The notes beneath the pieces are model-generated. The model saw nothing but the letters and a program-made list of their open reading frames with translations. It was not told the origin of the DNA and did no database searches. Positions 1 to 58,274 of a stretch of DNA of 58,274 bases are shown here, piece after piece (the first letter of the stretch is position 1; every line of letters starts with the position of its first letter). Position numbers and translations under genes: made by a program. This DNA is from an uncultured Acidobacteriota bacterium (GTDB lineage Bacteria > Acidobacteriota > Vicinamibacteria > Vicinamibacterales > UBA2999). Location: contig CADEFD010000006.1 of NCBI GenBank assembly GCA_902826515.1, forward strand, positions 13,658-71,931, given 5' to 3'.

Positions 1-1
1 A

Positions 2-40
2 CTCACGCGTCGGCCTGCGGCCTCGCGTGTCGGGCACGAC
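2..40. repeat. 39-bp direct repeat, copy 1, hairpin-forming
   Basis: This 39-bp stretch recurs without mismatch at 101-139. Each copy can fold as an imperfect hairpin: CACGCG (4-9) pairs with CGCGTG (24-29), and GGCC (12-15) pairs with GGCC (19-22) around a TGC loop. Between the copies lie two more small inverted repeats (60-72 and 77-95). No gene is supported in 1-240. The element may continue beyond the left edge of the window. Confidence 0.75.
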
Positions 41-100
41 TCCTCTCACGCTTCCGGCGACCGCCTGGCGGTGGGCGACGACGGGCCCGGTCGTCAGGCG

Positions 101-139
101 CTCACGCGTCGGCCTGCGGCCTCGCGTGTCGGGCACGAC
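101..139. repeat. 39-bp direct repeat, copy 2, hairpin-forming
   Basis: Exact second copy of the repeat at 2-40, with the same CACGCG/CGCGTG and GGCC/GGCC stem. The spacing from copy start to copy start is 99 bp. The rest of the stretch up to the cold-shock gene at 241 shows no convincing coding sequence. Confidence 0.75.
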
Positions 140-240
140 GCCGCACGCGCACGGATGTGTGCGGTACGCCGAAGCGATGATGCTGGAGGGGAAGTACCCC
201 GGCCTCGCTGAGACGGAGGCCGGGCAAGGAGTGACGACGA

Positions 241-447
241 TCAGTTCTCGATGAGCCGCACGTCAGCGGCTCGCGGACCCTTCTGCGATTCTTCGGTCAC
301 GAACTCCACGCGCTGACCCTCGCGCAGCAGTTCGAACACCGCGCCGCGCACGGCGCTCCGGTGGAAGAAATGTTCCAGTCCGGCTTCGTCGCGGATGAAT
401 CCAAAGCCCTTGTCGATCAAGAGCCGAGCGATTGTTCCCTGCTGCAT
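241..447 (-). CDS. Cold-shock-domain protein (CspA-like)
   Basis: A 68-residue single-domain protein of the usual CSP size (65-70 aa). It carries the RNP1-like motif KGFGFI (residues 13-18), with an RNP2-like EHFFHRSA further on; canonical CSPs have VFVHFSA here, so one RNP2 aromatic is shifted. These surfaces bind single-stranded RNA or DNA, and the family acts in the cytoplasm as RNA chaperones. The ATG at 447 is preceded by GGAGGG (complement of 454-459), which fixes the start. The gene stands alone and is divergent from the nucleotidyltransferase at 649. Whether it is cold-induced cannot be read from the sequence. Confidence 0.88.
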   Translation of the reverse strand: MQQGTIARLLIDKGFGFIRDEAGLEHFFHRSAVRGAVFELLREGQRVEFVTEESQKGPRAADVRLIEN

Positions 448-648
448 GTCGGTGCCCTCCGAATTGAACGCGGGCTCGCGTCACCCGTAATTGTCCAACG
501 CGGGGCCCGGCGATACCAGCCGGATCATCGTGTGCGATCGGCCTCCTGACGGGCCGTGGCGCTGACCCGGAAGGTTCGGGCAGTGTAGGCACGCCCATCG
601 GGCAAGTCAAGGCCAGCAGCACGCGGCACTCGTGGGACGATACGCCTC

Positions 649-1251
649 ATGATGCGTGCCATCCTTCTTGCCGCGGGGGCCTCCGCACGGATGGGCCAGC
701 CCAAAGCCGGGCTGCGGCTCCCTTCGTCGGGCCTCACCTTCGCGGCGGCCGCCGTAGAGGCGCTGCGCGCGTCCGGAGTCGATGCGGTGACCGTGGTGGC
801 GGGCGCACATCCCGAGGCCGTCAGCGCGGCCGTGACGGGTTTGCCGAACGTGCGTGTGGTCGTGCACGACGGCTGGGCTGCCGGTCAACTCTCGTCGCTG
901 CGGGCCGGACTGGCTGCCGTGGACGGCGACGATGTCGAGGCGCTGCTCGTGACACTGGTCGATTGCCCGCTCGTGCAGCCGGCCACCGTGCGGCTGCTCA
1001 TCGAGACGTGGCAGCGCACGCGCGCGCCGATCGTGCGTCCGGCCATCGGAGTCCGCCACGGGCATCCGGTGATCTTCGATCGCGTCACCTTCGACGATCT
1101 GCGCGCGGCGCCGCTCGACGTGGGCGCCAAGGCGGTCATCGCGCGCTGGCGCGACGCCATCGTGAACGTCGCCGTGGACGACGCCGGCGTGCTGGCCGAC
1201 ATCGACACGCCGGAAGACTACGAGGCCTTCGTCCGCGAACGCGGCCGCTGA
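649..1251 (+). CDS. MocA/MobA-like nucleotidyltransferase
   Basis: A 200-residue protein with the N-terminal nucleotide-binding signature LAAGASARMGQPK (residues 7-19) of the MobA-like NTP-transferase family. A later VDCPLV segment matches the metal-binding Asp region. Family members include MocA (CTP:molybdopterin cytidylyltransferase), PucB and MobA, which load nucleotides onto the molybdenum cofactor. The length and the RMGxPK signature fit MocA better than MobA. No molybdoenzyme gene is adjacent, so the substrate is inferred only from family. Two ATG codons lie in tandem (649 and 652). The 3' end overlaps the end of the convergent LysR gene by 34 bp. Confidence 0.8.
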   Translation: MMRAILLAAGASARMGQPKAGLRLPSSGLTFAAAAVEALRASGVDAVTVVAGAHPEAVSAAVTGLPNVRVVVHDGWAAGQLSSLRAGLAAVDGDDVEALLVTLVDCPLVQPATVRLLIETWQRTRAPIVRPAIGVRHGHPVIFDRVTFDDLRAAPLDVGAKAVIARWRDAIVNVAVDDAGVLADIDTPEDYEAFVRERGR

Positions 1252-2177
1252 GCCCGCCGTCCCCCTTCCGCGTGATGTGCGGCAAACAGATCCACGCGCG
1301 CGGTGGCCGACAGCGCCACGACGCCCGGGTGGGTCACGCGCCGTTCGGCCGACAGCGCGTAGTAGCGCTCACGCACCGCCGGCGTCTCGCCGACGATCGT
1401 CACGCCGTAGTGCCGGCACACTTCGGGGGCAATCGCCGTGGGCGCCGGGAACACGGCGCGTCCCGACTCGCCGAAGGCCTTGAGCAGCGCCGAGTCTTCG
1501 AACTCGCCGGCGATGGCCGGCGCGATGCGCAGTGTCTGGAACCACTGTTCGAGGGCGCGGCGCAGTTCCGTGGCCGGCATCGGCAGCAGCATCGGCGTCT
1601 GATGCAGCGACTGCGGGAAACCGCGCCTGAGGCGCCGGGCCAGCTCCGGCGCGGCGAAGAAGGACGTGTCGGACTCGCCGAGCAGGTGCGAGAAGACCTT
1701 GACGTTCGCATTGGGCGGCGCCGGCATGTCGCTGATGACGACGTCGATCGTGTGTGACGCCAGTTGCGCCACGAGCGCCTCGGGCTGGCCCTCGTGGCAC
1801 ATCACATGGCTGGGCGTCTCGCCTTCGATCGCCGGACGCAGCAGCCGGTAGACGATGAGTTTCGGCACGGCGTTGGCCACGCCGACGCGCAGCCGGGGCG
1901 CCCGTCCCGTCGGCCGGCCCTTGAGTGTTTCCTGCAGTTCCCGCCCGAGGCCGAAGATCTCGTCGGCGTAGCGGAAGACGAGACGCCCGACTTCGGTCAC
2001 CGCCACCTGGCGTCCGCGCCGCTCGAGCAGCGTTTCCCCGAGGGCGTGTTCGAACTGGCGGACCTGCGCGCTGACGGTCGGCTGCGCCAGCCGCAGGTGG
2101 GCGGCGGCCTTCGAGATGCTGCCTTCGCGGACGACCGTCCAGAAATAGAGCAGGTGGTGATAGTTCAGCCATTCCAT
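1218..2177 (-). CDS. nhaR: LysR-family regulator, NhaR-type
   Basis: A 319-residue LysR-type transcriptional regulator. The start used here is the ATG at 2177, giving the typical NhaR N-terminus MEWLNYHHLLYFW; an upstream in-frame ATG at 2213 would add 12 residues with no family likeness. An N-terminal winged helix-turn-helix (about residues 5-65, containing SISKAAAHLRLAQPTVS) precedes an effector-binding domain. In Escherichia coli NhaR activates nhaA in response to sodium. Here the gene is divergent from a terC-like gene with a 92-bp AT-rich gap, so the transporter is a likely target (inference). The C-terminus runs 34 bp into the convergent nucleotidyltransferase. Confidence 0.85.
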   Translation of the reverse strand: MEWLNYHHLLYFWTVVREGSISKAAAHLRLAQPTVSAQVRQFEHALGETLLERRGRQVAVTEVGRLVFRYADEIFGLGRELQETLKGRPTGRAPRLRVGVANAVPKLIVYRLLRPAIEGETPSHVMCHEGQPEALVAQLASHTIDVVISDMPAPPNANVKVFSHLLGESDTSFFAAPELARRLRRGFPQSLHQTPMLLPMPATELRRALEQWFQTLRIAPAIAGEFEDSALLKAFGESGRAVFPAPTAIAPEVCRHYGVTIVGETPAVRERYYALSAERRVTHPGVVALSATARVDLFAAHHAEGGRRAQRPRSRTKAS

Positions 2178-2269
2178 GCGGACATCATAGATTTTTCGCC
2201 CTAAGTATCGCAAGACTATCTATTTGTCTATGTGTCGCCGAGCTCCTACGCTGACGGGAGAGGTAACCC
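2178..2269. promoter_or_regulatory. Shared nhaR/terC control region with inverted repeats
   Basis: The divergent gap is strikingly AT-rich against a ~70 % GC background. ATAGAT (2187-2192) is mirrored by ATCTAT (2218-2223), and a further GTCTATG follows at 2226-2232. LysR proteins usually bind dyads of this size beside their own gene, so this is the probable operator. The terC ribosome site GGGAGAGG lies at 2256-2263, seven bases before its GTG start. Confidence 0.45.
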
Positions 2270-3229
2270 GTGGATCTCGTCTTCCCGTTCGCCGACTACT
2301 GGTGGTTCTACGCCGCCTTCACGCTGTGCGTGCTGGCGCTGCTCGCCCTCGACCTCGGCGTGTTCCATCGCACCGCCCATGAAGTGTCGATGCGCGAGTC
2401 GCTGACCTGGTCGGTCGTCTGGGTGGTGCTGGCGCTTGCCTTCAACTACGCGTTCTATCTCTACGCGGCGTCGAAGGCCGGACCGGACGAGGGCGCCCGG
2501 CTCGGCCTGGAATTCCTCGCCGGCTATGTCGTCGAGAAGTCGCTCGCCGTCGACAACGTATTCGTGTTCGTGATGGTGTTCTCGTATTTCGGCATCCCGC
2601 CGGTCTACCAGCACCGCGTGCTCTTCTACGGCATCCTCGGCGCGCTGTTCTTCCGGGCCGTCTTCATCGCTCTCGGCGCCGTGCTGATGCAGTACCACTG
2701 GATCGTCGTGACGTTCGGGTTGCTGCTGCTGCTTACCGGGGTGAAGATGTTGTGGGCGCCGGAACAGAAGGTCAGCCCCGACCGCAATCCGATCGTCCGG
2801 CTGATGCGGCGCCTGATGCCGGTCACGCCCGGCCTGCACGGGCAGCGCTTCGTCGTCACGCTCGACGGACGCCGTCACGCGACCCCGCTGCTCGTCGCGC
2901 TCGTCTTCCTCGAGCTGAGCGACGTCATCTTCGCCATCGACTCGGTGCCGGCGATCTTCGCGCTCACGAACGAGCCGCTCATCGTCTTCACCTCGAACGT
3001 CTTCGCCATCCTCGGCCTGCGCGCGATGTACTTCCTGCTCGCCGGTGCTGTGCGGCGCTTCCGGCTGCTGAAGTACGCATTGGCGCTCATCCTCATCTTC
3101 GTCGGCCTGAAGATGGTGTGGCTGAACGAAGCCTTTGGCGGCAAGTTTCCGATCGAGTGGTCGCTGGCCGTCATCGGCGCGCTGCTGGCCGGCGCGGTCG
3201 CCGCGTCGGCGGTCGACGAACGCCGCTGA
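2270..3229 (+). CDS. TerC/Alx-family integral membrane protein
   Basis: A 319-residue polytopic inner-membrane protein. It has the family-defining acidic motifs: EKSLAVDNVFVF around residue 90 and ELSDVIFAIDSVPAIFA around residue 220, the second lying in a conserved membrane helix. TerC family members (Alx, YceF, MeeF/MeeY) are linked to manganese export and metallation of exported proteins, and some to tellurite resistance. The start is a GTG at 2270 with GGGAGAGG just upstream. It is divergent from an NhaR-type regulator, an arrangement that suggests ion- or pH-responsive expression. The canonical yybP-ykoY manganese riboswitch that controls alx elsewhere is not apparent in the short leader. 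Confidence 0.9.
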   Translation: MDLVFPFADYWWFYAAFTLCVLALLALDLGVFHRTAHEVSMRESLTWSVVWVVLALAFNYAFYLYAASKAGPDEGARLGLEFLAGYVVEKSLAVDNVFVFVMVFSYFGIPPVYQHRVLFYGILGALFFRAVFIALGAVLMQYHWIVVTFGLLLLLTGVKMLWAPEQKVSPDRNPIVRLMRRLMPVTPGLHGQRFVVTLDGRRHATPLLVALVFLELSDVIFAIDSVPAIFALTNEPLIVFTSNVFAILGLRAMYFLLAGAVRRFRLLKYALALILIFVGLKMVWLNEAFGGKFPIEWSLAVIGALLAGAVAASAVDERR

Positions 3230-3270
3230 CCCGGGCGCCGCCGGCCGGCGGTGCGGCCGTACGTAGTTAG

Positions 3271-3301
3271 GGCGCCGCGTGGGTGCTTCCCACGCGACGC
3301 C
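3271..3301. terminator. Hairpin between convergent terC-like and receptor genes
   Basis: A 13-bp stem (3271-3283 with 3289-3301, one mismatch) closes a TGCTT loop. It lies between the ends of two convergent genes (3229 and 3342). No T-run follows on either strand, so it may act as a bidirectional, U-tract-poor terminator or mRNA 3'-end stabiliser. Confidence 0.5.
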
Positions 3302-3341
3302 CGTGATGTGTTTGCGGTTCAGCGCTGACGCGCCGGGTCGC

Positions 3342-6300
3342 CTACCACTTCAGCTGCGCCCCGAACCGCACCACGCGCGGGTTCAGGATGCTGCTCACCT
3401 GGTTGTAGGCGGCGGTGCCGAAGTTGGTCGACCGCACGCCGAGCACCGGGTTGGCGTTCATGATGTTGAAGATGTCGGCCTGGAGCTGCAGGCGGCGGCC
3501 GGCGCCGATTTCGAACCACTTGGCCAGCGAGACGTCGAGCTGGTTGATGCGGTCGAGGAACTCCGTGCCCCACGGCTTGAGCGGGAGCAGGAGCTGGGCT
3601 TCCGTCATCCCGGGGATGACGAGTTCGCCGGGACGGCACGGCGCCAGGCAGTTGGCCGCGTAGCGCGTGTTCGGCGTCACGAGCCAGCGGGTGCCGATCG
3701 GGCTGCCCACGTCGCCGTAGCCGGGGCCGGCGATGCGGTTGCGATCCGCCGCCGCCGTGCCCGAGTAGCCGCCGAGCGAGCGGCCGTTGATGCTCTGGAA
3801 CGACATGCTCGCCTGGATGCCCCACTTCACCGGGATCGTGCCGGCGAACTTGAACTGCTTCAGGAACGGGATGTCGTTCTCACGGTCGTCGCAGAAGCGG
3901 AGGAAGTTCGGGTCGTCGGGCTCGTCGCAGGTCACGCGGAGCGTGCGCTCCATCGTGAAGCCGCCGAAGAGCGTGCCGCCGCCGGGGATGCGGGCGTTGA
4001 AGGTGATGTCGCCGCCGTTGTAGATCTGCTTGCGGTCGGAGCCGGCGTTGGTGTCGAAGTCGTTGACCGCGCGCAGCTGCGCGGTGGTGGCGACGGTGTA
4101 GGCCGTGAAGACCGAGCCGTCGAGCGGGCTCACCACGTCCACGCCACGGTAGTCGGCGGGCGTGCGGAGCAGGTTGTCGGTCACCGGCAGGTCGTAGAAC
4201 TGACGGCGGTAGAAGGTGGCGGCCACCGAGACGCGCGGGAAGAGCTCGTGCTGGATGCCCGCGGTGTACTCGAGGTTGTAGGTGCGCTGGAAGTCGGGGT
4301 CGACCGTGGCCAGCGAGCGGGTGCCGAAGTTCACCGGCAGCTGCGCGAAGTTCATCTCGCAGCCGGCCGTGAGGTAGGTGCAGCCGATGGCGCCTTCGGC
4401 GATGTCATTGCCGTTGAGGTCGTTCCAGCTGAGGGTCGCGCTCGTGAGGGCCAGCGGGTTGTACTTGGTGGCGAACTGCGTCGTGCGCGACTCGTTGTAG
4501 CGGTTGAAGCCGGCCTTGATGGCCGTCTTCGAGTTGCCGAACAGGTCGTAGACGATGCCGACGCGCGGCGCGAAGTCCTTCCACGTAGGCATCGCGATGG
4601 CATCCACCTTGCGCTCGCCGACGAAGCGGCCGTTGCCCGAGAACTGGTCGGCCACTTCATGGGCCAGGTATTCCCAGCGCAGGCCGGTGTTGACCGTGAG
4701 GCGATTGAGCGCCCACGAGTCCTGGACGAACACGCCGATGTCGGCCTTCAGGTTCTCCTGGTAGCGCAGCGGCGTGTTGTAGACGGTGACCGAGATCGGG
4801 TTGGTGAAGGGCGCCGTCGTGCCGGCGTAGACCTGCTGCAGGTCGGCGTTGGCTTCACGCGTGTTCTCGTAGGGGCCCCAGTTGTACTGGATGCCGGTCT
4901 TGATGTTGTGCGAACCCGTGATGTAGCTGAGCGCGCCCATCATGTTGTAGCGGTCGGGATACCGGCCGCCCCAGTTGGCCAGGCCGTTCGTGAGCGCCGT
5001 GAAGTTCTGGTCGCGGCGGCTGGCGTTGGCGAACCACTCGGGCGAGAACGGCACCTTGTTCACGCCGTCCTGGTTGGTGATGACGTACTGCTCGTAGTTG
5101 AACGAGAAGCCGGCCTCGGCGAGCACCTGGTTGCTGAGCGTGCCCGTGTACTTCGCGGCGCCCGAGTTGTAGATGGGCGAGGTCCAGATCTGGGACGACG
5201 TCTCGGGGTCGTCGCCGGCGTTCATGCCGTGGCCGCGGAACTTGTCGATCTCGTCATAGTAGACGGCGAACTTGTGCTTCGGCGTGACCTGCCAGGTGAG
5301 GCGCAGCAGTGCGCTCTTGATCTTCTGGTCGTCGATGCCGGCGTCGCAGTTGAGCGTGCCGGCGCGGCAGCCCGCGAAGGCCTGGCGGTAGCTCGTGCCC
5401 GACGGCGCGACGAAGGTGTCGGCCACCGGCGAGTTCACCGACCACATGCGGCCCGACGTGAAGAACCACAGCTTGTCCTTCTTGATCGGACCGCCGAGGG
5501 CGAGGTTGAAGTCGTAGATGCGCTCGACGCCGGGGCCGAAGCGCAGGCCACGGCTGACGATGTCGTCGGTGAGGTTGTCGCTCTGCACGGCTTCGTCCGT
5601 CCACGCGGCGAAGAATGCGCCCGTGAAGCGGTTGCCGCCGTCCTTGGGGACGATGTTCATGCGGACGCCGCCGGGCGACACATCAGCACCAGCGCCGCTG
5701 GTCTGATACGACATCTCTTCCATCATTGCCTGGTTGAAGTACTGCTGCACCGCGCCGTCGCCGTCGAGGCCGTTCACCATCAGGCCGTCGACCGTGACGA
5801 TGTTGTTGGCGGAGGTGAGACCGCGGGTCGACATGTAGCTCTGCTGCATGGCGCGTGACCCACCGACGTCCGGCACGTTCAGCGAGACGCCGCTCACGAG
5901 CTGCGCCAGGCCCTGAATCGACCGCCCGGTCGGCACCTGCTCCAGGATCTCGGCCGTCATGACCTCGACCTTCGCGTTGCTCGAGACGTCAACCGTCGGC
6001 GAGGCGCCGGTGACGGTGATGGCCTCTTCGAGGGCGCCCACTTCGAGGGTCGCATTGAGCGTGCCGGTGAAGTCGACGCGCAGTTCGACCTTCTCCTGCC
6101 GGGTGGTCTTGAAGCCGGGCAGCGTGAAGGTCACCGTGTAGGTGCCGGGCCGGAGATCGACGAGCCGGTACTGCCCGTTCGAGTCCGTGATGTCCGTCTT
6201 GCTGCCTTCGATGAGGGCGGGACTGGCTGCTTCGACTGTGACTCCGGGGAGGACTGCGCCGCTCGTGTCTTTCACTACCCCGGTAAAGGAACTCTGCGCG

Positions 6301-6368
6301 GCCGCCGCGGCGGGCAGGCACAACGCCAGCACACCGGTCGTGGCCCACGTCCTCAAGCGTCTCACCAT
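3342..6368 (-). CDS. Oar-like TonB-dependent receptor with carboxypeptidase-regulatory domain
   Basis: A 1008-residue outer-membrane protein. A signal peptide (about residues 1-24, ending AAAAAQ) is followed by a carboxypeptidase-regulatory-like beta-sandwich (about 26-110, with SGAVLPGVTVEA), a plug-like domain (about 120-250) and a large beta-barrel ending in aromatic residues (QLKW). This Oar/SusC-like architecture is heavily expanded in Acidobacteriota and is thought to import large organic ligands; the substrate is unknown. The start ATG at 6368 has GGGGAG upstream. A paralogue (6837-9836) lies directly upstream on the same strand, and the two are very similar along their whole length. 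No partner lipoprotein (SusD-like) gene is adjacent. Confidence 0.9.
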   Translation of the reverse strand: MVRRLRTWATTGVLALCLPAAAAAQSSFTGVVKDTSGAVLPGVTVEAASPALIEGSKTDITDSNGQYRLVDLRPGTYTVTFTLPGFKTTRQEKVELRVDFTGTLNATLEVGALEEAITVTGASPTVDVSSNAKVEVMTAEILEQVPTGRSIQGLAQLVSGVSLNVPDVGGSRAMQQSYMSTRGLTSANNIVTVDGLMVNGLDGDGAVQQYFNQAMMEEMSYQTSGAGADVSPGGVRMNIVPKDGGNRFTGAFFAAWTDEAVQSDNLTDDIVSRGLRFGPGVERIYDFNLALGGPIKKDKLWFFTSGRMWSVNSPVADTFVAPSGTSYRQAFAGCRAGTLNCDAGIDDQKIKSALLRLTWQVTPKHKFAVYYDEIDKFRGHGMNAGDDPETSSQIWTSPIYNSGAAKYTGTLSNQVLAEAGFSFNYEQYVITNQDGVNKVPFSPEWFANASRRDQNFTALTNGLANWGGRYPDRYNMMGALSYITGSHNIKTGIQYNWGPYENTREANADLQQVYAGTTAPFTNPISVTVYNTPLRYQENLKADIGVFVQDSWALNRLTVNTGLRWEYLAHEVADQFSGNGRFVGERKVDAIAMPTWKDFAPRVGIVYDLFGNSKTAIKAGFNRYNESRTTQFATKYNPLALTSATLSWNDLNGNDIAEGAIGCTYLTAGCEMNFAQLPVNFGTRSLATVDPDFQRTYNLEYTAGIQHELFPRVSVAATFYRRQFYDLPVTDNLLRTPADYRGVDVVSPLDGSVFTAYTVATTAQLRAVNDFDTNAGSDRKQIYNGGDITFNARIPGGGTLFGGFTMERTLRVTCDEPDDPNFLRFCDDRENDIPFLKQFKFAGTIPVKWGIQASMSFQSINGRSLGGYSGTAAADRNRIAGPGYGDVGSPIGTRWLVTPNTRYAANCLAPCRPGELVIPGMTEAQLLLPLKPWGTEFLDRINQLDVSLAKWFEIGAGRRLQLQADIFNIMNANPVLGVRSTNFGTAAYNQVSSILNPRVVRFGAQLKW

Positions 6369-6770
6369 AACACTCTCCCCTTAGCAACGACCCGTGCGGG
6401 CGCACGCGGTGTCTACCCCCATTCAGCGGGGACATTTACACGCATGGCTGACTACTCGTTTACAGCCGGTTGCAGGGGGCGCCTCCCGCATTCCCAGCCA
6501 TGCCTCTACAGACTTGCCGGTGCCCTAGATGGCGGCAACGATTTATCACGGATTGTCTGCGGATGCCAACACATGTCATATGCGCATGGGTTTCATAAGC
6601 ATTTATCCTGACATCGAGCCGACAAAGGCCGTGACCGGCAAAATGCGCCGCCCGACCCCGTCGAGGCGGCGCGAAGGGCGTGTGGATCAGGCCACGGGCA
6701 GGGCCGGGCGCGGGACCGCCCGTCGATAGGGGGACGTCGGGGGAGGGGCGCGTGGGCGGAAAATGGGAAC
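6369..6770. promoter_or_regulatory. Leader/promoter region of the downstream receptor gene
   Basis: About 400 bp without a convincing gene, locally AT-richer around 6420-6620, as expected for a promoter and leader of the receptor starting at 6368. A 66-codon plus-strand reading frame at 6529-6729 has no recognisable features and I do not accept it. No clear operator was identified. Confidence 0.3.
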
Positions 6771-6810
6771 GGCCCGGCTCGAGAGCCCCTGCAGGGCTTC
6801 GAGCCGGGCC
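6771..6810 (-). terminator. Intrinsic terminator of the upstream receptor gene
   Basis: A long GC-rich stem, GGCCCGGCTCGA (6771-6782) plus GAGCCC, pairs with GGGCTTCGAGCCGGGCC (6794-6810), with one bulged base and a five-base loop. On the minus strand it follows the stop codon at 6837 by about 26 bases and is followed by a short run containing TTTT. It separates the two receptor genes into distinct transcription units. Confidence 0.7.
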
Positions 6811-6836
6811 GCGGAGATTTCAGGGCGTGGACTGGG

Positions 6837-9836
6837 CTAGAACTTGAACTGCACGCCGAGCCGGATGATGCGGGGGTTCAGGATGCTGTTGACCTGGTTG
6901 TACGCCGCCGTTCCGAAGTTCACCGAGCGAACGCCGAGCACTGGGTTCGAGTTCAGCGAGTTGAACAGATCCGCCTGGAGCTGCAGCCGCCGGCTGCCGA
7001 TCTCGAACCACTTGGCCAGCGAGAAGTCGAGCTGGTTGATGCGGTCGAAGAACTCGGTGCCCCCGGGAACGAGCGGCAGCGTCACGGAGGCCTCGGTCAT
7101 GCCGGGAATCACCAGCCCGCCGGGCACGCACGGAGCGCTGCAGGGCGTATTCGGATAGCGGGTGGTGCGCGTCACCAGCCAGCCCGTGCCGACCGGGCTT
7201 CCGACGTCGCCGTAACCCGGTCCGGAGATCTTGTTGTTGAGGGTCGTGTAGCCGCCGAGGGCCCGACCGTTGAGGCTCTGGAAGGAAGCGCTGGCCTGGA
7301 TCCCCCAGCCGAGGGGATAGGTGCCCGCGAACTTGAACTGCTTCTGGAACGGAATGTCGTTGTCCCAGTCGTCGCAGAAGCGAAGGTTGTTCGGGTTGTC
7401 GGGTTCGTCACACGTGGCCCGGAGCGTCCGCTCCATCGTGAATCCGCCGAAGAGGGTCCCGCCGCGAGGCAGCCGCGCGTTGAACGTGAGGTCGAAGCCC
7501 GAGTACGTCTGCTTCCGGTCCGAGCCTGCGTTGGTGTCGAGCTCGTCCACGCGCGCCAGCTGCGCGGTGGTGGCGACGGTATACGCCTTGAACACGCTGC
7601 CATCGAGCGGGCTCACGACATCGACGGCACGATAGTCGTCGAACGACCGCAGGAGGTTGTCGCGGACCAGCAGATCGTGGAAGGTCCGGCGGTAACCGGT
7701 GAGCGACACCGACACACGCGGCAACAGCTCGTGCTGGATACCCGCCGTGTATTCGAGGTTGTAGGTCCGCTGATAGTCCGGGTCGACGTTGGCAAGCCGG
7801 CGCGTGCCGAAGTTGGCTGGCATCTGCGCGAAGTTCATCTCGCAGCCCGCCGTCAGGTATGTGCACCCGACGTTGCCCTCGGCGATGTCATTGCCGTTCA
7901 GATCCGTCCAGCTCAGGTTGGCGCTGGCGAGCGCCAGCGGATTGTACCGATTGGCGAACAGCGTCGTCCGCGACTCGTTGTAGCGGTTGAAGCTCGCTTT
8001 CAGTGCCGTCCTGGAGTTGCCGAACAGGTCGTAGACGACACCGACGCGTGGCGCGAAGTCTTTCCACGTCGGCATCTGGATGGCGTCAAACTGCCGCTCG
8101 CCGACGAATCGGCCGACGCCCGACGTCGCCGCCGATACCTCGTGGGCGAGGTACTCCCAGCGCAGCCCGGTGTTGATCGTCAAGCGGTTCAGGGCCCAGG
8201 AATCCTGCGCGAAGATGCCGATGTCGGCCTTGAGCGTGTCCTTGTAGCGCAGCGGCGTGTTGTAGATGGTGACCTGGTTCGGCACGCCGTTCAGATAGAC
8301 CTGCTGCAGGTCGGCGTTGGCTTCGCGCGTGTTGGTGTAGGGGCCGAAGTTGTATTGCACGCCGGCCTTCACGTTGTGACTGCCGGTGATGTAGCTGAGC
8401 GCACCCATCATGTTGAAGCGATCGGGATAGCGCCCGCCCCAGTTCGCGAGGCCGTTGGTCAGCGTGCCGAGGCTCGCATCGCGGCGGCTGGCTCCGGCGA
8501 ACCACTCGGGCGTGAACGGCTGCTTGTTGACCCCGTCCTGATTGGTGATGACGTACTGCTCGTAGTTGAACGAGTAACCGGCTTCGGCCAACAGCTGGTT
8601 GCTGAGCGTGCCGGTGTACTTCGCCGCAAACGAGTTGTACTTCGGCGAGGTCCAGATCTGCGAGGACGTGCGATAGTCGTCGCCCGAGTTCATGCCGTGG
8701 CCGCGGTACTTGTTGATCTCGTCGTAGTAGACCGCCAGTTTGTGTTTCGACGAGACCTGCCACGTCAGCCGCAGCATGGCGCTTTCGATGCTCTGGTCGT
8801 CGATGCCCGTTTCGCACTGAAGGGCGCCGGAACGGCACTGCGTAATGCCCGTGCGATACGGCACGCCTTCGGGAACGACCAGCACGTCCTGCACCGGCGC
8901 GTTGACCGACCACATGCGGCCCGACGCGAAGAACCACAGTCTGTCCCGCTTGATGGGGCCGCCGATCGCGAGGTTGAAGTCGTAGATGCGATCGACGCCG
9001 CCACCGGTGCGCAGGCCGCGGGCGACGATGTCGTCGGTCAGGTTGTCGCCCTGCAGGGCCTTGTCGTTGTACGAGCCGAAGAACGCGCCGCTGAAACGGT
9101 TGCCGCCGTCCTTGGGCACGATGTTCATGCGGACGCCGCCGGGCGACACATCAGCGCCAGCACCGCTGGTCTGATACGACATCTCTTCCATCATTGCCTG
9201 GTTGAAGTACTGCTGCACCGCGCCGTCGCCGTCGAGGCCGTTCACCATCAGGCCGTCGACCGTGACGATGTTGTTGGCGGAGGTGAGCCCCCGCGTCGAC
9301 ATGTAGCTCTGCTGCATGGCGCGCGAACCGCCGACGTCCGGCACGTTCAGCGAGACGCCGCTCACGAGCTGCGCCAGGGCCTGAATCGTGCGGCCGGTCG
9401 GCACCTGGTCGAGGATCTCCGCCGTCATCACCTCGACCTTGGAGTTGCTGGAAACGTCGACGGTCGGCGAGGCGCCGGTGACCGTGATCGCTTCTTCGAT
9501 GGCGCCCACCTCGAGGCTGGCGTTGAGGGTGCCGACGAAGTCGACGCGCAACTCGACCTTCTCCTGCCGCACCTGTTTGAACCCCGGCAGAGAAAACGTC
9601 ACCGTGTAGACGCCCGGCCTGAGGTCGACGATCCGGTACTGCCCGTTGGAGTCGGTCACATCGGCCTTGCTGCCCCCGATGAGGACCGGACTCGACGCCT
9701 CCACCGTCACGCCGGGAAGCACCGCGCCGCTCGTGTCCTTGACGGTTCCCGTGAACGAACTCTGCGCGAGCGCGGCGGCTGGCAGGCCTGCTGCCAAGAT
9801 TGCCGTCGCGACCAACGTCCTCAGACGTCTTACCAT
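6837..9836 (-). CDS. Oar-like TonB-dependent receptor, paralogue of the neighbouring gene
   Basis: A 999-residue protein with the same order of parts as its neighbour at 3342-6368: signal peptide (MVRRLRTLVATAIL...), carboxypeptidase-regulatory-like domain, plug, and barrel ending in QFKF. I start it at the ATG at 9836, because this matches the paralogue's MVRRLRT and places GGAGAG at a normal distance upstream; an ATG at 9848 would consume that site. The central part (residues about 180-250) is nearly invariant between the two copies, while the extracellular loops differ. This pattern suggests duplication followed by ligand diversification. A strong terminator follows at 6771-6810. Confidence 0.9.
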   Translation of the reverse strand: MVRRLRTLVATAILAAGLPAAALAQSSFTGTVKDTSGAVLPGVTVEASSPVLIGGSKADVTDSNGQYRIVDLRPGVYTVTFSLPGFKQVRQEKVELRVDFVGTLNASLEVGAIEEAITVTGASPTVDVSSNSKVEVMTAEILDQVPTGRTIQALAQLVSGVSLNVPDVGGSRAMQQSYMSTRGLTSANNIVTVDGLMVNGLDGDGAVQQYFNQAMMEEMSYQTSGAGADVSPGGVRMNIVPKDGGNRFSGAFFGSYNDKALQGDNLTDDIVARGLRTGGGVDRIYDFNLAIGGPIKRDRLWFFASGRMWSVNAPVQDVLVVPEGVPYRTGITQCRSGALQCETGIDDQSIESAMLRLTWQVSSKHKLAVYYDEINKYRGHGMNSGDDYRTSSQIWTSPKYNSFAAKYTGTLSNQLLAEAGYSFNYEQYVITNQDGVNKQPFTPEWFAGASRRDASLGTLTNGLANWGGRYPDRFNMMGALSYITGSHNVKAGVQYNFGPYTNTREANADLQQVYLNGVPNQVTIYNTPLRYKDTLKADIGIFAQDSWALNRLTINTGLRWEYLAHEVSAATSGVGRFVGERQFDAIQMPTWKDFAPRVGVVYDLFGNSRTALKASFNRYNESRTTLFANRYNPLALASANLSWTDLNGNDIAEGNVGCTYLTAGCEMNFAQMPANFGTRRLANVDPDYQRTYNLEYTAGIQHELLPRVSVSLTGYRRTFHDLLVRDNLLRSFDDYRAVDVVSPLDGSVFKAYTVATTAQLARVDELDTNAGSDRKQTYSGFDLTFNARLPRGGTLFGGFTMERTLRATCDEPDNPNNLRFCDDWDNDIPFQKQFKFAGTYPLGWGIQASASFQSLNGRALGGYTTLNNKISGPGYGDVGSPVGTGWLVTRTTRYPNTPCSAPCVPGGLVIPGMTEASVTLPLVPGGTEFFDRINQLDFSLAKWFEIGSRRLQLQADLFNSLNSNPVLGVRSVNFGTAAYNQVNSILNPRIIRLGVQFKF

Positions 9837-10091
9837 GGCACTCTCCATCGATGAGTATCGAGATCGCCGACCGGCCGACGGCCGGCATTCCGGGCCCGTC
9901 GAACTGGGGTGGTTGGCGAACGCGGACGCCGCCGGGCGCTAAGCGGTGCTGGTTTTTACCGTCCAGTTACCGCCGGCGCAATCCCGACATCTCTTGCCGC
10001 GACCTACTGTCAACACGGGATGGGATCTGAGCGTGCCGAGGGCCGGCAGGCCGTATCATCAGGCGGCGGCGCCCGGCCGCTGGAGGGGACC
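9837..10091. promoter_or_regulatory. Divergent intergenic region
   Basis: A 255-bp gap between the divergent receptor and amidohydrolase genes. It must carry both promoters. I see no clear -35/-10 pair or strong dyad. A T-rich stretch lies near 9951-9958. GGAGGGG at 10082-10088 is the ribosome site of the amidohydrolase. Confidence 0.3.
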
Positions 10092-11468
10092 ATGACCATC
10101 GTTCGCCTGGCGGCTGCCGCCATCCTCGGAGCCATCGCCCTCCCGGCCCAGGGCCCGGGAGCGGCGGCCGTGCTCTACGTAGGAGCACGTCTGATTCCGG
10201 GGGACGGCTCGCCGGCGATCGCTTCCAGTGCGATGCTGGTCGAGGGCGGCACGATCCGGGCGGTCGGGGCGACCGAGGCGGTGGCGGTCCCGGCCGGGGT
10301 CGTGCGTGTCGACCTGACCGGCAAGACGCTCATGCCCGCGATGGTGAACGTGCACGTGCACATCGGCTACGAGGGCTACACGTCCTGGGGGGGCGCCAAC
10401 CACACCGCCGCGAACGTCCACGACCATTTGCTGCGCGAGGCGTTCTACGGCGTGGCCGCCACCACCACCGTGGGCTCGAGTCCGACGGCGCAGGTGCTCG
10501 CCTTCCAGCGCGACCAGCGCGACGGCGCCTATCCCGGCGCGTCGCGCCTGCTCTTCATGCCCGGTATCGCGCCGCCCCAGGGCGGCCCGGATCACATCCT
10601 GCGCGAGGCCACTGACGCCCTGCGCGTCGTGCACGAGGTGACGACACCCGCCGAGGCGCGGACGGCCGTGCGCGGCATGGCGGCGCAGGGCCTGGGACAC
10701 GTGAAGATCTGGGTGGATGACCGGAACGGCACCTATCCGAAGCTCGCGCCTGCCGTATACGGGGCCGTGATCGACGAGGCGCACGCGCGGAAGATGCTCG
10801 TGCATGCGCACGCCATCCAGGCCGAGGATCAGAAGGCCGTGCTCGCCGCCGGCGCCGACGTGCTCGTGCACATGGTGCAGCGCCAGCCGCTCGATGACGC
10901 ACTGCTCGGCCTCGTGAAAGCGAAGCGGCCGTACTGGGCCACCGTCATCGGGCTCGGCGATCCGACGGCACTCTGCACGCCCGACCCGTTCTTCGAGCAG
11001 GCGGTGCCGCCGTCGGTCGTGGCGCGGATTCGCGCGACCACCGAACGGCGTCCCCTGGTGCCGAGTTGCGGTCCGCTACCGGCCACCGCCGCCGATCGCG
11101 AACGTCAGATGGCGGTGAACTTTCCGCGCATGCTCGCCGCCGGGGCGCGCGTCGTGCTCGCGACCGACACGGGCATCCAGCCGGGGCATACGTTCGGATC
11201 GGGCGAACACCTGGAACTGGCGCGCTGGGTGCAGCTCGGCATGACGCCGGCCGAGGCGATCGTGGCGGCCACGAGCCGCCCGGCAGCGCTGATGGGGCAG
11301 GCGGATCTCGGCACGCTGGCCGCCGGTAAACGGGCCAGCTTCATCGTGCTCGACGCCAACCCGCTCGACGACATCCGCCACACGCGGCGCATCGCGGACG
11401 TCTACATGGACGGTGCGCGCATCGATCGCGACGCCATGCGCGCGCGGTTCACGCGCGAGACGAAGTAG
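10092..11468 (+). CDS. Exported amidohydrolase (imidazolonepropionase-like)
   Basis: A 458-residue protein of the metal-dependent amidohydrolase superfamily. A short signal peptide precedes the beta-sandwich part. The metal-binding HxH sits in NVHVHIGY (about residue 85), further His ligands in VHAHAIQ (about 238) and VLVHM, a probable bridging Lys in HVKIWVDD, and the catalytic Asp in LATDTGIQPG (about 358). The C-terminal GTLAAGKRASFIVLD is typical of the family. Relatives hydrolyse cyclic amides or peptidic bonds (prolidase- or imidazolonepropionase-like); the substrate is not predictable here. The ATG at 10092 has an excellent ribosome site four bases upstream, so the longer frame opening at 9909 is not used. 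Confidence 0.85.
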   Translation: MTIVRLAAAAILGAIALPAQGPGAAAVLYVGARLIPGDGSPAIASSAMLVEGGTIRAVGATEAVAVPAGVVRVDLTGKTLMPAMVNVHVHIGYEGYTSWGGANHTAANVHDHLLREAFYGVAATTTVGSSPTAQVLAFQRDQRDGAYPGASRLLFMPGIAPPQGGPDHILREATDALRVVHEVTTPAEARTAVRGMAAQGLGHVKIWVDDRNGTYPKLAPAVYGAVIDEAHARKMLVHAHAIQAEDQKAVLAAGADVLVHMVQRQPLDDALLGLVKAKRPYWATVIGLGDPTALCTPDPFFEQAVPPSVVARIRATTERRPLVPSCGPLPATAADRERQMAVNFPRMLAAGARVVLATDTGIQPGHTFGSGEHLELARWVQLGMTPAEAIVAATSRPAALMGQADLGTLAAGKRASFIVLDANPLDDIRHTRRIADVYMDGARIDRDAMRARFTRETK

Positions 11469-11470
11469 CG

Positions 11471-11773
11471 CTACGAGCGGGCGTCCGGCGACGGCGCGTC
11501 GGCGGCGCGACCCGCCACGAGTTCCTGTTCGGCGCGCAGCCAGTCGGCCGTCGGGTCGGGCGACGGACCGCCGCGTTCGAGCGACAGGTAGTACGCGCGG
11601 ACCCGGATCTCTTCCTCCGTGGGCGGCGCGATCGTGAGTCCGGCCGGCACCTCCGTGCCGACGCGCTTCGCGCGGCGGGGCGCGCCCGGGCGGCGCGTCT
11701 TCGCCGCGGCCGGGGCGGCGGGCACTTCAGGGGCCGGGGTGGTGCGGGTGCGCGGGGTCTTTCGTGTTGCCAT
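11471..11773 (-). CDS. DUF2934-containing small protein
   Basis: A 100-residue protein with a basic, Ala/Pro-rich, probably disordered N-terminal half (residues 1-48) and a C-terminal DUF2934 motif: EEIRVRAYYLSLERGG followed by ADWLRAEQEL. DUF2934 has no established biochemical function and is common in Acidobacteriota, Proteobacteria and Planctomycetes, usually as a short C-terminal motif. The ATG at 11773 gives the conventional MATRK start; the longer open frame to 11971 runs into gltD and is a composition artefact. The gene ends three bases after the convergent amidohydrolase. Confidence 0.72.
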   Translation of the reverse strand: MATRKTPRTRTTPAPEVPAAPAAAKTRRPGAPRRAKRVGTEVPAGLTIAPPTEEEIRVRAYYLSLERGGPSPDPTADWLRAEQELVAGRAADAPSPDARS

Positions 11774-11810
11774 GACTGCCTGTTCGTCCTCATCGCGGGC
11801 CAACGGTCGT

Positions 11811-11826
11811 GGTGGCACCTGCCACC
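11811..11826 (-). terminator. Small hairpin downstream of gltD
   Basis: GGTGGC (11811-11816) pairs with GCCACC (11821-11826) around ACCT, about 50 bases beyond the gltD stop codon. There is no U-tract, so terminator function is only suggested by position. The stretch also serves as leader for the DUF2934 gene. Confidence 0.3.
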
Positions 11827-11876
11827 GAGCGTAGACCGGGGATGTGACGCCGCGGTGAATCCCGCCGGCGCGGCCC

Positions 11877-13298
11877 TTACCCCCTGGAGACGTATCGGTC
11901 GATCGCGGCCGCGGCTTGCCGGCCATCGGCAATCGCCCAGACGATGAGCGACTGGCCGCGCTGGAGGTCACCAGCCGCGAAGACGCCCGGGACGTTCGTC
12001 TGCCACCCGTCGTCGCGCCATACGGTGCCGCGATCCGTCATCGTGACTTCCAGCTCATCAATCAGCCGGCTCTTCTCTGGTCCGGTGAAGCCCATGGCCA
12101 GCAGCACGAGGTCCGCGGGGATGTCGAAGTCCGTGCCGGACTCGGCGGCGAAGGCCGGGCGGCCGCCGTTCGAGCCGGGCCTCACACGGTGGCCGTGCAG
12201 CCGATGCACGCGCCCGTCCGGATCGCCCGAGAAGTGGGTGGTGGCCACGGCGTACTGGCGCTCGCCGCCTTCTTCGTGCGCCGACGACGTGCGGAAGACA
12301 TGCGGCCAGAGCGGCCACGGATTGTCGGCCGCACGCTCGGCCGGGGGCTGCGGCATGAGCTCGAGCTGCGTGACGGAACGTGCGCCCTGCCGGTGCGCGG
12401 TGCCCAGGCAGTCGGCGCCGGTGTCGCCGCCGCCGATGATGACGACGTGTTTGCCGGCCGCGCTGATGGCCTGCGTGCCGCGAACGTCGCCTTCACAGGC
12501 GCGGTTCTGTTCGGTGAGGTATTCCATCGCGAAATGGACGCCCTGCAGCTCGCGCCCGGGCACCGCCAGGTCGCGCGGCTGTCCGGCACCGCCGGCGAGC
12601 AGCACCGCGTCGAAGTCGCGGCGCAGATCGGCCGCCGCCACGTCGACGCCCACGTGCACGCCCGGCCGGAACACGACGCCTTCGGCTTCGAGCAGCTCGA
12701 GGCGACGATCGAGCACGCGCTTCTCGAGCTTGAACTCGGGGATGCCGTAGCGCAGCAGGCCGCCGATGCGATCAGCCTTCTCGAACACCGTCACCGTGTG
12801 ACCGGCGCGGTTCAGTTCCGCGGCGGCGGCAAGCCCGGCCGGGCCGGAGCCGATGACGGCGACCTTCTTCCACGTGCGGACGACCGGCGGTTCCGGCACG
12901 ATCCAGCCCTCCTCGAAGGCGCGGTCGACGATGGCGAGTTCGATCGACTTGATGGTGACGGCGTCGCGATTGAGCGCCAGCACACACGCGCCCTCACACG
13001 GCGCCGGGCACAGGAGGCCCGTGAACTCCGGAAAGTTGTTGGTCGCGTGCAGCCGATCGATGGCGGCGCGCCAGGCGCCGCGGTACACGAGGTCGTTCCA
13101 CTCGGGGATCTGGTTGCCGAGCGGACAGCCCTGATGGCAGAACGGCACGCCGCAGTCCATGCAGCGGGCGCTCTGCCGCGTCAGCTCCTCGGCGGCAAAC
13201 GGCAGCTGGACGTGCCGGAAGTCGCCGACGCGCTCGGTCACCGGCCGGGCAGGCGACTTGAGGCGCGCGAACTCGATGAATCCCGTAGCCTTGCCCAT
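11877..13298 (-). CDS. gltD: Glutamate synthase small (beta) subunit
   Basis: A 473-residue NADPH-oxidising subunit of glutamate synthase, which passes electrons to GltB for conversion of glutamine and 2-oxoglutarate to two glutamates. The N-terminal domain holds two cysteine clusters for [4Fe-4S] centres (CMDCGVPFCHQGC near residue 46 and CPAPCEGAC near residue 97). An FAD-binding GSGPAGLAAAAEL follows near residue 151, and an NADPH site GGGDTGADCLG near residue 290. The length is that of the family. It begins one base after the gltB stop codon, so the two subunits are translationally coupled. Confidence 0.97.
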   Translation of the reverse strand: MGKATGFIEFARLKSPARPVTERVGDFRHVQLPFAAEELTRQSARCMDCGVPFCHQGCPLGNQIPEWNDLVYRGAWRAAIDRLHATNNFPEFTGLLCPAPCEGACVLALNRDAVTIKSIELAIVDRAFEEGWIVPEPPVVRTWKKVAVIGSGPAGLAAAAELNRAGHTVTVFEKADRIGGLLRYGIPEFKLEKRVLDRRLELLEAEGVVFRPGVHVGVDVAAADLRRDFDAVLLAGGAGQPRDLAVPGRELQGVHFAMEYLTEQNRACEGDVRGTQAISAAGKHVVIIGGGDTGADCLGTAHRQGARSVTQLELMPQPPAERAADNPWPLWPHVFRTSSAHEEGGERQYAVATTHFSGDPDGRVHRLHGHRVRPGSNGGRPAFAAESGTDFDIPADLVLLAMGFTGPEKSRLIDELEVTMTDRGTVWRDDGWQTNVPGVFAAGDLQRGQSLIVWAIADGRQAAAAIDRYVSRG

Positions 13299-13299
13299 C

Positions 13300-17838
<4,539 letters not shown>

Positions 17839-17927
17839 GTTGCCCCTCCGGAGGGCCCATTAGAGGCAATCCCTATTGATAAGGAAAGAGGAATGTTTTT
17901 ATAGAATCAATGCGTTTGATGCATTGA
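17839..17927 (-). promoter_or_regulatory. AT-rich glnK-gltB spacer with a dyad
   Basis: The 89-bp spacer is far richer in A+T than its surroundings. Its glnK-proximal end carries a perfect 8-bp dyad, ATCAATGC (17906-17913) and GCATTGAT (17921-17928), which overlaps the glnK stop codon. It could be an attenuator/terminator for amtB-glnK or an operator for gltB. No good sigma-54 element was found. Confidence 0.4.
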
Positions 17928-18293
17928 TCAGTCCGTCTCCGGCGGCACCACCGGCGTCACCGCCGCCTGGTCTTCTTCACCGGTGCGGATGCGGTAGATC
18001 TTCTCGATCGGCAGCACCATGACCTTGCCGTCGCCGACCTCGCCGGTGCGCGCGGCGCTCAGAATGGCCCGCACGGTGGGCTCGACGAAGTGATTCGACA
18101 CGCCGATCTCGATGCGCACCTTCTCGGCCAGCGCCATCTTCACGGTGGTGCCGCGGTAGTTCTCGACGTGCTCCATCTCGCCGCCGTGTCCATGCACGCG
18201 GCTGATGGTCAACCCCTTGACCTCGGCATGGAACAGGGCTTCGAGCACGTCGCTCAACTGCTCGGGACGGACGATGGCGACGATGAGCTTCAC
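17928..18293 (-). CDS. glnK: P-II nitrogen regulatory protein, variant T-loop
   Basis: A 121-residue P-II signal protein (MKLIVAIVRPEQLSDVLEAL) that binds ATP/ADP and 2-oxoglutarate and gates the ammonium channel. The C-terminal GEVGDGKVMVLPIEKIYRIRTGEE is typical. The T-loop reads GHGGEMEHVENYRGTTVKMALAEKV: the tyrosine of the canonical YRG is kept, but the usual GRQKGHTE stretch and the FLPKVK strand are changed, so uridylylation by GlnD is possible but unproven. It overlaps amtB by four bases (ATGA), the classic amtB-glnK pairing, here with amtB first. The name glnK rather than glnB rests on that linkage. Confidence 0.92.
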   Translation of the reverse strand: MKLIVAIVRPEQLSDVLEALFHAEVKGLTISRVHGHGGEMEHVENYRGTTVKMALAEKVRIEIGVSNHFVEPTVRAILSAARTGEVGDGKVMVLPIEKIYRIRTGEEDQAAVTPVVPPETD

Positions 18294-19576
18294 GCGCGGC
18301 CTCCATCGCTCGTCGCGAGCGCGTCGGGCAGGCGCTCGTAGGCCGAGTCACCCGGGGAGATGAGGATGGCGCCGTCGCCGGCCGTGTAGGCTTCTTCGCC
18401 GTGTTCGGTGACGTCGAGGCCGACCCCTTCGACGCGGCCGCGGATGCGCAGCGGCATCACGAGCGCCAGCAGCTTCAGGATGACGAACGTCGCCGCGCCG
18501 CTGTACAGCGCGACCACCGCGACGCTCGCCACCTGCGTGACCAGCTGTTCGGGATGGCCGGCGACGAGGCCCGCCGCGCCGCCGCTCCAGGCCGGATCGG
18601 CGAAGACGCCCGTGAGCACGGCGCCGGTGGCGCCGCCGAGGCCGTGCGCCGCCACGACGTCGAGCGAGTCGTCGAGGGTCGTGCGGGCGCGGTAGATGAG
18701 CGCGAAGTAGCTCGGGATCGCGCCGAGGCCGCCGAGGGCGAGGGCCGAGGCCGGGCCGATGTAGCCGGCCGCCGGCGTCACTGCCACCAGGCCGACGACG
18801 ATGGCCGTCGCCGCGCCCACCGCCGTCACGCGGCCTTCGCGGTAGAGGTCGATGGCCATCCACGTGGCGAGCGCCGCTGCCGGCGCGAGCAGCGTGTTCA
18901 CGAAGGCGAGTGCCGCGACGTTGTTGGCGGCCAGAGCGCTGCCGGCGTTGAAGCCGAACCACCCGAACCACAGCAGGCCGGTGCCGAGCAGCGTGAACGG
19001 CACGTTGTGGGGCAGCATCGCCCGCCGGCCGTAGTCCTTGCGCGCGCCGACGAACTTCGCGGCGACGAGCGCCGCCGCCGCGGCATTCACGTGCACGACG
19101 GCGCCGCCGGCGAAATCGAGCGCGCCGGCCGTCGAGAGGAAGCCGCCGCCCCACACCCAGTGGGCGACCGGGGCATACACGAGCAGCACCCAGGCGACGA
19201 TGAAGGCGAGGTAGGCGCTGAAGCGCAGGCGCTCGACGACCGCGCCGGAAATGAGAGCCGCCGTGATGATGGCGAAGGTGCCCTGGTAGGCCATGAAGAG
19301 CACGTGGGGAATCGTCCCCTGCGCTTCGAGTCCCACGCCGCGCAGGCCCACGTACGACAGCGAGCCGACAAACGCGCTACCCGGCGAGAAGGCCAGGGAG
19401 TAGCCGGCCAGCGCCCAGACGACGGCAATCGGGCCGAGCGCCGCGAAGCTCATCATCAGGGTGTTGAGGGCGTTCTTCGACCGCACCATGCCGCCGTAGA
19501 AGAAGCCCAGGGCGGGCGTCATCAGGAGCACGAGGGCCGTCGACACGAGCATCCATACGACATCCGCCTGGATCAT
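18290..19576 (-). CDS. amtB: Ammonium channel
   Basis: A 428-residue Amt/Rh channel protein with about eleven membrane helices. Recognisable elements are MTPALGFFYGGMVRSKNALNTL at the N-terminus, the first pore histidine in GAVVHVNAAAAAL (about residue 158), GFNAGSALAAN, and the second pore histidine in AHGLGGATGAVLTG (about residue 305). A cytoplasmic tail with RGRVEGVGLDVTEHGEEAY is the usual P-II contact site. It conducts ammonia across the inner membrane and feeds the GltBD enzyme encoded downstream. It has no cleavable signal peptide, unlike the E. coli precursor. glnK follows with a 4-bp overlap. Confidence 0.95.
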   Translation of the reverse strand: MIQADVVWMLVSTALVLLMTPALGFFYGGMVRSKNALNTLMMSFAALGPIAVVWALAGYSLAFSPGSAFVGSLSYVGLRGVGLEAQGTIPHVLFMAYQGTFAIITAALISGAVVERLRFSAYLAFIVAWVLLVYAPVAHWVWGGGFLSTAGALDFAGGAVVHVNAAAAALVAAKFVGARKDYGRRAMLPHNVPFTLLGTGLLWFGWFGFNAGSALAANNVAALAFVNTLLAPAAALATWMAIDLYREGRVTAVGAATAIVVGLVAVTPAAGYIGPASALALGGLGAIPSYFALIYRARTTLDDSLDVVAAHGLGGATGAVLTGVFADPAWSGGAAGLVAGHPEQLVTQVASVAVVALYSGAATFVILKLLALVMPLRIRGRVEGVGLDVTEHGEEAYTAGDGAILISPGDSAYERLPDALATSDGGRA

Positions 19577-19683
19577 GATGATATTGAATCGACTGTGCTG
19601 GCCTCATGTCCAATACGAGTTAATTGTCGATTCCATCCGCGGACGCGGGTGGGCGCTCCGCGCCGGCCGGGTCCGGCCGCCGC
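19577..19683 (-). promoter_or_regulatory. amtB upstream region with 8-bp inverted repeat
   Basis: The leader is AT-rich near the amtB start, and GAATCGAC (19586-19593) is mirrored exactly by GTCGATTC (19626-19633) with a 32-base spacer. The arrangement fits a nitrogen-responsive operator, but the regulator is unknown. The sequence between the arms contains a TGG...GCA pair one base off the sigma-54 spacing. Confidence 0.35.
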
Positions 19684-21252
19684 TCAGGCGGTCAGGCGGC
19701 GGGCGAGTCCGGGGGCGAGGCGGCTCACGAGCGGCAGCCAGTCGGCGCGAGGCAACACGAGCGGCGCAACCAGCACCACGACCAGACCCGAGCAGGCCGA
19801 CCGCGCGGCCAGCAGCAGGATGCTGTCGGCGCCGATGACGTACGACACGAAGTGCTGCGTCACGGCGCAGGCGACGCCGAGAGCGGCGGCCGGCAGCACG
19901 ACCTGCTCGGCGAATTCGCCGACGGTGACGCCGACGCGCGGCAGCAGGAAGCGCGGCGCGAACACCATCGTGATGGCCACGGCGGGAATCGCCGTGGCGA
20001 GGGCCACGCCCCACACGCCGAAGCGGCCCGCGAACCACACGCTCAGCGCGAAGTTGACGAGCGCCTCGGCGAGGACCACGAGCACCAGCAGCTTCAGCAG
20101 GTCGAGCGCCTGGTAGAAGGGATTCATCACCTGCGTCGAGAGCGCGCTCGCGGTGGCGGCGATGCCGAGGAAGAGCAGGATGCGTGGCGACTCGGCGGCG
20201 ACGACCGGGCCCACCCAGATGGCGAGGAAGGCCGGGCCGAGGATGACCAGGTGCACGTTGATGAGCACCGACAGCGCGGCGCAGGTGCGCGAAGCGGCCA
20301 GGAAGAGTGACTTGAGCTTGTCGAACTCGCCGCGGGCCCGGTAGGCCGCCAGTTCCGGCAGCAGGCTCTGCGTGATGCCGTTCACGAGCACGCGCGACTG
20401 CTCGACGAGCTGCAGCGGCAGGGTGTAGAGGGTCACGCTGGCGGCCCCGAGCAGCACGCCGATGAGCGCCGTGTCGGTGTAGCCGATGATGAGGAGCGCC
20501 GTCTGCACGACGAAGGCCTGCGCGCCGAAGCCGTAGAGGCCGCGCAGTTCCTCGCGCGTCGGCCTGACCGCGCCCATCCGCACGCCCGGCGCCACCAGCC
20601 GGCAGAAGAAGATGAAGAGCGGCAGCTGAATGGCGCCGTCCACCACCGAGACGATCGAGAGCCAGACCATCGCGTCGGGCTGCGCCGTGGCCCACAGGAC
20701 GCCTACCGAGCGCAGCAGCGCGGCGATGATGATGACGGTCGACACGAGATCCCAGCGGCCGTGCGAGGCGAGCAGCGCCGAGAACGCCGAGTTGACGAAC
20801 ATGAAGACCAGGCGCAGCCCGAGCAGCACCATCGTGATCGTGGCCGCGTCGAGGCGTTCGGGCGCCAGCGGCGTCGCGAGGAGACGCGGCACGACCGGCG
20901 CGAGCGCGACCGCCAGGGCGAAGCAGAGCAGGCCGAGTCCGGTGTAGAGCGTGCCGGCCACGCTCAGCAGGCGCGTCTGGTCCGGACGGTCGTCCCGCCC
21001 GACCGCCTCTGACATCTTTTTCACGAACGCCGACCCGAGGCCCAGATACAGGAGGTTCGAGTAGAGCGTGAGGCCGTTCAGGAACGTCCAGATGCCGTAG
21101 TCCTCTTCCTGCAGCCGGGCCACCGTGATCGGGGTGAGGCCGAGCGACACCACGGCGCCGATGAGCGTGGCCGTCCAGTTGAGGGCGATGTTGCGCTTGA
21201 GAGACCGCTGCAGCAGCGATCGCGGCACGAGGGCCTTGAGGGGATTCAGCAC
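19684..21252 (-). CDS. MOP-superfamily flippase (polysaccharide/lipid-linked oligosaccharide exporter)
   Basis: A 522-residue polytopic membrane protein with 12-14 predicted helices and a Wzx/MATE-like pattern (IALNWTATLIGAVVSLGLTPITVARL at the N-terminus). Such flippases move undecaprenyl-linked glycans across the inner membrane. I choose the GTG at 21252 as start because GGAG lies nine bases upstream; an ATG at 21330 would add 26 Arg/Pro-rich residues and has no ribosome site. No glycosyltransferase cluster is adjacent, so its cargo is unknown. Confidence 0.78.
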   Translation of the reverse strand: MLNPLKALVPRSLLQRSLKRNIALNWTATLIGAVVSLGLTPITVARLQEEDYGIWTFLNGLTLYSNLLYLGLGSAFVKKMSEAVGRDDRPDQTRLLSVAGTLYTGLGLLCFALAVALAPVVPRLLATPLAPERLDAATITMVLLGLRLVFMFVNSAFSALLASHGRWDLVSTVIIIAALLRSVGVLWATAQPDAMVWLSIVSVVDGAIQLPLFIFFCRLVAPGVRMGAVRPTREELRGLYGFGAQAFVVQTALLIIGYTDTALIGVLLGAASVTLYTLPLQLVEQSRVLVNGITQSLLPELAAYRARGEFDKLKSLFLAASRTCAALSVLINVHLVILGPAFLAIWVGPVVAAESPRILLFLGIAATASALSTQVMNPFYQALDLLKLLVLVVLAEALVNFALSVWFAGRFGVWGVALATAIPAVAITMVFAPRFLLPRVGVTVGEFAEQVVLPAAALGVACAVTQHFVSYVIGADSILLLAARSACSGLVVVLVAPLVLPRADWLPLVSRLAPGLARRLTA

Positions 21253-21495
21253 CGCGGCTCCACGCGCGCGGACGGGAGGGGAGCGGACGGGCCGGAGATC
21301 GAGTGGAGCACCTTCACGAGGACCCCACATTATCGCCGAGAGCCGCGGCCACGAGCCGCAACAACGGCATGACGGGCCGCGTCACGCGACGGCGCGTGCC
21401 AACACGGGCAGTGGCGGCAGGACGGCGGCGCACCCATCACGTCCGCTTCTGGAACCGGTGGCGACGACTCGCTGTTGTTTTCGCCGGCGCTCGGC

Positions 21496-21501
21496 CATAA
21501 T
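21496..21501 (+). promoter_or_regulatory. Putative -10 box for the M20 peptidase gene
   Basis: CATAAT lies 48 bases before the ATG at 21549. A weak -35 candidate (TTGTTT, 21475-21480) is upstream at a short 15-base spacing. GGAGG at 21539-21543 is the ribosome site. The remaining 21253-21495 stretch shows no gene. Confidence 0.3.
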
Positions 21502-21548
21502 CCGCCGCGTGGCGGCGGCCTCGTTGCTGCCGCATCCCGGAGGCCGAC

Positions 21549-23219
21549 ATGCAGATCCCCAAGGCACTCGTCGCCGGCACCGCGCTGGCCCTCGTTCTCG
21601 CCGCCCTGCCGCAGGCGCAGCGTCCGGCCGCGCCGCCGGCGACGCCGGCCGCGGCCGTGGCGCCGGTGTCGCCGCGCGTCGCCGCCCTCAAGGCGGCGCT
21701 CGACGCCGACGTGTCGTCGCCGGCCATGTACGACCTCGGCCAGCAGATGAACGACATGGTCTTCAGCTTCGGCGAGATCGGCTTCCAGGAGTTCGAGACG
21801 CAGAAGTACCTCGGCGGCCTGCTGCGCGAGAACGGCTTCACGGTGGAGACCGGCGTGGCCGGAATTCCCACCGCCTGGGTCGCTCGCTGGGGCAACGGCG
21901 CGCCGGTCATTGCCTTCGGCTCCGACATCGACGGCATCCCGCAGGGCAACCAGAAGCCGGGCGTGGCGTATCACGACCCGATGGTCGAAGGGGCGCCGGG
22001 CCACGGCGAAGGCCACAACTCGGGCACGCCGCTCAACATCGTGGCCGCGCTCGCGGTCAAGCGCATCATGGAGCGCGAGAAGCTGCCCGGCACGCTCATG
22101 ATCTGGCCGGGCGTGGCCGAGGAACTGCTCGGCACCAAGGCGTACTTCGTGCGCGCCGGGATGTTCAAGGACGTGGACGTCGTGCTCTACAACCACGTCG
22201 GGTCGAATCTCGGCACGAGCTGGGGAGACGGCGGCGGCAGCGGCCTCGTCTCGGTCGAGTACACCTTCGAAGGCGAGACGGCGCACAGCGCCGGGGCGCC
22301 GTGGCGCGGCCGGAGCGCGCTCGACGCGGTGGAGCTCATGAACGTCGGCTGGAACTATCGGCGCGAGCACCTCCGGCTGGCGCAGCGCACCCACTACGTC
22401 ATCACCAACGGCGGCGATCAGCCGAACGTCGTGCCGCGCAATGCCGGCGTCTGGTACTACTTCCGCGAGACCGACTACGACACCATCCGCAACATGTGGG
22501 ACATCGGCGACAAGATGGCCGACGGCGCCGCCCTCATGACGAACACGAAGTGGACCTCGCGCGTGCTCGGCACCGCCTGGCCGCGCCACACCAACCGCGC
22601 CGTGGCCGAGGCCATGCACGCCAACATCCAGCACGTCGGGCTGCCGCAGTGGAGCGAGGCCGACATCACGCTGGCCAAGGCGACGCAGCGGGTGATGCAC
22701 GTGCCGGAGATCGGCCTCGCCACCGGGCCGATCGGCCCGCTGCGCGGCCGGGAGCGGATTCCGGACGAGGAGAAGTTCGGCGGCCCATCGGATGACATCG
22801 GCGATGTCACCTGGACGGTGCCGACGGTGTCGCTCAGCTATCCGGCGAATTTCCAGGCCGGCCCGGGCCACAACTGGGCCAACGCCATCCCGATGGCCAC
22901 GCCCATCGCGCACAAGGGCGTGAACGCCGGGGCCCGCGTGGCGGCGCTCACCGCGCTCGACCTCGTGATGCGCCCGGACCTCGTCAAGGCCGCGCGCGAC
23001 TACTTCGAGAACGTGCAGCTCAAGCAGCGCAAGTACACGCCGTTCATCCGGCCCACCGATCAGCCGGCCACGTGGATGAACAAGGCGACGATGGACCGCT
23101 ACCGGCCCGAGATGACGAAGTACTACTTCGACCGCGCGAAGTACAAGACCTACATGGACCAGATGAAGGCGCAGTTCGGCATCACCTACCCCACGGTGAA
23201 GCCGGCCGCGTCGCAGTAG
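21549..23219 (+). CDS. Exported M20-family amidohydrolase/peptidase (AbgB-like)
   Basis: A 556-residue zinc hydrolase. A signal peptide (about residues 1-24) is followed by an Ala/Pro linker and the M20 catalytic domain: FGSDIDGIPQGNQ (metal ligand region, about residue 125), GHGEGHNSGT (about 155) and GVAEELLGTKAYF (catalytic Glu, about 190). A dimerisation domain containing GETAHSAGAPWRGRSALDA follows. Relatives cleave N-acyl amino acids or p-aminobenzoyl-glutamate. In AbgB-type enzymes the second motif reads GHGCGHN; here the metal-site Cys position is Glu, a real difference that may change metal preference. The gene stands alone. Confidence 0.88.
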   Translation: MQIPKALVAGTALALVLAALPQAQRPAAPPATPAAAVAPVSPRVAALKAALDADVSSPAMYDLGQQMNDMVFSFGEIGFQEFETQKYLGGLLRENGFTVETGVAGIPTAWVARWGNGAPVIAFGSDIDGIPQGNQKPGVAYHDPMVEGAPGHGEGHNSGTPLNIVAALAVKRIMEREKLPGTLMIWPGVAEELLGTKAYFVRAGMFKDVDVVLYNHVGSNLGTSWGDGGGSGLVSVEYTFEGETAHSAGAPWRGRSALDAVELMNVGWNYRREHLRLAQRTHYVITNGGDQPNVVPRNAGVWYYFRETDYDTIRNMWDIGDKMADGAALMTNTKWTSRVLGTAWPRHTNRAVAEAMHANIQHVGLPQWSEADITLAKATQRVMHVPEIGLATGPIGPLRGRERIPDEEKFGGPSDDIGDVTWTVPTVSLSYPANFQAGPGHNWANAIPMATPIAHKGVNAGARVAALTALDLVMRPDLVKAARDYFENVQLKQRKYTPFIRPTDQPATWMNKATMDRYRPEMTKYYFDRAKYKTYMDQMKAQFGITYPTVKPAASQ

Positions 23220-23465
23220 CCGCGGCGAGGCCAGCGCGAACTGCTGGCGTGGCCGCAGGCGGGTCCCGCCGGCCCCGGCCCTCATGGCCGCGGCGCGCAC
23301 GTCGGTCCCGGGGCTGGGTGAGCTGGCGCGTCAGGTGCGTTGACACGGGCGGCGCGGGTCGTGACATGGCCGCGCACTCCACACCCGTCCGCGACCGCCC
23401 CCGGTGAGCTGATTCGGCGGCGTCTGCCGCTAGTAGAGACAGTCCGCCCTTCCCCGGGAGTCTCC

Positions 23466-23606
23466 ATGTTCCGCACCGCCCTCGATCTGGCCCTGCCCGT
23501 CGCGCTCGCCACCCTGCTCATCGCCGCCGCCGTCGGCGCCGGGCTGGCCGACCCGCCGGCCCGCGGACCGGCGCCCGCCGCGGTTACCCCCGCGCCGGCG
23601 CGCTGA
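23466..23606 (+). CDS. Possible 46-residue single-span membrane protein
   Basis: A short frame starting at ATG 23466 with GGGAG seven bases upstream. It encodes one hydrophobic segment (residues 6-28) and an Ala/Pro-rich tail. It overlaps the 3' end of the convergent multicopper oxidase by 23 bp. It resembles no family I know. The ribosome site and membrane-like profile support it, but its shortness and the GC-rich background keep confidence low. Confidence 0.3.
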   Translation: MFRTALDLALPVALATLLIAAAVGAGLADPPARGPAPAAVTPAPAR

Positions 23607-25185
23607 TCCGGAAGTTCCGCATCATGCCCATGTCCTCGTGCTCGAGGATGTGGCAGTGGTAGAGATACAGCCCCGGATACGTCGAGAAGGTGATCTGCAC
23701 CCGCACCGTTTCGCCGGGCAGCACGAGCACCGTGTCGGTGGCGCGCGTGTCGCTGATGCCCTCGGAGAGGGCGTTCGCGGCGGCGCCCGATCGCGACAGC
23801 ACGCGGAACTGCGTGCCGTGCACGTGGATGGGATGCGCCATCGCCATGCCCATCGGGTTCGGCTCGTTCCTGAACTCCCAGATGTGCGTGGACCCCGGCG
23901 CGACGGTTTCGTCCGGAGCGGCATCGGCCATGTCGAAGGTGCGGCCGCCGATGAGCCACTCCATCCGCATGAAGGTCAGCGGCACGCGGCGGATCGGCGC
24001 GCGGTCGCTGACCGCCCAGGCGGCCGGCGGCGTGCAGAGGCGCGCCGGTAGTGTGAGGCTCGCGGCCGGACCGCCGCGCACGGTGAACGACATGAGATCC
24101 GCCGCCGAGCCCTGCGGCAGCGGTGAGAGTTCGCCCATCATGCCGACGTGCCCCACGGCGTCGGCCGGGAAGGCCACGCTGCGCAGCGTGAAGGCCGTGC
24201 CCGCCGCTTTGACCGACGCGTCGAGCAGCACATCTGCACGCTGACCGGGCGCGAGCGTCAGGAACGGCCGGACCCGCGCCCGTTCGAGCAGCCCGCCGTC
24301 GCCGCCGAGAATCGTGAACGGCGTGCCGTCGCTCCACGCCAGCTTGTAGATGCGCGCGTTCGAGCCGTTCAGCAGACGCACCCGATAGGCGCGGCGTTCG
24401 AGCGATCGCGCCGGACGCGGCGCGCCGCTCACGAACAGCCGGTCGCCCAGCCAGCCGTTCATCGTCTCCATCATCTGCCCCATGCCGCCGCCCATGCCGC
24501 CGCCGCGGCCCATGCCGCCGCCCCGGCCCATGCCCCCAGGCATCGTCCCGCCGTTGGCGTAGACGAGCTGGTTCTTCGCGTCGAACCGGCGGTCCTGCAG
24601 CACGAGCACCAGCGCGTCGTCGCCCGCCGGCAGACCGAGCGCGTCGTCTTCGGGATCGGTCACCACGATGACGCCGGCGAGTCCCTGATACGCCTGGGCG
24701 CCGGTGCGCATGTGCGGATGCGGGTGATACCAGTAGGTGCCGGCGCGGTTCACCACCTCGAAGTCGTAGACGTAGTCGCGGCCCCCGTCCACCGCCAGCC
24801 GCGGGTGGCCGTCGGCCGCCTCGGGCACGTCGAGACCGTGCCAGTGCACGATCGACGGCTCCGGCAGCCGGTTCTCGAACCGCACGCGGACCTTCTGCCC
24901 ACGCCGGAAGTGCAGCACCGGGCCGAGGTACGAGCCCGGCAGCGGCTGCACGGTCGACGCCGGTCCGCGCACGACGGAGGCCGTATAGCGCCAGACCCGC
25001 GTCGGGGCGCCGGGCAGCAGGGCAACCTCCGACGGCGCGGCCGTGAGTGTGAGTTCCACGTCGGGCACGGCGCGCGCCGGCTGCAGCGCGTCGGCTGCCT
25101 CGCGCGGTGGGCCGAAGTCGAACACACCGAGGGCCGGCGCGATGGCTGGCACGGTCAGCAGGCGGAGGGCGTCACGTCGGTCCAT
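23584..25185 (-). CDS. Multicopper oxidase (CueO/CopA-like) with Met-rich insert
   Basis: A 533-residue exported oxidase. A twin-arginine signal (DRRDALRLL, residues 2-10) starts at the ATG at 25185; a longer frame to 25329 is Arg/Pro-rich and unlike the family. Copper ligands are complete: HWHG (about 118), WYHPHPHMR (about 157), HPIHVHG (about 450) and HCHILEHEDMGMM near the C-terminus. These form the type 1 site and the trinuclear site that reduces oxygen to water. Around residue 220-245 a repeated GGM motif forms a Met-rich stretch like the Cu(I)-binding insert of CueO/CopA. The likely role is periplasmic Cu(I) oxidation and copper tolerance. No copper regulator is adjacent. Confidence 0.92.
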   Translation of the reverse strand: MDRRDALRLLTVPAIAPALGVFDFGPPREAADALQPARAVPDVELTLTAAPSEVALLPGAPTRVWRYTASVVRGPASTVQPLPGSYLGPVLHFRRGQKVRVRFENRLPEPSIVHWHGLDVPEAADGHPRLAVDGGRDYVYDFEVVNRAGTYWYHPHPHMRTGAQAYQGLAGVIVVTDPEDDALGLPAGDDALVLVLQDRRFDAKNQLVYANGGTMPGGMGRGGGMGRGGGMGGGMGQMMETMNGWLGDRLFVSGAPRPARSLERRAYRVRLLNGSNARIYKLAWSDGTPFTILGGDGGLLERARVRPFLTLAPGQRADVLLDASVKAAGTAFTLRSVAFPADAVGHVGMMGELSPLPQGSAADLMSFTVRGGPAASLTLPARLCTPPAAWAVSDRAPIRRVPLTFMRMEWLIGGRTFDMADAAPDETVAPGSTHIWEFRNEPNPMGMAMAHPIHVHGTQFRVLSRSGAAANALSEGISDTRATDTVLVLPGETVRVQITFSTYPGLYLYHCHILEHEDMGMMRNFRISAPARG

Positions 25186-25404
25186 GGGCACAAGACTCCA
25201 GCGGGTGTGGCGCCGGGGAGCGGCGTCAGCCTGGTGAAGCGGGCAGCAAGGGCCACGCCACAGGGCGGCGCCCGGCCGGACGGCGCCAATTCCACCGCGG
25301 ACCTTCGAACGGGCCGTCCGCGCCGGCAAAACCCCCCGGAGAATTCCCGAATCGGCATGTGCCGGCTCGTGGCCCGGAGGTTGCAGTGCCGCTGACGAAT
25401 CCGG

Positions 25405-28344
25405 ATGCCGTACCTCAAGGCTGTTCCCGTTCGTGGCGCCATTCCGCGCGATCTCACGCAGTTACCCGGATCGAGTCCGGCGGGGGCGCGGGCCCGTGCG
25501 GCTGTGCGGCGCCTGAAGTGGCACACGCTGTGCCGTCTCGTGACACTTGTCGCCGTCTGTCTCCTGCCGGCGACGGCACGCGCCGACGACGGCCTGGCGG
25601 ATCCCCGGCCGGCGGAACGCGGCCTGCCCACCGTGACGGTCGTGCCGCCGGCGCGCCTCGGGGCGCCGCAGCTGTTTGCCGTCTCCGTCGCCGGACGCCG
25701 CCTGTACGTCGGCACGCTGACCGGGCTCGCCATCCACGACGGCGCCCACTGGGAGGTCGTGCCCTCCGACCGCGCGCTCTATGCGGTACATGGCGCGGCG
25801 AGCGGACGTGTCATCGCCGGCGGGCCTGACTGCCTGCTGGAGCTCTCGCGCGGCGCCGACGGTCAGCATCAGCTCGTGTCGCTCGTGGACCGGCTGCCCG
25901 AAGGCGATCGGGTGATCGGGGACGTGCGATCGATTCACGCGCTGGGCGACACCTTCTTTGCCGTCACCGACCGCGCCCTCGTGCGCGTGCGCGGCGCCGA
26001 CGTGCACCTCGTCGAACGCTGGCGATCCGACCCGCTGCGGCGCGGGTTCGTGAGCCAGGGGCGCCTCTACGTGTCGTCGCAGAGCGGCGTGCGCGCCTTC
26101 ACCGCAGAGGCCGCCACGGTGGAGGATGCCGTGACGGCGCTCGACGCCGCCGGCGGACGCGTGATGTTCGTCGTCGATCATCCGCAGGCCGGCCAGATCG
26201 TCGGCGTCGAAACGCGCGGGCTGCTGACGCGCCAGGACGGCGCCTGGCGCGTGGCGGCGGCCGGCGGCGACCTGCTCACGCGCGGCATCACCGATGCGCG
26301 CGTGCTCACGAGCGGCGCGCTGGCCCTCGGCAGTACCACCGGCGGCGTCGTGCTCCTCGCGCCGGACCTCACGTTCGATCGCGCGCTCGGCCGCGCCGAG
26401 GGACTGCCCTCGGGCGACGTCGAAAGCCTGGCCGAGGACGCGGAAGGCGGCGTGTGGGTCGTGAGTCCGGCCGACCTGGCGCGCGTGGATTTCGGGGCGC
26501 CGCTCACGCTCATCGACACGCGGCTCGGCCTCGAGGGCACGGTCAACGGGGTGGCCCGCTACGACCAACGCCTGCACGTGCTCACGACCTCCGGACTCTT
26601 CGTGCTCGACGACAGCCGCGGCCGCCGCCGCGCCACTCCGGTGCCGGGCGTGCCGGCGCGCGCGTGGGACGCCTTCGACGCCGGCGAACACCTGCTCGTG
26701 GCGACCGCGTCCGGCGTCTACGAGAGCCGCCGCGCCGGCGCCCGCCTCGTGCCGGGCACGGCGCGCCTTTCGTCCTATGTGCTGGCGCCGCGTGTCGATC
26801 GGCCCGGCACCATGCTCGTCGGCTCGCGCACCGGGCTCTCGGTGCTCGTGCGCGACGGCAACGGCTGGCGGTTCTCGCGCGACGTCGCCGGGGCGCCGCG
26901 CTACGTGCGCACCATCGTGACGCGGCCCGACGGCGTCGTCTATCTCGGCACGACGTTCGACGGGCTCGTGCGCCTGCGCCTCGACGACCCCGCCGTGCCG
27001 CCGCGCACGCTCGTGCCCGGCGAAGTGCACCTGCGCGACATCGACGGCGCGCTGCACGTGCTCAACTACGACACCAACACCCTGGCCGTGCTCGACGAGG
27101 CGCGCGAGACCGTCCGCGCGGCGTCGCTGCGCGGCGTCGACCTGCCGGAGCACACCCTGCGCTTCGCCTACGACCCGCGCGGGGCGTTGTGGGCCACCGG
27201 CCTCGGCGTCGAGACGCTCGAACCCGGCATCGGCGCGATGCGTCCGGTCCTCGACCGCGGCGTCAGCGTGCAGGCCCTCGACATCGAACCCGACGGCGTC
27301 GTCTGGCTCGGCAGCAACGTCGGGTTGTGGCGGTTCGCCAGCCCGCGCGCCACGCCGTGGACGTCGCGGCCCTCGCCCACGCTCGAACGGGTGTTCGTGA
27401 ACGGCGCGCCCGTGGCCCGCGCCCGGCCCGACGGCTCGCCGATCGACCTGGCCCATGGCTTCGAACGCCTGCGCCTCGAGTTCACGCCGAATACGTTCGC
27501 GCCGGGTGCGGTCACCGCCTTCAAGCTCGAACCACTCGACGCCGACTGGAGTCCGGCGCGGCGCGGCGTCATCGCCGAGTACACCTCGCTCCCCGAAGGC
27601 ACCTACCGCCTGCACATGCGATCGGGCAGCGGTCCCGACCGTGCCGAGAGCGAGTGGGCGTTCACCGTGCGGCCGCCCTGGTATCGCACGCCGCTCGTCT
27701 ACCTCCTCGAAATCGCCTTCGTCGCCGGCCTGCTGCTGCTCGTGAGCCAGGTGCGCACGCACCAGCTGCGCCGCCGCTCGCACGAACTCGAACGTGCCGT
27801 CATCGAGAAGACCGCCGCGCTGCAGGAAGCCAATCGCCGCCTGGCGGAACTGGCCTGGAGTGACGAACTCACGGCGCTCTACAACCGCCGGCATTTCGAG
27901 GACGCGCTGGCCGAGGAATGGGCGCGCGCCCATCGCACGCGCAGCCCGATCGCGCTCGTGATGGTGGACATCGACCACTTCAAGTCGCTCAACGACACGC
28001 TCGGCCATGTGGCCGGCGACCGGGCGCTGCGCGCCGTGGCCGATGTGATCAAGGCCTGCGCGCGCCGTCCCGGCGATGTCGCCGCACGCTACGGCGGCGA
28101 GGAATTCGTCGTGTTGCTGCCCGGCGGCCGCCGCGAGCGCGTGCATGCGCTCGCCGAGGAGATTCGCGAGGCCGTCGAAGCCCTCGCCCTGCCGCATCCG
28201 GGGCACGCGCTGGGCCACATCACGGTGAGCGTGGGTGTGGCGGCGGTGAGCGCGCCCGAGAGCCTGCAGGCCACGCTCGTCGACGCGGCGGACCGCGCGC
28301 TCTACCGCGCCAAGGCCGCCGGCCGCAACGCCGTCGCCGCCTGA
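25405..28344 (+). CDS. Propeller-sensor diguanylate cyclase (GGDEF)
   Basis: A 979-residue signalling protein. A signal/anchor segment lies at about residues 37-60. A long periplasmic region follows that looks like a two-component-regulator beta-propeller (about 75-660, with repeats such as DPRGALWATG and EPDGVVWLGSNVGLW). Next come a Y_Y_Y-like domain (about 670-755), a membrane helix (about 765-785), a short coiled coil, and a cytoplasmic GGDEF domain with GGEEF at 897-901. The allosteric inhibition site RPGD (888-891) stands exactly five residues before GGEEF, so product feedback should operate. It makes cyclic di-GMP in response to an unknown periplasmic signal. The start is uncertain; a GTG at 25504 would place the signal peptide at the N-terminus. 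Confidence 0.88.
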   Translation: MPYLKAVPVRGAIPRDLTQLPGSSPAGARARAAVRRLKWHTLCRLVTLVAVCLLPATARADDGLADPRPAERGLPTVTVVPPARLGAPQLFAVSVAGRRLYVGTLTGLAIHDGAHWEVVPSDRALYAVHGAASGRVIAGGPDCLLELSRGADGQHQLVSLVDRLPEGDRVIGDVRSIHALGDTFFAVTDRALVRVRGADVHLVERWRSDPLRRGFVSQGRLYVSSQSGVRAFTAEAATVEDAVTALDAAGGRVMFVVDHPQAGQIVGVETRGLLTRQDGAWRVAAAGGDLLTRGITDARVLTSGALALGSTTGGVVLLAPDLTFDRALGRAEGLPSGDVESLAEDAEGGVWVVSPADLARVDFGAPLTLIDTRLGLEGTVNGVARYDQRLHVLTTSGLFVLDDSRGRRRATPVPGVPARAWDAFDAGEHLLVATASGVYESRRAGARLVPGTARLSSYVLAPRVDRPGTMLVGSRTGLSVLVRDGNGWRFSRDVAGAPRYVRTIVTRPDGVVYLGTTFDGLVRLRLDDPAVPPRTLVPGEVHLRDIDGALHVLNYDTNTLAVLDEARETVRAASLRGVDLPEHTLRFAYDPRGALWATGLGVETLEPGIGAMRPVLDRGVSVQALDIEPDGVVWLGSNVGLWRFASPRATPWTSRPSPTLERVFVNGAPVARARPDGSPIDLAHGFERLRLEFTPNTFAPGAVTAFKLEPLDADWSPARRGVIAEYTSLPEGTYRLHMRSGSGPDRAESEWAFTVRPPWYRTPLVYLLEIAFVAGLLLLVSQVRTHQLRRRSHELERAVIEKTAALQEANRRLAELAWSDELTALYNRRHFEDALAEEWARAHRTRSPIALVMVDIDHFKSLNDTLGHVAGDRALRAVADVIKACARRPGDVAARYGGEEFVVLLPGGRRERVHALAEEIREAVEALALPHPGHALGHITVSVGVAAVSAPESLQATLVDAADRALYRAKAAGRNAVAA

Positions 28345-28367
28345 GCGCCGCGCCCGCTGCCGCGCGC

Positions 28368-29159
28368 TCAGCGCGTCAGGGTGGTGCCGGCGAGGCGGCT
28401 TACGGCGCGCAGCCCCTCGTCGCCGATGTCGAGGCTGTGTGCGTTCACGTAGAGCCGGATGTGCTGGTCGCACACCGCGTCCGACATCTCCTGCGAGTGG
28501 GCGCGCACGTAGGCCCGGCTGGCCTCGGGATGTGTGAAGGCGTGGGCGACCGAGGCGCGGATCGCCTCTTCGGCCGCGGCCGCCAGGCCGGCGTCGAGGT
28601 CGGCGCGCGCGCAGATGCCGGCCAGCGGCACCGGCAGCGAGGTCTCGCGTTCCCACCAGTCACCGAGATCCACGATCTTCACGAGGCCATGATCCGCGTA
28701 GGTGAAACGGCTCTCGTGGATGATGAGCCCGGCGTCCACCTCGCCGCGTTCGACGGCGCCGAGGATGCGGTCGTAGCGCACCTCGACCACCTCGCCGAGC
28801 GTCGGCGCCGCGAGACGCAGGAGGCGGAACGCAGTGGTCTCGCGCCCGGGAATCGCGACCCGGCCGCGCACCGCGTCGCCGAGGCGGCGCGACTCGCGCG
28901 CCACGACGAGCGGCCCGACGCCGTGGCCGAGCGCGGCGCCGCTGCGCAGCAGCCGGTAGAGGCCGCCGACGGCGCCGAAGGCGCCCACGCTGAGCTTCGT
29001 CAGATCGAACGCCCCCTCGTGCGCCCGGCGGTTCAGCTCCTCGATGTCGAGCAGCACCGGCTGCACGGCGAACGGCGCCGGCACGAGGCCGTGCACGAGC
29101 GCGTGAAACGCGAAGGTGTCGTTCGGGCACGGCGAGAAGCCGAAGGTCAGCGTACGCAT
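28368..29159 (-). CDS. mqnD: 1,4-dihydroxy-6-naphthoate synthase (futalosine pathway)
   Basis: A 263-residue MqnD-type enzyme that converts cyclic dehypoxanthinyl-futalosine to 1,4-dihydroxy-6-naphthoate. The periplasmic-binding-protein-like fold is marked by the N-terminal FGFSPCPNDTFAFHALVHG and by LLDIEELNRRAHEG, DLTKLSVGAFG and DAGLIIHESRFTY. Start ATG is at 29159, within the end of mqnB (13-bp overlap). A longer open frame to 29645 is spurious. mqnA, mqnC and mqnE are not in the window. Confidence 0.93.
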   Translation of the reverse strand: MRTLTFGFSPCPNDTFAFHALVHGLVPAPFAVQPVLLDIEELNRRAHEGAFDLTKLSVGAFGAVGGLYRLLRSGAALGHGVGPLVVARESRRLGDAVRGRVAIPGRETTAFRLLRLAAPTLGEVVEVRYDRILGAVERGEVDAGLIIHESRFTYADHGLVKIVDLGDWWERETSLPVPLAGICARADLDAGLAAAAEEAIRASVAHAFTHPEASRAYVRAHSQEMSDAVCDQHIRLYVNAHSLDIGDEGLRAVSRLAGTTLTR

Positions 29160-29737
29160 GCGGCAAGCTCCCGGACCAGGCGCGGCGTCAGCGCCTGCAC
29201 GGCGGCGAAGGCGTCGTCGAAGCGCCACAGGGTGCGGTCGGTGTCTTCGACGGCGTTCGAGATGACGCGCACTTCGATGGCCGGCACGCCGGCCAGGGCG
29301 GCGGCGCGCAGCACGCCGAACCCCTCCATCGCCTCGACGTCGCAGCCGCTCGTGTGGCCGACGCGGCCGCTCGTGCCGATGGCGGCGCAGGTGGCAGGCG
29401 GCAGGGCGCGGCAGGCGGCTTCCACGAGCGCGGCCGGCGTCGCGAGCCGCGACGGCGCGAATCGTTCGGGCACGCCGAGGTCGCAGTAAATCGTCTCGGT
29501 GCCCACGACGATCGCCGGTGGCTGCAGGCCCGAGGCACGTCGGGCGCCGGCGATGCCCACGTGCACGACGATGGCGGGGCGGCTGACCGCGAGGGCGGCG
29601 GCGGTCGCGGCGGCCGCCTCGACCGGCCCGACGCCGCAGCAGCACACGCGCCAGCCTTCGGGCGGCGCGAGCTCGCGGGCGGTGGCGGCGACGACGAGGA
29701 CGGCGGAGAGGTCCGCGGACGCGGGAGGCACGGGCAC
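29147..29737 (-). CDS. mqnB: Futalosine hydrolase
   Basis: A 196-residue nucleoside-hydrolase/phosphorylase-fold enzyme, somewhat short for the family. It contains the signature VHVGIAGARR (about residue 58), a GCDVEAMEGFGV segment (about 130) in which the Glu contacts the ribose, and VRVISNAVEDTDRTLW (about 160). It releases hypoxanthine from futalosine, the step before MqnC. Translation starts at a GTG at 29737. The gene overlaps mqnD by 13 bp, so the two are coupled and co-transcribed. Confidence 0.9.
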   Translation of the reverse strand: MPVPPASADLSAVLVVAATARELAPPEGWRVCCCGVGPVEAAAATAAALAVSRPAIVVHVGIAGARRASGLQPPAIVVGTETIYCDLGVPERFAPSRLATPAALVEAACRALPPATCAAIGTSGRVGHTSGCDVEAMEGFGVLRAAALAGVPAIEVRVISNAVEDTDRTLWRFDDAFAAVQALTPRLVRELAACVR

Positions 29738-29786
29738 TGCCTGTCAGTCTACGCGGAACCCGCGGGGCGGCGGCCGGGGAGGCGCG

Positions 29787-30806
29787 CTAGCGGGCGGGTT
29801 CGACGACGGGCGCGACGGCGACGACGACGGCCGGCTTCCGGCCCATCTCCCGCACGAACTGGTAGTGCGAACGCAGCGCGTCCATGAGGGTGATGTTCTC
29901 GCGGCACGGCACGCCGTGTTCGGCGCAGACTTCCTGCACCATCTTCGCCAGCGCCGGGTAGTGCACGTGTGCGATCCGCGGGAACAGATGGTGTTCGCGC
30001 TGGTAGTTCAGGCCGCCGAGCAGCAGCGTGGCCAGGCGGCTGTGCGTGGCGAAGTTCGACGTGGTGGCGATCTGGTGCACGACCCATTCCGGATGCGTGT
30101 CGCCGTTTGCCGGATGTTCGACGTTGTCCACCGTGTGCGCCAGCTGGAAGACCACGCTGAAGATGAAGCCCATCGTCATCGACACGAGCACGTAGATGCC
30201 GAACACGATGCCGGCGCCATGGCGGGACAGCGGAATCGCGAAGGCCACCGTGAAGAAGAACAGCTTGCCGCCGAGCAGCCAGGCCATGTCGGCGCCCTTC
30301 GGGTAGCCGGCGCTCAGGCCGTCGTTCTTGCCGAGGAAGAGGCGCTGCAGGTCGCTGTAGAGATAGCGGAGGTGTACGCCGGTGTACAGCACCCACAGGT
30401 AGATGTGCTGGTAGCTGTGCCACCAGCGCCACTCGTGATCCACGCTCAGCCGCGCCATCGGGCCGAGGTTGATGTCGGCGTCCTCGTGCGGGATGTTCGT
30501 GTACACGTGGTGATTGTGGTTGTGCTTGTCTTTCCAGAAGTACGAACTCGCGCCCATCAGGTCGAGCGTGAAGCCGGCCAGGCGGTTCACGCTCGGACGG
30601 CGTGAGAACGTGCCGTGATTGCCGTCGTGCTGCACGTTGAAGCCGATGCCGACGAGGGCCAGCGCCAGCACCACCGAGGACCACACGACTGTGACCGCGT
30701 CAGCGGCGTCGAAGACGAGCACCATGTAGGCCCAGACGGCGGCGCCGATGAGGGCGGCGGCCTTGGCATACATCATCGGGCTGTCCACGGTGGCGCGCGT
30801 CCCCAC
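29787..30806 (-). CDS. Membrane fatty-acid desaturase
   Basis: A 339-residue integral membrane di-iron desaturase. The three histidine boxes are HDGNHG (about residue 60), HNHNHH (about 94) and QREHH (about 272); the glutamine in the third box is typical of front-end (delta-5/delta-6-like) acyl desaturases. There is no cytochrome b5 domain, so an external electron donor such as a ferredoxin is needed. The first usable start codon is the GTG at 30806, but the reading frame stays open and protein-like for about 29 codons upstream without ATG/GTG/TTG, so the true start may be unusual. mqnB follows 49 bp downstream on the same strand. Confidence 0.88.
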   Translation of the reverse strand: MGTRATVDSPMMYAKAAALIGAAVWAYMVLVFDAADAVTVVWSSVVLALALVGIGFNVQHDGNHGTFSRRPSVNRLAGFTLDLMGASSYFWKDKHNHNHHVYTNIPHEDADINLGPMARLSVDHEWRWWHSYQHIYLWVLYTGVHLRYLYSDLQRLFLGKNDGLSAGYPKGADMAWLLGGKLFFFTVAFAIPLSRHGAGIVFGIYVLVSMTMGFIFSVVFQLAHTVDNVEHPANGDTHPEWVVHQIATTSNFATHSRLATLLLGGLNYQREHHLFPRIAHVHYPALAKMVQEVCAEHGVPCRENITLMDALRSHYQFVREMGRKPAVVVAVAPVVEPAR

Positions 30807-31022
30807 GAAGGCTTGGGCGCGTCTGTCGAGGGCGAGCTTGAGAACGGCGGGGGAGGCGAACTCCGGGCGTGGGCGCTGCAGGGTGTCGCGACTCTACCAC
30901 GCGCCCGACCGCGAACGGACCTCAAACTTGCCCCCGAATGTCTCCGGCCCGCACACGGATCCGTCAGTGGACGGCGCGACCCAGCTGATGCGGAAAGCGC
31001 GTCCGCCGGACCACATCGCGGC

Positions 31023-31028
31023 TACAAT
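31023..31028 (+). promoter_or_regulatory. Putative -10 box for the DsrE/cbb3/TsdA cluster
   Basis: TACAAT lies in the 298-bp gap between the divergent desaturase and the first cluster gene, about 77 bases before its ATG. The same TACAAT recurs before tex and the ferredoxin gene. No good -35 box is visible. The rest of 30807-31104 shows no gene. Confidence 0.35.
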
Positions 31029-31104
31029 CGCCCCGGCCCGTCCGGCGCCCGCGCGTGTTCGCGCGGACCGCGGCCGGCCGTGCCACAACCGGGAGCCTTC
31101 ACGC

Positions 31105-31743
31105 ATGTCGTCAGACACACAGGACCGTCGCGCCCTTCTCCTCGCCGGCCTCGGCATGGCCGCCACCTCCGTGACCCTCGGCGCGCGCGGCGCGCAGGCG
31201 CCGCCGGCCTCCACACCGTTCACGCCGGCCCGCCACGAGCAGGACGCGTGGATGTCGGCGATGCCCGGCCGGCATCGCGTCGTGCTCGACGTCGTGTCGC
31301 CCACCGGCGTGCCCGACGGCATCCGCTTCGCGGGTAATCTGTTCACCGGCAACAAGACGGGCTACGGCGTCGAGGAATCGGAGATGGCGCTCATCATGGT
31401 GCTGCGCCACTCGGCCACGGCCTACGGCTACAGCGACGCCATCTGGTCGAAGTACGGCAAGTCGATCGACGCGAAGGCGACTCCGCCGCCCGTGGCCAAC
31501 CCCTTCAACTCCGGTGAGCGCATGCAGCTCTCGGGGCTGGCGAAACGCGGCGTGCAGTTCATCGTCTGCGGCACGGCGAGCCGCGGCCTGGCCGGCCGGA
31601 TCGCCGGACAGGGCGGCGATGCCGACGCGGTGCTCAAGGAGATGTCGGCCAATCTCATCCCGAACGCGCGGATCGTGTCGGCGGGCGTCGTCGGCGTGAC
31701 CCACGCCCAGGAACACGGCTTCACATTGCTCTACGTCGGATAG
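31105..31743 (+). CDS. Exported DsrE-family protein 1
   Basis: A 212-residue protein with a twin-arginine-type signal (DRRALLLAGLGMAA, residues 7-20), followed by a DsrE/DsrF-like domain. The single cysteine of the mature part is C155 in VQFIVCG, the same position as in the second copy at 36759. DsrE-like folds handle sulfur as cysteine persulfide in cytoplasmic sulfur relay; exported relatives are widespread but uncharacterised. The ATG at 31105 has GGGAG upstream; the open frame continuing upstream to 30748 is not used. It is the first gene of a seven-gene plus-strand cluster that also encodes haem-copper oxidase subunits and a TsdA-like cytochrome. Confidence 0.75.
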   Translation: MSSDTQDRRALLLAGLGMAATSVTLGARGAQAPPASTPFTPARHEQDAWMSAMPGRHRVVLDVVSPTGVPDGIRFAGNLFTGNKTGYGVEESEMALIMVLRHSATAYGYSDAIWSKYGKSIDAKATPPPVANPFNSGERMQLSGLAKRGVQFIVCGTASRGLAGRIAGQGGDADAVLKEMSANLIPNARIVSAGVVGVTHAQEHGFTLLYVG

Positions 31744-31754
31744 GAGGCGTCATC

Positions 31755-32846
31755 ATGCGCTACTGGTTCACGTTCGCGGCGGCCGTCGCCGTCATGTCGG
31801 CGTCGTCCCTCGCCGCTCAGCCTGGCGGCGATGCCGCGCGCATCGCCGAAGCCGTGCAGATCCTGCCGGAAGACCTCCGGGCCGGCGCCACCGTCGTGAC
31901 CTACGACGCGGCCACCGGCGCCCGCCGGGTGCTTCGACAGGGCACCAACTTCGTCGAGTGCCAGCCGCGCGATCCGGCCGACGGCTTCGCCCGCTGCTAC
32001 CACAAGCTGTTCGGCCCGCGCCGCGACCTCGAAGCGAAGCTGAAGGCCGAAAAGAAGACCGAAGAGCAGATCAGCCAGGCAGTGGCCGCCGCCGTGAAGT
32101 CCGGCACCCTCCCGCCGACACCTCAGGGCGTGATGTCGTACCGTCACTACGACAAGCGCGATCGCATCCAGCACCTGTGGGTGTGGTCCACGCCGAACAG
32201 CACGCCTGAGTCGGTCGGTGTCTCCACGGTGAGTCAGCGCAACGAGGCGCTCGAGGGCCGCGGCCTGCCGTGGATGATGCTGCCCGGCACGCCCGGCGCG
32301 CACATCATGATCCCGATCAACCCGAAGCCGGCGAAGACCTCGATCACTGACGTGGCCGCCGACCCGATCGCGCAGGCGACGCTGCCGCTGCCGCTCGACC
32401 TGCGCGCCGGCGCCACCGTCTATACCTACGACGCCAACGGCGAGCGCAAGGTGCTGCGCCAGGGCACGAATCAGCTCGAATGTATGCCGCGCGGCGACGA
32501 CGGCTTCACGTGGTGCTACAACAAGTCCGGCGGTCCGCGCCGCGACCTCTCGGCGAAGCTGCGGGCGCAGAAGAAGACCGACAAGGAAATCGCCGAGGCG
32601 ATGGCCGAAGCCACCAAGGCCGGCACGGTGAAGCCGACCGAGTTCGGCACGATGTCGTACCGCCTCTATGGCAAGCCGGATCGCATCCAGCTGCTGTGGG
32701 TGATCTCGGTGCCCGGCGCCACGCCCGAGTCGATTGGCGTCACGACGGCCAGTGCCAGAGAAGACGCGCTCGAACTGCGCGGCACGCCGTGGCTGATGCT
32801 GCCCGGCACGCCCGGCGCGCACATCATGGTGCCGGTCAACAAGTAG
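31755..32846 (+). CDS. Exported protein with two tandem copies of an unknown ~155-residue domain
   Basis: A 363-residue protein of no family I recognise. After a signal peptide (residues 1-21), a domain starting LRAGATV.TYD and ending LPGTPGAHIM.P.N occurs twice (about residues 38-190 and 211-363). Both copies contain VLRQGTN..EC.PR, C-Y, GPRRDL.AKL, a charged helix with KKT, MSYR.Y, DRIQ.LWV and TPES.GV. Each copy has two cysteines about 15 residues apart, a possible disulfide or metal/haem-related pair. The AGGAGG ribosome site overlaps the stop codon of the preceding DsrE gene, so it is translationally coupled to the cluster. The function is unknown. Confidence 0.8.
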   Translation: MRYWFTFAAAVAVMSASSLAAQPGGDAARIAEAVQILPEDLRAGATVVTYDAATGARRVLRQGTNFVECQPRDPADGFARCYHKLFGPRRDLEAKLKAEKKTEEQISQAVAAAVKSGTLPPTPQGVMSYRHYDKRDRIQHLWVWSTPNSTPESVGVSTVSQRNEALEGRGLPWMMLPGTPGAHIMIPINPKPAKTSITDVAADPIAQATLPLPLDLRAGATVYTYDANGERKVLRQGTNQLECMPRGDDGFTWCYNKSGGPRRDLSAKLRAQKKTDKEIAEAMAEATKAGTVKPTEFGTMSYRLYGKPDRIQLLWVISVPGATPESIGVTTASAREDALELRGTPWLMLPGTPGAHIMVPVNK

Positions 32847-32946
32847 GACGACGGCCCTGTCCACGCGTCCGTCCCCTCCGCTCGTCCACACGGGACTCGT
32901 CCGCGCGCACGGTCTCGCGGCCCTCGTCACGCTGCTCGTCTCGGTC

Positions 32947-34278
32947 GTGTTCGGCCTGGTGGCCGCCTGGCAGCTCATCGCGCCCGACCTCGGCCGCGAC
33001 GTGGCGTGGCTCGGCTGGGGCCGGGTGCGCTACGCCCACACCCAGGGCATCATGCTCGGCTGGCTGGCCAACGCGTTCTTCGCGTTCCTCTATCACGCCG
33101 TGCCGATCCTCACGGGACGCCCGGTCACGAGCGCGCGCCTCGGCGTGTGGATCTTCGCGCTGTGGAACCTCGCCGTGATGGCGCCCGGCTGGGTGCTCGT
33201 GCTCGCCGGCGTCAGCCAGCCGCTCGAATGGGCGGAGTTCCCGCTGGTCGTGGACGTCGTGGCGGTCCTCGCGCTGGCGCTCGCCGCCGTGCAGTTCCTC
33301 CCCGGCTTCTTCCGGCGCGGCATCGAGTCGCTCTACGTCTCGAGCTGGTACATCATCGGCGGCCTCGTCTTCACGCTGCTGTCGTATCCGATGGGCAACG
33401 TCGTGCCGGAGTTCCTGCCGGGCGCGGCCGGCGCCGCCATCAGCGGCCTGTGGATCCACGACGCCGTGGGCCTCTTCGTCACGCCGATGGCGCTCGCCAT
33501 CCTCTACTTCGTGATTCCCGCCTCGACCGGCCGGCCCGTGTTCAGCCACTTCCTGTCGATGCTCGGCTTCTGGCTGCTGTTCTTCCTCTATCCGCTGAAC
33601 GGCACGCATCACTACGTCTACTCGGTGATTCCGATGGCGGCGCAGCTCACGGCAATCGTGGCCTCGGCGCTGCTCGGCGTGACCGTGGTCATCGTCGTCA
33701 CCAACCTGTTCCTGTCGATGCGCGGCGCCGGCCTGCTGCCAAAGGATCCGGCCCTGCGGTTCGTGGGCACCGGCACCTTCTTCTATGTCATCGTCAGCCT
33801 CCAGGGCTCCGCCCAGGCGCAGATGGCCGTGAACGAGACCGTACACTTCACCGACTGGGTGGTGGCGCATTCGCACATGGCGATGCTCGGCTTTGCCAGT
33901 TTCGCGGCGGCCGGCGGCCTCGTGCATGCGTGGCAGCGGATGCCCGAGGCGCGCTACAACGCCACGGCCATCACCTGGGCCTATTGGATGCTCGTCGTCG
34001 GGCTCGTCGGCATGGTCGTGGACCTCACGATCGGCGGCCTCGTGCAGGGCGAACTCTGGAAGAGCGGCGCCCCGTGGATCGATTCGGTCACCGCGTCGCG
34101 GGTCTACTGGGTGGCGCGCGCGCACATCGGCAGCATCCTCGCCGCCGGCTTCATCGCGCTCCTCGTCGGACTCACGACCGGGCCGCGCGGCGCCGGGATG
34201 TCGGTGCGTCCGGCGCCGTCGACTGACGGACGCGACGAGGTCGCGCCGCGGCTCGCGCCCGCCACGGAGGCCCTGTGA
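32947..34278 (+). CDS. ccoN: cbb3-type cytochrome c oxidase subunit I
   Basis: A 443-residue haem-copper oxidase catalytic subunit, type C. All key residues are visible: low-spin haem ligand in RYAHTQG; CuB ligand in WIHDAVGLF; the cross-linked tyrosine six residues before the His-His pair in YPLNGTHH; and the haem b/b3 ligands in VVAHSHMAMLGF. It reduces oxygen in the inner membrane while pumping protons. It is shorter than most CcoN. The first standard start codon (GTG 32947) falls inside what should be helix 1; the frame stays open back to the previous gene, so the true start may be a CTG at 32857, just after GGA. It overlaps the next gene by four bases. Confidence 0.9.
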   Translation: MFGLVAAWQLIAPDLGRDVAWLGWGRVRYAHTQGIMLGWLANAFFAFLYHAVPILTGRPVTSARLGVWIFALWNLAVMAPGWVLVLAGVSQPLEWAEFPLVVDVVAVLALALAAVQFLPGFFRRGIESLYVSSWYIIGGLVFTLLSYPMGNVVPEFLPGAAGAAISGLWIHDAVGLFVTPMALAILYFVIPASTGRPVFSHFLSMLGFWLLFFLYPLNGTHHYVYSVIPMAAQLTAIVASALLGVTVVIVVTNLFLSMRGAGLLPKDPALRFVGTGTFFYVIVSLQGSAQAQMAVNETVHFTDWVVAHSHMAMLGFASFAAAGGLVHAWQRMPEARYNATAITWAYWMLVVGLVGMVVDLTIGGLVQGELWKSGAPWIDSVTASRVYWVARAHIGSILAAGFIALLVGLTTGPRGAGMSVRPAPSTDGRDEVAPRLAPATEAL

Positions 34279-35513
34279 GCCGCGCCGGACAGGCCCTGCG
34301 CACGTCGTATCTCGTGGCGAGTGTCGCCGGGGTGCTGTTCTTCGCGCTGTCGGTGGCGCTGCTCGGCGTGTGGCCGGCGCGGCTGCTCGACCAGCAGACG
34401 GCGGCGATGGCGCCAGAGAAGCCGCTCGAACCCACCACGAGCGAGAAGCGCGGCCGCGCCGTCTACGCGCGCGAGGGTTGCGCCTATTGCCACACGCAGC
34501 AGATCCGCTACCTGCACGCCGATATGTCCCGGTTCGGCGCGCCCACCCTTGCCTGGGAGACGCGTCGCGACACGCCGCATCTCTGGGGCACGCGCCGCAT
34601 CGGTCCGGACCTCAGCCGCGTGGGCGGCACGCGCAGCCTCGACTGGCAGTACGCCCATCTGTATGCGCCGCGCGCGATGGTGGCCGCGTCGGTGATGCCC
34701 GGCTATCCGGCGCTCTTCGACGGCGCTCCCGATCGGCCGCGTCAGGAGGCCCGCGACCTCGTGGCGTATCTCGACGCGCTCGGCCGGGCCCGGGAACTGG
34801 CGGGGCCCGAAGGGGAGTCGCGGGCGCGTGCGGGCTGCAACTGCCCGGATGACGAGATGCAGCAGATGGCGTTCGAGGGGCCCTTGAACGCCCATCCGGC
34901 CCGTGCGATCCGCACGCCGGATGCGGCGCCAGCGCTCGCCGGAGGCGATCTCGAACGCGGCCAGGCGCTCTACGGCCGTCACTGCGCCACCTGTCATGGC
35001 ACGACCGGCGCAGGCGACGGCCCGGGCGCCCGCTATCTCGCGCCCGCGCCGGCGAAGCTCGCAGAGCACGCCTACGCGACCGCACGGCTCGCCGACGTGT
35101 TGTGGCACGGCGTGGCCGGGTCGGCGATGCCTGCCTGGCGCGATTACTCCACCGAAGACCGCGCAGCGCTCGCGCTCGCCGTGCAGGCGCTCTCGGCCCC
35201 GCGGCCCGAACCCGAGGTCCCCGCACATCTCGTGACGCTCGGCCGCGAGGTCTACGCCGCGAACTGCGCGCAGTGCCACGGCGTGGATGGCGACGGCCGC
35301 GGTTCGGCGGCCGGCAAGCTCACGATGGCGCCGGCCAACTTCACCGCGCAGCGGCTCAGCCTCACGGAGGCCGTGCGCGTGCTGCGCGAGGGCGTGCACG
35401 GGTCGCCGATGGCGCCGTGGACGACCCGCCTCACCGATGCCGAACGCCTTGCCGCGGCGCACTACGTCCGCAGCCTGTTTCGCGCGGCGCCGCCCGCCAT
35501 GGTGGGGCGATGA
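34275..35513 (+). CDS. ccoO: CcoO fused to two cytochrome c domains (trihaem cbb3 electron-input subunit)
   Basis: A 412-residue protein with one membrane anchor (about residues 12-32). Residues 55-175 are CcoO: EGCAYCHTQQIR (C69, C72, H73), PHLWGTRRIGPDLSRVGG and the Met ligand in ASVMPGYP. After a linker containing CNC (C188, C190) come two further class I cytochrome c domains, with CATCH (C237-H241; Met285 in SAMPAW) and CAQCH (C331-H335; Met379 in GSPMAPW). The fusion thus replaces separate CcoO and CcoP. The GTG start at 34275 overlaps the ccoN stop. It should accept electrons from a periplasmic donor, plausibly the TsdA-like cytochrome two genes downstream. Confidence 0.9.
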   Translation: MSRAGQALRTSYLVASVAGVLFFALSVALLGVWPARLLDQQTAAMAPEKPLEPTTSEKRGRAVYAREGCAYCHTQQIRYLHADMSRFGAPTLAWETRRDTPHLWGTRRIGPDLSRVGGTRSLDWQYAHLYAPRAMVAASVMPGYPALFDGAPDRPRQEARDLVAYLDALGRARELAGPEGESRARAGCNCPDDEMQQMAFEGPLNAHPARAIRTPDAAPALAGGDLERGQALYGRHCATCHGTTGAGDGPGARYLAPAPAKLAEHAYATARLADVLWHGVAGSAMPAWRDYSTEDRAALALAVQALSAPRPEPEVPAHLVTLGREVYAANCAQCHGVDGDGRGSAAGKLTMAPANFTAQRLSLTEAVRVLREGVHGSPMAPWTTRLTDAERLAAAHYVRSLFRAAPPAMVGR

Positions 35514-35695
35514 TTTCCGACCTCATCGTCTGGGCGTCGGTGGCCTTCGCCGTGGTCTTCGTCGCCGCCTGGGCGGCATCGCCGGCCCTGCGGGCGTGGA
35601 TCGAGCAGCCCAAGCACCACTTCCTGGCATCGGCCCGGCAGTATGATGCGGCGGAGCGGCCCGGCGGGCCGCCCCCAGACGCGAGAACGCCATGA
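35510..35695 (+). CDS. Small membrane protein in the oxidase operon (CcoQ-like position)
   Basis: A 61-residue protein with one N-terminal membrane helix (about residues 4-26) and a charged tail (EQPKHHFLASARQYD, then a Pro-rich end). It overlaps the upstream ccoO fusion by ATGA and the downstream cytochrome gene by ATGA, so it is clearly expressed with them. Position and size recall CcoQ/FixQ or CcoH-type accessory peptides, but the sequence is not a confident match. Confidence 0.65.
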   Translation: MISDLIVWASVAFAVVFVAAWAASPALRAWIEQPKHHFLASARQYDAAERPGGPPPDARTP

Positions 35696-36726
35696 GTCCC
35701 ACCGAGTCCCGCGGCCTGCCCGGTCTTGCCGGCATCGTCGTCTTCGCGCTCGTCGTTGGCGCGGCGGCCGTCGTGGCCGGCCTGCGCTATTCGGCCGTCG
35801 AGCCCGGCGGATCGTCCGACGCCGCCTCGCCCACGGCGCCGGCGAATTCAGGAGCCGAACGTCCGCGCCCGCCGCGTCCCGTGACCGACGTACCCGAACA
35901 TGCCACCGAAGAGTACGGACGCCGCCTCGTCGCGCAGACGGTCGAACTGCTCGGGCCGGATCATCCGGACCCGGCACGCCGCTATTCCGGCGGACGCCTC
36001 AACTGCGCGTCGTGTCATCTCGCCACCGGCACCGACCCTGGGACGCTCGCGCTGCTGCAGACGGCGGAACATTACCCGCGCTTCTCGGGCCGCGCCGGCA
36101 ACATGACCGACGTCGAGGATCGCATCAACGAGTGCATGCAGCGCAGCATGAACGGCACGCCGCTGCCGCTCGACAGCCCCGAGATGATCGCCATCGCCGC
36201 GTATCTGCGGTCGCTCGGGTCGCGCTACGAAGCCATGGGCGCGTCGCTCAGGAAGGCCAGCGAGCCGCCGGCCTTCAAGACGCCGAAGCGCGCGGCGAGC
36301 GTCGAGGCCGGCCAGACCGTGTACGGCGCCCGGTGTTCGGCGTGCCACGGCAGCGACGGGCTCGGCCTGCTCGCCACGGGTGAGAAAGCGAAGGGGTATC
36401 TCTTTCCGCCGCTCTGGGGGCCTGATTCGTTCAACAACGGCGCCGGGATGCACCGCGTGCTGACGGCCGCCCGCTTCATCAAGGCACGGATGCCGCTCGG
36501 CGAGGCGACGCTCACCGACGACGAGGCATTCGACGTCGCGGCCTACATCAACGCGCAGCCGCGCCCGCAGATGCCGAACCTCGAGCAGGACTATCCGGAC
36601 AAGGCCGCGAAGCCGGTGGACAATCCCTACGGGCCATTCGCCGACGAGTTCCCGCTCGAGCAGCACCGCGTCGGCCCGTTCCAGCCGATCGAAGACCACT
36701 ACAAGGCGCTCAGGAAGACGAAGTAG
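35692..36726 (+). CDS. TsdA-like dihaem cytochrome c (thiosulfate dehydrogenase family)
   Basis: A 344-residue cytochrome anchored by one N-terminal helix (about residues 12-33). Haem 1 binds at CASCH (C105-H109). The following DRINECMQRSMNGTPLP contains C148 at the place of the unusual cysteine axial ligand that defines TsdA active sites. Haem 2 binds at CSACH (C215-H219), followed by FPPLWGPDSFNNGAGM and IKARMPLG, where M267 can be the distal ligand. TsdA couples two thiosulfates to tetrathionate and passes electrons to a cytochrome or terminal oxidase. Membrane anchoring and linkage to ccoN/ccoO suggest direct transfer to this oxidase. The reverse, tetrathionate reductase, activity is also known in the family. 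Confidence 0.82.
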   Translation: MSPTESRGLPGLAGIVVFALVVGAAAVVAGLRYSAVEPGGSSDAASPTAPANSGAERPRPPRPVTDVPEHATEEYGRRLVAQTVELLGPDHPDPARRYSGGRLNCASCHLATGTDPGTLALLQTAEHYPRFSGRAGNMTDVEDRINECMQRSMNGTPLPLDSPEMIAIAAYLRSLGSRYEAMGASLRKASEPPAFKTPKRAASVEAGQTVYGARCSACHGSDGLGLLATGEKAKGYLFPPLWGPDSFNNGAGMHRVLTAARFIKARMPLGEATLTDDEAFDVAAYINAQPRPQMPNLEQDYPDKAAKPVDNPYGPFADEFPLEQHRVGPFQPIEDHYKALRKTK

Positions 36727-36743
36727 CGCCGGCATTGCCGGCG
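36727..36743 (+). repeat. Small intergenic hairpin in the cluster
   Basis: CGCCGGC (36727-36733) pairs with GCCGGCG (36737-36743) around ATT, directly after the cytochrome stop codon. It lacks a U-run, so it could stabilise or process the mRNA rather than terminate it. The next ribosome site, AGGAG (36746-36750), follows it immediately. Confidence 0.4.
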
Positions 36744-36758
36744 TCAGGAGATCCGACC

Positions 36759-37298
36759 ATGACGAAGACTCTGCTGGCCCTTTCGTTCGGTGTCGTATTC
36801 GCCGCCACCGCGGCGTCCGCTGCCGCGCAGGCGTTGCCCGTACCCGGTGTCGAGGCCGCGCGCGACGTCCCCGGCGCGAAGGAGATGCCGAATCCGGCGA
36901 TCGTGCACAAGGTGCTCTTCGACATGGCCACGGCCGGACCGAAGCCCACCGAGGTGCACCCGATGCTGCAGGCGGTGGCGCGCTACGTGAACACGCTGGC
37001 CAAGACGGGCGTGCCGGCGGCCAACCGCAAGGTGGCTGTGGTGTTCCACCAGGGCGCGACCGACTTCATCATGACGAACGACGCCTACAAGGCGCGGCAC
37101 GAGGGGCAGGACAACCCGAACCACGCGATGATTCAGGCGCTCAGCAAGGCCGGCGTGGACTTCCGCGTCTGCGGTCAGGCCACGCTCGGCCGCAAGATCG
37201 AGCCGAAGGACATGATGCCGGAGGTGCAGCGCGACCTGTGGGCGCTCACCACCATCATCGCCCTGCAGCAGCAGGGCTACGTGCTCATCGCACCGTAG
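36759..37298 (+). CDS. Exported DsrE-family protein 2
   Basis: A 179-residue protein with a Sec-type signal peptide (residues 1-23, ending SAAAQ). A DsrE-like domain follows with the conserved single cysteine C138 in VDFRVCGQA and a final YVLIAP strand. It is distinctly different from the DsrE-family protein at the head of the cluster (31105) but shares the V-x-F-x-V-C-G motif. Such proteins may bind or transfer reduced sulfur in the periplasm (inference). The ATG at 36759 with AGGAG nine bases upstream is preferred to an upstream TTG at 36735. It closes the cluster; the next gene is convergent. Confidence 0.8.
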   Translation: MTKTLLALSFGVVFAATAASAAAQALPVPGVEAARDVPGAKEMPNPAIVHKVLFDMATAGPKPTEVHPMLQAVARYVNTLAKTGVPAANRKVAVVFHQGATDFIMTNDAYKARHEGQDNPNHAMIQALSKAGVDFRVCGQATLGRKIEPKDMMPEVQRDLWALTTIIALQQQGYVLIAP

Positions 37299-37301
37299 CG
37301 C

Positions 37302-40300
37302 CTACTTCGCGACCACGGCCGGCACGTTGCGATCGCGCACCAGCCGGTTGAAGGCGGCCAGTTCGTCGCCGAAGAGCGTGCCGGCGCTGCGCTGCTGGCG
37401 GGCCCAGTCCTCGCCGAGGGCGGCAAGGCGTGCCTGCTGGCCATCGGTCGTGCCGCTGTCGCTCGCGTCGATCGCGCTCCGCAGGTAGATGTAGTACTGG
37501 TTCAGGCGCTGCGGGAAGTTGATGACGGTCTGGCCGTCCACGACGCGTTTCTGCACGAGGGCGTCTTCGAGCGCGTTCAGCTTGTCGACATAGGCCCGGC
37601 CCGCCTTCTCGATGGCCTCGCCGCCGGGCGTGCCCTTCGTGCGCCTGATGACGTCTTCCACCTGGGCACGGACATCGCGCAGGCGGATGACCGCGCGGTG
37701 CACGGCATTCAACTGCTCGTCCACGCGCACGTGCAGCTGCTCCTGCGCCTGCAGTTCGCTGAGCGGCGTCGTGACGCGCGGATCCATGCGCACCGTGAGC
37801 GGCGCCGTCAGCGTGCGGCCGCCGGCCGTGAGCCGCACCTGGTAGTCGCCGGGCAGCACGCGCCGTCCCTGCAGCGTGCCGAACACGTAGAGCCCGGGCA
37901 CCGGCACGGCCGGGTCGTGGCGCAGGTTCCACACCAGGCGGTTGAGCCCGGCCTTCACGGTGAGCGCGCCAGGCGGCGCGTCGAGCGACACCGGCGCATC
38001 GGGTTCGGGTTTCTTCGTCGAGTAGCGGCGCACGACGCTGCCGCCCTGCAGGATGTCGATGGCGACGTCGCCCTCGGGCACCGCCGCCAACCAGAAGGTG
38101 ATGAGTGCGCCGTCCGGCGCGCTTCGGCCGGCCCGGGGATTGTTGCCGCCGAAGCCGCCGAACGCCTGCGTGCGCCAGGCGGCACGCGGCGTGAAGAGCC
38201 GGACGTCGGTGGCGGCCGTGGCGTCGGTCCACTGCTGCAGGGCCGACAGGTCGTCGAGGATCCAGAAGGCGCGGCCGGCGGTGGAGGCGACGAGGTCGTT
38301 GCCGTGCACGCGCAGGTCGGTAATCGGCGTGACCGGCAGGTTGAGCTGCAGCTTCACCCAGCGCTGGCCGCCGGTGAACGAGACGTAGAAGCCGGTCTCG
38401 GTGCCGAGGTAGAGCAGGTCCTTCCGCACCGGGTCCTCGCGCACCACGCGCGCCCAGGCCTCAGGGGCGATGCCGTCCACGATCTTCGTCCACGTGGCGC
38501 CGAAGTCGGTGGTCTTGAAGACGAGCGGCGTGAAGTCGTTGAACTTGTACTTCGAGATGGTGACGTAGGCGGTGGCCGGCGCGTGCGGCGACACCTCGAT
38601 GATGTTCACCATGGCCTCGCCCACGCCCGGCGGCGTCACGTTCTTCCAGCTCTTCCCGCCATCGCGCGTGAGCTGCACGTAGCCGTCGTCGGTGCCCACC
38701 CAGAGCGTGTTCGCGTCGTGCGGCGACTCGGCGATGTCGTCGATGACGCCGTAGGTCTCGCCGCCGGCGCCTTCGTTCGTGATCGGGGCGCCGCCCGGGC
38801 CCTGCTTCGTGAGGTCGTTGCGCGTCAGATCCGGGCTGGCCTCCCGCCACGTCTTCCCGCGGTTGTCGGACCGGAGCAGCATGTTGCCGCCGTGGTAGAT
38901 GACCGAGGGGTTGAAGCGCGAGACGACGATCGGCGCGCTCCAGTTGAAGCGGTACTTCTGCTCCTTCGGAGGCACGGCGGCCGGCATCTGCGGCCACGCC
39001 ATGATGTCGCGTTCGGTCCGAAGCGTGTCGTCGAACTCGCTGATGATGCCCATGTAGCACCCCGCGTACACGTAACGCGGGTTCTTCGGGTCGAAGGCCG
39101 GCACGGCGCTTTCGCAGCCGCCGACGTCGTACCAGTCGCGTTCGGTGATGCCGCCGGGCGCGGCGCTCGCAATCTTGACCGACGTGTTGTCCTGCTGGCC
39201 GCCGTAGACGTTGTAGGGGAACTGGTCATCGACGTTGACGCGGTAGAACTGCGCGGTGGGCTGGTTGCCCTGCGTGGACCAGGTGCGGCCGCCGTTGAAC
39301 GACACGTTGGCGCCGCCGTCGTTGCCTTCGATGACGATCTCGGGGTCGCGCGGGTTGAACCAGATGCTGTGGTTGTCGCCGTGCGGCGTGCGCACGGACG
39401 TGATGCTCCGGCCGCCGTCGATCGACTTGCTGACCTCGGCGTTCAGCACCCAGACGACGTCGGGATTCTTCGGGTCGGCGGCGACCTTCATGTAGTACCA
39501 GGCGCGTGCATGCAGCGTCCACGCCTCGTTCACGAGCGTCCACGTCTTCGCGCCGTCGTCCGAGCGGTAGAGGCCGCCCTTCGGGTCCGCTTCAACCACG
39601 GCATAGATGCGATCCGGGTTGGCCGAGACGTCGATGCCGATCTTGCCGACGGTGGCGGGCAGGCCGGTCATCATCCGCTGCCACGTCGTGCCGCCGTCGG
39701 TGGACTTGTGGATGCCGCTGCCGGGGCCGCCGCTGCGCACCTGCCACGGCTGACGCAGGTGATCCCACATCGCCGCGTAGAGGATGCGCGGGTTGGTCGG
39801 ATCCATCGCCAGCTCCGACGGCCCGGTGGTCTCGTTCACGAAGAGCACCTGCGTCCACGTCGTGCCGCCGTCGGTCGAACGGTAGACGCCGCGGTCCTTC
39901 GTGGGGCCGTAGGCGGCGCCCTGTGCCGCCACGAGCAGGGTGTCCGGATCGGTGGGGTGGACGCGGATGCGCGAGATCTGCCGCGTGCGCTCGAGGCCCA
40001 GGTGCCGCCACGTGCGGCCGGCGTCGGTGGACCGGTAGACGCCGTCGCCGTGCGACGTCATGACGCCGCGGATGGGATGTTCGCCCATGCCCACGTAGAT
40101 CACGTTCGGATCGGACGGGGCCACGGCGATGGCCCCGACCGACGCCGTATTGAGCTGGCCGTCGGTGATGTTCGCCCACGTCTCGCCGCCATCGGTCGTC
40201 TTCCACACACCGCCGCCGACGCCGCCGAAATAGAACGTGCGCGGCTCCTGCGCCACGCCGCTCACGGCCACGACGCGGCCGCCGCGGAACGGCCCGATGT

Positions 40301-40436
40301 TGCGCCACTGCAGCGCCGCGAGTGACGGGCTGTCGAACTGCGGCGGCGCGGCGGCCGGCGGCGTCTGGGCCCCGGCGGGCAGGCAGGGGAGGGCGGCAAG
40401 GACGAGGGCGGCAAGGGCAGGTGCGGCGCGGTGCAT
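37302..40436 (-). CDS. Exported BNR/sortilin-like beta-propeller protein
   Basis: A 1044-residue secreted protein. A signal peptide (residues 1-23) precedes an extended BNR/Asp-box propeller region (about 40-720) with repeated S-x-DGG-x-TW motifs, for example TTDGGETW, STDAGRTW, STDGGTTW and STDGGTTW again. The C-terminal third (about 760-1044) is a beta-sandwich followed by a helical, coiled-coil-prone tail. Such proteins are abundant in Acidobacteriota and Bacteroidota and are often labelled as glycosyl hydrolases, but the catalytic residues of sialidases are not evident. It may be a surface binding or scaffold protein. It starts at ATG 40436 and is divergent from the SulP gene. Confidence 0.82.
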   Translation of the reverse strand: MHRAAPALAALVLAALPCLPAGAQTPPAAAPPQFDSPSLAALQWRNIGPFRGGRVVAVSGVAQEPRTFYFGGVGGGVWKTTDGGETWANITDGQLNTASVGAIAVAPSDPNVIYVGMGEHPIRGVMTSHGDGVYRSTDAGRTWRHLGLERTRQISRIRVHPTDPDTLLVAAQGAAYGPTKDRGVYRSTDGGTTWTQVLFVNETTGPSELAMDPTNPRILYAAMWDHLRQPWQVRSGGPGSGIHKSTDGGTTWQRMMTGLPATVGKIGIDVSANPDRIYAVVEADPKGGLYRSDDGAKTWTLVNEAWTLHARAWYYMKVAADPKNPDVVWVLNAEVSKSIDGGRSITSVRTPHGDNHSIWFNPRDPEIVIEGNDGGANVSFNGGRTWSTQGNQPTAQFYRVNVDDQFPYNVYGGQQDNTSVKIASAAPGGITERDWYDVGGCESAVPAFDPKNPRYVYAGCYMGIISEFDDTLRTERDIMAWPQMPAAVPPKEQKYRFNWSAPIVVSRFNPSVIYHGGNMLLRSDNRGKTWREASPDLTRNDLTKQGPGGAPITNEGAGGETYGVIDDIAESPHDANTLWVGTDDGYVQLTRDGGKSWKNVTPPGVGEAMVNIIEVSPHAPATAYVTISKYKFNDFTPLVFKTTDFGATWTKIVDGIAPEAWARVVREDPVRKDLLYLGTETGFYVSFTGGQRWVKLQLNLPVTPITDLRVHGNDLVASTAGRAFWILDDLSALQQWTDATAATDVRLFTPRAAWRTQAFGGFGGNNPRAGRSAPDGALITFWLAAVPEGDVAIDILQGGSVVRRYSTKKPEPDAPVSLDAPPGALTVKAGLNRLVWNLRHDPAVPVPGLYVFGTLQGRRVLPGDYQVRLTAGGRTLTAPLTVRMDPRVTTPLSELQAQEQLHVRVDEQLNAVHRAVIRLRDVRAQVEDVIRRTKGTPGGEAIEKAGRAYVDKLNALEDALVQKRVVDGQTVINFPQRLNQYYIYLRSAIDASDSGTTDGQQARLAALGEDWARQQRSAGTLFGDELAAFNRLVRDRNVPAVVAK

Positions 40437-40581
40437 GACCGTTCAAGGATAGGCCAGACCGTCGGCGGCCCGTGTGCTCGAGCTGGCGCGGCGCACCCGC
40501 CCGGGTGCCACCTTCGCATATCATCCGGACGGGTTGACCGCCGGTGATGGGGCCGCGGTCATATCGACGGAACCGGCGCGA

Positions 40582-42201
40582 ATGGCCACCGACACACATG
40601 CAGTCCGGCCGGGCGACGTTGCCGCCTCCGACCTTCCAGCGGCCACCCGCCTGAGCCTCTTCGACACCTGGCGCGACGACGTGCCGGCCGGCATCGTCGT
40701 GTTCCTCGTGGCGCTGCCGCTCTGTCTCGGCATCGCCGTGGCCTCGGGCGTGCCGGTGCTCGCCGGGCTCGTGGCGGGCGTTGTGGGTGGTCTCGTCGTC
40801 GGCGCGCTTTCGGGCTCGACGCTCATGGTCAGCGGTCCGGCCGCGGGCCTCACGCCGATCGTGCTGCTCGGCATCCAGCAGCTCGGCAGCTTCGAACGGC
40901 TGCTGCCGGCGGTCATGCTGGCCGGCGGCCTGCAGCTCCTGCTGGCGGCCGCGCGCGCCGGCACGGTGGCGTATTACGTGCCGTCATCGGTCGTGAAGGG
41001 GATGCTCGCCGGCATCGGCCTGACGCTCATCCTGAAGCAGGTGCCACACGCGGTCGGCTACGACGCCGACGCCGAAGGCGACATGTCGTTCATCGAGGCG
41101 TCGGGGCAGACCACGCTCAGCACGCTCGCCGAGGCCCTGCAGCAGATCCAGCCGGCCGCCGTCATCGCGGCGCTGCTCGGCATCGCGGTGATGCTCTGGT
41201 GGCCGCGCTCGCCCTTCGCGCGCGCCCGGCTGCTGCCGGCGCCGCTCATCGCCGTGGGGCTCGGCGTGGCCGTGAACGAGGCGCTGCGCGCCTACCTGCC
41301 CGACCTGGCGGTGCGCGGCACCCATCTCGTCTCGCTGCCCGACATGGGCTTCGGCGCCGTGGCGCCGCATCTAGTCGTGCCCGACTGGAGCGGCCTGGCC
41401 TCGATCGGCGTGTGGGAGTTCGCCGTCATCATCGCCCTCGTCGCCAGCCTCGAGACGCTGCTCGGCCTCGAAGCGACCCGCAAGCTGGACCCGCTGCGCC
41501 GCGAAGCGCCGGTCAACCGCGAGCTGCTCGCGCACGGCGTGGGCAACATCGCGTCGGGGCTGCTCGGCGGCCTGCCTATTGCCGGCGTCATGATCCGCTC
41601 GTCGGCCAACGTCGACGCCGGCGCGAGATCGCGGCTGTCGGTGCTCGTGCACGCCGTGCTGATGCTGGCCGCCGCGCTCACCCTGGGCGCGCTGCTCAAC
41701 CGCATTCCGCTTGCCGCCATCGCCTCGGTGCTGCTCGTCACCGGCTTCCGTCTGGCGGCGCCGTCGCTCTGGCGCCATGCGTGGCGTCTCGGCACGAGCC
41801 ACTTCATCCCCTTCGTCGTGACGGCGCTCGCCATCGTCTTCACCGACGTGCTGCGCGGCATCGGCGTGGGTGTCGCCGTGGGCATCGTGTTCATCGTGAT
41901 GGAGCACCTGCGCAGCCCGGTCTTCGCGCGGGTCAGCCCGCCCGGCGCCGTGCTCACGCGCTACGCGCTGCCCGAGCAGGTGACGTTCCTGAGCAAGGCC
42001 AGCATCTCGCGGGCGCTCAACGCGCTCGCGCCCGGCACCCGCGTCGAGATCGACGGCCGCCGCACCGCGCGCTTCGATCACGATGCCCTCGAGGTGCTGC
42101 ACAGCTTCCGCGACACCGCGCGCCTGCGCGGCATCGACTACCGGCTGGTCGGCATTCCCGACACGGAACTGCCGCCGACGCACGACTACGATCCCGACTG
42201 A
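40582..42201 (+). CDS. SulP-family anion transporter, probable bicarbonate uptake
   Basis: A 539-residue membrane transporter. The SulP core has 10-14 helices, with the start signature WRDDVPAGIVVFLVALPLCLGIAVASG, GLTPIVLLGIQQLG and a conserved LETLLGLEATRKLDP followed by NRELLAHGVGNIASGLLGG. A short C-terminal STAS-like domain (about residues 450-539) closes the protein. SulP proteins carry sulfate, bicarbonate or dicarboxylates. Here a beta-carbonic anhydrase gene follows 14 bp downstream, so bicarbonate (as in BicA-like members) is the best guess. The ATG at 40582 is chosen over one at 40474 because the preceding 36 residues are low-complexity and not family-like. Confidence 0.88.
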   Translation: MATDTHAVRPGDVAASDLPAATRLSLFDTWRDDVPAGIVVFLVALPLCLGIAVASGVPVLAGLVAGVVGGLVVGALSGSTLMVSGPAAGLTPIVLLGIQQLGSFERLLPAVMLAGGLQLLLAAARAGTVAYYVPSSVVKGMLAGIGLTLILKQVPHAVGYDADAEGDMSFIEASGQTTLSTLAEALQQIQPAAVIAALLGIAVMLWWPRSPFARARLLPAPLIAVGLGVAVNEALRAYLPDLAVRGTHLVSLPDMGFGAVAPHLVVPDWSGLASIGVWEFAVIIALVASLETLLGLEATRKLDPLRREAPVNRELLAHGVGNIASGLLGGLPIAGVMIRSSANVDAGARSRLSVLVHAVLMLAAALTLGALLNRIPLAAIASVLLVTGFRLAAPSLWRHAWRLGTSHFIPFVVTALAIVFTDVLRGIGVGVAVGIVFIVMEHLRSPVFARVSPPGAVLTRYALPEQVTFLSKASISRALNALAPGTRVEIDGRRTARFDHDALEVLHSFRDTARLRGIDYRLVGIPDTELPPTHDYDPD

Positions 42202-42215
42202 GGACCTGACCGCCC

Positions 42216-42986
42216 ATGGAAGAGTACCGCCGCATCATCGAAGGCAACCGCGCCTGGGCCGAACGCGTCAAGGCCAGCGACCCGGCGTTCTTCAGCGAGA
42301 GCGCGCAGCGGCAGGAGCCGCTGTTCCTCTACATCGGCTGCGCCGACAGCCGCGTGCCGGCCAACTCGGTCACCGGCACCAAGCCGGGCGAGCTGTTCGT
42401 GCACCGCAACATCGCCAATCTGGTGATGCCGAGCGACATCAACGCGATGAGCGTGCTGCAGTACGCGGTCGAAGTGCTCGACGTGAAACACATCCTCGTG
42501 ACCGGGCACTACGGCTGCGGCGGCGTCAAGGCGGCGATGTCTGGGCAGCAGCACGGGCTCGTCGATCACTGGCTCGGGCCGATCCGCAACGTGCTCCGGT
42601 GGAACGCCCAGGAGCTGGACGCCATCACCGATCCGCAGGCGCGTTTCGATCGGCTGGTCGAGCTGAACGTGCTCGAGCAGCTCTATCACCTGTCGGAAAC
42701 GCCGATCATCCAGCAGGCGTGGGCGCGCGGCCGCCGGCCCCTGCTGCACGGCCTCGTCTACGATCTGAAGGACGGCCTGCTGCACGAGATCGCGACCGGC
42801 ATCGACTCGCAGGATGCCGCCGATCATCTCGCCGACCGCCGGTTGTCCGGCGTGCCGGCCGGCCCGCCGCCGCTCGGCCGTGTGGCCTCGCCGATTCTCG
42901 CCGGCGAAGGGCTCGCCGACGAGATCGCCGATCGCGTGTTCGCGCGCCTCACCGAAGCCAACGAACGGCGCAAGACCTTCCGCTAG
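42216..42986 (+). CDS. can: Beta-class carbonic anhydrase
   Basis: A 256-residue beta-carbonic anhydrase, slightly longer than most because of a C-terminal extension. The zinc ligands and the catalytic dyad are clear: C42, D44 and R46 in GCADSRVP, and H98 and C101 in GHYGCGGV. It interconverts CO2 and bicarbonate in the cytoplasm. The gene follows the SulP transporter closely, so the two likely form a bicarbonate acquisition and equilibration unit. Confidence 0.93.
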
Positions 42987-43017
42987 ATCGATTGCGCGCG
43001 GAGCGCGGGCGCCGCCT

Positions 43018-43026
43018 TGTTACAAT
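43018..43026 (+). promoter_or_regulatory. Extended -10 promoter of tex
   Basis: TG-T-TACAAT (43018-43026) is a good extended -10 element. The GTG start codon of tex is only nine bases downstream (43036), implying a leader of about three bases or none. No -35 box is needed for extended -10 promoters and none is clear. Confidence 0.45.
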
Positions 43027-43035
43027 GGCGGCCCC

Positions 43036-45381
43036 GTGTCTGTGCCTGCCGTGCTCTCGATTGCCGCCCGTATCGCCGAAGAACTGAACGTCCGCGTGCC
43101 GCAGGTCGATGCGGCCATCGCGCTCCTCGACGACAAGTCCACCGTGCCCTTCATCGCCCGCTACCGCAAGGAAGCGACCGGCGGGCTCGACGACACGCAG
43201 CTGCGCGCGCTCGAAGAGCGCCTCACCTACCTGCGCGACATGGAGGAGCGGCGCACCGCCATCCTCAGGAGCATCGAGGAACAGGGCAAGCTCACGCCGG
43301 AACTGGCCGCGGCGATCGCCGGCGCGGCCACCAAGGCGCGCCTCGAGGATCTCTACCTGCCCTACAAGCAGAAGCGGCGCACGAAGGCCCAGATCGCGCG
43401 CGACGCCGGCCTCGAGCCGCTGGCGCTCGCTCTGCTGCACGACCCGTCGCTCGATCCCGACGGCACCGCCGCCGGCTATGTGAACGCCGAACAGGGGGTG
43501 CCGGATGCCGCCGCGGCGCTCGACGGCGCGCGCTGGATCCTGATGGAGACCTTCGCCGAAGACGCCGAACTGCTCGGCGCCTTCCGCACGCTCGTCTGGG
43601 AGCGCGGCGAGTAGGCCTCGGCGGTGATTCCCGGCAAGGAGGCGGAGGGCGTCAAGTACTCCGACTACTTCAGCGCGACCGAACGTGTGAAGGACGTCCC
43701 CTCGCACCGCGTGCTGGCGCTGCTCCGGGCGCGCAAGGAAGGTATCCTGCGCCTGTCGGTGGATCTGCCGTCCGACGGCGCCACCGGCCCGAGCGAACCC
43801 GAGCGCCGCATCGCCGCCCGCTTCGGCATCGAGTCGCGCGGCCGCGCCGCCGACGCCTGGCTGGCCAACGTCGTGCGCCTCACCTGGCGCGTCAAGCTGC
43901 TGCTGCACCTCGAAGTGGAAACCGAGCAGCGTCTGCGCGAACAGGCCGAACAGGAAGCCATCCGCGTCTTCGGCCGCAACCTCCACGATCTGCTGCTCGC
44001 GGCGCCGGCCGGCCAGCGGGTCACGATGGGGCTCGATCCGGGCATCCGCACCGGCGTGAAGGTCGCGGTGGTGGACGGCACGGGCAAGGTCGTGGACACC
44101 GCCACCGTGTTTCCGCACGAGCCGCGCAAGGACTGGGCGGGCGCGCTGCGCACGCTCGGCCAGCTCGCCGCGAAACACGGCGTGCAGCTCATCTCCATCG
44201 GCAACGGCACGGCGTCGCGTGAAACCGACAAGCTCGCGGCCGACCTGATGGCGGCGCATCCCGAGCTGCCGCTCACGAAGGTGATGGTGTCGGAGGCCGG
44301 CGCGTCGGTGTATTCGGCGTCGGAACTCGCCGCGAAGGAGTTTCCCGACCTCGACGTCTCGCTGCGCGGCGCGGTGTCGATCGCCCGGCGGCTCCAGGAT
44401 CCGCTCGCCGAACTCGTGCGCATCGATCCGAAGGCGATCGGCGTCGGCCAGTATCAGCACGACGTCAGCCCCTTCCAGCTTGGCAGGACGCTCGACGCGG
44501 TGGTGGAAGACTGCGTGAACGCCGTGGGCGCCGATCTGAACACCGCCTCGGCGCCGCTGCTCGCCCGCATCTCAGGGCTGAGCGAGACGCTGGCCGGCAA
44601 CATCGTGGCGTTCCGCGACGCCAACGGCCCCTTCCGCAGCCGCCGCCAGCTTCTCGACGTGCCGCGGGTGGGCGAGCGCACCTTCCAGCAGGCGGCCGGC
44701 TTCCTGCGCGTCGTGAACGGCGACAACCCGCTCGATGCGTCGGCCGTACATCCCGAGGCGTATCCGGTCGTCGAACGTATCGTCTCGCGGACGGGGCTGG
44801 CCGTGCGCGACCTCATCGGCAAGTCGGCGGTGCTCAAGACCCTCAGGCCCGACGACTTCGCCGACGCGCAGTTCGGCGTGCCGACGGTGAAGGACATCCT
44901 CGCCGAACTCGACAAGCCGAACCGCGATCCGCGGCCGGAGTTCAAGACGGCGGTCTTCAAGGACGGCGTGCAGGCGCTCGGCGATCTCGTGCCCGGCATG
45001 CAGCTCGAAGGCGTCGTGACGAACGTCGCCAACTTCGGCGCGTTCGTGGACGTCGGCGTGCACCAGGACGGCCTCGTGCACGTCTCGCAGCTCGCGGACC
45101 GCTTCGTGAAGGATCCGCGCGAGGTGGTGAAGGCCGGCGACATCGTGCAGGTGCGGGTGCTCGAGGTCGACGCCAGCCGCAAACGTATCGCCCTCACGAT
45201 GAAACGCGGCGAGGTACGGCCGCCGGCGCCGAACGCCGGCGCCGCCTCTCGCGGCAGCACGCCGCCGCGTCCGGGGCCGCACCCGGCCTCGGGCGCGCGG
45301 CCGTCGCCGGGCCCGCGGCCCGCGCCCGCACCCTCGACGGCGTTCGCGGCCGCCTTCGCGAAGTTGTCGGGCAAGTCGTAA
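43036..45381 (+). pseudogene. tex: Transcription accessory protein Tex, interrupted by one in-frame amber codon
   Basis: The two frames 43036-43611 and 43615-45381 together give a full-length Tex (780 residues plus one stop). The interruption is a TAG at 43612-43614 (codon 193), in frame, with flanking sequence that aligns without gap to the family (LVWERGE before, [19 protein letters not shown] after). Downstream parts are intact: YqgF/RNase H-like domain ([13 protein letters not shown]), helix-hairpin-helix segments, and an S1 RNA-binding domain ([23 protein letters not shown]). Tex binds nucleic acid and is near-universal. Options are a nonsense mutation, a base error in the assembly, or readthrough. 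A GTG at 43624 could restart the C-terminal part. Confidence 0.85.
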
Positions 45382-45393
45382 CGCGGCCACATC

Positions 45394-46899
45394 ATGCCCA
45401 CGCCCACCTCGCGCGCGTCGTCGGTGGGCCTGCTGGGACGGGTGTACGCGGCGAGCCTCGCTGGCGCCGACTGGCTGCACGGGCATCGCCTCGTCACCGC
45501 CGCGATCGGCGCGCCGCTGCTGCTGCTGGCGCTCGGCGCCGTGCACCACGGCGTGCTGCTCGGCTTTCCCAACTCCGGCGACGAGTACGTCTACCTCTAT
45601 CAGGCGCGGATGTTCGCCGACGGCGAAGTCTCTCATGCCGCGGTGGGTGCGCCCGAGCTCTTTCGCTTCAACTACATCGCCACCGAGGCCGGCCGCACCT
45701 TCGGCACGTTTCCACCCGGCTGGCCGCTCGCGCTCGCCCTCGCGATTGCTGCCGGCGTGCCGGCCGGACTGGTCAATCCCGCGCTCGGCGTGTTGACCCT
45801 CGCGCTCGTGTGGGCGCTCGGCGCGCGCCTCTACACGCCGCGCGTGGGCGTGCTCGCCGCCGCGCTCGTCGGCGTGTCGCCGTTCTTCATCTTCAATGCC
45901 GCCTCCTTCTTCTCGCACACCTTCTGCGGCGTGCTGCTGCTCGCCGCCGCGTGGGTGGCGGCACGCGACGACCGGTCGCCGTGGTGGGTGCCGGTGTCGG
46001 TGGGCGCGCTCGTGGGCTGGGCCGTGCTCGCGCGGTATCTGACCGGCGTCGTCGGCGCCGTGCCGATCGTGTGGTGGCTGCTCAGGCCCGGCGTGCCGCG
46101 GGCGCGTACGCTGCTGCTCGTCGCCCTCGGCGGCCTGCCGTGGGTCGCGCTGCTCATGGCCTACAACCTCGCGCTGAGCGGCAGCCCGTGGTATCTGACC
46201 ACCACGCCGCTCACCGTGTCGCGCTGGTTCGCCGCCGGCTCGCTGCTGCGCGGCGCCGACATCCTCGCCTCGCACCTCGTGCGGCATCTGTTGTGGACGC
46301 CGCCCGTGCTGATCGTCGCCTACGGGGTGTACCTGCGCGTGGCGGCGGCGCCGGCGCGCCGCGGGCTCTTCGCCTGGCTGCCGGTGCTGATGGCGGCCGC
46401 CCTGTATTTCTACATGGAACGCGGCGGCAACCAGTACGGCGCGCGTTTCCATTACGAAGTGTTTCCCTTCCTCGTCCTCTTCGTCACGGCGCAGGTCTTC
46501 GGCGGCGACGTCCTGGCCGCGAAAATCCGCCGCGACCGCCTGGCGTTCGCGGCGCTGATGGTGAGTGTGGCGCTCATGCCGGTGGCGCTGGTCGTACATG
46601 CCGGTATCGAGCGCCGCGTGGTGCGCGAGCGCATGGATCCGTTCACGCTGGCCGCGGCCGCGGGACTCCACGGTGCGCTCGTGCTCATCGCCGGGCGGGT
46701 GGGTTCGGCGCGGTCGATGGCCGGCTTCGACCTGACGCGCAACGACCCCGAACTGCGCGCCGACGTGATTTACGGCCTCGACCCGGGCCACGGCGCCCGC
46801 TGCGCGCCCGCCGCGCGGGTGGCCGGCCGTGTCACGTACCTCTATTCCTGGAGCGTCGCGGAGGCGCGCGGCGTGCTGGAGCCCCTCATCTGCCCGTGA
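45394..46899 (+). CDS. Polytopic glycosyltransferase, family 39-like
   Basis: A 501-residue membrane protein with about ten helices. The first periplasmic loop contains the acidic pair NSGDEYVYLYQARMFADGE (about residues 61-80), as in GT-C glycosyltransferases such as PMT, ArnT or RgtA, which take sugars from polyprenyl phosphate donors. GTFPPGWPLALALA is also typical. The C-terminal 60 residues are soluble and unusual. Acceptor and donor are unknown. It begins 12 bp after tex and is probably co-transcribed. Confidence 0.75.
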   Translation: MPTPTSRASSVGLLGRVYAASLAGADWLHGHRLVTAAIGAPLLLLALGAVHHGVLLGFPNSGDEYVYLYQARMFADGEVSHAAVGAPELFRFNYIATEAGRTFGTFPPGWPLALALAIAAGVPAGLVNPALGVLTLALVWALGARLYTPRVGVLAAALVGVSPFFIFNAASFFSHTFCGVLLLAAAWVAARDDRSPWWVPVSVGALVGWAVLARYLTGVVGAVPIVWWLLRPGVPRARTLLLVALGGLPWVALLMAYNLALSGSPWYLTTTPLTVSRWFAAGSLLRGADILASHLVRHLLWTPPVLIVAYGVYLRVAAAPARRGLFAWLPVLMAAALYFYMERGGNQYGARFHYEVFPFLVLFVTAQVFGGDVLAAKIRRDRLAFAALMVSVALMPVALVVHAGIERRVVRERMDPFTLAAAAGLHGALVLIAGRVGSARSMAGFDLTRNDPELRADVIYGLDPGHGARCAPAARVAGRVTYLYSWSVAEARGVLEPLICP

Positions 46900-46932
46900 C
46901 GCCGCGTGACGTGTCGCGTCGTCCCCGGCCTG

Positions 46933-46938
46933 TACAAT
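46933..46938 (+). promoter_or_regulatory. Putative -10 box, leaderless ferredoxin transcript
   Basis: TACAAT ends six bases before the ATG at 46945, so transcription would begin at or next to the start codon. No Shine-Dalgarno sequence precedes the ATG, which agrees with leaderless translation. A -35 box is not obvious. Confidence 0.4.
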
Positions 46939-46944
46939 GATGAG

Positions 46945-47301
46945 ATGCCCAAACTGACGGTTGAAGGATATGGAACGTTCGAGGTGGCGGCCGGCAAGCG
47001 GCTCGTGAATGCCATCGAACAGGATGCCAAGGTGGACATCCTGCACGCCTGCGGCGGCAATGCGCGCTGCACCACCTGCCGGGTGGAGTTCATCGATGGC
47101 GAACCGGTGAAGATGACCGTCGCGGAGCAGGAACGCCTGAAGGCCCGCGGGCTGAGCGGCGTGCGCCTGTCGTGTCAGATCCTGTGCGACGAGGACATGA
47201 ACGTGCGGGCCATCAGCCGGCTCGAAGGCTCCGGCCGTCCTGATCCGGGTGGTCCGCCCCAGGCGACGATCATGCCGCCGCCGGAGTGGGTCGAAGACTA
47301 G
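46945..47301 (+). CDS. [2Fe-2S] ferredoxin
   Basis: A 118-residue ferredoxin of the adrenodoxin/plant-type fold. The cluster ligands are in HACGGNARCTTCRVEF (C48, C54, C57 spacing C-x5-C-x2-C) and the distal RLSCQ. The C-terminus is a Pro/Gly-rich extension. It carries electrons in the cytoplasm; the desaturase at 29787 or other oxygenases could be partners, but no partner is adjacent. The start is the ATG at 46945; a longer frame from 46906 adds 13 residues outside the domain and would lie upstream of the promoter. Confidence 0.88.
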   Translation: MPKLTVEGYGTFEVAAGKRLVNAIEQDAKVDILHACGGNARCTTCRVEFIDGEPVKMTVAEQERLKARGLSGVRLSCQILCDEDMNVRAISRLEGSGRPDPGGPPQATIMPPPEWVED

Positions 47302-47305
47302 CGGC

Positions 47306-48577
47306 TTATTTGCGCACCCGGGCAGGCGACGTCCGCGGGGCGTCGCCGGCTTTCGGGAAGCCGCGGTAGACGTGGACGGTGTTCACGCCGCCGCCGACGT
47401 AGCGCAGCAGGTAGTAGTCGCCCGTCAGCGGGTTGAACGCTCCGGACGTCACGAACTCCCCGGGGTTCGACCCGGGCATGTCGACCGTCGCGTACTGCTT
47501 GACCTCCCACGGCGCCCGCTTCCCGTCCTTCACCTCGAGCAGGTCCGCCAGATCGTAGAGCTTGGCGACCAGCCGGTAGGGATATCCCTTCGGCCCCTTC
47601 TGATCGAGCGGATCGCTCAGCGAGTAGCAGTAGACGGCGTCCTTGTAGGGTTTTTCGTGGTCGGCCTTGTTGCGCGTGGCATAGCCGTAACACGTCGGGC
47701 CGCTCGACTCGCGTTCGATGGCGACCAGCGTGCGCGTTCCCGGCACGATGAAGAACCCGCCGGAGAGCTCGCTGCCGTTGTAGTCGTTGCTGGTGGCCGC
47801 ACCGTAGGTCTGGCACGACGGCTCCGAATGCGGGCAGCCGACGAGCATCGTCATCTCCACGGGCGACTCGGTGGCCTTCGCCGGATCGAACACCGAGGCC
47901 GTGAAGCCGTAGCTGCTGCGCGAGACGATCGACCGCAGGTAGAGCGACGTCAGCGCCGGACCGCCGAGCAGCGCCCGCCACTCCTGCGGAATCGGCGCCA
48001 TCGGGCCGCCGACCAGTCCGGGCGCGACGGTGCCGGTGAGCGGGCCGGTGAGCTGGGTGAGCGACGGGCCGCACCAGTGACTGGCAGTGGCGCCGCCGCT
48101 GGCGTCGTAGGAGATGTAGCCGCTGACGCAGATGCGCCCGTTCTGCTCGATGACCCCGCCGAGCATCGGCCGGAACGCGCTCTTGTCGGGATGAATCTTC
48201 GCGAGTTCGGCCTTGTTCGGCCCGAGGCACGGCGCCGCCACCGCCGCCTGGCTGTTGTCGCCGGGGATCTCGAGCTTGGCGATGCCGGCATGGTCCTGCA
48301 CGCAGGAGATGTAGAGGTACTTGCCGTCTTCGCTCACGCCGAGCGCGCCGCCGCCGTAGCTGATGTCGCCGCCCTTGCCGTCGGGCCAGTCCCACGTGAA
48401 CGCATCGGTCGTCAGCGCCTCGATCTGCCAGGCGCCGAGCGGCGGCAGCGATCGCGGATCGACGGCGGCGGGCGCGGCGGGCGGCTGATCGGGCGAGGTC
48501 TGCGCGGTGGGCACCACGAACGCGCCGGCGGCAAGGAGTCCGGCGAGGCCGGCAAGGCCGAGTAACTTCACACCCAT
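47306..48577 (-). CDS. Exported protein of unknown function
   Basis: A 423-residue protein with a signal peptide (about residues 1-26, ending PTAQT) and no membrane segment after it. The mature part looks beta-rich with propeller-like phrases (ALGVSEDGKYLYISCV, TSGAFNPLTGDYYLLRYVGGG) and about eight cysteines that could form disulfides. I do not recognise the family. It starts at ATG 48577, is convergent with the ferredoxin gene (5-bp gap), and is divergent from the dihydrouridine synthase gene. Confidence 0.72.
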   Translation of the reverse strand: MGVKLLGLAGLAGLLAAGAFVVPTAQTSPDQPPAAPAAVDPRSLPPLGAWQIEALTTDAFTWDWPDGKGGDISYGGGALGVSEDGKYLYISCVQDHAGIAKLEIPGDNSQAAVAAPCLGPNKAELAKIHPDKSAFRPMLGGVIEQNGRICVSGYISYDASGGATASHWCGPSLTQLTGPLTGTVAPGLVGGPMAPIPQEWRALLGGPALTSLYLRSIVSRSSYGFTASVFDPAKATESPVEMTMLVGCPHSEPSCQTYGAATSNDYNGSELSGGFFIVPGTRTLVAIERESSGPTCYGYATRNKADHEKPYKDAVYCYSLSDPLDQKGPKGYPYRLVAKLYDLADLLEVKDGKRAPWEVKQYATVDMPGSNPGEFVTSGAFNPLTGDYYLLRYVGGGVNTVHVYRGFPKAGDAPRTSPARVRK

Positions 48578-48675
48578 GGCCCATTCAGTCTACTCCGGCT
48601 CGGCGGGCGGGGGGCGGCCCCAGGATGGTCTGCGTCAACCGGGATTTCGCGAGCCGCTGGCGCGCCCTCCCGCCC

Positions 48676-48681
48676 GATAAT
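48676..48681 (+). promoter_or_regulatory. Putative -10 box for the dus gene
   Basis: GATAAT lies 19 bases before the GTG start at 48701. The predicted leader is short and has no strong Shine-Dalgarno sequence (only GGAG at 48689-48692). No -35 match stands out. Confidence 0.3.
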
Positions 48682-48700
48682 CCAGAACGGAGCCCTGTAG

Positions 48701-49753
48701 GTGACGCCCCCAGTGACCGCCCCCAGCCCACCCGTCGAGGCCTTCCGCGCGATTCTGTCGCGACCGGCGCCGTTCCTCACGCTGGCACCGATGCAGGAAA
48801 TCACCGACGGCGCCTTCTGGTCGGTCGTGCACGGCTACGGCGGCGCCGACATCTACTGGACGGAGTACTTCCGCGTCCACGCCGATTCGACGCCGGAAAA
48901 GAAGATCGTCGAGGCGATCACGCGCAACACCACCGGCCGTCCGGTCGTGGCGCAGATGATCGGCAACGACATCGCCGCCCTGGTGCGCACCGCGCGCGTG
49001 CTGCAGACGCTGCCCGTCGCTGCCATCGACCTGAACCTCGGCTGCCCGGCCCCGATCGTGTACCGCAAGTGCGCCGGCGGCGGCCTGTTGCGCGAGCCGG
49101 CGCGCATCGACGCCATCCTCGGTGCGCTGCGCGAGGCCGTTGCCATTCCCTTCACCGTGAAGACACGCGTGGGGTTTGCGTCGCTCGACGAGTTCGACGC
49201 GCTGCTTGCCATCTTCGCGCGCCACTCGCTCGATGCGCTCACCGTGCACGCGCGCACCGTGGCGCAGCTCTACCGCCTGCCCGTGCACTACGACCTCATC
49301 CGCCAGGCGGCCGAGCGGATGCCGTGCCCGGTCATCGCCAACGGCCACGTGTATTCGGCGCCGCAGGCCGGTGAGGTGCTGCGCGCGACGACGGCGCGTG
49401 GGCTCATGATCGGGCGCGCGGCGATCCGGAGCCCCTGGCTCTTCGCGCAGGTTCGTCAGCACCTCGCGGGGGAGGCCGTCACGTATCCGGCCGGCCGCGA
49501 CGTCTGGGCCTACATCCGCGCCTTGTGGGATTCGCAGGCGTCGTTCGACAAGCCCGAGAAGGTGCGTTGCGAGCGGATGAAGAAATTCCTGAACTACCTC
49601 GGCGAAGGTGTGCCCGGGCAGTTCCTGCACCGCATCCGCCGCGCCCAGACCGCGGCCGAGTTCCATGGCATCTGCGCCGAGTTCCTCGATCACGACACGC
49701 CGATGCCGCTCGAGCCGCTCGTGCCCGAACCGCTGGCCGCGACGCCGTCGTGA
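48701..49753 (+). CDS. tRNA-dihydrouridine synthase
   Basis: A 350-residue FMN-dependent Dus enzyme that reduces uridines in tRNA. The TIM-barrel starts with LTLAPMQEITDGAFW (about residue 27). NLGCPAPIVYRKCAGGGLL (about 113) holds the catalytic cysteine in the KCAGG segment. VKTRVGF, LTVHARTVAQLY and VIANGHVYSA are the usual FMN and tRNA-contact segments. Which of the DusA/B/C subfamilies it belongs to is not clear; the divergent YWTEYF N-terminus suggests a DusC-like or separate branch. It starts at a GTG. Confidence 0.9.
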   Translation: MTPPVTAPSPPVEAFRAILSRPAPFLTLAPMQEITDGAFWSVVHGYGGADIYWTEYFRVHADSTPEKKIVEAITRNTTGRPVVAQMIGNDIAALVRTARVLQTLPVAAIDLNLGCPAPIVYRKCAGGGLLREPARIDAILGALREAVAIPFTVKTRVGFASLDEFDALLAIFARHSLDALTVHARTVAQLYRLPVHYDLIRQAAERMPCPVIANGHVYSAPQAGEVLRATTARGLMIGRAAIRSPWLFAQVRQHLAGEAVTYPAGRDVWAYIRALWDSQASFDKPEKVRCERMKKFLNYLGEGVPGQFLHRIRRAQTAAEFHGICAEFLDHDTPMPLEPLVPEPLAATPS

Positions 49754-49809
49754 GCGCGCCGCCCGCGCGCCGCGTTGACAGCCGCGCCGCCGGGCGCAAC
49801 CATGGCCGC

Positions 49810-51447
49810 ATGCGTCGTGGATGGGTGCTGGCCCTGCTCGTGAGCCTTGCCGGGCCGACTGCGGCCGCCCGGCAGGAACCGGGTGTGCTGCGTGTGTCGG
49901 TCGTGCTCACCGGCGAGGCCAACGCGCCCACGCCCATCCGCCGGCATCTGCTGCTCATCAGCGACAACCCGTCGAGCGCGCCGCCGCGCCGGGTGTTCAC
50001 GGCCGCCGACGGCACCGCGGAGGTGCGGCTCAAGCCCGGCAACTACACGGTGGAGTCGGACCAGCCGGTGGCGTTCGCAGGCCGCACGTTCCAGTGGATC
50101 CAGTCGGTAGACATCGCCGCCGGACGCGAGACCACGCTCGCGCTCACGGCTGCCAACGCCGACACCGTCACGCCGCCGCCGGCCGCCGCCGTGGCGCGCA
50201 GCGCCGTGCCGGATGACGACCGCGCGTCGATTGCGGCGCGCTGGCAGGAGGGCGTGGTCGAAATCTGGTCGCCGTCGGCGCACGCCTCGGGCGTCGTCGT
50301 GGACGCCGCCGGCCTCGTCGTGACGAATCAGCAGGCGGTGGGCGCCGCAACGAGCGTCGAGGTGCAGTTCTCGCCGGCGCGCAAGGTCCGCGGGCTCGTC
50401 GTCGCCACCGACCCCGAACGCGATCTGGCCGTCGTGCGCATCGATCCGGCTACGGCCGCCGCGGTGCCCGTCGTGCCGCTCGGCTGCGGCGAGCCGCCGC
50501 CGGCGACGGCGGTGGGCGACGAGATCATCGGCCTCGAAGCGCCGCTGCGCCAGCCGAAAGGGGCGATCTCCGGCGACGTCACACGCGTGGCGACGCGCAT
50601 CATCGAGTCGGACCTGCTGCCCGGCACGGGCGGCTCCGGCGGACCCGTGTTCTCGACGCGCGGCGCGCTGCTCGGCATCCTCTCGGAAGGCGACGAGCGG
50701 ATGCGCCGCAATGCCGTGGACGTGCGGGTCGTGCGCACGACCGAGGTCTGCGAGGTGGTGTCGCGGGCACGGCGGACGCTCGACGCCATTCCTCCGCCGC
50801 CCGCCTCGGCGCTGCCGGTCGAGCCGTCGAAGCCGTTCCCGACCGCGACGTTGACCGACGCCGCGACCCTGCTCGCGCGGCACGCGCCCTTCCAGGTGAC
50901 GTCGGCGGGCTTCGATATCGCGTTCCTGACTCCCGTGCACATCCACGGCGGCCGCGAGCAGCGGATCGCCTCGTCGGGCCGGTCGATGCAGGCCGGCGCC
51001 GCGTGGCTCAAGGCGCGTCTGGCGACGGAGTTCGCCAACTGGGACGACTACGTGGCCGACGTGCCGCCGGTGCTCTTCATCCGCGTCACGCCGAAGATGG
51101 TCGAAAGTGTGTGGATGAAGATCGCGCGTGGCGCCGCCTACACGCAGGGCGTGGCGCTGCCCGCCATCAAGCGCCTGTCGTCGGGCTTCTCGTCGCTCAC
51201 GGTCTGGTGCGGCGACCGCGAGGTCACGCCCATCCACCCCTTCGTGCTTGGCATCGAGGTCTCGGACACGGAAACGGTGAGCGAAGGCCTCTACGCCTTC
51301 GCGCCGGATGCCATCACGCCGGCGTGCGGCACCGTGCGCCTCGACCTGCGATCACAGAAGGAACCGGCGAAAGCCGACACCCTCACCGTGGACCCGAAGG
51401 TGCTCGAACAGATCTGGGCTGACTTCGCGGTGTACCGCGCGCCCTGA
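49810..51447 (+). CDS. Exported HtrA-like serine protease homologue lacking the catalytic histidine
   Basis: A 545-residue secreted protein. A signal peptide (residues 1-20) is followed by a beta-sandwich (about 25-115, LKPGNYTVESDQPV), then a trypsin-like (S1C) domain (about 140-320), then a C-terminal domain of unknown type with conserved Trp/Cys. In the protease domain Asp (D205 in DPERDLAVVRI) and Ser (S276 in GTGGSGGPVF) are present, but the histidine position in the expected TNxHVV reads TNQQAV (Q175). It therefore looks like a pseudoprotease or a protease with altered chemistry. The start at 49810 gives the signal peptide; the open frame begins further upstream inside dus. Confidence 0.75.
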   Translation: MRRGWVLALLVSLAGPTAAARQEPGVLRVSVVLTGEANAPTPIRRHLLLISDNPSSAPPRRVFTAADGTAEVRLKPGNYTVESDQPVAFAGRTFQWIQSVDIAAGRETTLALTAANADTVTPPPAAAVARSAVPDDDRASIAARWQEGVVEIWSPSAHASGVVVDAAGLVVTNQQAVGAATSVEVQFSPARKVRGLVVATDPERDLAVVRIDPATAAAVPVVPLGCGEPPPATAVGDEIIGLEAPLRQPKGAISGDVTRVATRIIESDLLPGTGGSGGPVFSTRGALLGILSEGDERMRRNAVDVRVVRTTEVCEVVSRARRTLDAIPPPPASALPVEPSKPFPTATLTDAATLLARHAPFQVTSAGFDIAFLTPVHIHGGREQRIASSGRSMQAGAAWLKARLATEFANWDDYVADVPPVLFIRVTPKMVESVWMKIARGAAYTQGVALPAIKRLSSGFSSLTVWCGDREVTPIHPFVLGIEVSDTETVSEGLYAFAPDAITPACGTVRLDLRSQKEPAKADTLTVDPKVLEQIWADFAVYRAP

Positions 51448-51453
51448 TCGCCT

Positions 51454-52554
<1,101 letters not shown>

Positions 52555-52821
52555 TCAGGGTTCCGTGCGGCGCAGACCGGCGGCATCGAGGGCGGCCAGC
52601 AGCGCTGCTTCGCCGATGCGGTGCCGCGCCACTTCCCGCCCGTCGATGACGAGCACCGGGATGTCGTGTTTGTAGCGCTCGAAGCTGTCGAGGTCGAGGG
52701 CGATGTTGCGCTCGGTCACGCTCACGCCGCGGGTGCGAAGCGCCGAGCGCAGCAGGTCCAGCATGTCGTCGCACAGGTGGCAGCCCGGTTTCGTGTAGAC
52801 CAGGACGCGCGGCGGCGGCAT
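52555..52821 (-). CDS. Glutaredoxin-like thiol-disulfide protein
   Basis: An 88-residue protein with the thioredoxin fold of the short glutaredoxin/DUF836 group. The redox motif is CHLC (residues 14-17) in YTKPGCHLCDD, and the cis-proline segment is DIPVLVIDG. It lies directly upstream of, and in the same direction as, the old-yellow-enzyme gene, which suggests a shared redox-stress role. The ATG at 52821 fits the family N-terminus (VLVYTK strand). Confidence 0.87.
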   Translation of the reverse strand: MPPPRVLVYTKPGCHLCDDMLDLLRSALRTRGVSVTERNIALDLDSFERYKHDIPVLVIDGREVARHRIGEAALLAALDAAGLRRTEP

Positions 52822-52871
52822 CGCTCCACTATAGCGGCTCCGTACCGCCCTTCGTGTATCGTGGACGGGTC

Positions 52872-53177
52872 ATGCCGCACGACGACGCCCCCGACCCCGA
52901 GTACGTGGTCGAACTCGACGCCGCGCCGGAAGCGGAAGAAGCGCCGCCCATCCGCGTGCGTCCCGACGACCTGGCGCCGGACACGCTGCGCGCCGTGGTC
53001 GAGTCGTTCGTGCTGCGCGAGGGCACCGACTACGGCCTGCAGGAAACGCCGCTCGAGACCAAGGTCGCGCAGGTCATGGCGCAGCTCCAGCGCGGCGACG
53101 CGCACATCCTGTTCGAGCCGTCGAGCGAGACGGTCACGATCGTGGTGACGCGCGCCATCCGCGGCCTCGACCTGTAA
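52872..53177 (+). CDS. YheU-family (UPF0270) protein
   Basis: A 101-residue protein. The C-terminal 70 residues match the YheU signature: PDTLRAVVESFVLREGTDYG, then ETPLETKVAQV and a QLQRGDAHI segment. An acidic N-terminal extension (about 25 residues) is extra. The family is best known in gammaproteobacteria and has no established function. The ATG at 52872 is chosen; a GTG at 52854 would add six residues. Confidence 0.82.
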   Translation: MPHDDAPDPEYVVELDAAPEAEEAPPIRVRPDDLAPDTLRAVVESFVLREGTDYGLQETPLETKVAQVMAQLQRGDAHILFEPSSETVTIVVTRAIRGLDL

Positions 53178-53230
53178 GCGGCCGCTCGCGACACCCGAAC
53201 TGCCGGGGCGCCGCCGACGTCCAATACGGT

Positions 53231-55237
53231 GTGTTCCGGTTGCTGCGCACCGACCTGGGTCGCGCCAGGCTCCTGCTCTACGCGTTCGTCCTCGTGGCCG
53301 CCGTCGCCACCGGCTGGCTCGGCAAGCAGGCCTGGGCCGTGCACGGCCTCACGCGCGGCGTCGGCGACACCTGGTTCCACGACGGCGCCGGCCGGCGCTG
53401 GTTCCGCCTCGACGAGCAGCGGCACGACGTGCCGATTGCCGCCATCTCGCCGCACCTGCAGCACGCGTTCGTCGCGGTGGAGGATCACCGCTTCTTCCGG
53501 CATCCGGGCGTCGATCCGGTGGCGGTGGCGCGCGCCGTCGTCCGCAACGTGCGGGCGCCGGGCACGGTCGAAGGCGGCAGCACCATCACGCAGCAGCTCG
53601 CCCGCACGCTGTTCCTCTCGAACAAACGCAGCTACCTGCGCAAGGGCCGCGAAGCCGTGTTGTCGCTGCTCATCGAGGCGCAGCTCTCGAAGGAGCAGAT
53701 TCTCGAGCTGTATCTCAATCGCATCTATCTGAGCGCGGGCGTCTACGGCGTGGAAGCGATGGCGCAGCGTGTCTTCGGCAAGCCGGCGCGGACGCTGTCG
53801 ATCACCGAAAGTGCCCTCATCGCCGGGCTGGCCCGGGCGCCGGCGACGCTGTCGCCGTGGTCGAACCTCGACGGCGCCGTGGCGCGCAGCCACGTGGTGC
53901 TGGCGCGGATGCACGATGCCGGCTTCATCACCGAGGCCGACCTGCGGGCGGCGCGCGCCGTGCGTCACCGCGTGCGTGTGTATCGCAGCGACAGCGCCGG
54001 CAGGCACGGCTACGCCAAGGCGTATCTGCGCCAACGCTTCCGCGACGAGTTCGGCGGCGACCATCCGCCCGACTGGCGCGTGGACACGACCTTCAGCGTG
54101 GCGCTGCAGGATGCCGCGGAAGCCGCGGTGGAAAGTGGCCTCGCGCGGCTGGGCACACCGGGCCTGCAGGCGGCGCTCGTGGCCATGGATCCGGCGACCG
54201 GCAACGTGCTGGCGCTCGTCGGCGGCCGCGACTACCAGCGCTCCGCCTTCAACCGCGCCACGAGGAGCCGCCGGCAGCCGGGTTCGGCCTTCAAGCCGTT
54301 CGTCTTTGCCGCCGCGCTCGAACGCGGCCTGTCGCCGGTGTCGATCCTGACCGGCCTCGATCGCATCGCGCCGCAGGGGCCGGACGAATGGACCCCGCGC
54401 AACGTGCGTGCCGACGCGCCGGCTGCGCTCACGCTGCGCGCCGCCCTCCTGGAGTCCGACAACCGCGCCGCCGCGCAGTTGCAGCAGCAGGTCGGCACCG
54501 GGCGCGTGCTGCGCATCGCCGAACGCGCCGGGCTCGACGATCTGCCCGACGTGCCCTCACTCGCGCTCGGCACCGGCCTCGTGACGCCGCTGGCGCTCAC
54601 GACCGCCTTTGCCGTCTTCCCGAACGGCGGCTACGCCGTGGAGCCGCGCGACATCACCCGCGTCGTGGACGCGGACGGCGCCACCGCCGAGACGCGCGCC
54701 GTCGTGCGCACGCAGGTGCTCTCGCCGGCGGTCGCCTTCCAGATGGTGTCGATGCTCGAGGACGTGATTGGCCGCGGCACCGGTGCCTCGGCCCGGCGGC
54801 TCGGCGTGCGCGGCGCGGTGGGCGGCAAGACCGGCACGACCAACGACTTCAAGGACGCGTGGTTCGTGGGCTTCTCGTCATCGCTCGTCGTCGGCGTGTG
54901 GGTGGGCTTCGACGATCCGAAGACGATGGGGCGCAATGCCTACGGCTCGCGGCAGGCGCTGCCGATCTGGTCGGACTTCATGCGCCGGGCCTCGGGCACG
55001 CGGCCGGCGCGCGACTTCGAACGTCCGGCCGGGCTGCACGACGAGGTGCTGTGCGCGCTCAGTTACCGCAAACCGGTGGATGGCTGCCCGCTCTACACCG
55101 AATACTTCAAGGACGGCGACGACGTGCCGGGTGAGCTCTGCAGGCTGCACGAAGGGTCGATCCGCCAGCGTATGGCGCGCACGGTGCGGGGGTGGTGGGC
55201 CGAAGCTGGCCGGCGAGTGCGCGGCATCTTCCGCTGA
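53231..55237 (+). CDS. Class A penicillin-binding protein (PBP1B-like)
   Basis: A 668-residue bifunctional peptidoglycan synthase. One membrane helix (about residues 14-34) is followed by the GT51 glycosyltransferase domain, with the catalytic Glu in VEDHRFFRHPG (about 85-95), GGSTITQQLART and LYLNRIYLS. The transpeptidase domain has the nucleophile in PGSAFKP (about residue 351), the SDN triad member in LLESDNRAA and KTG in GGKTGTTNDF. It polymerises and cross-links peptidoglycan on the outer face of the inner membrane. It is shorter than E. coli PBP1B and lacks an obvious UB2H domain. The start is a GTG. Confidence 0.93.
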   Translation: MFRLLRTDLGRARLLLYAFVLVAAVATGWLGKQAWAVHGLTRGVGDTWFHDGAGRRWFRLDEQRHDVPIAAISPHLQHAFVAVEDHRFFRHPGVDPVAVARAVVRNVRAPGTVEGGSTITQQLARTLFLSNKRSYLRKGREAVLSLLIEAQLSKEQILELYLNRIYLSAGVYGVEAMAQRVFGKPARTLSITESALIAGLARAPATLSPWSNLDGAVARSHVVLARMHDAGFITEADLRAARAVRHRVRVYRSDSAGRHGYAKAYLRQRFRDEFGGDHPPDWRVDTTFSVALQDAAEAAVESGLARLGTPGLQAALVAMDPATGNVLALVGGRDYQRSAFNRATRSRRQPGSAFKPFVFAAALERGLSPVSILTGLDRIAPQGPDEWTPRNVRADAPAALTLRAALLESDNRAAAQLQQQVGTGRVLRIAERAGLDDLPDVPSLALGTGLVTPLALTTAFAVFPNGGYAVEPRDITRVVDADGATAETRAVVRTQVLSPAVAFQMVSMLEDVIGRGTGASARRLGVRGAVGGKTGTTNDFKDAWFVGFSSSLVVGVWVGFDDPKTMGRNAYGSRQALPIWSDFMRRASGTRPARDFERPAGLHDEVLCALSYRKPVDGCPLYTEYFKDGDDVPGELCRLHEGSIRQRMARTVRGWWAEAGRRVRGIFR

Positions 55238-55269
55238 GTCGAGGGGCGAACGCAGACGCCTGGCGGCGC

Positions 55270-55451
55270 GTGGGAGAATTCCGGCATCTCCACCGCGCTG
55301 ACGCCCGGGCAACGCGTGTTGTGCGTGGCCGACGGCGAGGGCCGCAACAGCGTGTGGCTGGCCCCGGCAGGGTCTCCTCGTGGACGCCTTCGACATCGCC
55401 GAAGCCGCCGGCCTCCGCGGCTGGTCCGCGCTCATCGGCCTCGTCGCCTGA
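55270..55451 (+). pseudogene. Relic of a SAM-dependent methyltransferase
   Basis: One frame reads LTPGQRVLCVADGEGRNSVWLA (split here between TPGQRVLC and the rest), the classic SAM-binding motif I of TehB-like methyltransferases. The continuation expected after motif I, VDAFDIAEAA, is present at 55380 but in a different frame, and the frame then ends at 55449-55451. The N-terminal and C-terminal thirds of such an enzyme are missing. It is a decayed fragment; no ribosome site is apparent. Confidence 0.6.
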
Positions 55452-55754
55452 CACGCTGGCGGCGATGCTGGTGGCCTGGGTGGTGCTGCCGGCCAGCGCC
55501 GGCGTGCCGCCGCATCTCGTCGCCTGGCTGGGGGCGGCGGCACTCGTGCTGAGCCAGGGGCGGCGCGCGCCCTGACCGCGGCCACCTCGGGGCCGCTGGC
55601 ACAGAGTATGGTCGGCCGCGCCGGCATCGTCGACGCCGATGGCCGCCGCATCACGTTCGACCTCACCGCGTTTCTACCGGTTGGGGTCCTCGCGTTCGCA
55701 GTGATTCTCGTCGTTGGAATCGGCGCTGCCTTTCTGATCGCGGGCCTCGTGTAG
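55452..55754 (+). pseudogene. Relics of a membrane permease (ArsB/SLC13-like)
   Basis: A first piece (to the stop at 55573-55575) encodes a hydrophobic N-terminal-like stretch, LVAWVVLPASAGVPPHLVAWL. A second short frame (55608-55754, 48 residues) encodes DADGRRITFDLTAF followed by one hydrophobic helix, like the end of an ion-transporter-superfamily permease. The two pieces lie in different frames and the middle of a permease would be missing. The family assignment is an inference from pattern only. No function is likely. Confidence 0.35.
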
Positions 55755-55902
55755 GACGGCGTCTTGTGACGTCGACCGCGCTGCGCCCTGCCGCGGTGAG
55801 CGATCGATCCGGCCCGCCCGCCCGTGGCGCCGATGGAGAGGGAGGGGTTGGCCCGTGCGGGTCAACCTCTTCCGGGCGGTGTCGGTGATCGTGGTCGGCG
55901 CA
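55755..55902. other. Intergenic stretch
   Basis: No gene or strong hairpin is supported. It separates the decayed region from the minus-strand small beta-protein gene. Confidence 0.4.
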
Positions 55903-56211
55903 TCAGGCCGCGACGGTGTACTTCAGCTGGTAGTGGTAGCCCGACGACGTCGCCGTCAGCGTCTTTGTGGAACTCGGCGTGTCGCTGATCGTCCACGTGC
56001 CGAGCGACTTCGCGCTGTTGCCGTCCCGTTCTTTCAACTCGACGAGCACGCTGTCGCTGAAGCCGCGCGATTCGCTCAGGCGCTCGACGTCGTCCTTGCC
56101 CATCTTCCCGTTCCAGACCTTGAGGCCGCCAACGTAGATCTCGGGCTCATCGCTGCCGGTGATGTCCTGCTTGCGGATGCACTTGAGTTCGGTGAGATTG
56201 AGCGTCGCCAT
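55903..56211 (-). CDS. Small beta-rich cytoplasmic protein of unknown function
   Basis: A 102-residue protein without a signal peptide. The sequence alternates in a beta-sandwich pattern: NLTELKCIRKQDITGSDEPEIYV, VLVELKERDG, GTWTISDTP and a final GYHYQLKYTVAA. The first segment, with GSDE and a later GLKVWNGKM, resembles C2-like beta-sandwich proteins found singly in many bacteria, but I cannot name the family. The ATG at 56211 has AGGAGA upstream. Its lower GC and polar composition differ from neighbouring genes, and it sits beside decayed genes and a glycosyltransferase, so horizontal acquisition is possible. Confidence 0.72.
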   Translation of the reverse strand: MATLNLTELKCIRKQDITGSDEPEIYVGGLKVWNGKMGKDDVERLSESRGFSDSVLVELKERDGNSAKSLGTWTISDTPSSTKTLTATSSGYHYQLKYTVAA

Positions 56212-56323
56212 GATGTCGTTCTCCTGATACCTGCGTGTTTGGTCATCATCCCGGGCGCATCCCGGGCTATGGCTGACACTACGCAGGAACGTCGAGGAGC
56301 CGGACATGCGGCGCCGCGCGCGT

Positions 56324-57250
56324 TCAGGCGCGACGCTCGGCGTTGCCGCCGCCGAGCGCCCGGTAGAGGCGGTCGCGGAGGGCGCGGGCAGCGCCCGTTG
56401 GCATCACCGGCCGCACGGCCGTGTGATAGGCGATTCTGGCGAGAGTGAAGGCGCCCCACGCCGCGCGTGCCAGCGTGCGGCGGGCACCGGTCAGCGTCCG
56501 CAGATACGCTGGCAGCACCCGGACGCTGCTCCAGAATTCTGCCGGCGACCGGCGGAGTCGTCCGGTGATGCTGGCGCCGTGCATGCGCTTGATGCAGTAA
56601 GTGTCTGGTGTGAAGACGAGCGGCGCAGTGAGCGCAATCGCGAACACCCACGCCTGCTCGGCGGCGCAGCCAGACAGCGTCTCGCGGAGTGGGCCCACGG
56701 TGCGCAGGATGCAGGCGCGTCGAAGGGCGCCGCGGAACGGCGCGCCGATCCAGCCCGAGCCGAGCAGCCGGTAGGGCGACCACGGCCCCCACTGGCCGGC
56801 TTCGCAGCCGCAGCCGATTGGCACCATGTGCTCGGCGGGACGGTCGTCGAGCGATTCCCACTCGAGTCGGCCGAAGGCGATCGCGCAGCCGGGTACCGCG
56901 TGCGCCGCCGCGACGAGTGTGTCGACGTAGCCGGCGGGGAAAGTGTCGTCGTGCTGCATCCACACCACGAACTCGCTGCGTGCCTCCGCCATCAGGACGT
57001 TGAAGTGGCCCACCCAGCCGATGCCGTCGGTGGCGCGGAGGAAGCGGAGGCGCGGGTCGTGGCCGAACTCGCGTTCGAGCACGTCGATGGCGTCGTCGAA
57101 TCCGTGCCGGTCGGACACGAGCACCTCGACCTCGCATCCGGCGAGCCGCCCGATGTTGCCGCGAATGATGGGCAGGAACGGTGCGGAGCGGTAGAGCGGG
57201 ATGACCACCGACGCGCGTGGGGCGCTCGTGGCAGACGGTGTACGGCTCAC
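56324..57250 (-). CDS. Glycosyltransferase family 2
   Basis: A 308-residue GT-A glycosyltransferase. The N-terminus has ASVVIPLYRSAPFLPII (about residues 12-28), the nucleotide-sugar site. The Asp motif is WMQHDDTFPAGYVDTL (about residue 100), followed by an acceptor region and a C-terminal amphipathic stretch. It transfers an activated sugar to an unknown acceptor, probably in cell-envelope glycan synthesis. I start it at the GTG at 57250, where TATAGT lies six bases upstream and no ribosome site is present, as for a leaderless message. A longer frame to 57424 is Arg-rich and not family-like. Confidence 0.85.
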   Translation of the reverse strand: MSRTPSATSAPRASVVIPLYRSAPFLPIIRGNIGRLAGCEVEVLVSDRHGFDDAIDVLEREFGHDPRLRFLRATDGIGWVGHFNVLMAEARSEFVVWMQHDDTFPAGYVDTLVAAAHAVPGCAIAFGRLEWESLDDRPAEHMVPIGCGCEAGQWGPWSPYRLLGSGWIGAPFRGALRRACILRTVGPLRETLSGCAAEQAWVFAIALTAPLVFTPDTYCIKRMHGASITGRLRRSPAEFWSSVRVLPAYLRTLTGARRTLARAAWGAFTLARIAYHTAVRPVMPTGAARALRDRLYRALGGGNAERRA

Positions 57251-57256
57251 CGGGCG

Positions 57257-57262
57257 ACTATA
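57257..57262 (-). promoter_or_regulatory. Putative -10 box, leaderless GT2 transcript
   Basis: On the minus strand TATAGT is followed by six bases and then the GTG start codon, so the first transcribed base would be at or near the start codon. The rest of the 287-bp gap to the DoxX gene shows no gene. Confidence 0.4.
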
Positions 57263-57537
57263 TCCGGCCCGGAGCGGCGTGTGCTCCACACGTCCGCCGC
57301 CTGCGGTATCAGGTAGAGCCGCGCGTCCACCGCACCGCGCACGACCACGCGCGCGCGACGATGCGGTCGGGGATCCCCGCCTGCGGCTCTGGCTGCGCCG
57401 AATCGTCCGTCTCAAGGACCGCATGCAGAGTACGGCAGGAGGGCGCCCGCGTGTCCACGACGGAGCCCGCGCAGCTCAGCCGGTAACCGGTGCGCTCTCG
57501 AAGGCGATCCCGTTCCGATCACATATGCTCGACTGAC

Positions 57538-57912
57538 ATGACGAAACTGCTCGCGCCTTTGCGCCCCACCATCTACGCGCTGCTCAGGATTGTCGCCGGC
57601 GTCCTGTTCTCGTTCCACGGCTTTCAGAAACTGTTCGGCCTGTTCGGCGCGTCCGAGGCCGTATCGCTGCTGTCGCAACGAGGCCTGGCGGGCATCATCG
57701 AAAGCGTGGGCGGCGTGTGCATTGCGCTCGGCTTCTTCACGAGCCCGATCGCTTTCCTGGCGTCGGGACAAATGGCGGTCGCCTACTTCCTGGCGCACGC
57801 GCCGCGCGGCCTGTGGCCGATTACCAACGGCGGCGAGCTGGCGGTGCTTTTCTGCTGGGTGTTCCTGTACATCGCGGCCAACGGCACCGGTAAGTGGGGC
57901 GTGCGCGCCTGA
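57538..57912 (+). CDS. DoxX-family membrane protein
   Basis: A 124-residue protein with four predicted membrane helices. The DoxX pattern is clear: LLRIVAGVLFSFHGFQKLFGLFG at residues 16-38, then ESVGGVCIALGFFTSPIAFLASGQMAVAYF. DoxX/DoxD proteins were first linked to thiosulfate:quinone oxidoreductase in archaea, but most bacterial ones have unclear roles in oxidative stress or quinone-linked redox. The ATG at 57538 has a TATGCT -10-like box (57524-57529) eight bases upstream and no Shine-Dalgarno. It may be another leaderless gene. Confidence 0.85.
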   Translation: MTKLLAPLRPTIYALLRIVAGVLFSFHGFQKLFGLFGASEAVSLLSQRGLAGIIESVGGVCIALGFFTSPIAFLASGQMAVAYFLAHAPRGLWPITNGGELAVLFCWVFLYIAANGTGKWGVRA

Positions 57913-57984
57913 CGCGCCGCCCTGAGTCCGGCTTGGCCTGACCGGGAAGGAGCGCCAGCGACACGCGGCCACCCACCTGGTACG

Positions 57985-58274
57985 CTAGGGAAACGCGGGT
58001 GGTGGCACCCGCTTCTTCGTGGCCTGCTCGAACGCGTAGGCGATGCCGACGAGCGCCGAGTCGGCACAGTGGCCGCCCACGAACGTCACGCCGAACGGCC
58101 GCACCGCGTCGGTCGCGCCTTTGGCGCCGTCGGCGTAGTTCGCGACCATCCCGTACGGCACGGCGATGATCGGGTAGCCGGCCTTCGTCGCGTAGTTGGC
58201 GCCTGCGGATCCGGGGAAAAGCAGCGCGTCGAGCTTGTGGGCGGTGAGTGCCGCATCGAGCCCCTGCGCGCGCG
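57985..58274 (-). CDS. Amidase, 3' end only (runs off the window)
   Basis: The last 96 codons of an amidase-signature enzyme, continuing beyond the right edge. Visible C-terminal marks are LDALLFPGSAGANYATKAGYPIIAVPYGM, RPFGVTFVGG and LVGIAYAFEQATKKRVPP, all typical of GatA-like amidases. The catalytic Ser-Ser-Lys part lies outside the window. The stop codon is at 57985-57987. The substrate cannot be judged from this fragment. Confidence 0.82.
   Translation of the reverse strand, partial: RAQGLDAALTAHKLDALLFPGSAGANYATKAGYPIIAVPYGMVANYADGAKGATDAVRPFGVTFVGGHCADSALVGIAYAFEQATKKRVPPPAFP

Follow-up and report, generated by a model that had tools for sequence, protein, structure and literature searches.

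How the electrons released when thiosulfate is oxidised to tetrathionate reach oxygen is, to our knowledge, understood only in pieces, and the oxidase at the end of the route is usually guessed. The question is raised here by seven co-directional genes on the plus strand (31105-37298) of a 58,274-nucleotide stretch of DNA from an uncultured Acidobacteriota bacterium (the window). A first-pass annotation had read them as two exported DsrE-family proteins at the ends, a double-domain exported protein (DD), a CcoN, a CcoO fusion, a small membrane protein and a TsdA-like cytochrome, and had proposed that together they form a dedicated periplasmic path from thiosulfate to oxygen. All seven genes, with the content claimed for them, are present on a single strand where that annotation placed them. 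Most of the genes had been described as overlapping by 4 bp or sharing ribosome sites; 4-bp overlaps were found at three of the six junctions, and the remaining junctions have gaps of 11, 10 and 32 bp. On the best reading, the locus represents a clade of cbb3-related oxidases connected straight to sulfur dehydrogenases of the periplasm, in this case a thiosulfate dehydrogenase, with the electron path being inferred.

The putative thiosulfate dehydrogenase is a TsdA-type dihaem cytochrome (35692..36726, plus strand) that matches the Allochromatium vinosum TsdA structure 4wq7 (E 9e-41, 143 bits) and PF21342, and carries a hydrophobic helix at residues 11-29, predicted to be an N-terminal membrane helix. 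In the A. vinosum enzyme, C123, R109, R119, S127, G221 and R224 are important, and Ser127, which is TsdA-specific, has been proposed to position the second thiosulfate (PMC4423706); the methionine ligand of haem 2 is strictly conserved across all TsdA (PMC5146829). Cys148 of the window protein had been predicted to be the axial haem ligand, and its loss among orthologues, together with a placement of the cytochrome outside the TsdA clade, had been named beforehand as grounds for refutation. It aligns with the haem-ligating cysteine of 4wq7 and is kept in 58/58 orthologues together with every other reported key residue: R134, R144 and S152 (A. vinosum Arg109, Arg119 and Ser127) are present in all 58, and G252 and R255 (G221 and R224) are likewise invariant. 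The orthologue alignment also leaves both CxxCH haem motifs (C105-C108-H109 and C215-C218-H219) unchanged, and M267, the haem 2 ligand, occurs in all 57 orthologues that have a residue there. Judged from these alignments, the active site is complete, with all reported catalytic residues invariant, and oxidation of thiosulfate to tetrathionate is assigned by homology only. An identity as SoxA was rejected on residues and scores: the protein scores 113-143 bits against TsdA structures and 39 bits against SoxA (pairwise scores, no full tree), and reaches 49 bits with the curated SoxA model TIGR04484, whose cut-off is 110. No match to TsdA was found in viral contigs.

The presumed partner is a CcoN-like haem-copper oxidase subunit I (32857..34278, plus strand; PF00115, 202 bits) that aligns with CcoN of Pseudomonas stutzeri (3mk7, E 1e-38). 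There is no ATG, GTG or TTG at its true start, where a CTG is found instead. The alternative start at GTG 32947 was rejected because it would truncate the first membrane helix, and the CTG, which keeps this helix intact, is preferred also because it is retained at the same position in four of six relatives examined. The metal ligands H201, H251, H252, H61, H338 and H340, aligned with those of 3mk7, are kept in all relatives having residues there, and the active site is complete, including three CuB histidines, the cross-link tyrosine and the haem b and b3 histidines. Nitric oxide reductase-like members of the haem-copper superfamily lack the helix tyrosine of oxidases. We rejected such an identity for CcoN, since this tyrosine (Y245) is kept in 80/80 relatives.

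CcoN is followed by a CcoO that carries one haem c and is extended by a fused dihaem module resembling CcoP/c4 (34275..35513, plus strand; PF02433 plus PF13442/PF00034, with matches to CcoO and CcoP structures), and by a small membrane protein (35510..35695, plus strand) with one hydrophobic helix, which is CcoQ-like by position only. The oxidase does not meet the equivalog criteria for a canonical CcoNOP: CcoN and CcoO score below the cut-offs of the NCBIfam ccoN and ccoO models (164 against 583 bits and 111 against 201 bits), and the cluster contains no separate CcoP gene. It shares with the P. stutzeri cbb3 enzyme, CcoNO(Q)P, the metal ligands and tyrosine of subunit I, a monohaem CcoO and two more haems c, but differs in carrying the dihaem part on CcoO, in belonging to a separate clade and in having glycine at the position of Trp203, a replacement seen in 80/80 CcoN relatives. 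The fused cbb3-type oxidase of Nitrospina gracilis likewise has glycine in place of Trp203 and unites subunits I and II with a dihaem part in a single polypeptide, although it was reported in connection with nitrite oxidation (PMC3578206).

Is the association of this oxidase with TsdA more than an accident of one genome? Adjacency unique to this genome would have refuted the first-pass proposal. Among 80 CcoN relatives recovered by scanning about 85,000 species, TsdA is adjacent in 58 (a few of these contigs come from the same genomes as the class search), SorAB-like genes for a sulfite dehydrogenase take its place in 15, and 7 lie on contigs that end too early. Chance adjacency is rejected by these 58 further loci, and the CcoN-CcoO-TsdA core is conserved. 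The 58 contigs belong to Acidobacteriota and Gammaproteobacteria, the core recurring in many uncultured members of both, including Woeseiaceae and relatives, while the surrounding gene set varies. CcoN and CcoO form a single fused gene in 30 of the 58 TsdA-type loci, and a gene similar to that of the small membrane protein is found at 56. In a class survey of 193 genomes, CcoN and TsdA orthologues co-occur in 18, the two exceptions being at contig ends. TsdA, CcoN and DsrE1 also show correlated pairwise distances (r 0.75-0.83), a pattern that shared descent alone would yield.

The phylogeny of the oxidase extends this picture. These oxidases form one fully supported monophyletic clade, separate from the ordinary cbb3 CcoN of the same genomes. 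SorA belongs to a sulfite-oxidising family, and in the 15 relatives mentioned above the SorAB-like genes lie upstream of same-clade oxidases; SorA of this sister cluster, with SorB beside it, scores 395 bits against 2blf. SorAB stands in for TsdA in these relatives and is absent from the window cluster; Pseudomonas spelaei CCM 7893 carries the SorAB form. A third arrangement, TsdB-TsdA-CcoN-CcoO with DsrE, forms a further branch and is plasmid-borne in cultured strains of two genera, Acetobacter (A. ascendens LMG 1590) and Paraburkholderia (P. fungorum ATCC BAA-463). Wherever the contig allows a view, the oxidase clade is accompanied by some sulfur dehydrogenase.

The proposed dedicated path is supported by the conserved adjacency, by C148 and by the exchange of TsdA for SorAB or TsdBA within the clade. 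The exported DsrE-type genes near 54 of the 58 TsdA-type loci count in its favour as well. We consider it probable that the cluster is a self-contained thiosulfate:oxygen respiratory module, with electron transfer being an inference that neither biochemistry nor expression data yet back. TsdA, which its N-terminal helix probably keeps at the membrane, would convert two thiosulfate to tetrathionate at its Cys148-ligated haem. Electrons would then pass from its His/Met-ligated haem 2 to the dihaem module on CcoO and on to the CcoO haem c, and from there through haem b to the haem b3-CuB site of CcoN, where oxygen would be reduced. The known TsdA/TsdBA systems of A. vinosum and Marichromatium purpuratum resemble the window protein in their two-domain dihaem architecture, Cys-ligated active-site haem and full catalytic residue set, whereas the window cluster lacks a separate TsdB and joins a divergent tsdA to a dedicated oxidase with a dihaem-bearing CcoO. 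The fused module may take over the role of TsdB, and no soluble cytochrome pool would therefore be needed. Against this reading stand the bifunctionality of TsdA enzymes, which leaves the reaction direction unreadable from sequence, the divergence of the window TsdA from solved TsdA (143 bits), a dihaem module that resembles CcoP and c4 cytochromes more closely than TsdB, the variation of the genes around the core, and the other oxidases of the genome, which could take these electrons too.

The remaining genes encode the two exported DsrE proteins and DD. DsrE2 (36759..37298, plus strand) is an exported DsrE-family protein with an N-terminal hydrophobic signal (PF02635, 48 bits, cut-off 22.7). 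DsrE1 (31105..31743, plus strand), with an RR signal for Tat export, has no Pfam match; its AlphaFold model (pLDDT 89.6) finds the DsrE-fold structures 2pd2 (E 3e-5) and 1l1s (E 1e-4) in Foldseek, so that its DsrE fold rests on structure prediction only. A score of 18.5 bits with the thiosulfate dehydrogenase model NF052225 (cut-off 300) was judged chance. DD (31755..32846, plus strand), an exported protein of two homologous domains, is of unknown family and fold: it has no match in Pfam or NCBIfam, and its predicted model (pLDDT 87.8) retrieved nothing at E<=0.001 from the PDB or the BFVD viral library with Foldseek. DD, occurring at 30 of the 58 TsdA-type loci, would be an accessory protein of unknown role. 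It has invariant Cys, His and Met residues. Neither DD nor DsrE2 is as widely conserved as the core, and DsrE2, near CcoN at only a few other loci, lies outside it.

SoxY is the carrier for SoxAX, and a comparable cycle may be imagined in which the TsdA-type cytochrome conjugates thiosulfate onto Cys155 of DsrE1 as a SoxY-like periplasmic carrier; the oxidase would still receive the electrons, and the product would be carrier-bound sulfur. Exported DsrE-type genes near 54 of the 58 TsdA-type loci, the invariance of C155 (48/48 relatives) and an exported rhodanese adjoining several clusters are in keeping with this, as are the common mechanism of TsdA and SoxA (PMC4423706) and the Cys-S-thiosulfonate that Metallosphaera DsrE3A forms with tetrathionate (PMC4175335). 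However, the TsdA-specific serine for the second thiosulfate is invariant here, some loci lack DsrE1, and no recognisable SoxB that might free sulfur from the carrier was found in the genome, which is 94% complete (best match 37 bits, cut-off 550). We therefore regard the carrier cycle as unlikely. In M. cuprina, the DsrE3A cysteine accepts thiosulfate from tetrathionate, but that protein is cytoplasmic and has TusA and Hdr-like genes as partners rather than an oxidase (PMC4175335). For the favoured respiratory module, this analogy, a weak one, suggests that the exported DsrE proteins probably bind or transfer tetrathionate or thiosulfate through their conserved cysteine.

A still less likely possibility is that no dedicated path exists, TsdA feeding a general cytochrome c pool and a general oxidase, and the genes travelling together as both are useful at low oxygen. 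The same genome does encode another cbb3-type oxidase with CcoG and further terminal oxidases, which could also accept these electrons, and in other bacteria ordinary cbb3 oxidases are believed to draw on TsdB/c4 cytochromes (PMC9237845). Yet the company of a sulfur dehydrogenase at every locus whose contig allows a view and the oxidase's own dihaem module speak for a dedicated connection. That the cytochrome runs backwards and reduces tetrathionate, or that the set serves to detoxify reactive sulfur or oxygen instead of gaining energy, is conceivable for bifunctional enzymes (PMC5146829) but highly improbable here, as an oxygen reductase for a partner makes oxidation the likelier direction and related clusters bear SorA, of a sulfite-oxidising family.

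For the organism, a direct connection from thiosulfate to oxygen would probably mean that thiosulfate serves as an additional electron donor during growth on organic carbon, because neither a recognisable SoxB nor RuBisCO is encoded in the genome. We know of a periplasmic thiosulfonate-sulfur carrier role only for SoxYZ; that the whole oxidase clade is dedicated to sulfur-compound respiration, with TsdA, TsdBA and SorAB interchangeable, and that the exported DsrE of the TsdA branch is such a carrier, remains a tentative and rather doubtful extension. The first-pass annotation knew of no described system with this gene set, and we found no published description of the cluster in those parts of the literature on TsdA with cbb3 oxidases that were available, although prior mention is not excluded. 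Here the gene linkage itself points to the oxidase, in uncultured lineages of Acidobacteriota and of Woeseiaceae and relatives. A single oxidase clade on which TsdA, TsdBA and SorAB are exchanged would offer a metagenome marker for sulfur-driven oxygen respiration, and the system is open to direct testing in the cultured Acetobacter and Paraburkholderia that carry it on plasmids.

The cluster comprises seven plus-strand genes between positions 31105 and 37298, in the order DsrE1 (31105-31743), the two-domain protein DD (31755-32846), CcoN (from 32857), CcoO fused to two cytochrome c domains, a small membrane protein, TsdA and DsrE2 (36759-37298). It is bounded by minus-strand genes, at 29787-30806 for a fatty-acid desaturase and at 37302-40436 for a sortilin/VPS10-like protein; a SulP transporter lies beyond the latter. 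CcoN, CcoO with its two further domains, and TsdA were each matched by Pfam and by solved structures, and the oxidase is cbb3-related, not a canonical CcoNOP. No recognisable SoxB (best 37 bits; cut-off 550) and no RuBisCO were found in the host genome (5.85 Mb, 94% complete). All SorA-like (sulfite dehydrogenase) proteins of the host score below the curated cut-off, and CcoG is found near its other cbb3-type oxidase, away from the seven-gene cluster.

The first-pass annotation had proposed that these genes form one respiratory module, and a neighbourhood survey beyond this genome bears out the association of their core. Among 193 genomes of the class, 19 encode a CcoN orthologue (E<1e-200) and 19 a TsdA orthologue (above 470 bits), with 18 common to both sets; in the CcoN-only genome (G144) the contig ends within CcoO, and in the TsdA-only genome (G140) TsdA lies 89 bases from a contig end. 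Scanning about 85,000 species genomes with an alignment of CcoN proteins gave 140 relatives, 80 of which, some from genomes already in the class search, were retrieved for neighbourhood analysis. TsdA adjoins CcoN-CcoO in 58 of the 80; in 15, TsdA is replaced by genes directly upstream for a SorA-like molybdenum enzyme, SorB-like cytochromes or both, and seven contigs stop too early to show the neighbours. Of the 58 TsdA-type loci, 56 have the small membrane gene, 54 an exported DsrE-type gene (48 DsrE1 proper) and 30 DD; in 30, CcoN and CcoO are fused into one gene. DsrE2 is limited to a few loci. SorAB-type loci (L136-L138, L141, L143-L146, L148, L150-L153, L155) are hosted by Melainabacteria, Planctomycetes, Acidobacteriota and the cultured Pseudomonas poae and P. 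spelaei.

The CcoN proteins of cluster loci form a single, fully supported clade, separate from the ordinary CcoN of the same genomes, which reach only 163-181 bits against the clade profile. In the smaller tree the TsdA-type loci group as a single clade (support 100/100), and the SorA rows form no single supported clade; on the larger tree one step suffices for the change between TsdA and SorA. Branch order inside the oxidase clade is unresolved.

By the features tested, the cluster TsdA belongs to the TsdA family. C148, earlier predicted to be its axial cysteine, holds up as such: together with R134, R144, S152, G252 and R255 it corresponds to the catalytic set defined in A. vinosum TsdA (PMC4423706), and all six are identical in every relative with a residue at the site. 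The same holds for M267, which corresponds to the strictly conserved Met ligand of haem 2 in the TsdA family (PMC5146829). In CcoN, the histidines that bind haem b, haem b3 and CuB are retained, and so is the tyrosine of the cross-link. With these residues intact, both enzymes should be active; thiosulfate oxidation and oxygen chemistry are likewise predicted from strong homology, without an assay.

The CcoN start is an apparent CTG at 32857, 10 bp past the preceding stop; of six relatives examined, four retain it and the rest have GTG or TTG. Gene callers without CTG as a start would truncate the first membrane helix. Residue 197 is Gly in 80/80 clade members, against Trp203 in P. stutzeri CcoN, which may signal that electrons reach CuB by another path. 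The same change was termed unusual in Nitrospina gracilis (PMC3578206).

DsrE1 carries an RR signal and has no Pfam match; its AlphaFold model, built from 41 relatives (pLDDT 89.6), matches 2pd2 and 1l1s, both DsrE-like proteins. Several relatives (L030, L032-L035, L064) have a second, very divergent DsrE1-like gene (~24% identity) adjoining DsrE1. DD consists of two mutually homologous domains without any family assignment; its model is confident (pLDDT 87.8) and has no structural counterpart in PDB or BFVD. Single-domain exported DD-like proteins (~35% identity) are scattered across the family away from the cluster (L036-L041); this unnamed domain family is of no known fold and has, as invariant features, a pair of Cys and an AHxM motif. 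Exported rhodanese and a second DsrE recur near related clusters, and metallo-lactamase/rhodanese proteins beside SorA-type clusters (six SorAB-type loci have one). By analogy with Metallosphaera DsrE3A (PMC4175335), and without functional data, the exported DsrE proteins may bind thiosulfonates.

A third arrangement, seen in cultured bacteria, is plasmid-borne. CcoN of the same clade (~55% identity), on a separate branch, occurs on plasmids of Acetobacter ascendens LMG 1590, Komagataeibacter xylinus E25 and Paraburkholderia fungorum. The two records whose neighbourhoods were examined, from Acetobacter and Paraburkholderia (L207, L208), encode a DsrE-family protein, a solute-binding protein, a TsdB-like cytochrome, TsdA, CcoN and CcoO. 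In both, the two genes upstream of CcoN encode a two-domain cytochrome c and a TsdA with a SoxA/TsdA domain; in Acetobacter the best match of the former is TsdB (5lo9 residues 5-190, E 1.5e-35), while for the latter 5lo9 matches at E 6e-83. The plasmid TsdA reaches no more than 148-160 bits with the window TsdA profile, which, with the separate CcoN branch, points to, but does not establish, the pairing of two TsdA lineages with one oxidase clade.

Nitrospina is already known to have a fused cbb3-type oxidase (PMC3578206), and TsdB or c4 cytochromes had been proposed as possible suppliers of cbb3 oxidases (PMC9237845). The literature searched, which left subscription papers outside, yielded no description of the cluster, nor any that links the oxidase clade as a group to sulfur. 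In the window cluster TsdA would be the electron donor, and its electrons would enter the dihaem module that is joined to CcoO, a direct hand-over inferred from gene linkage and the fused module. The most economical account, inferred without biochemical data, is that the oxidase clade has specialised in accepting electrons from sulfur dehydrogenases of the periplasm.
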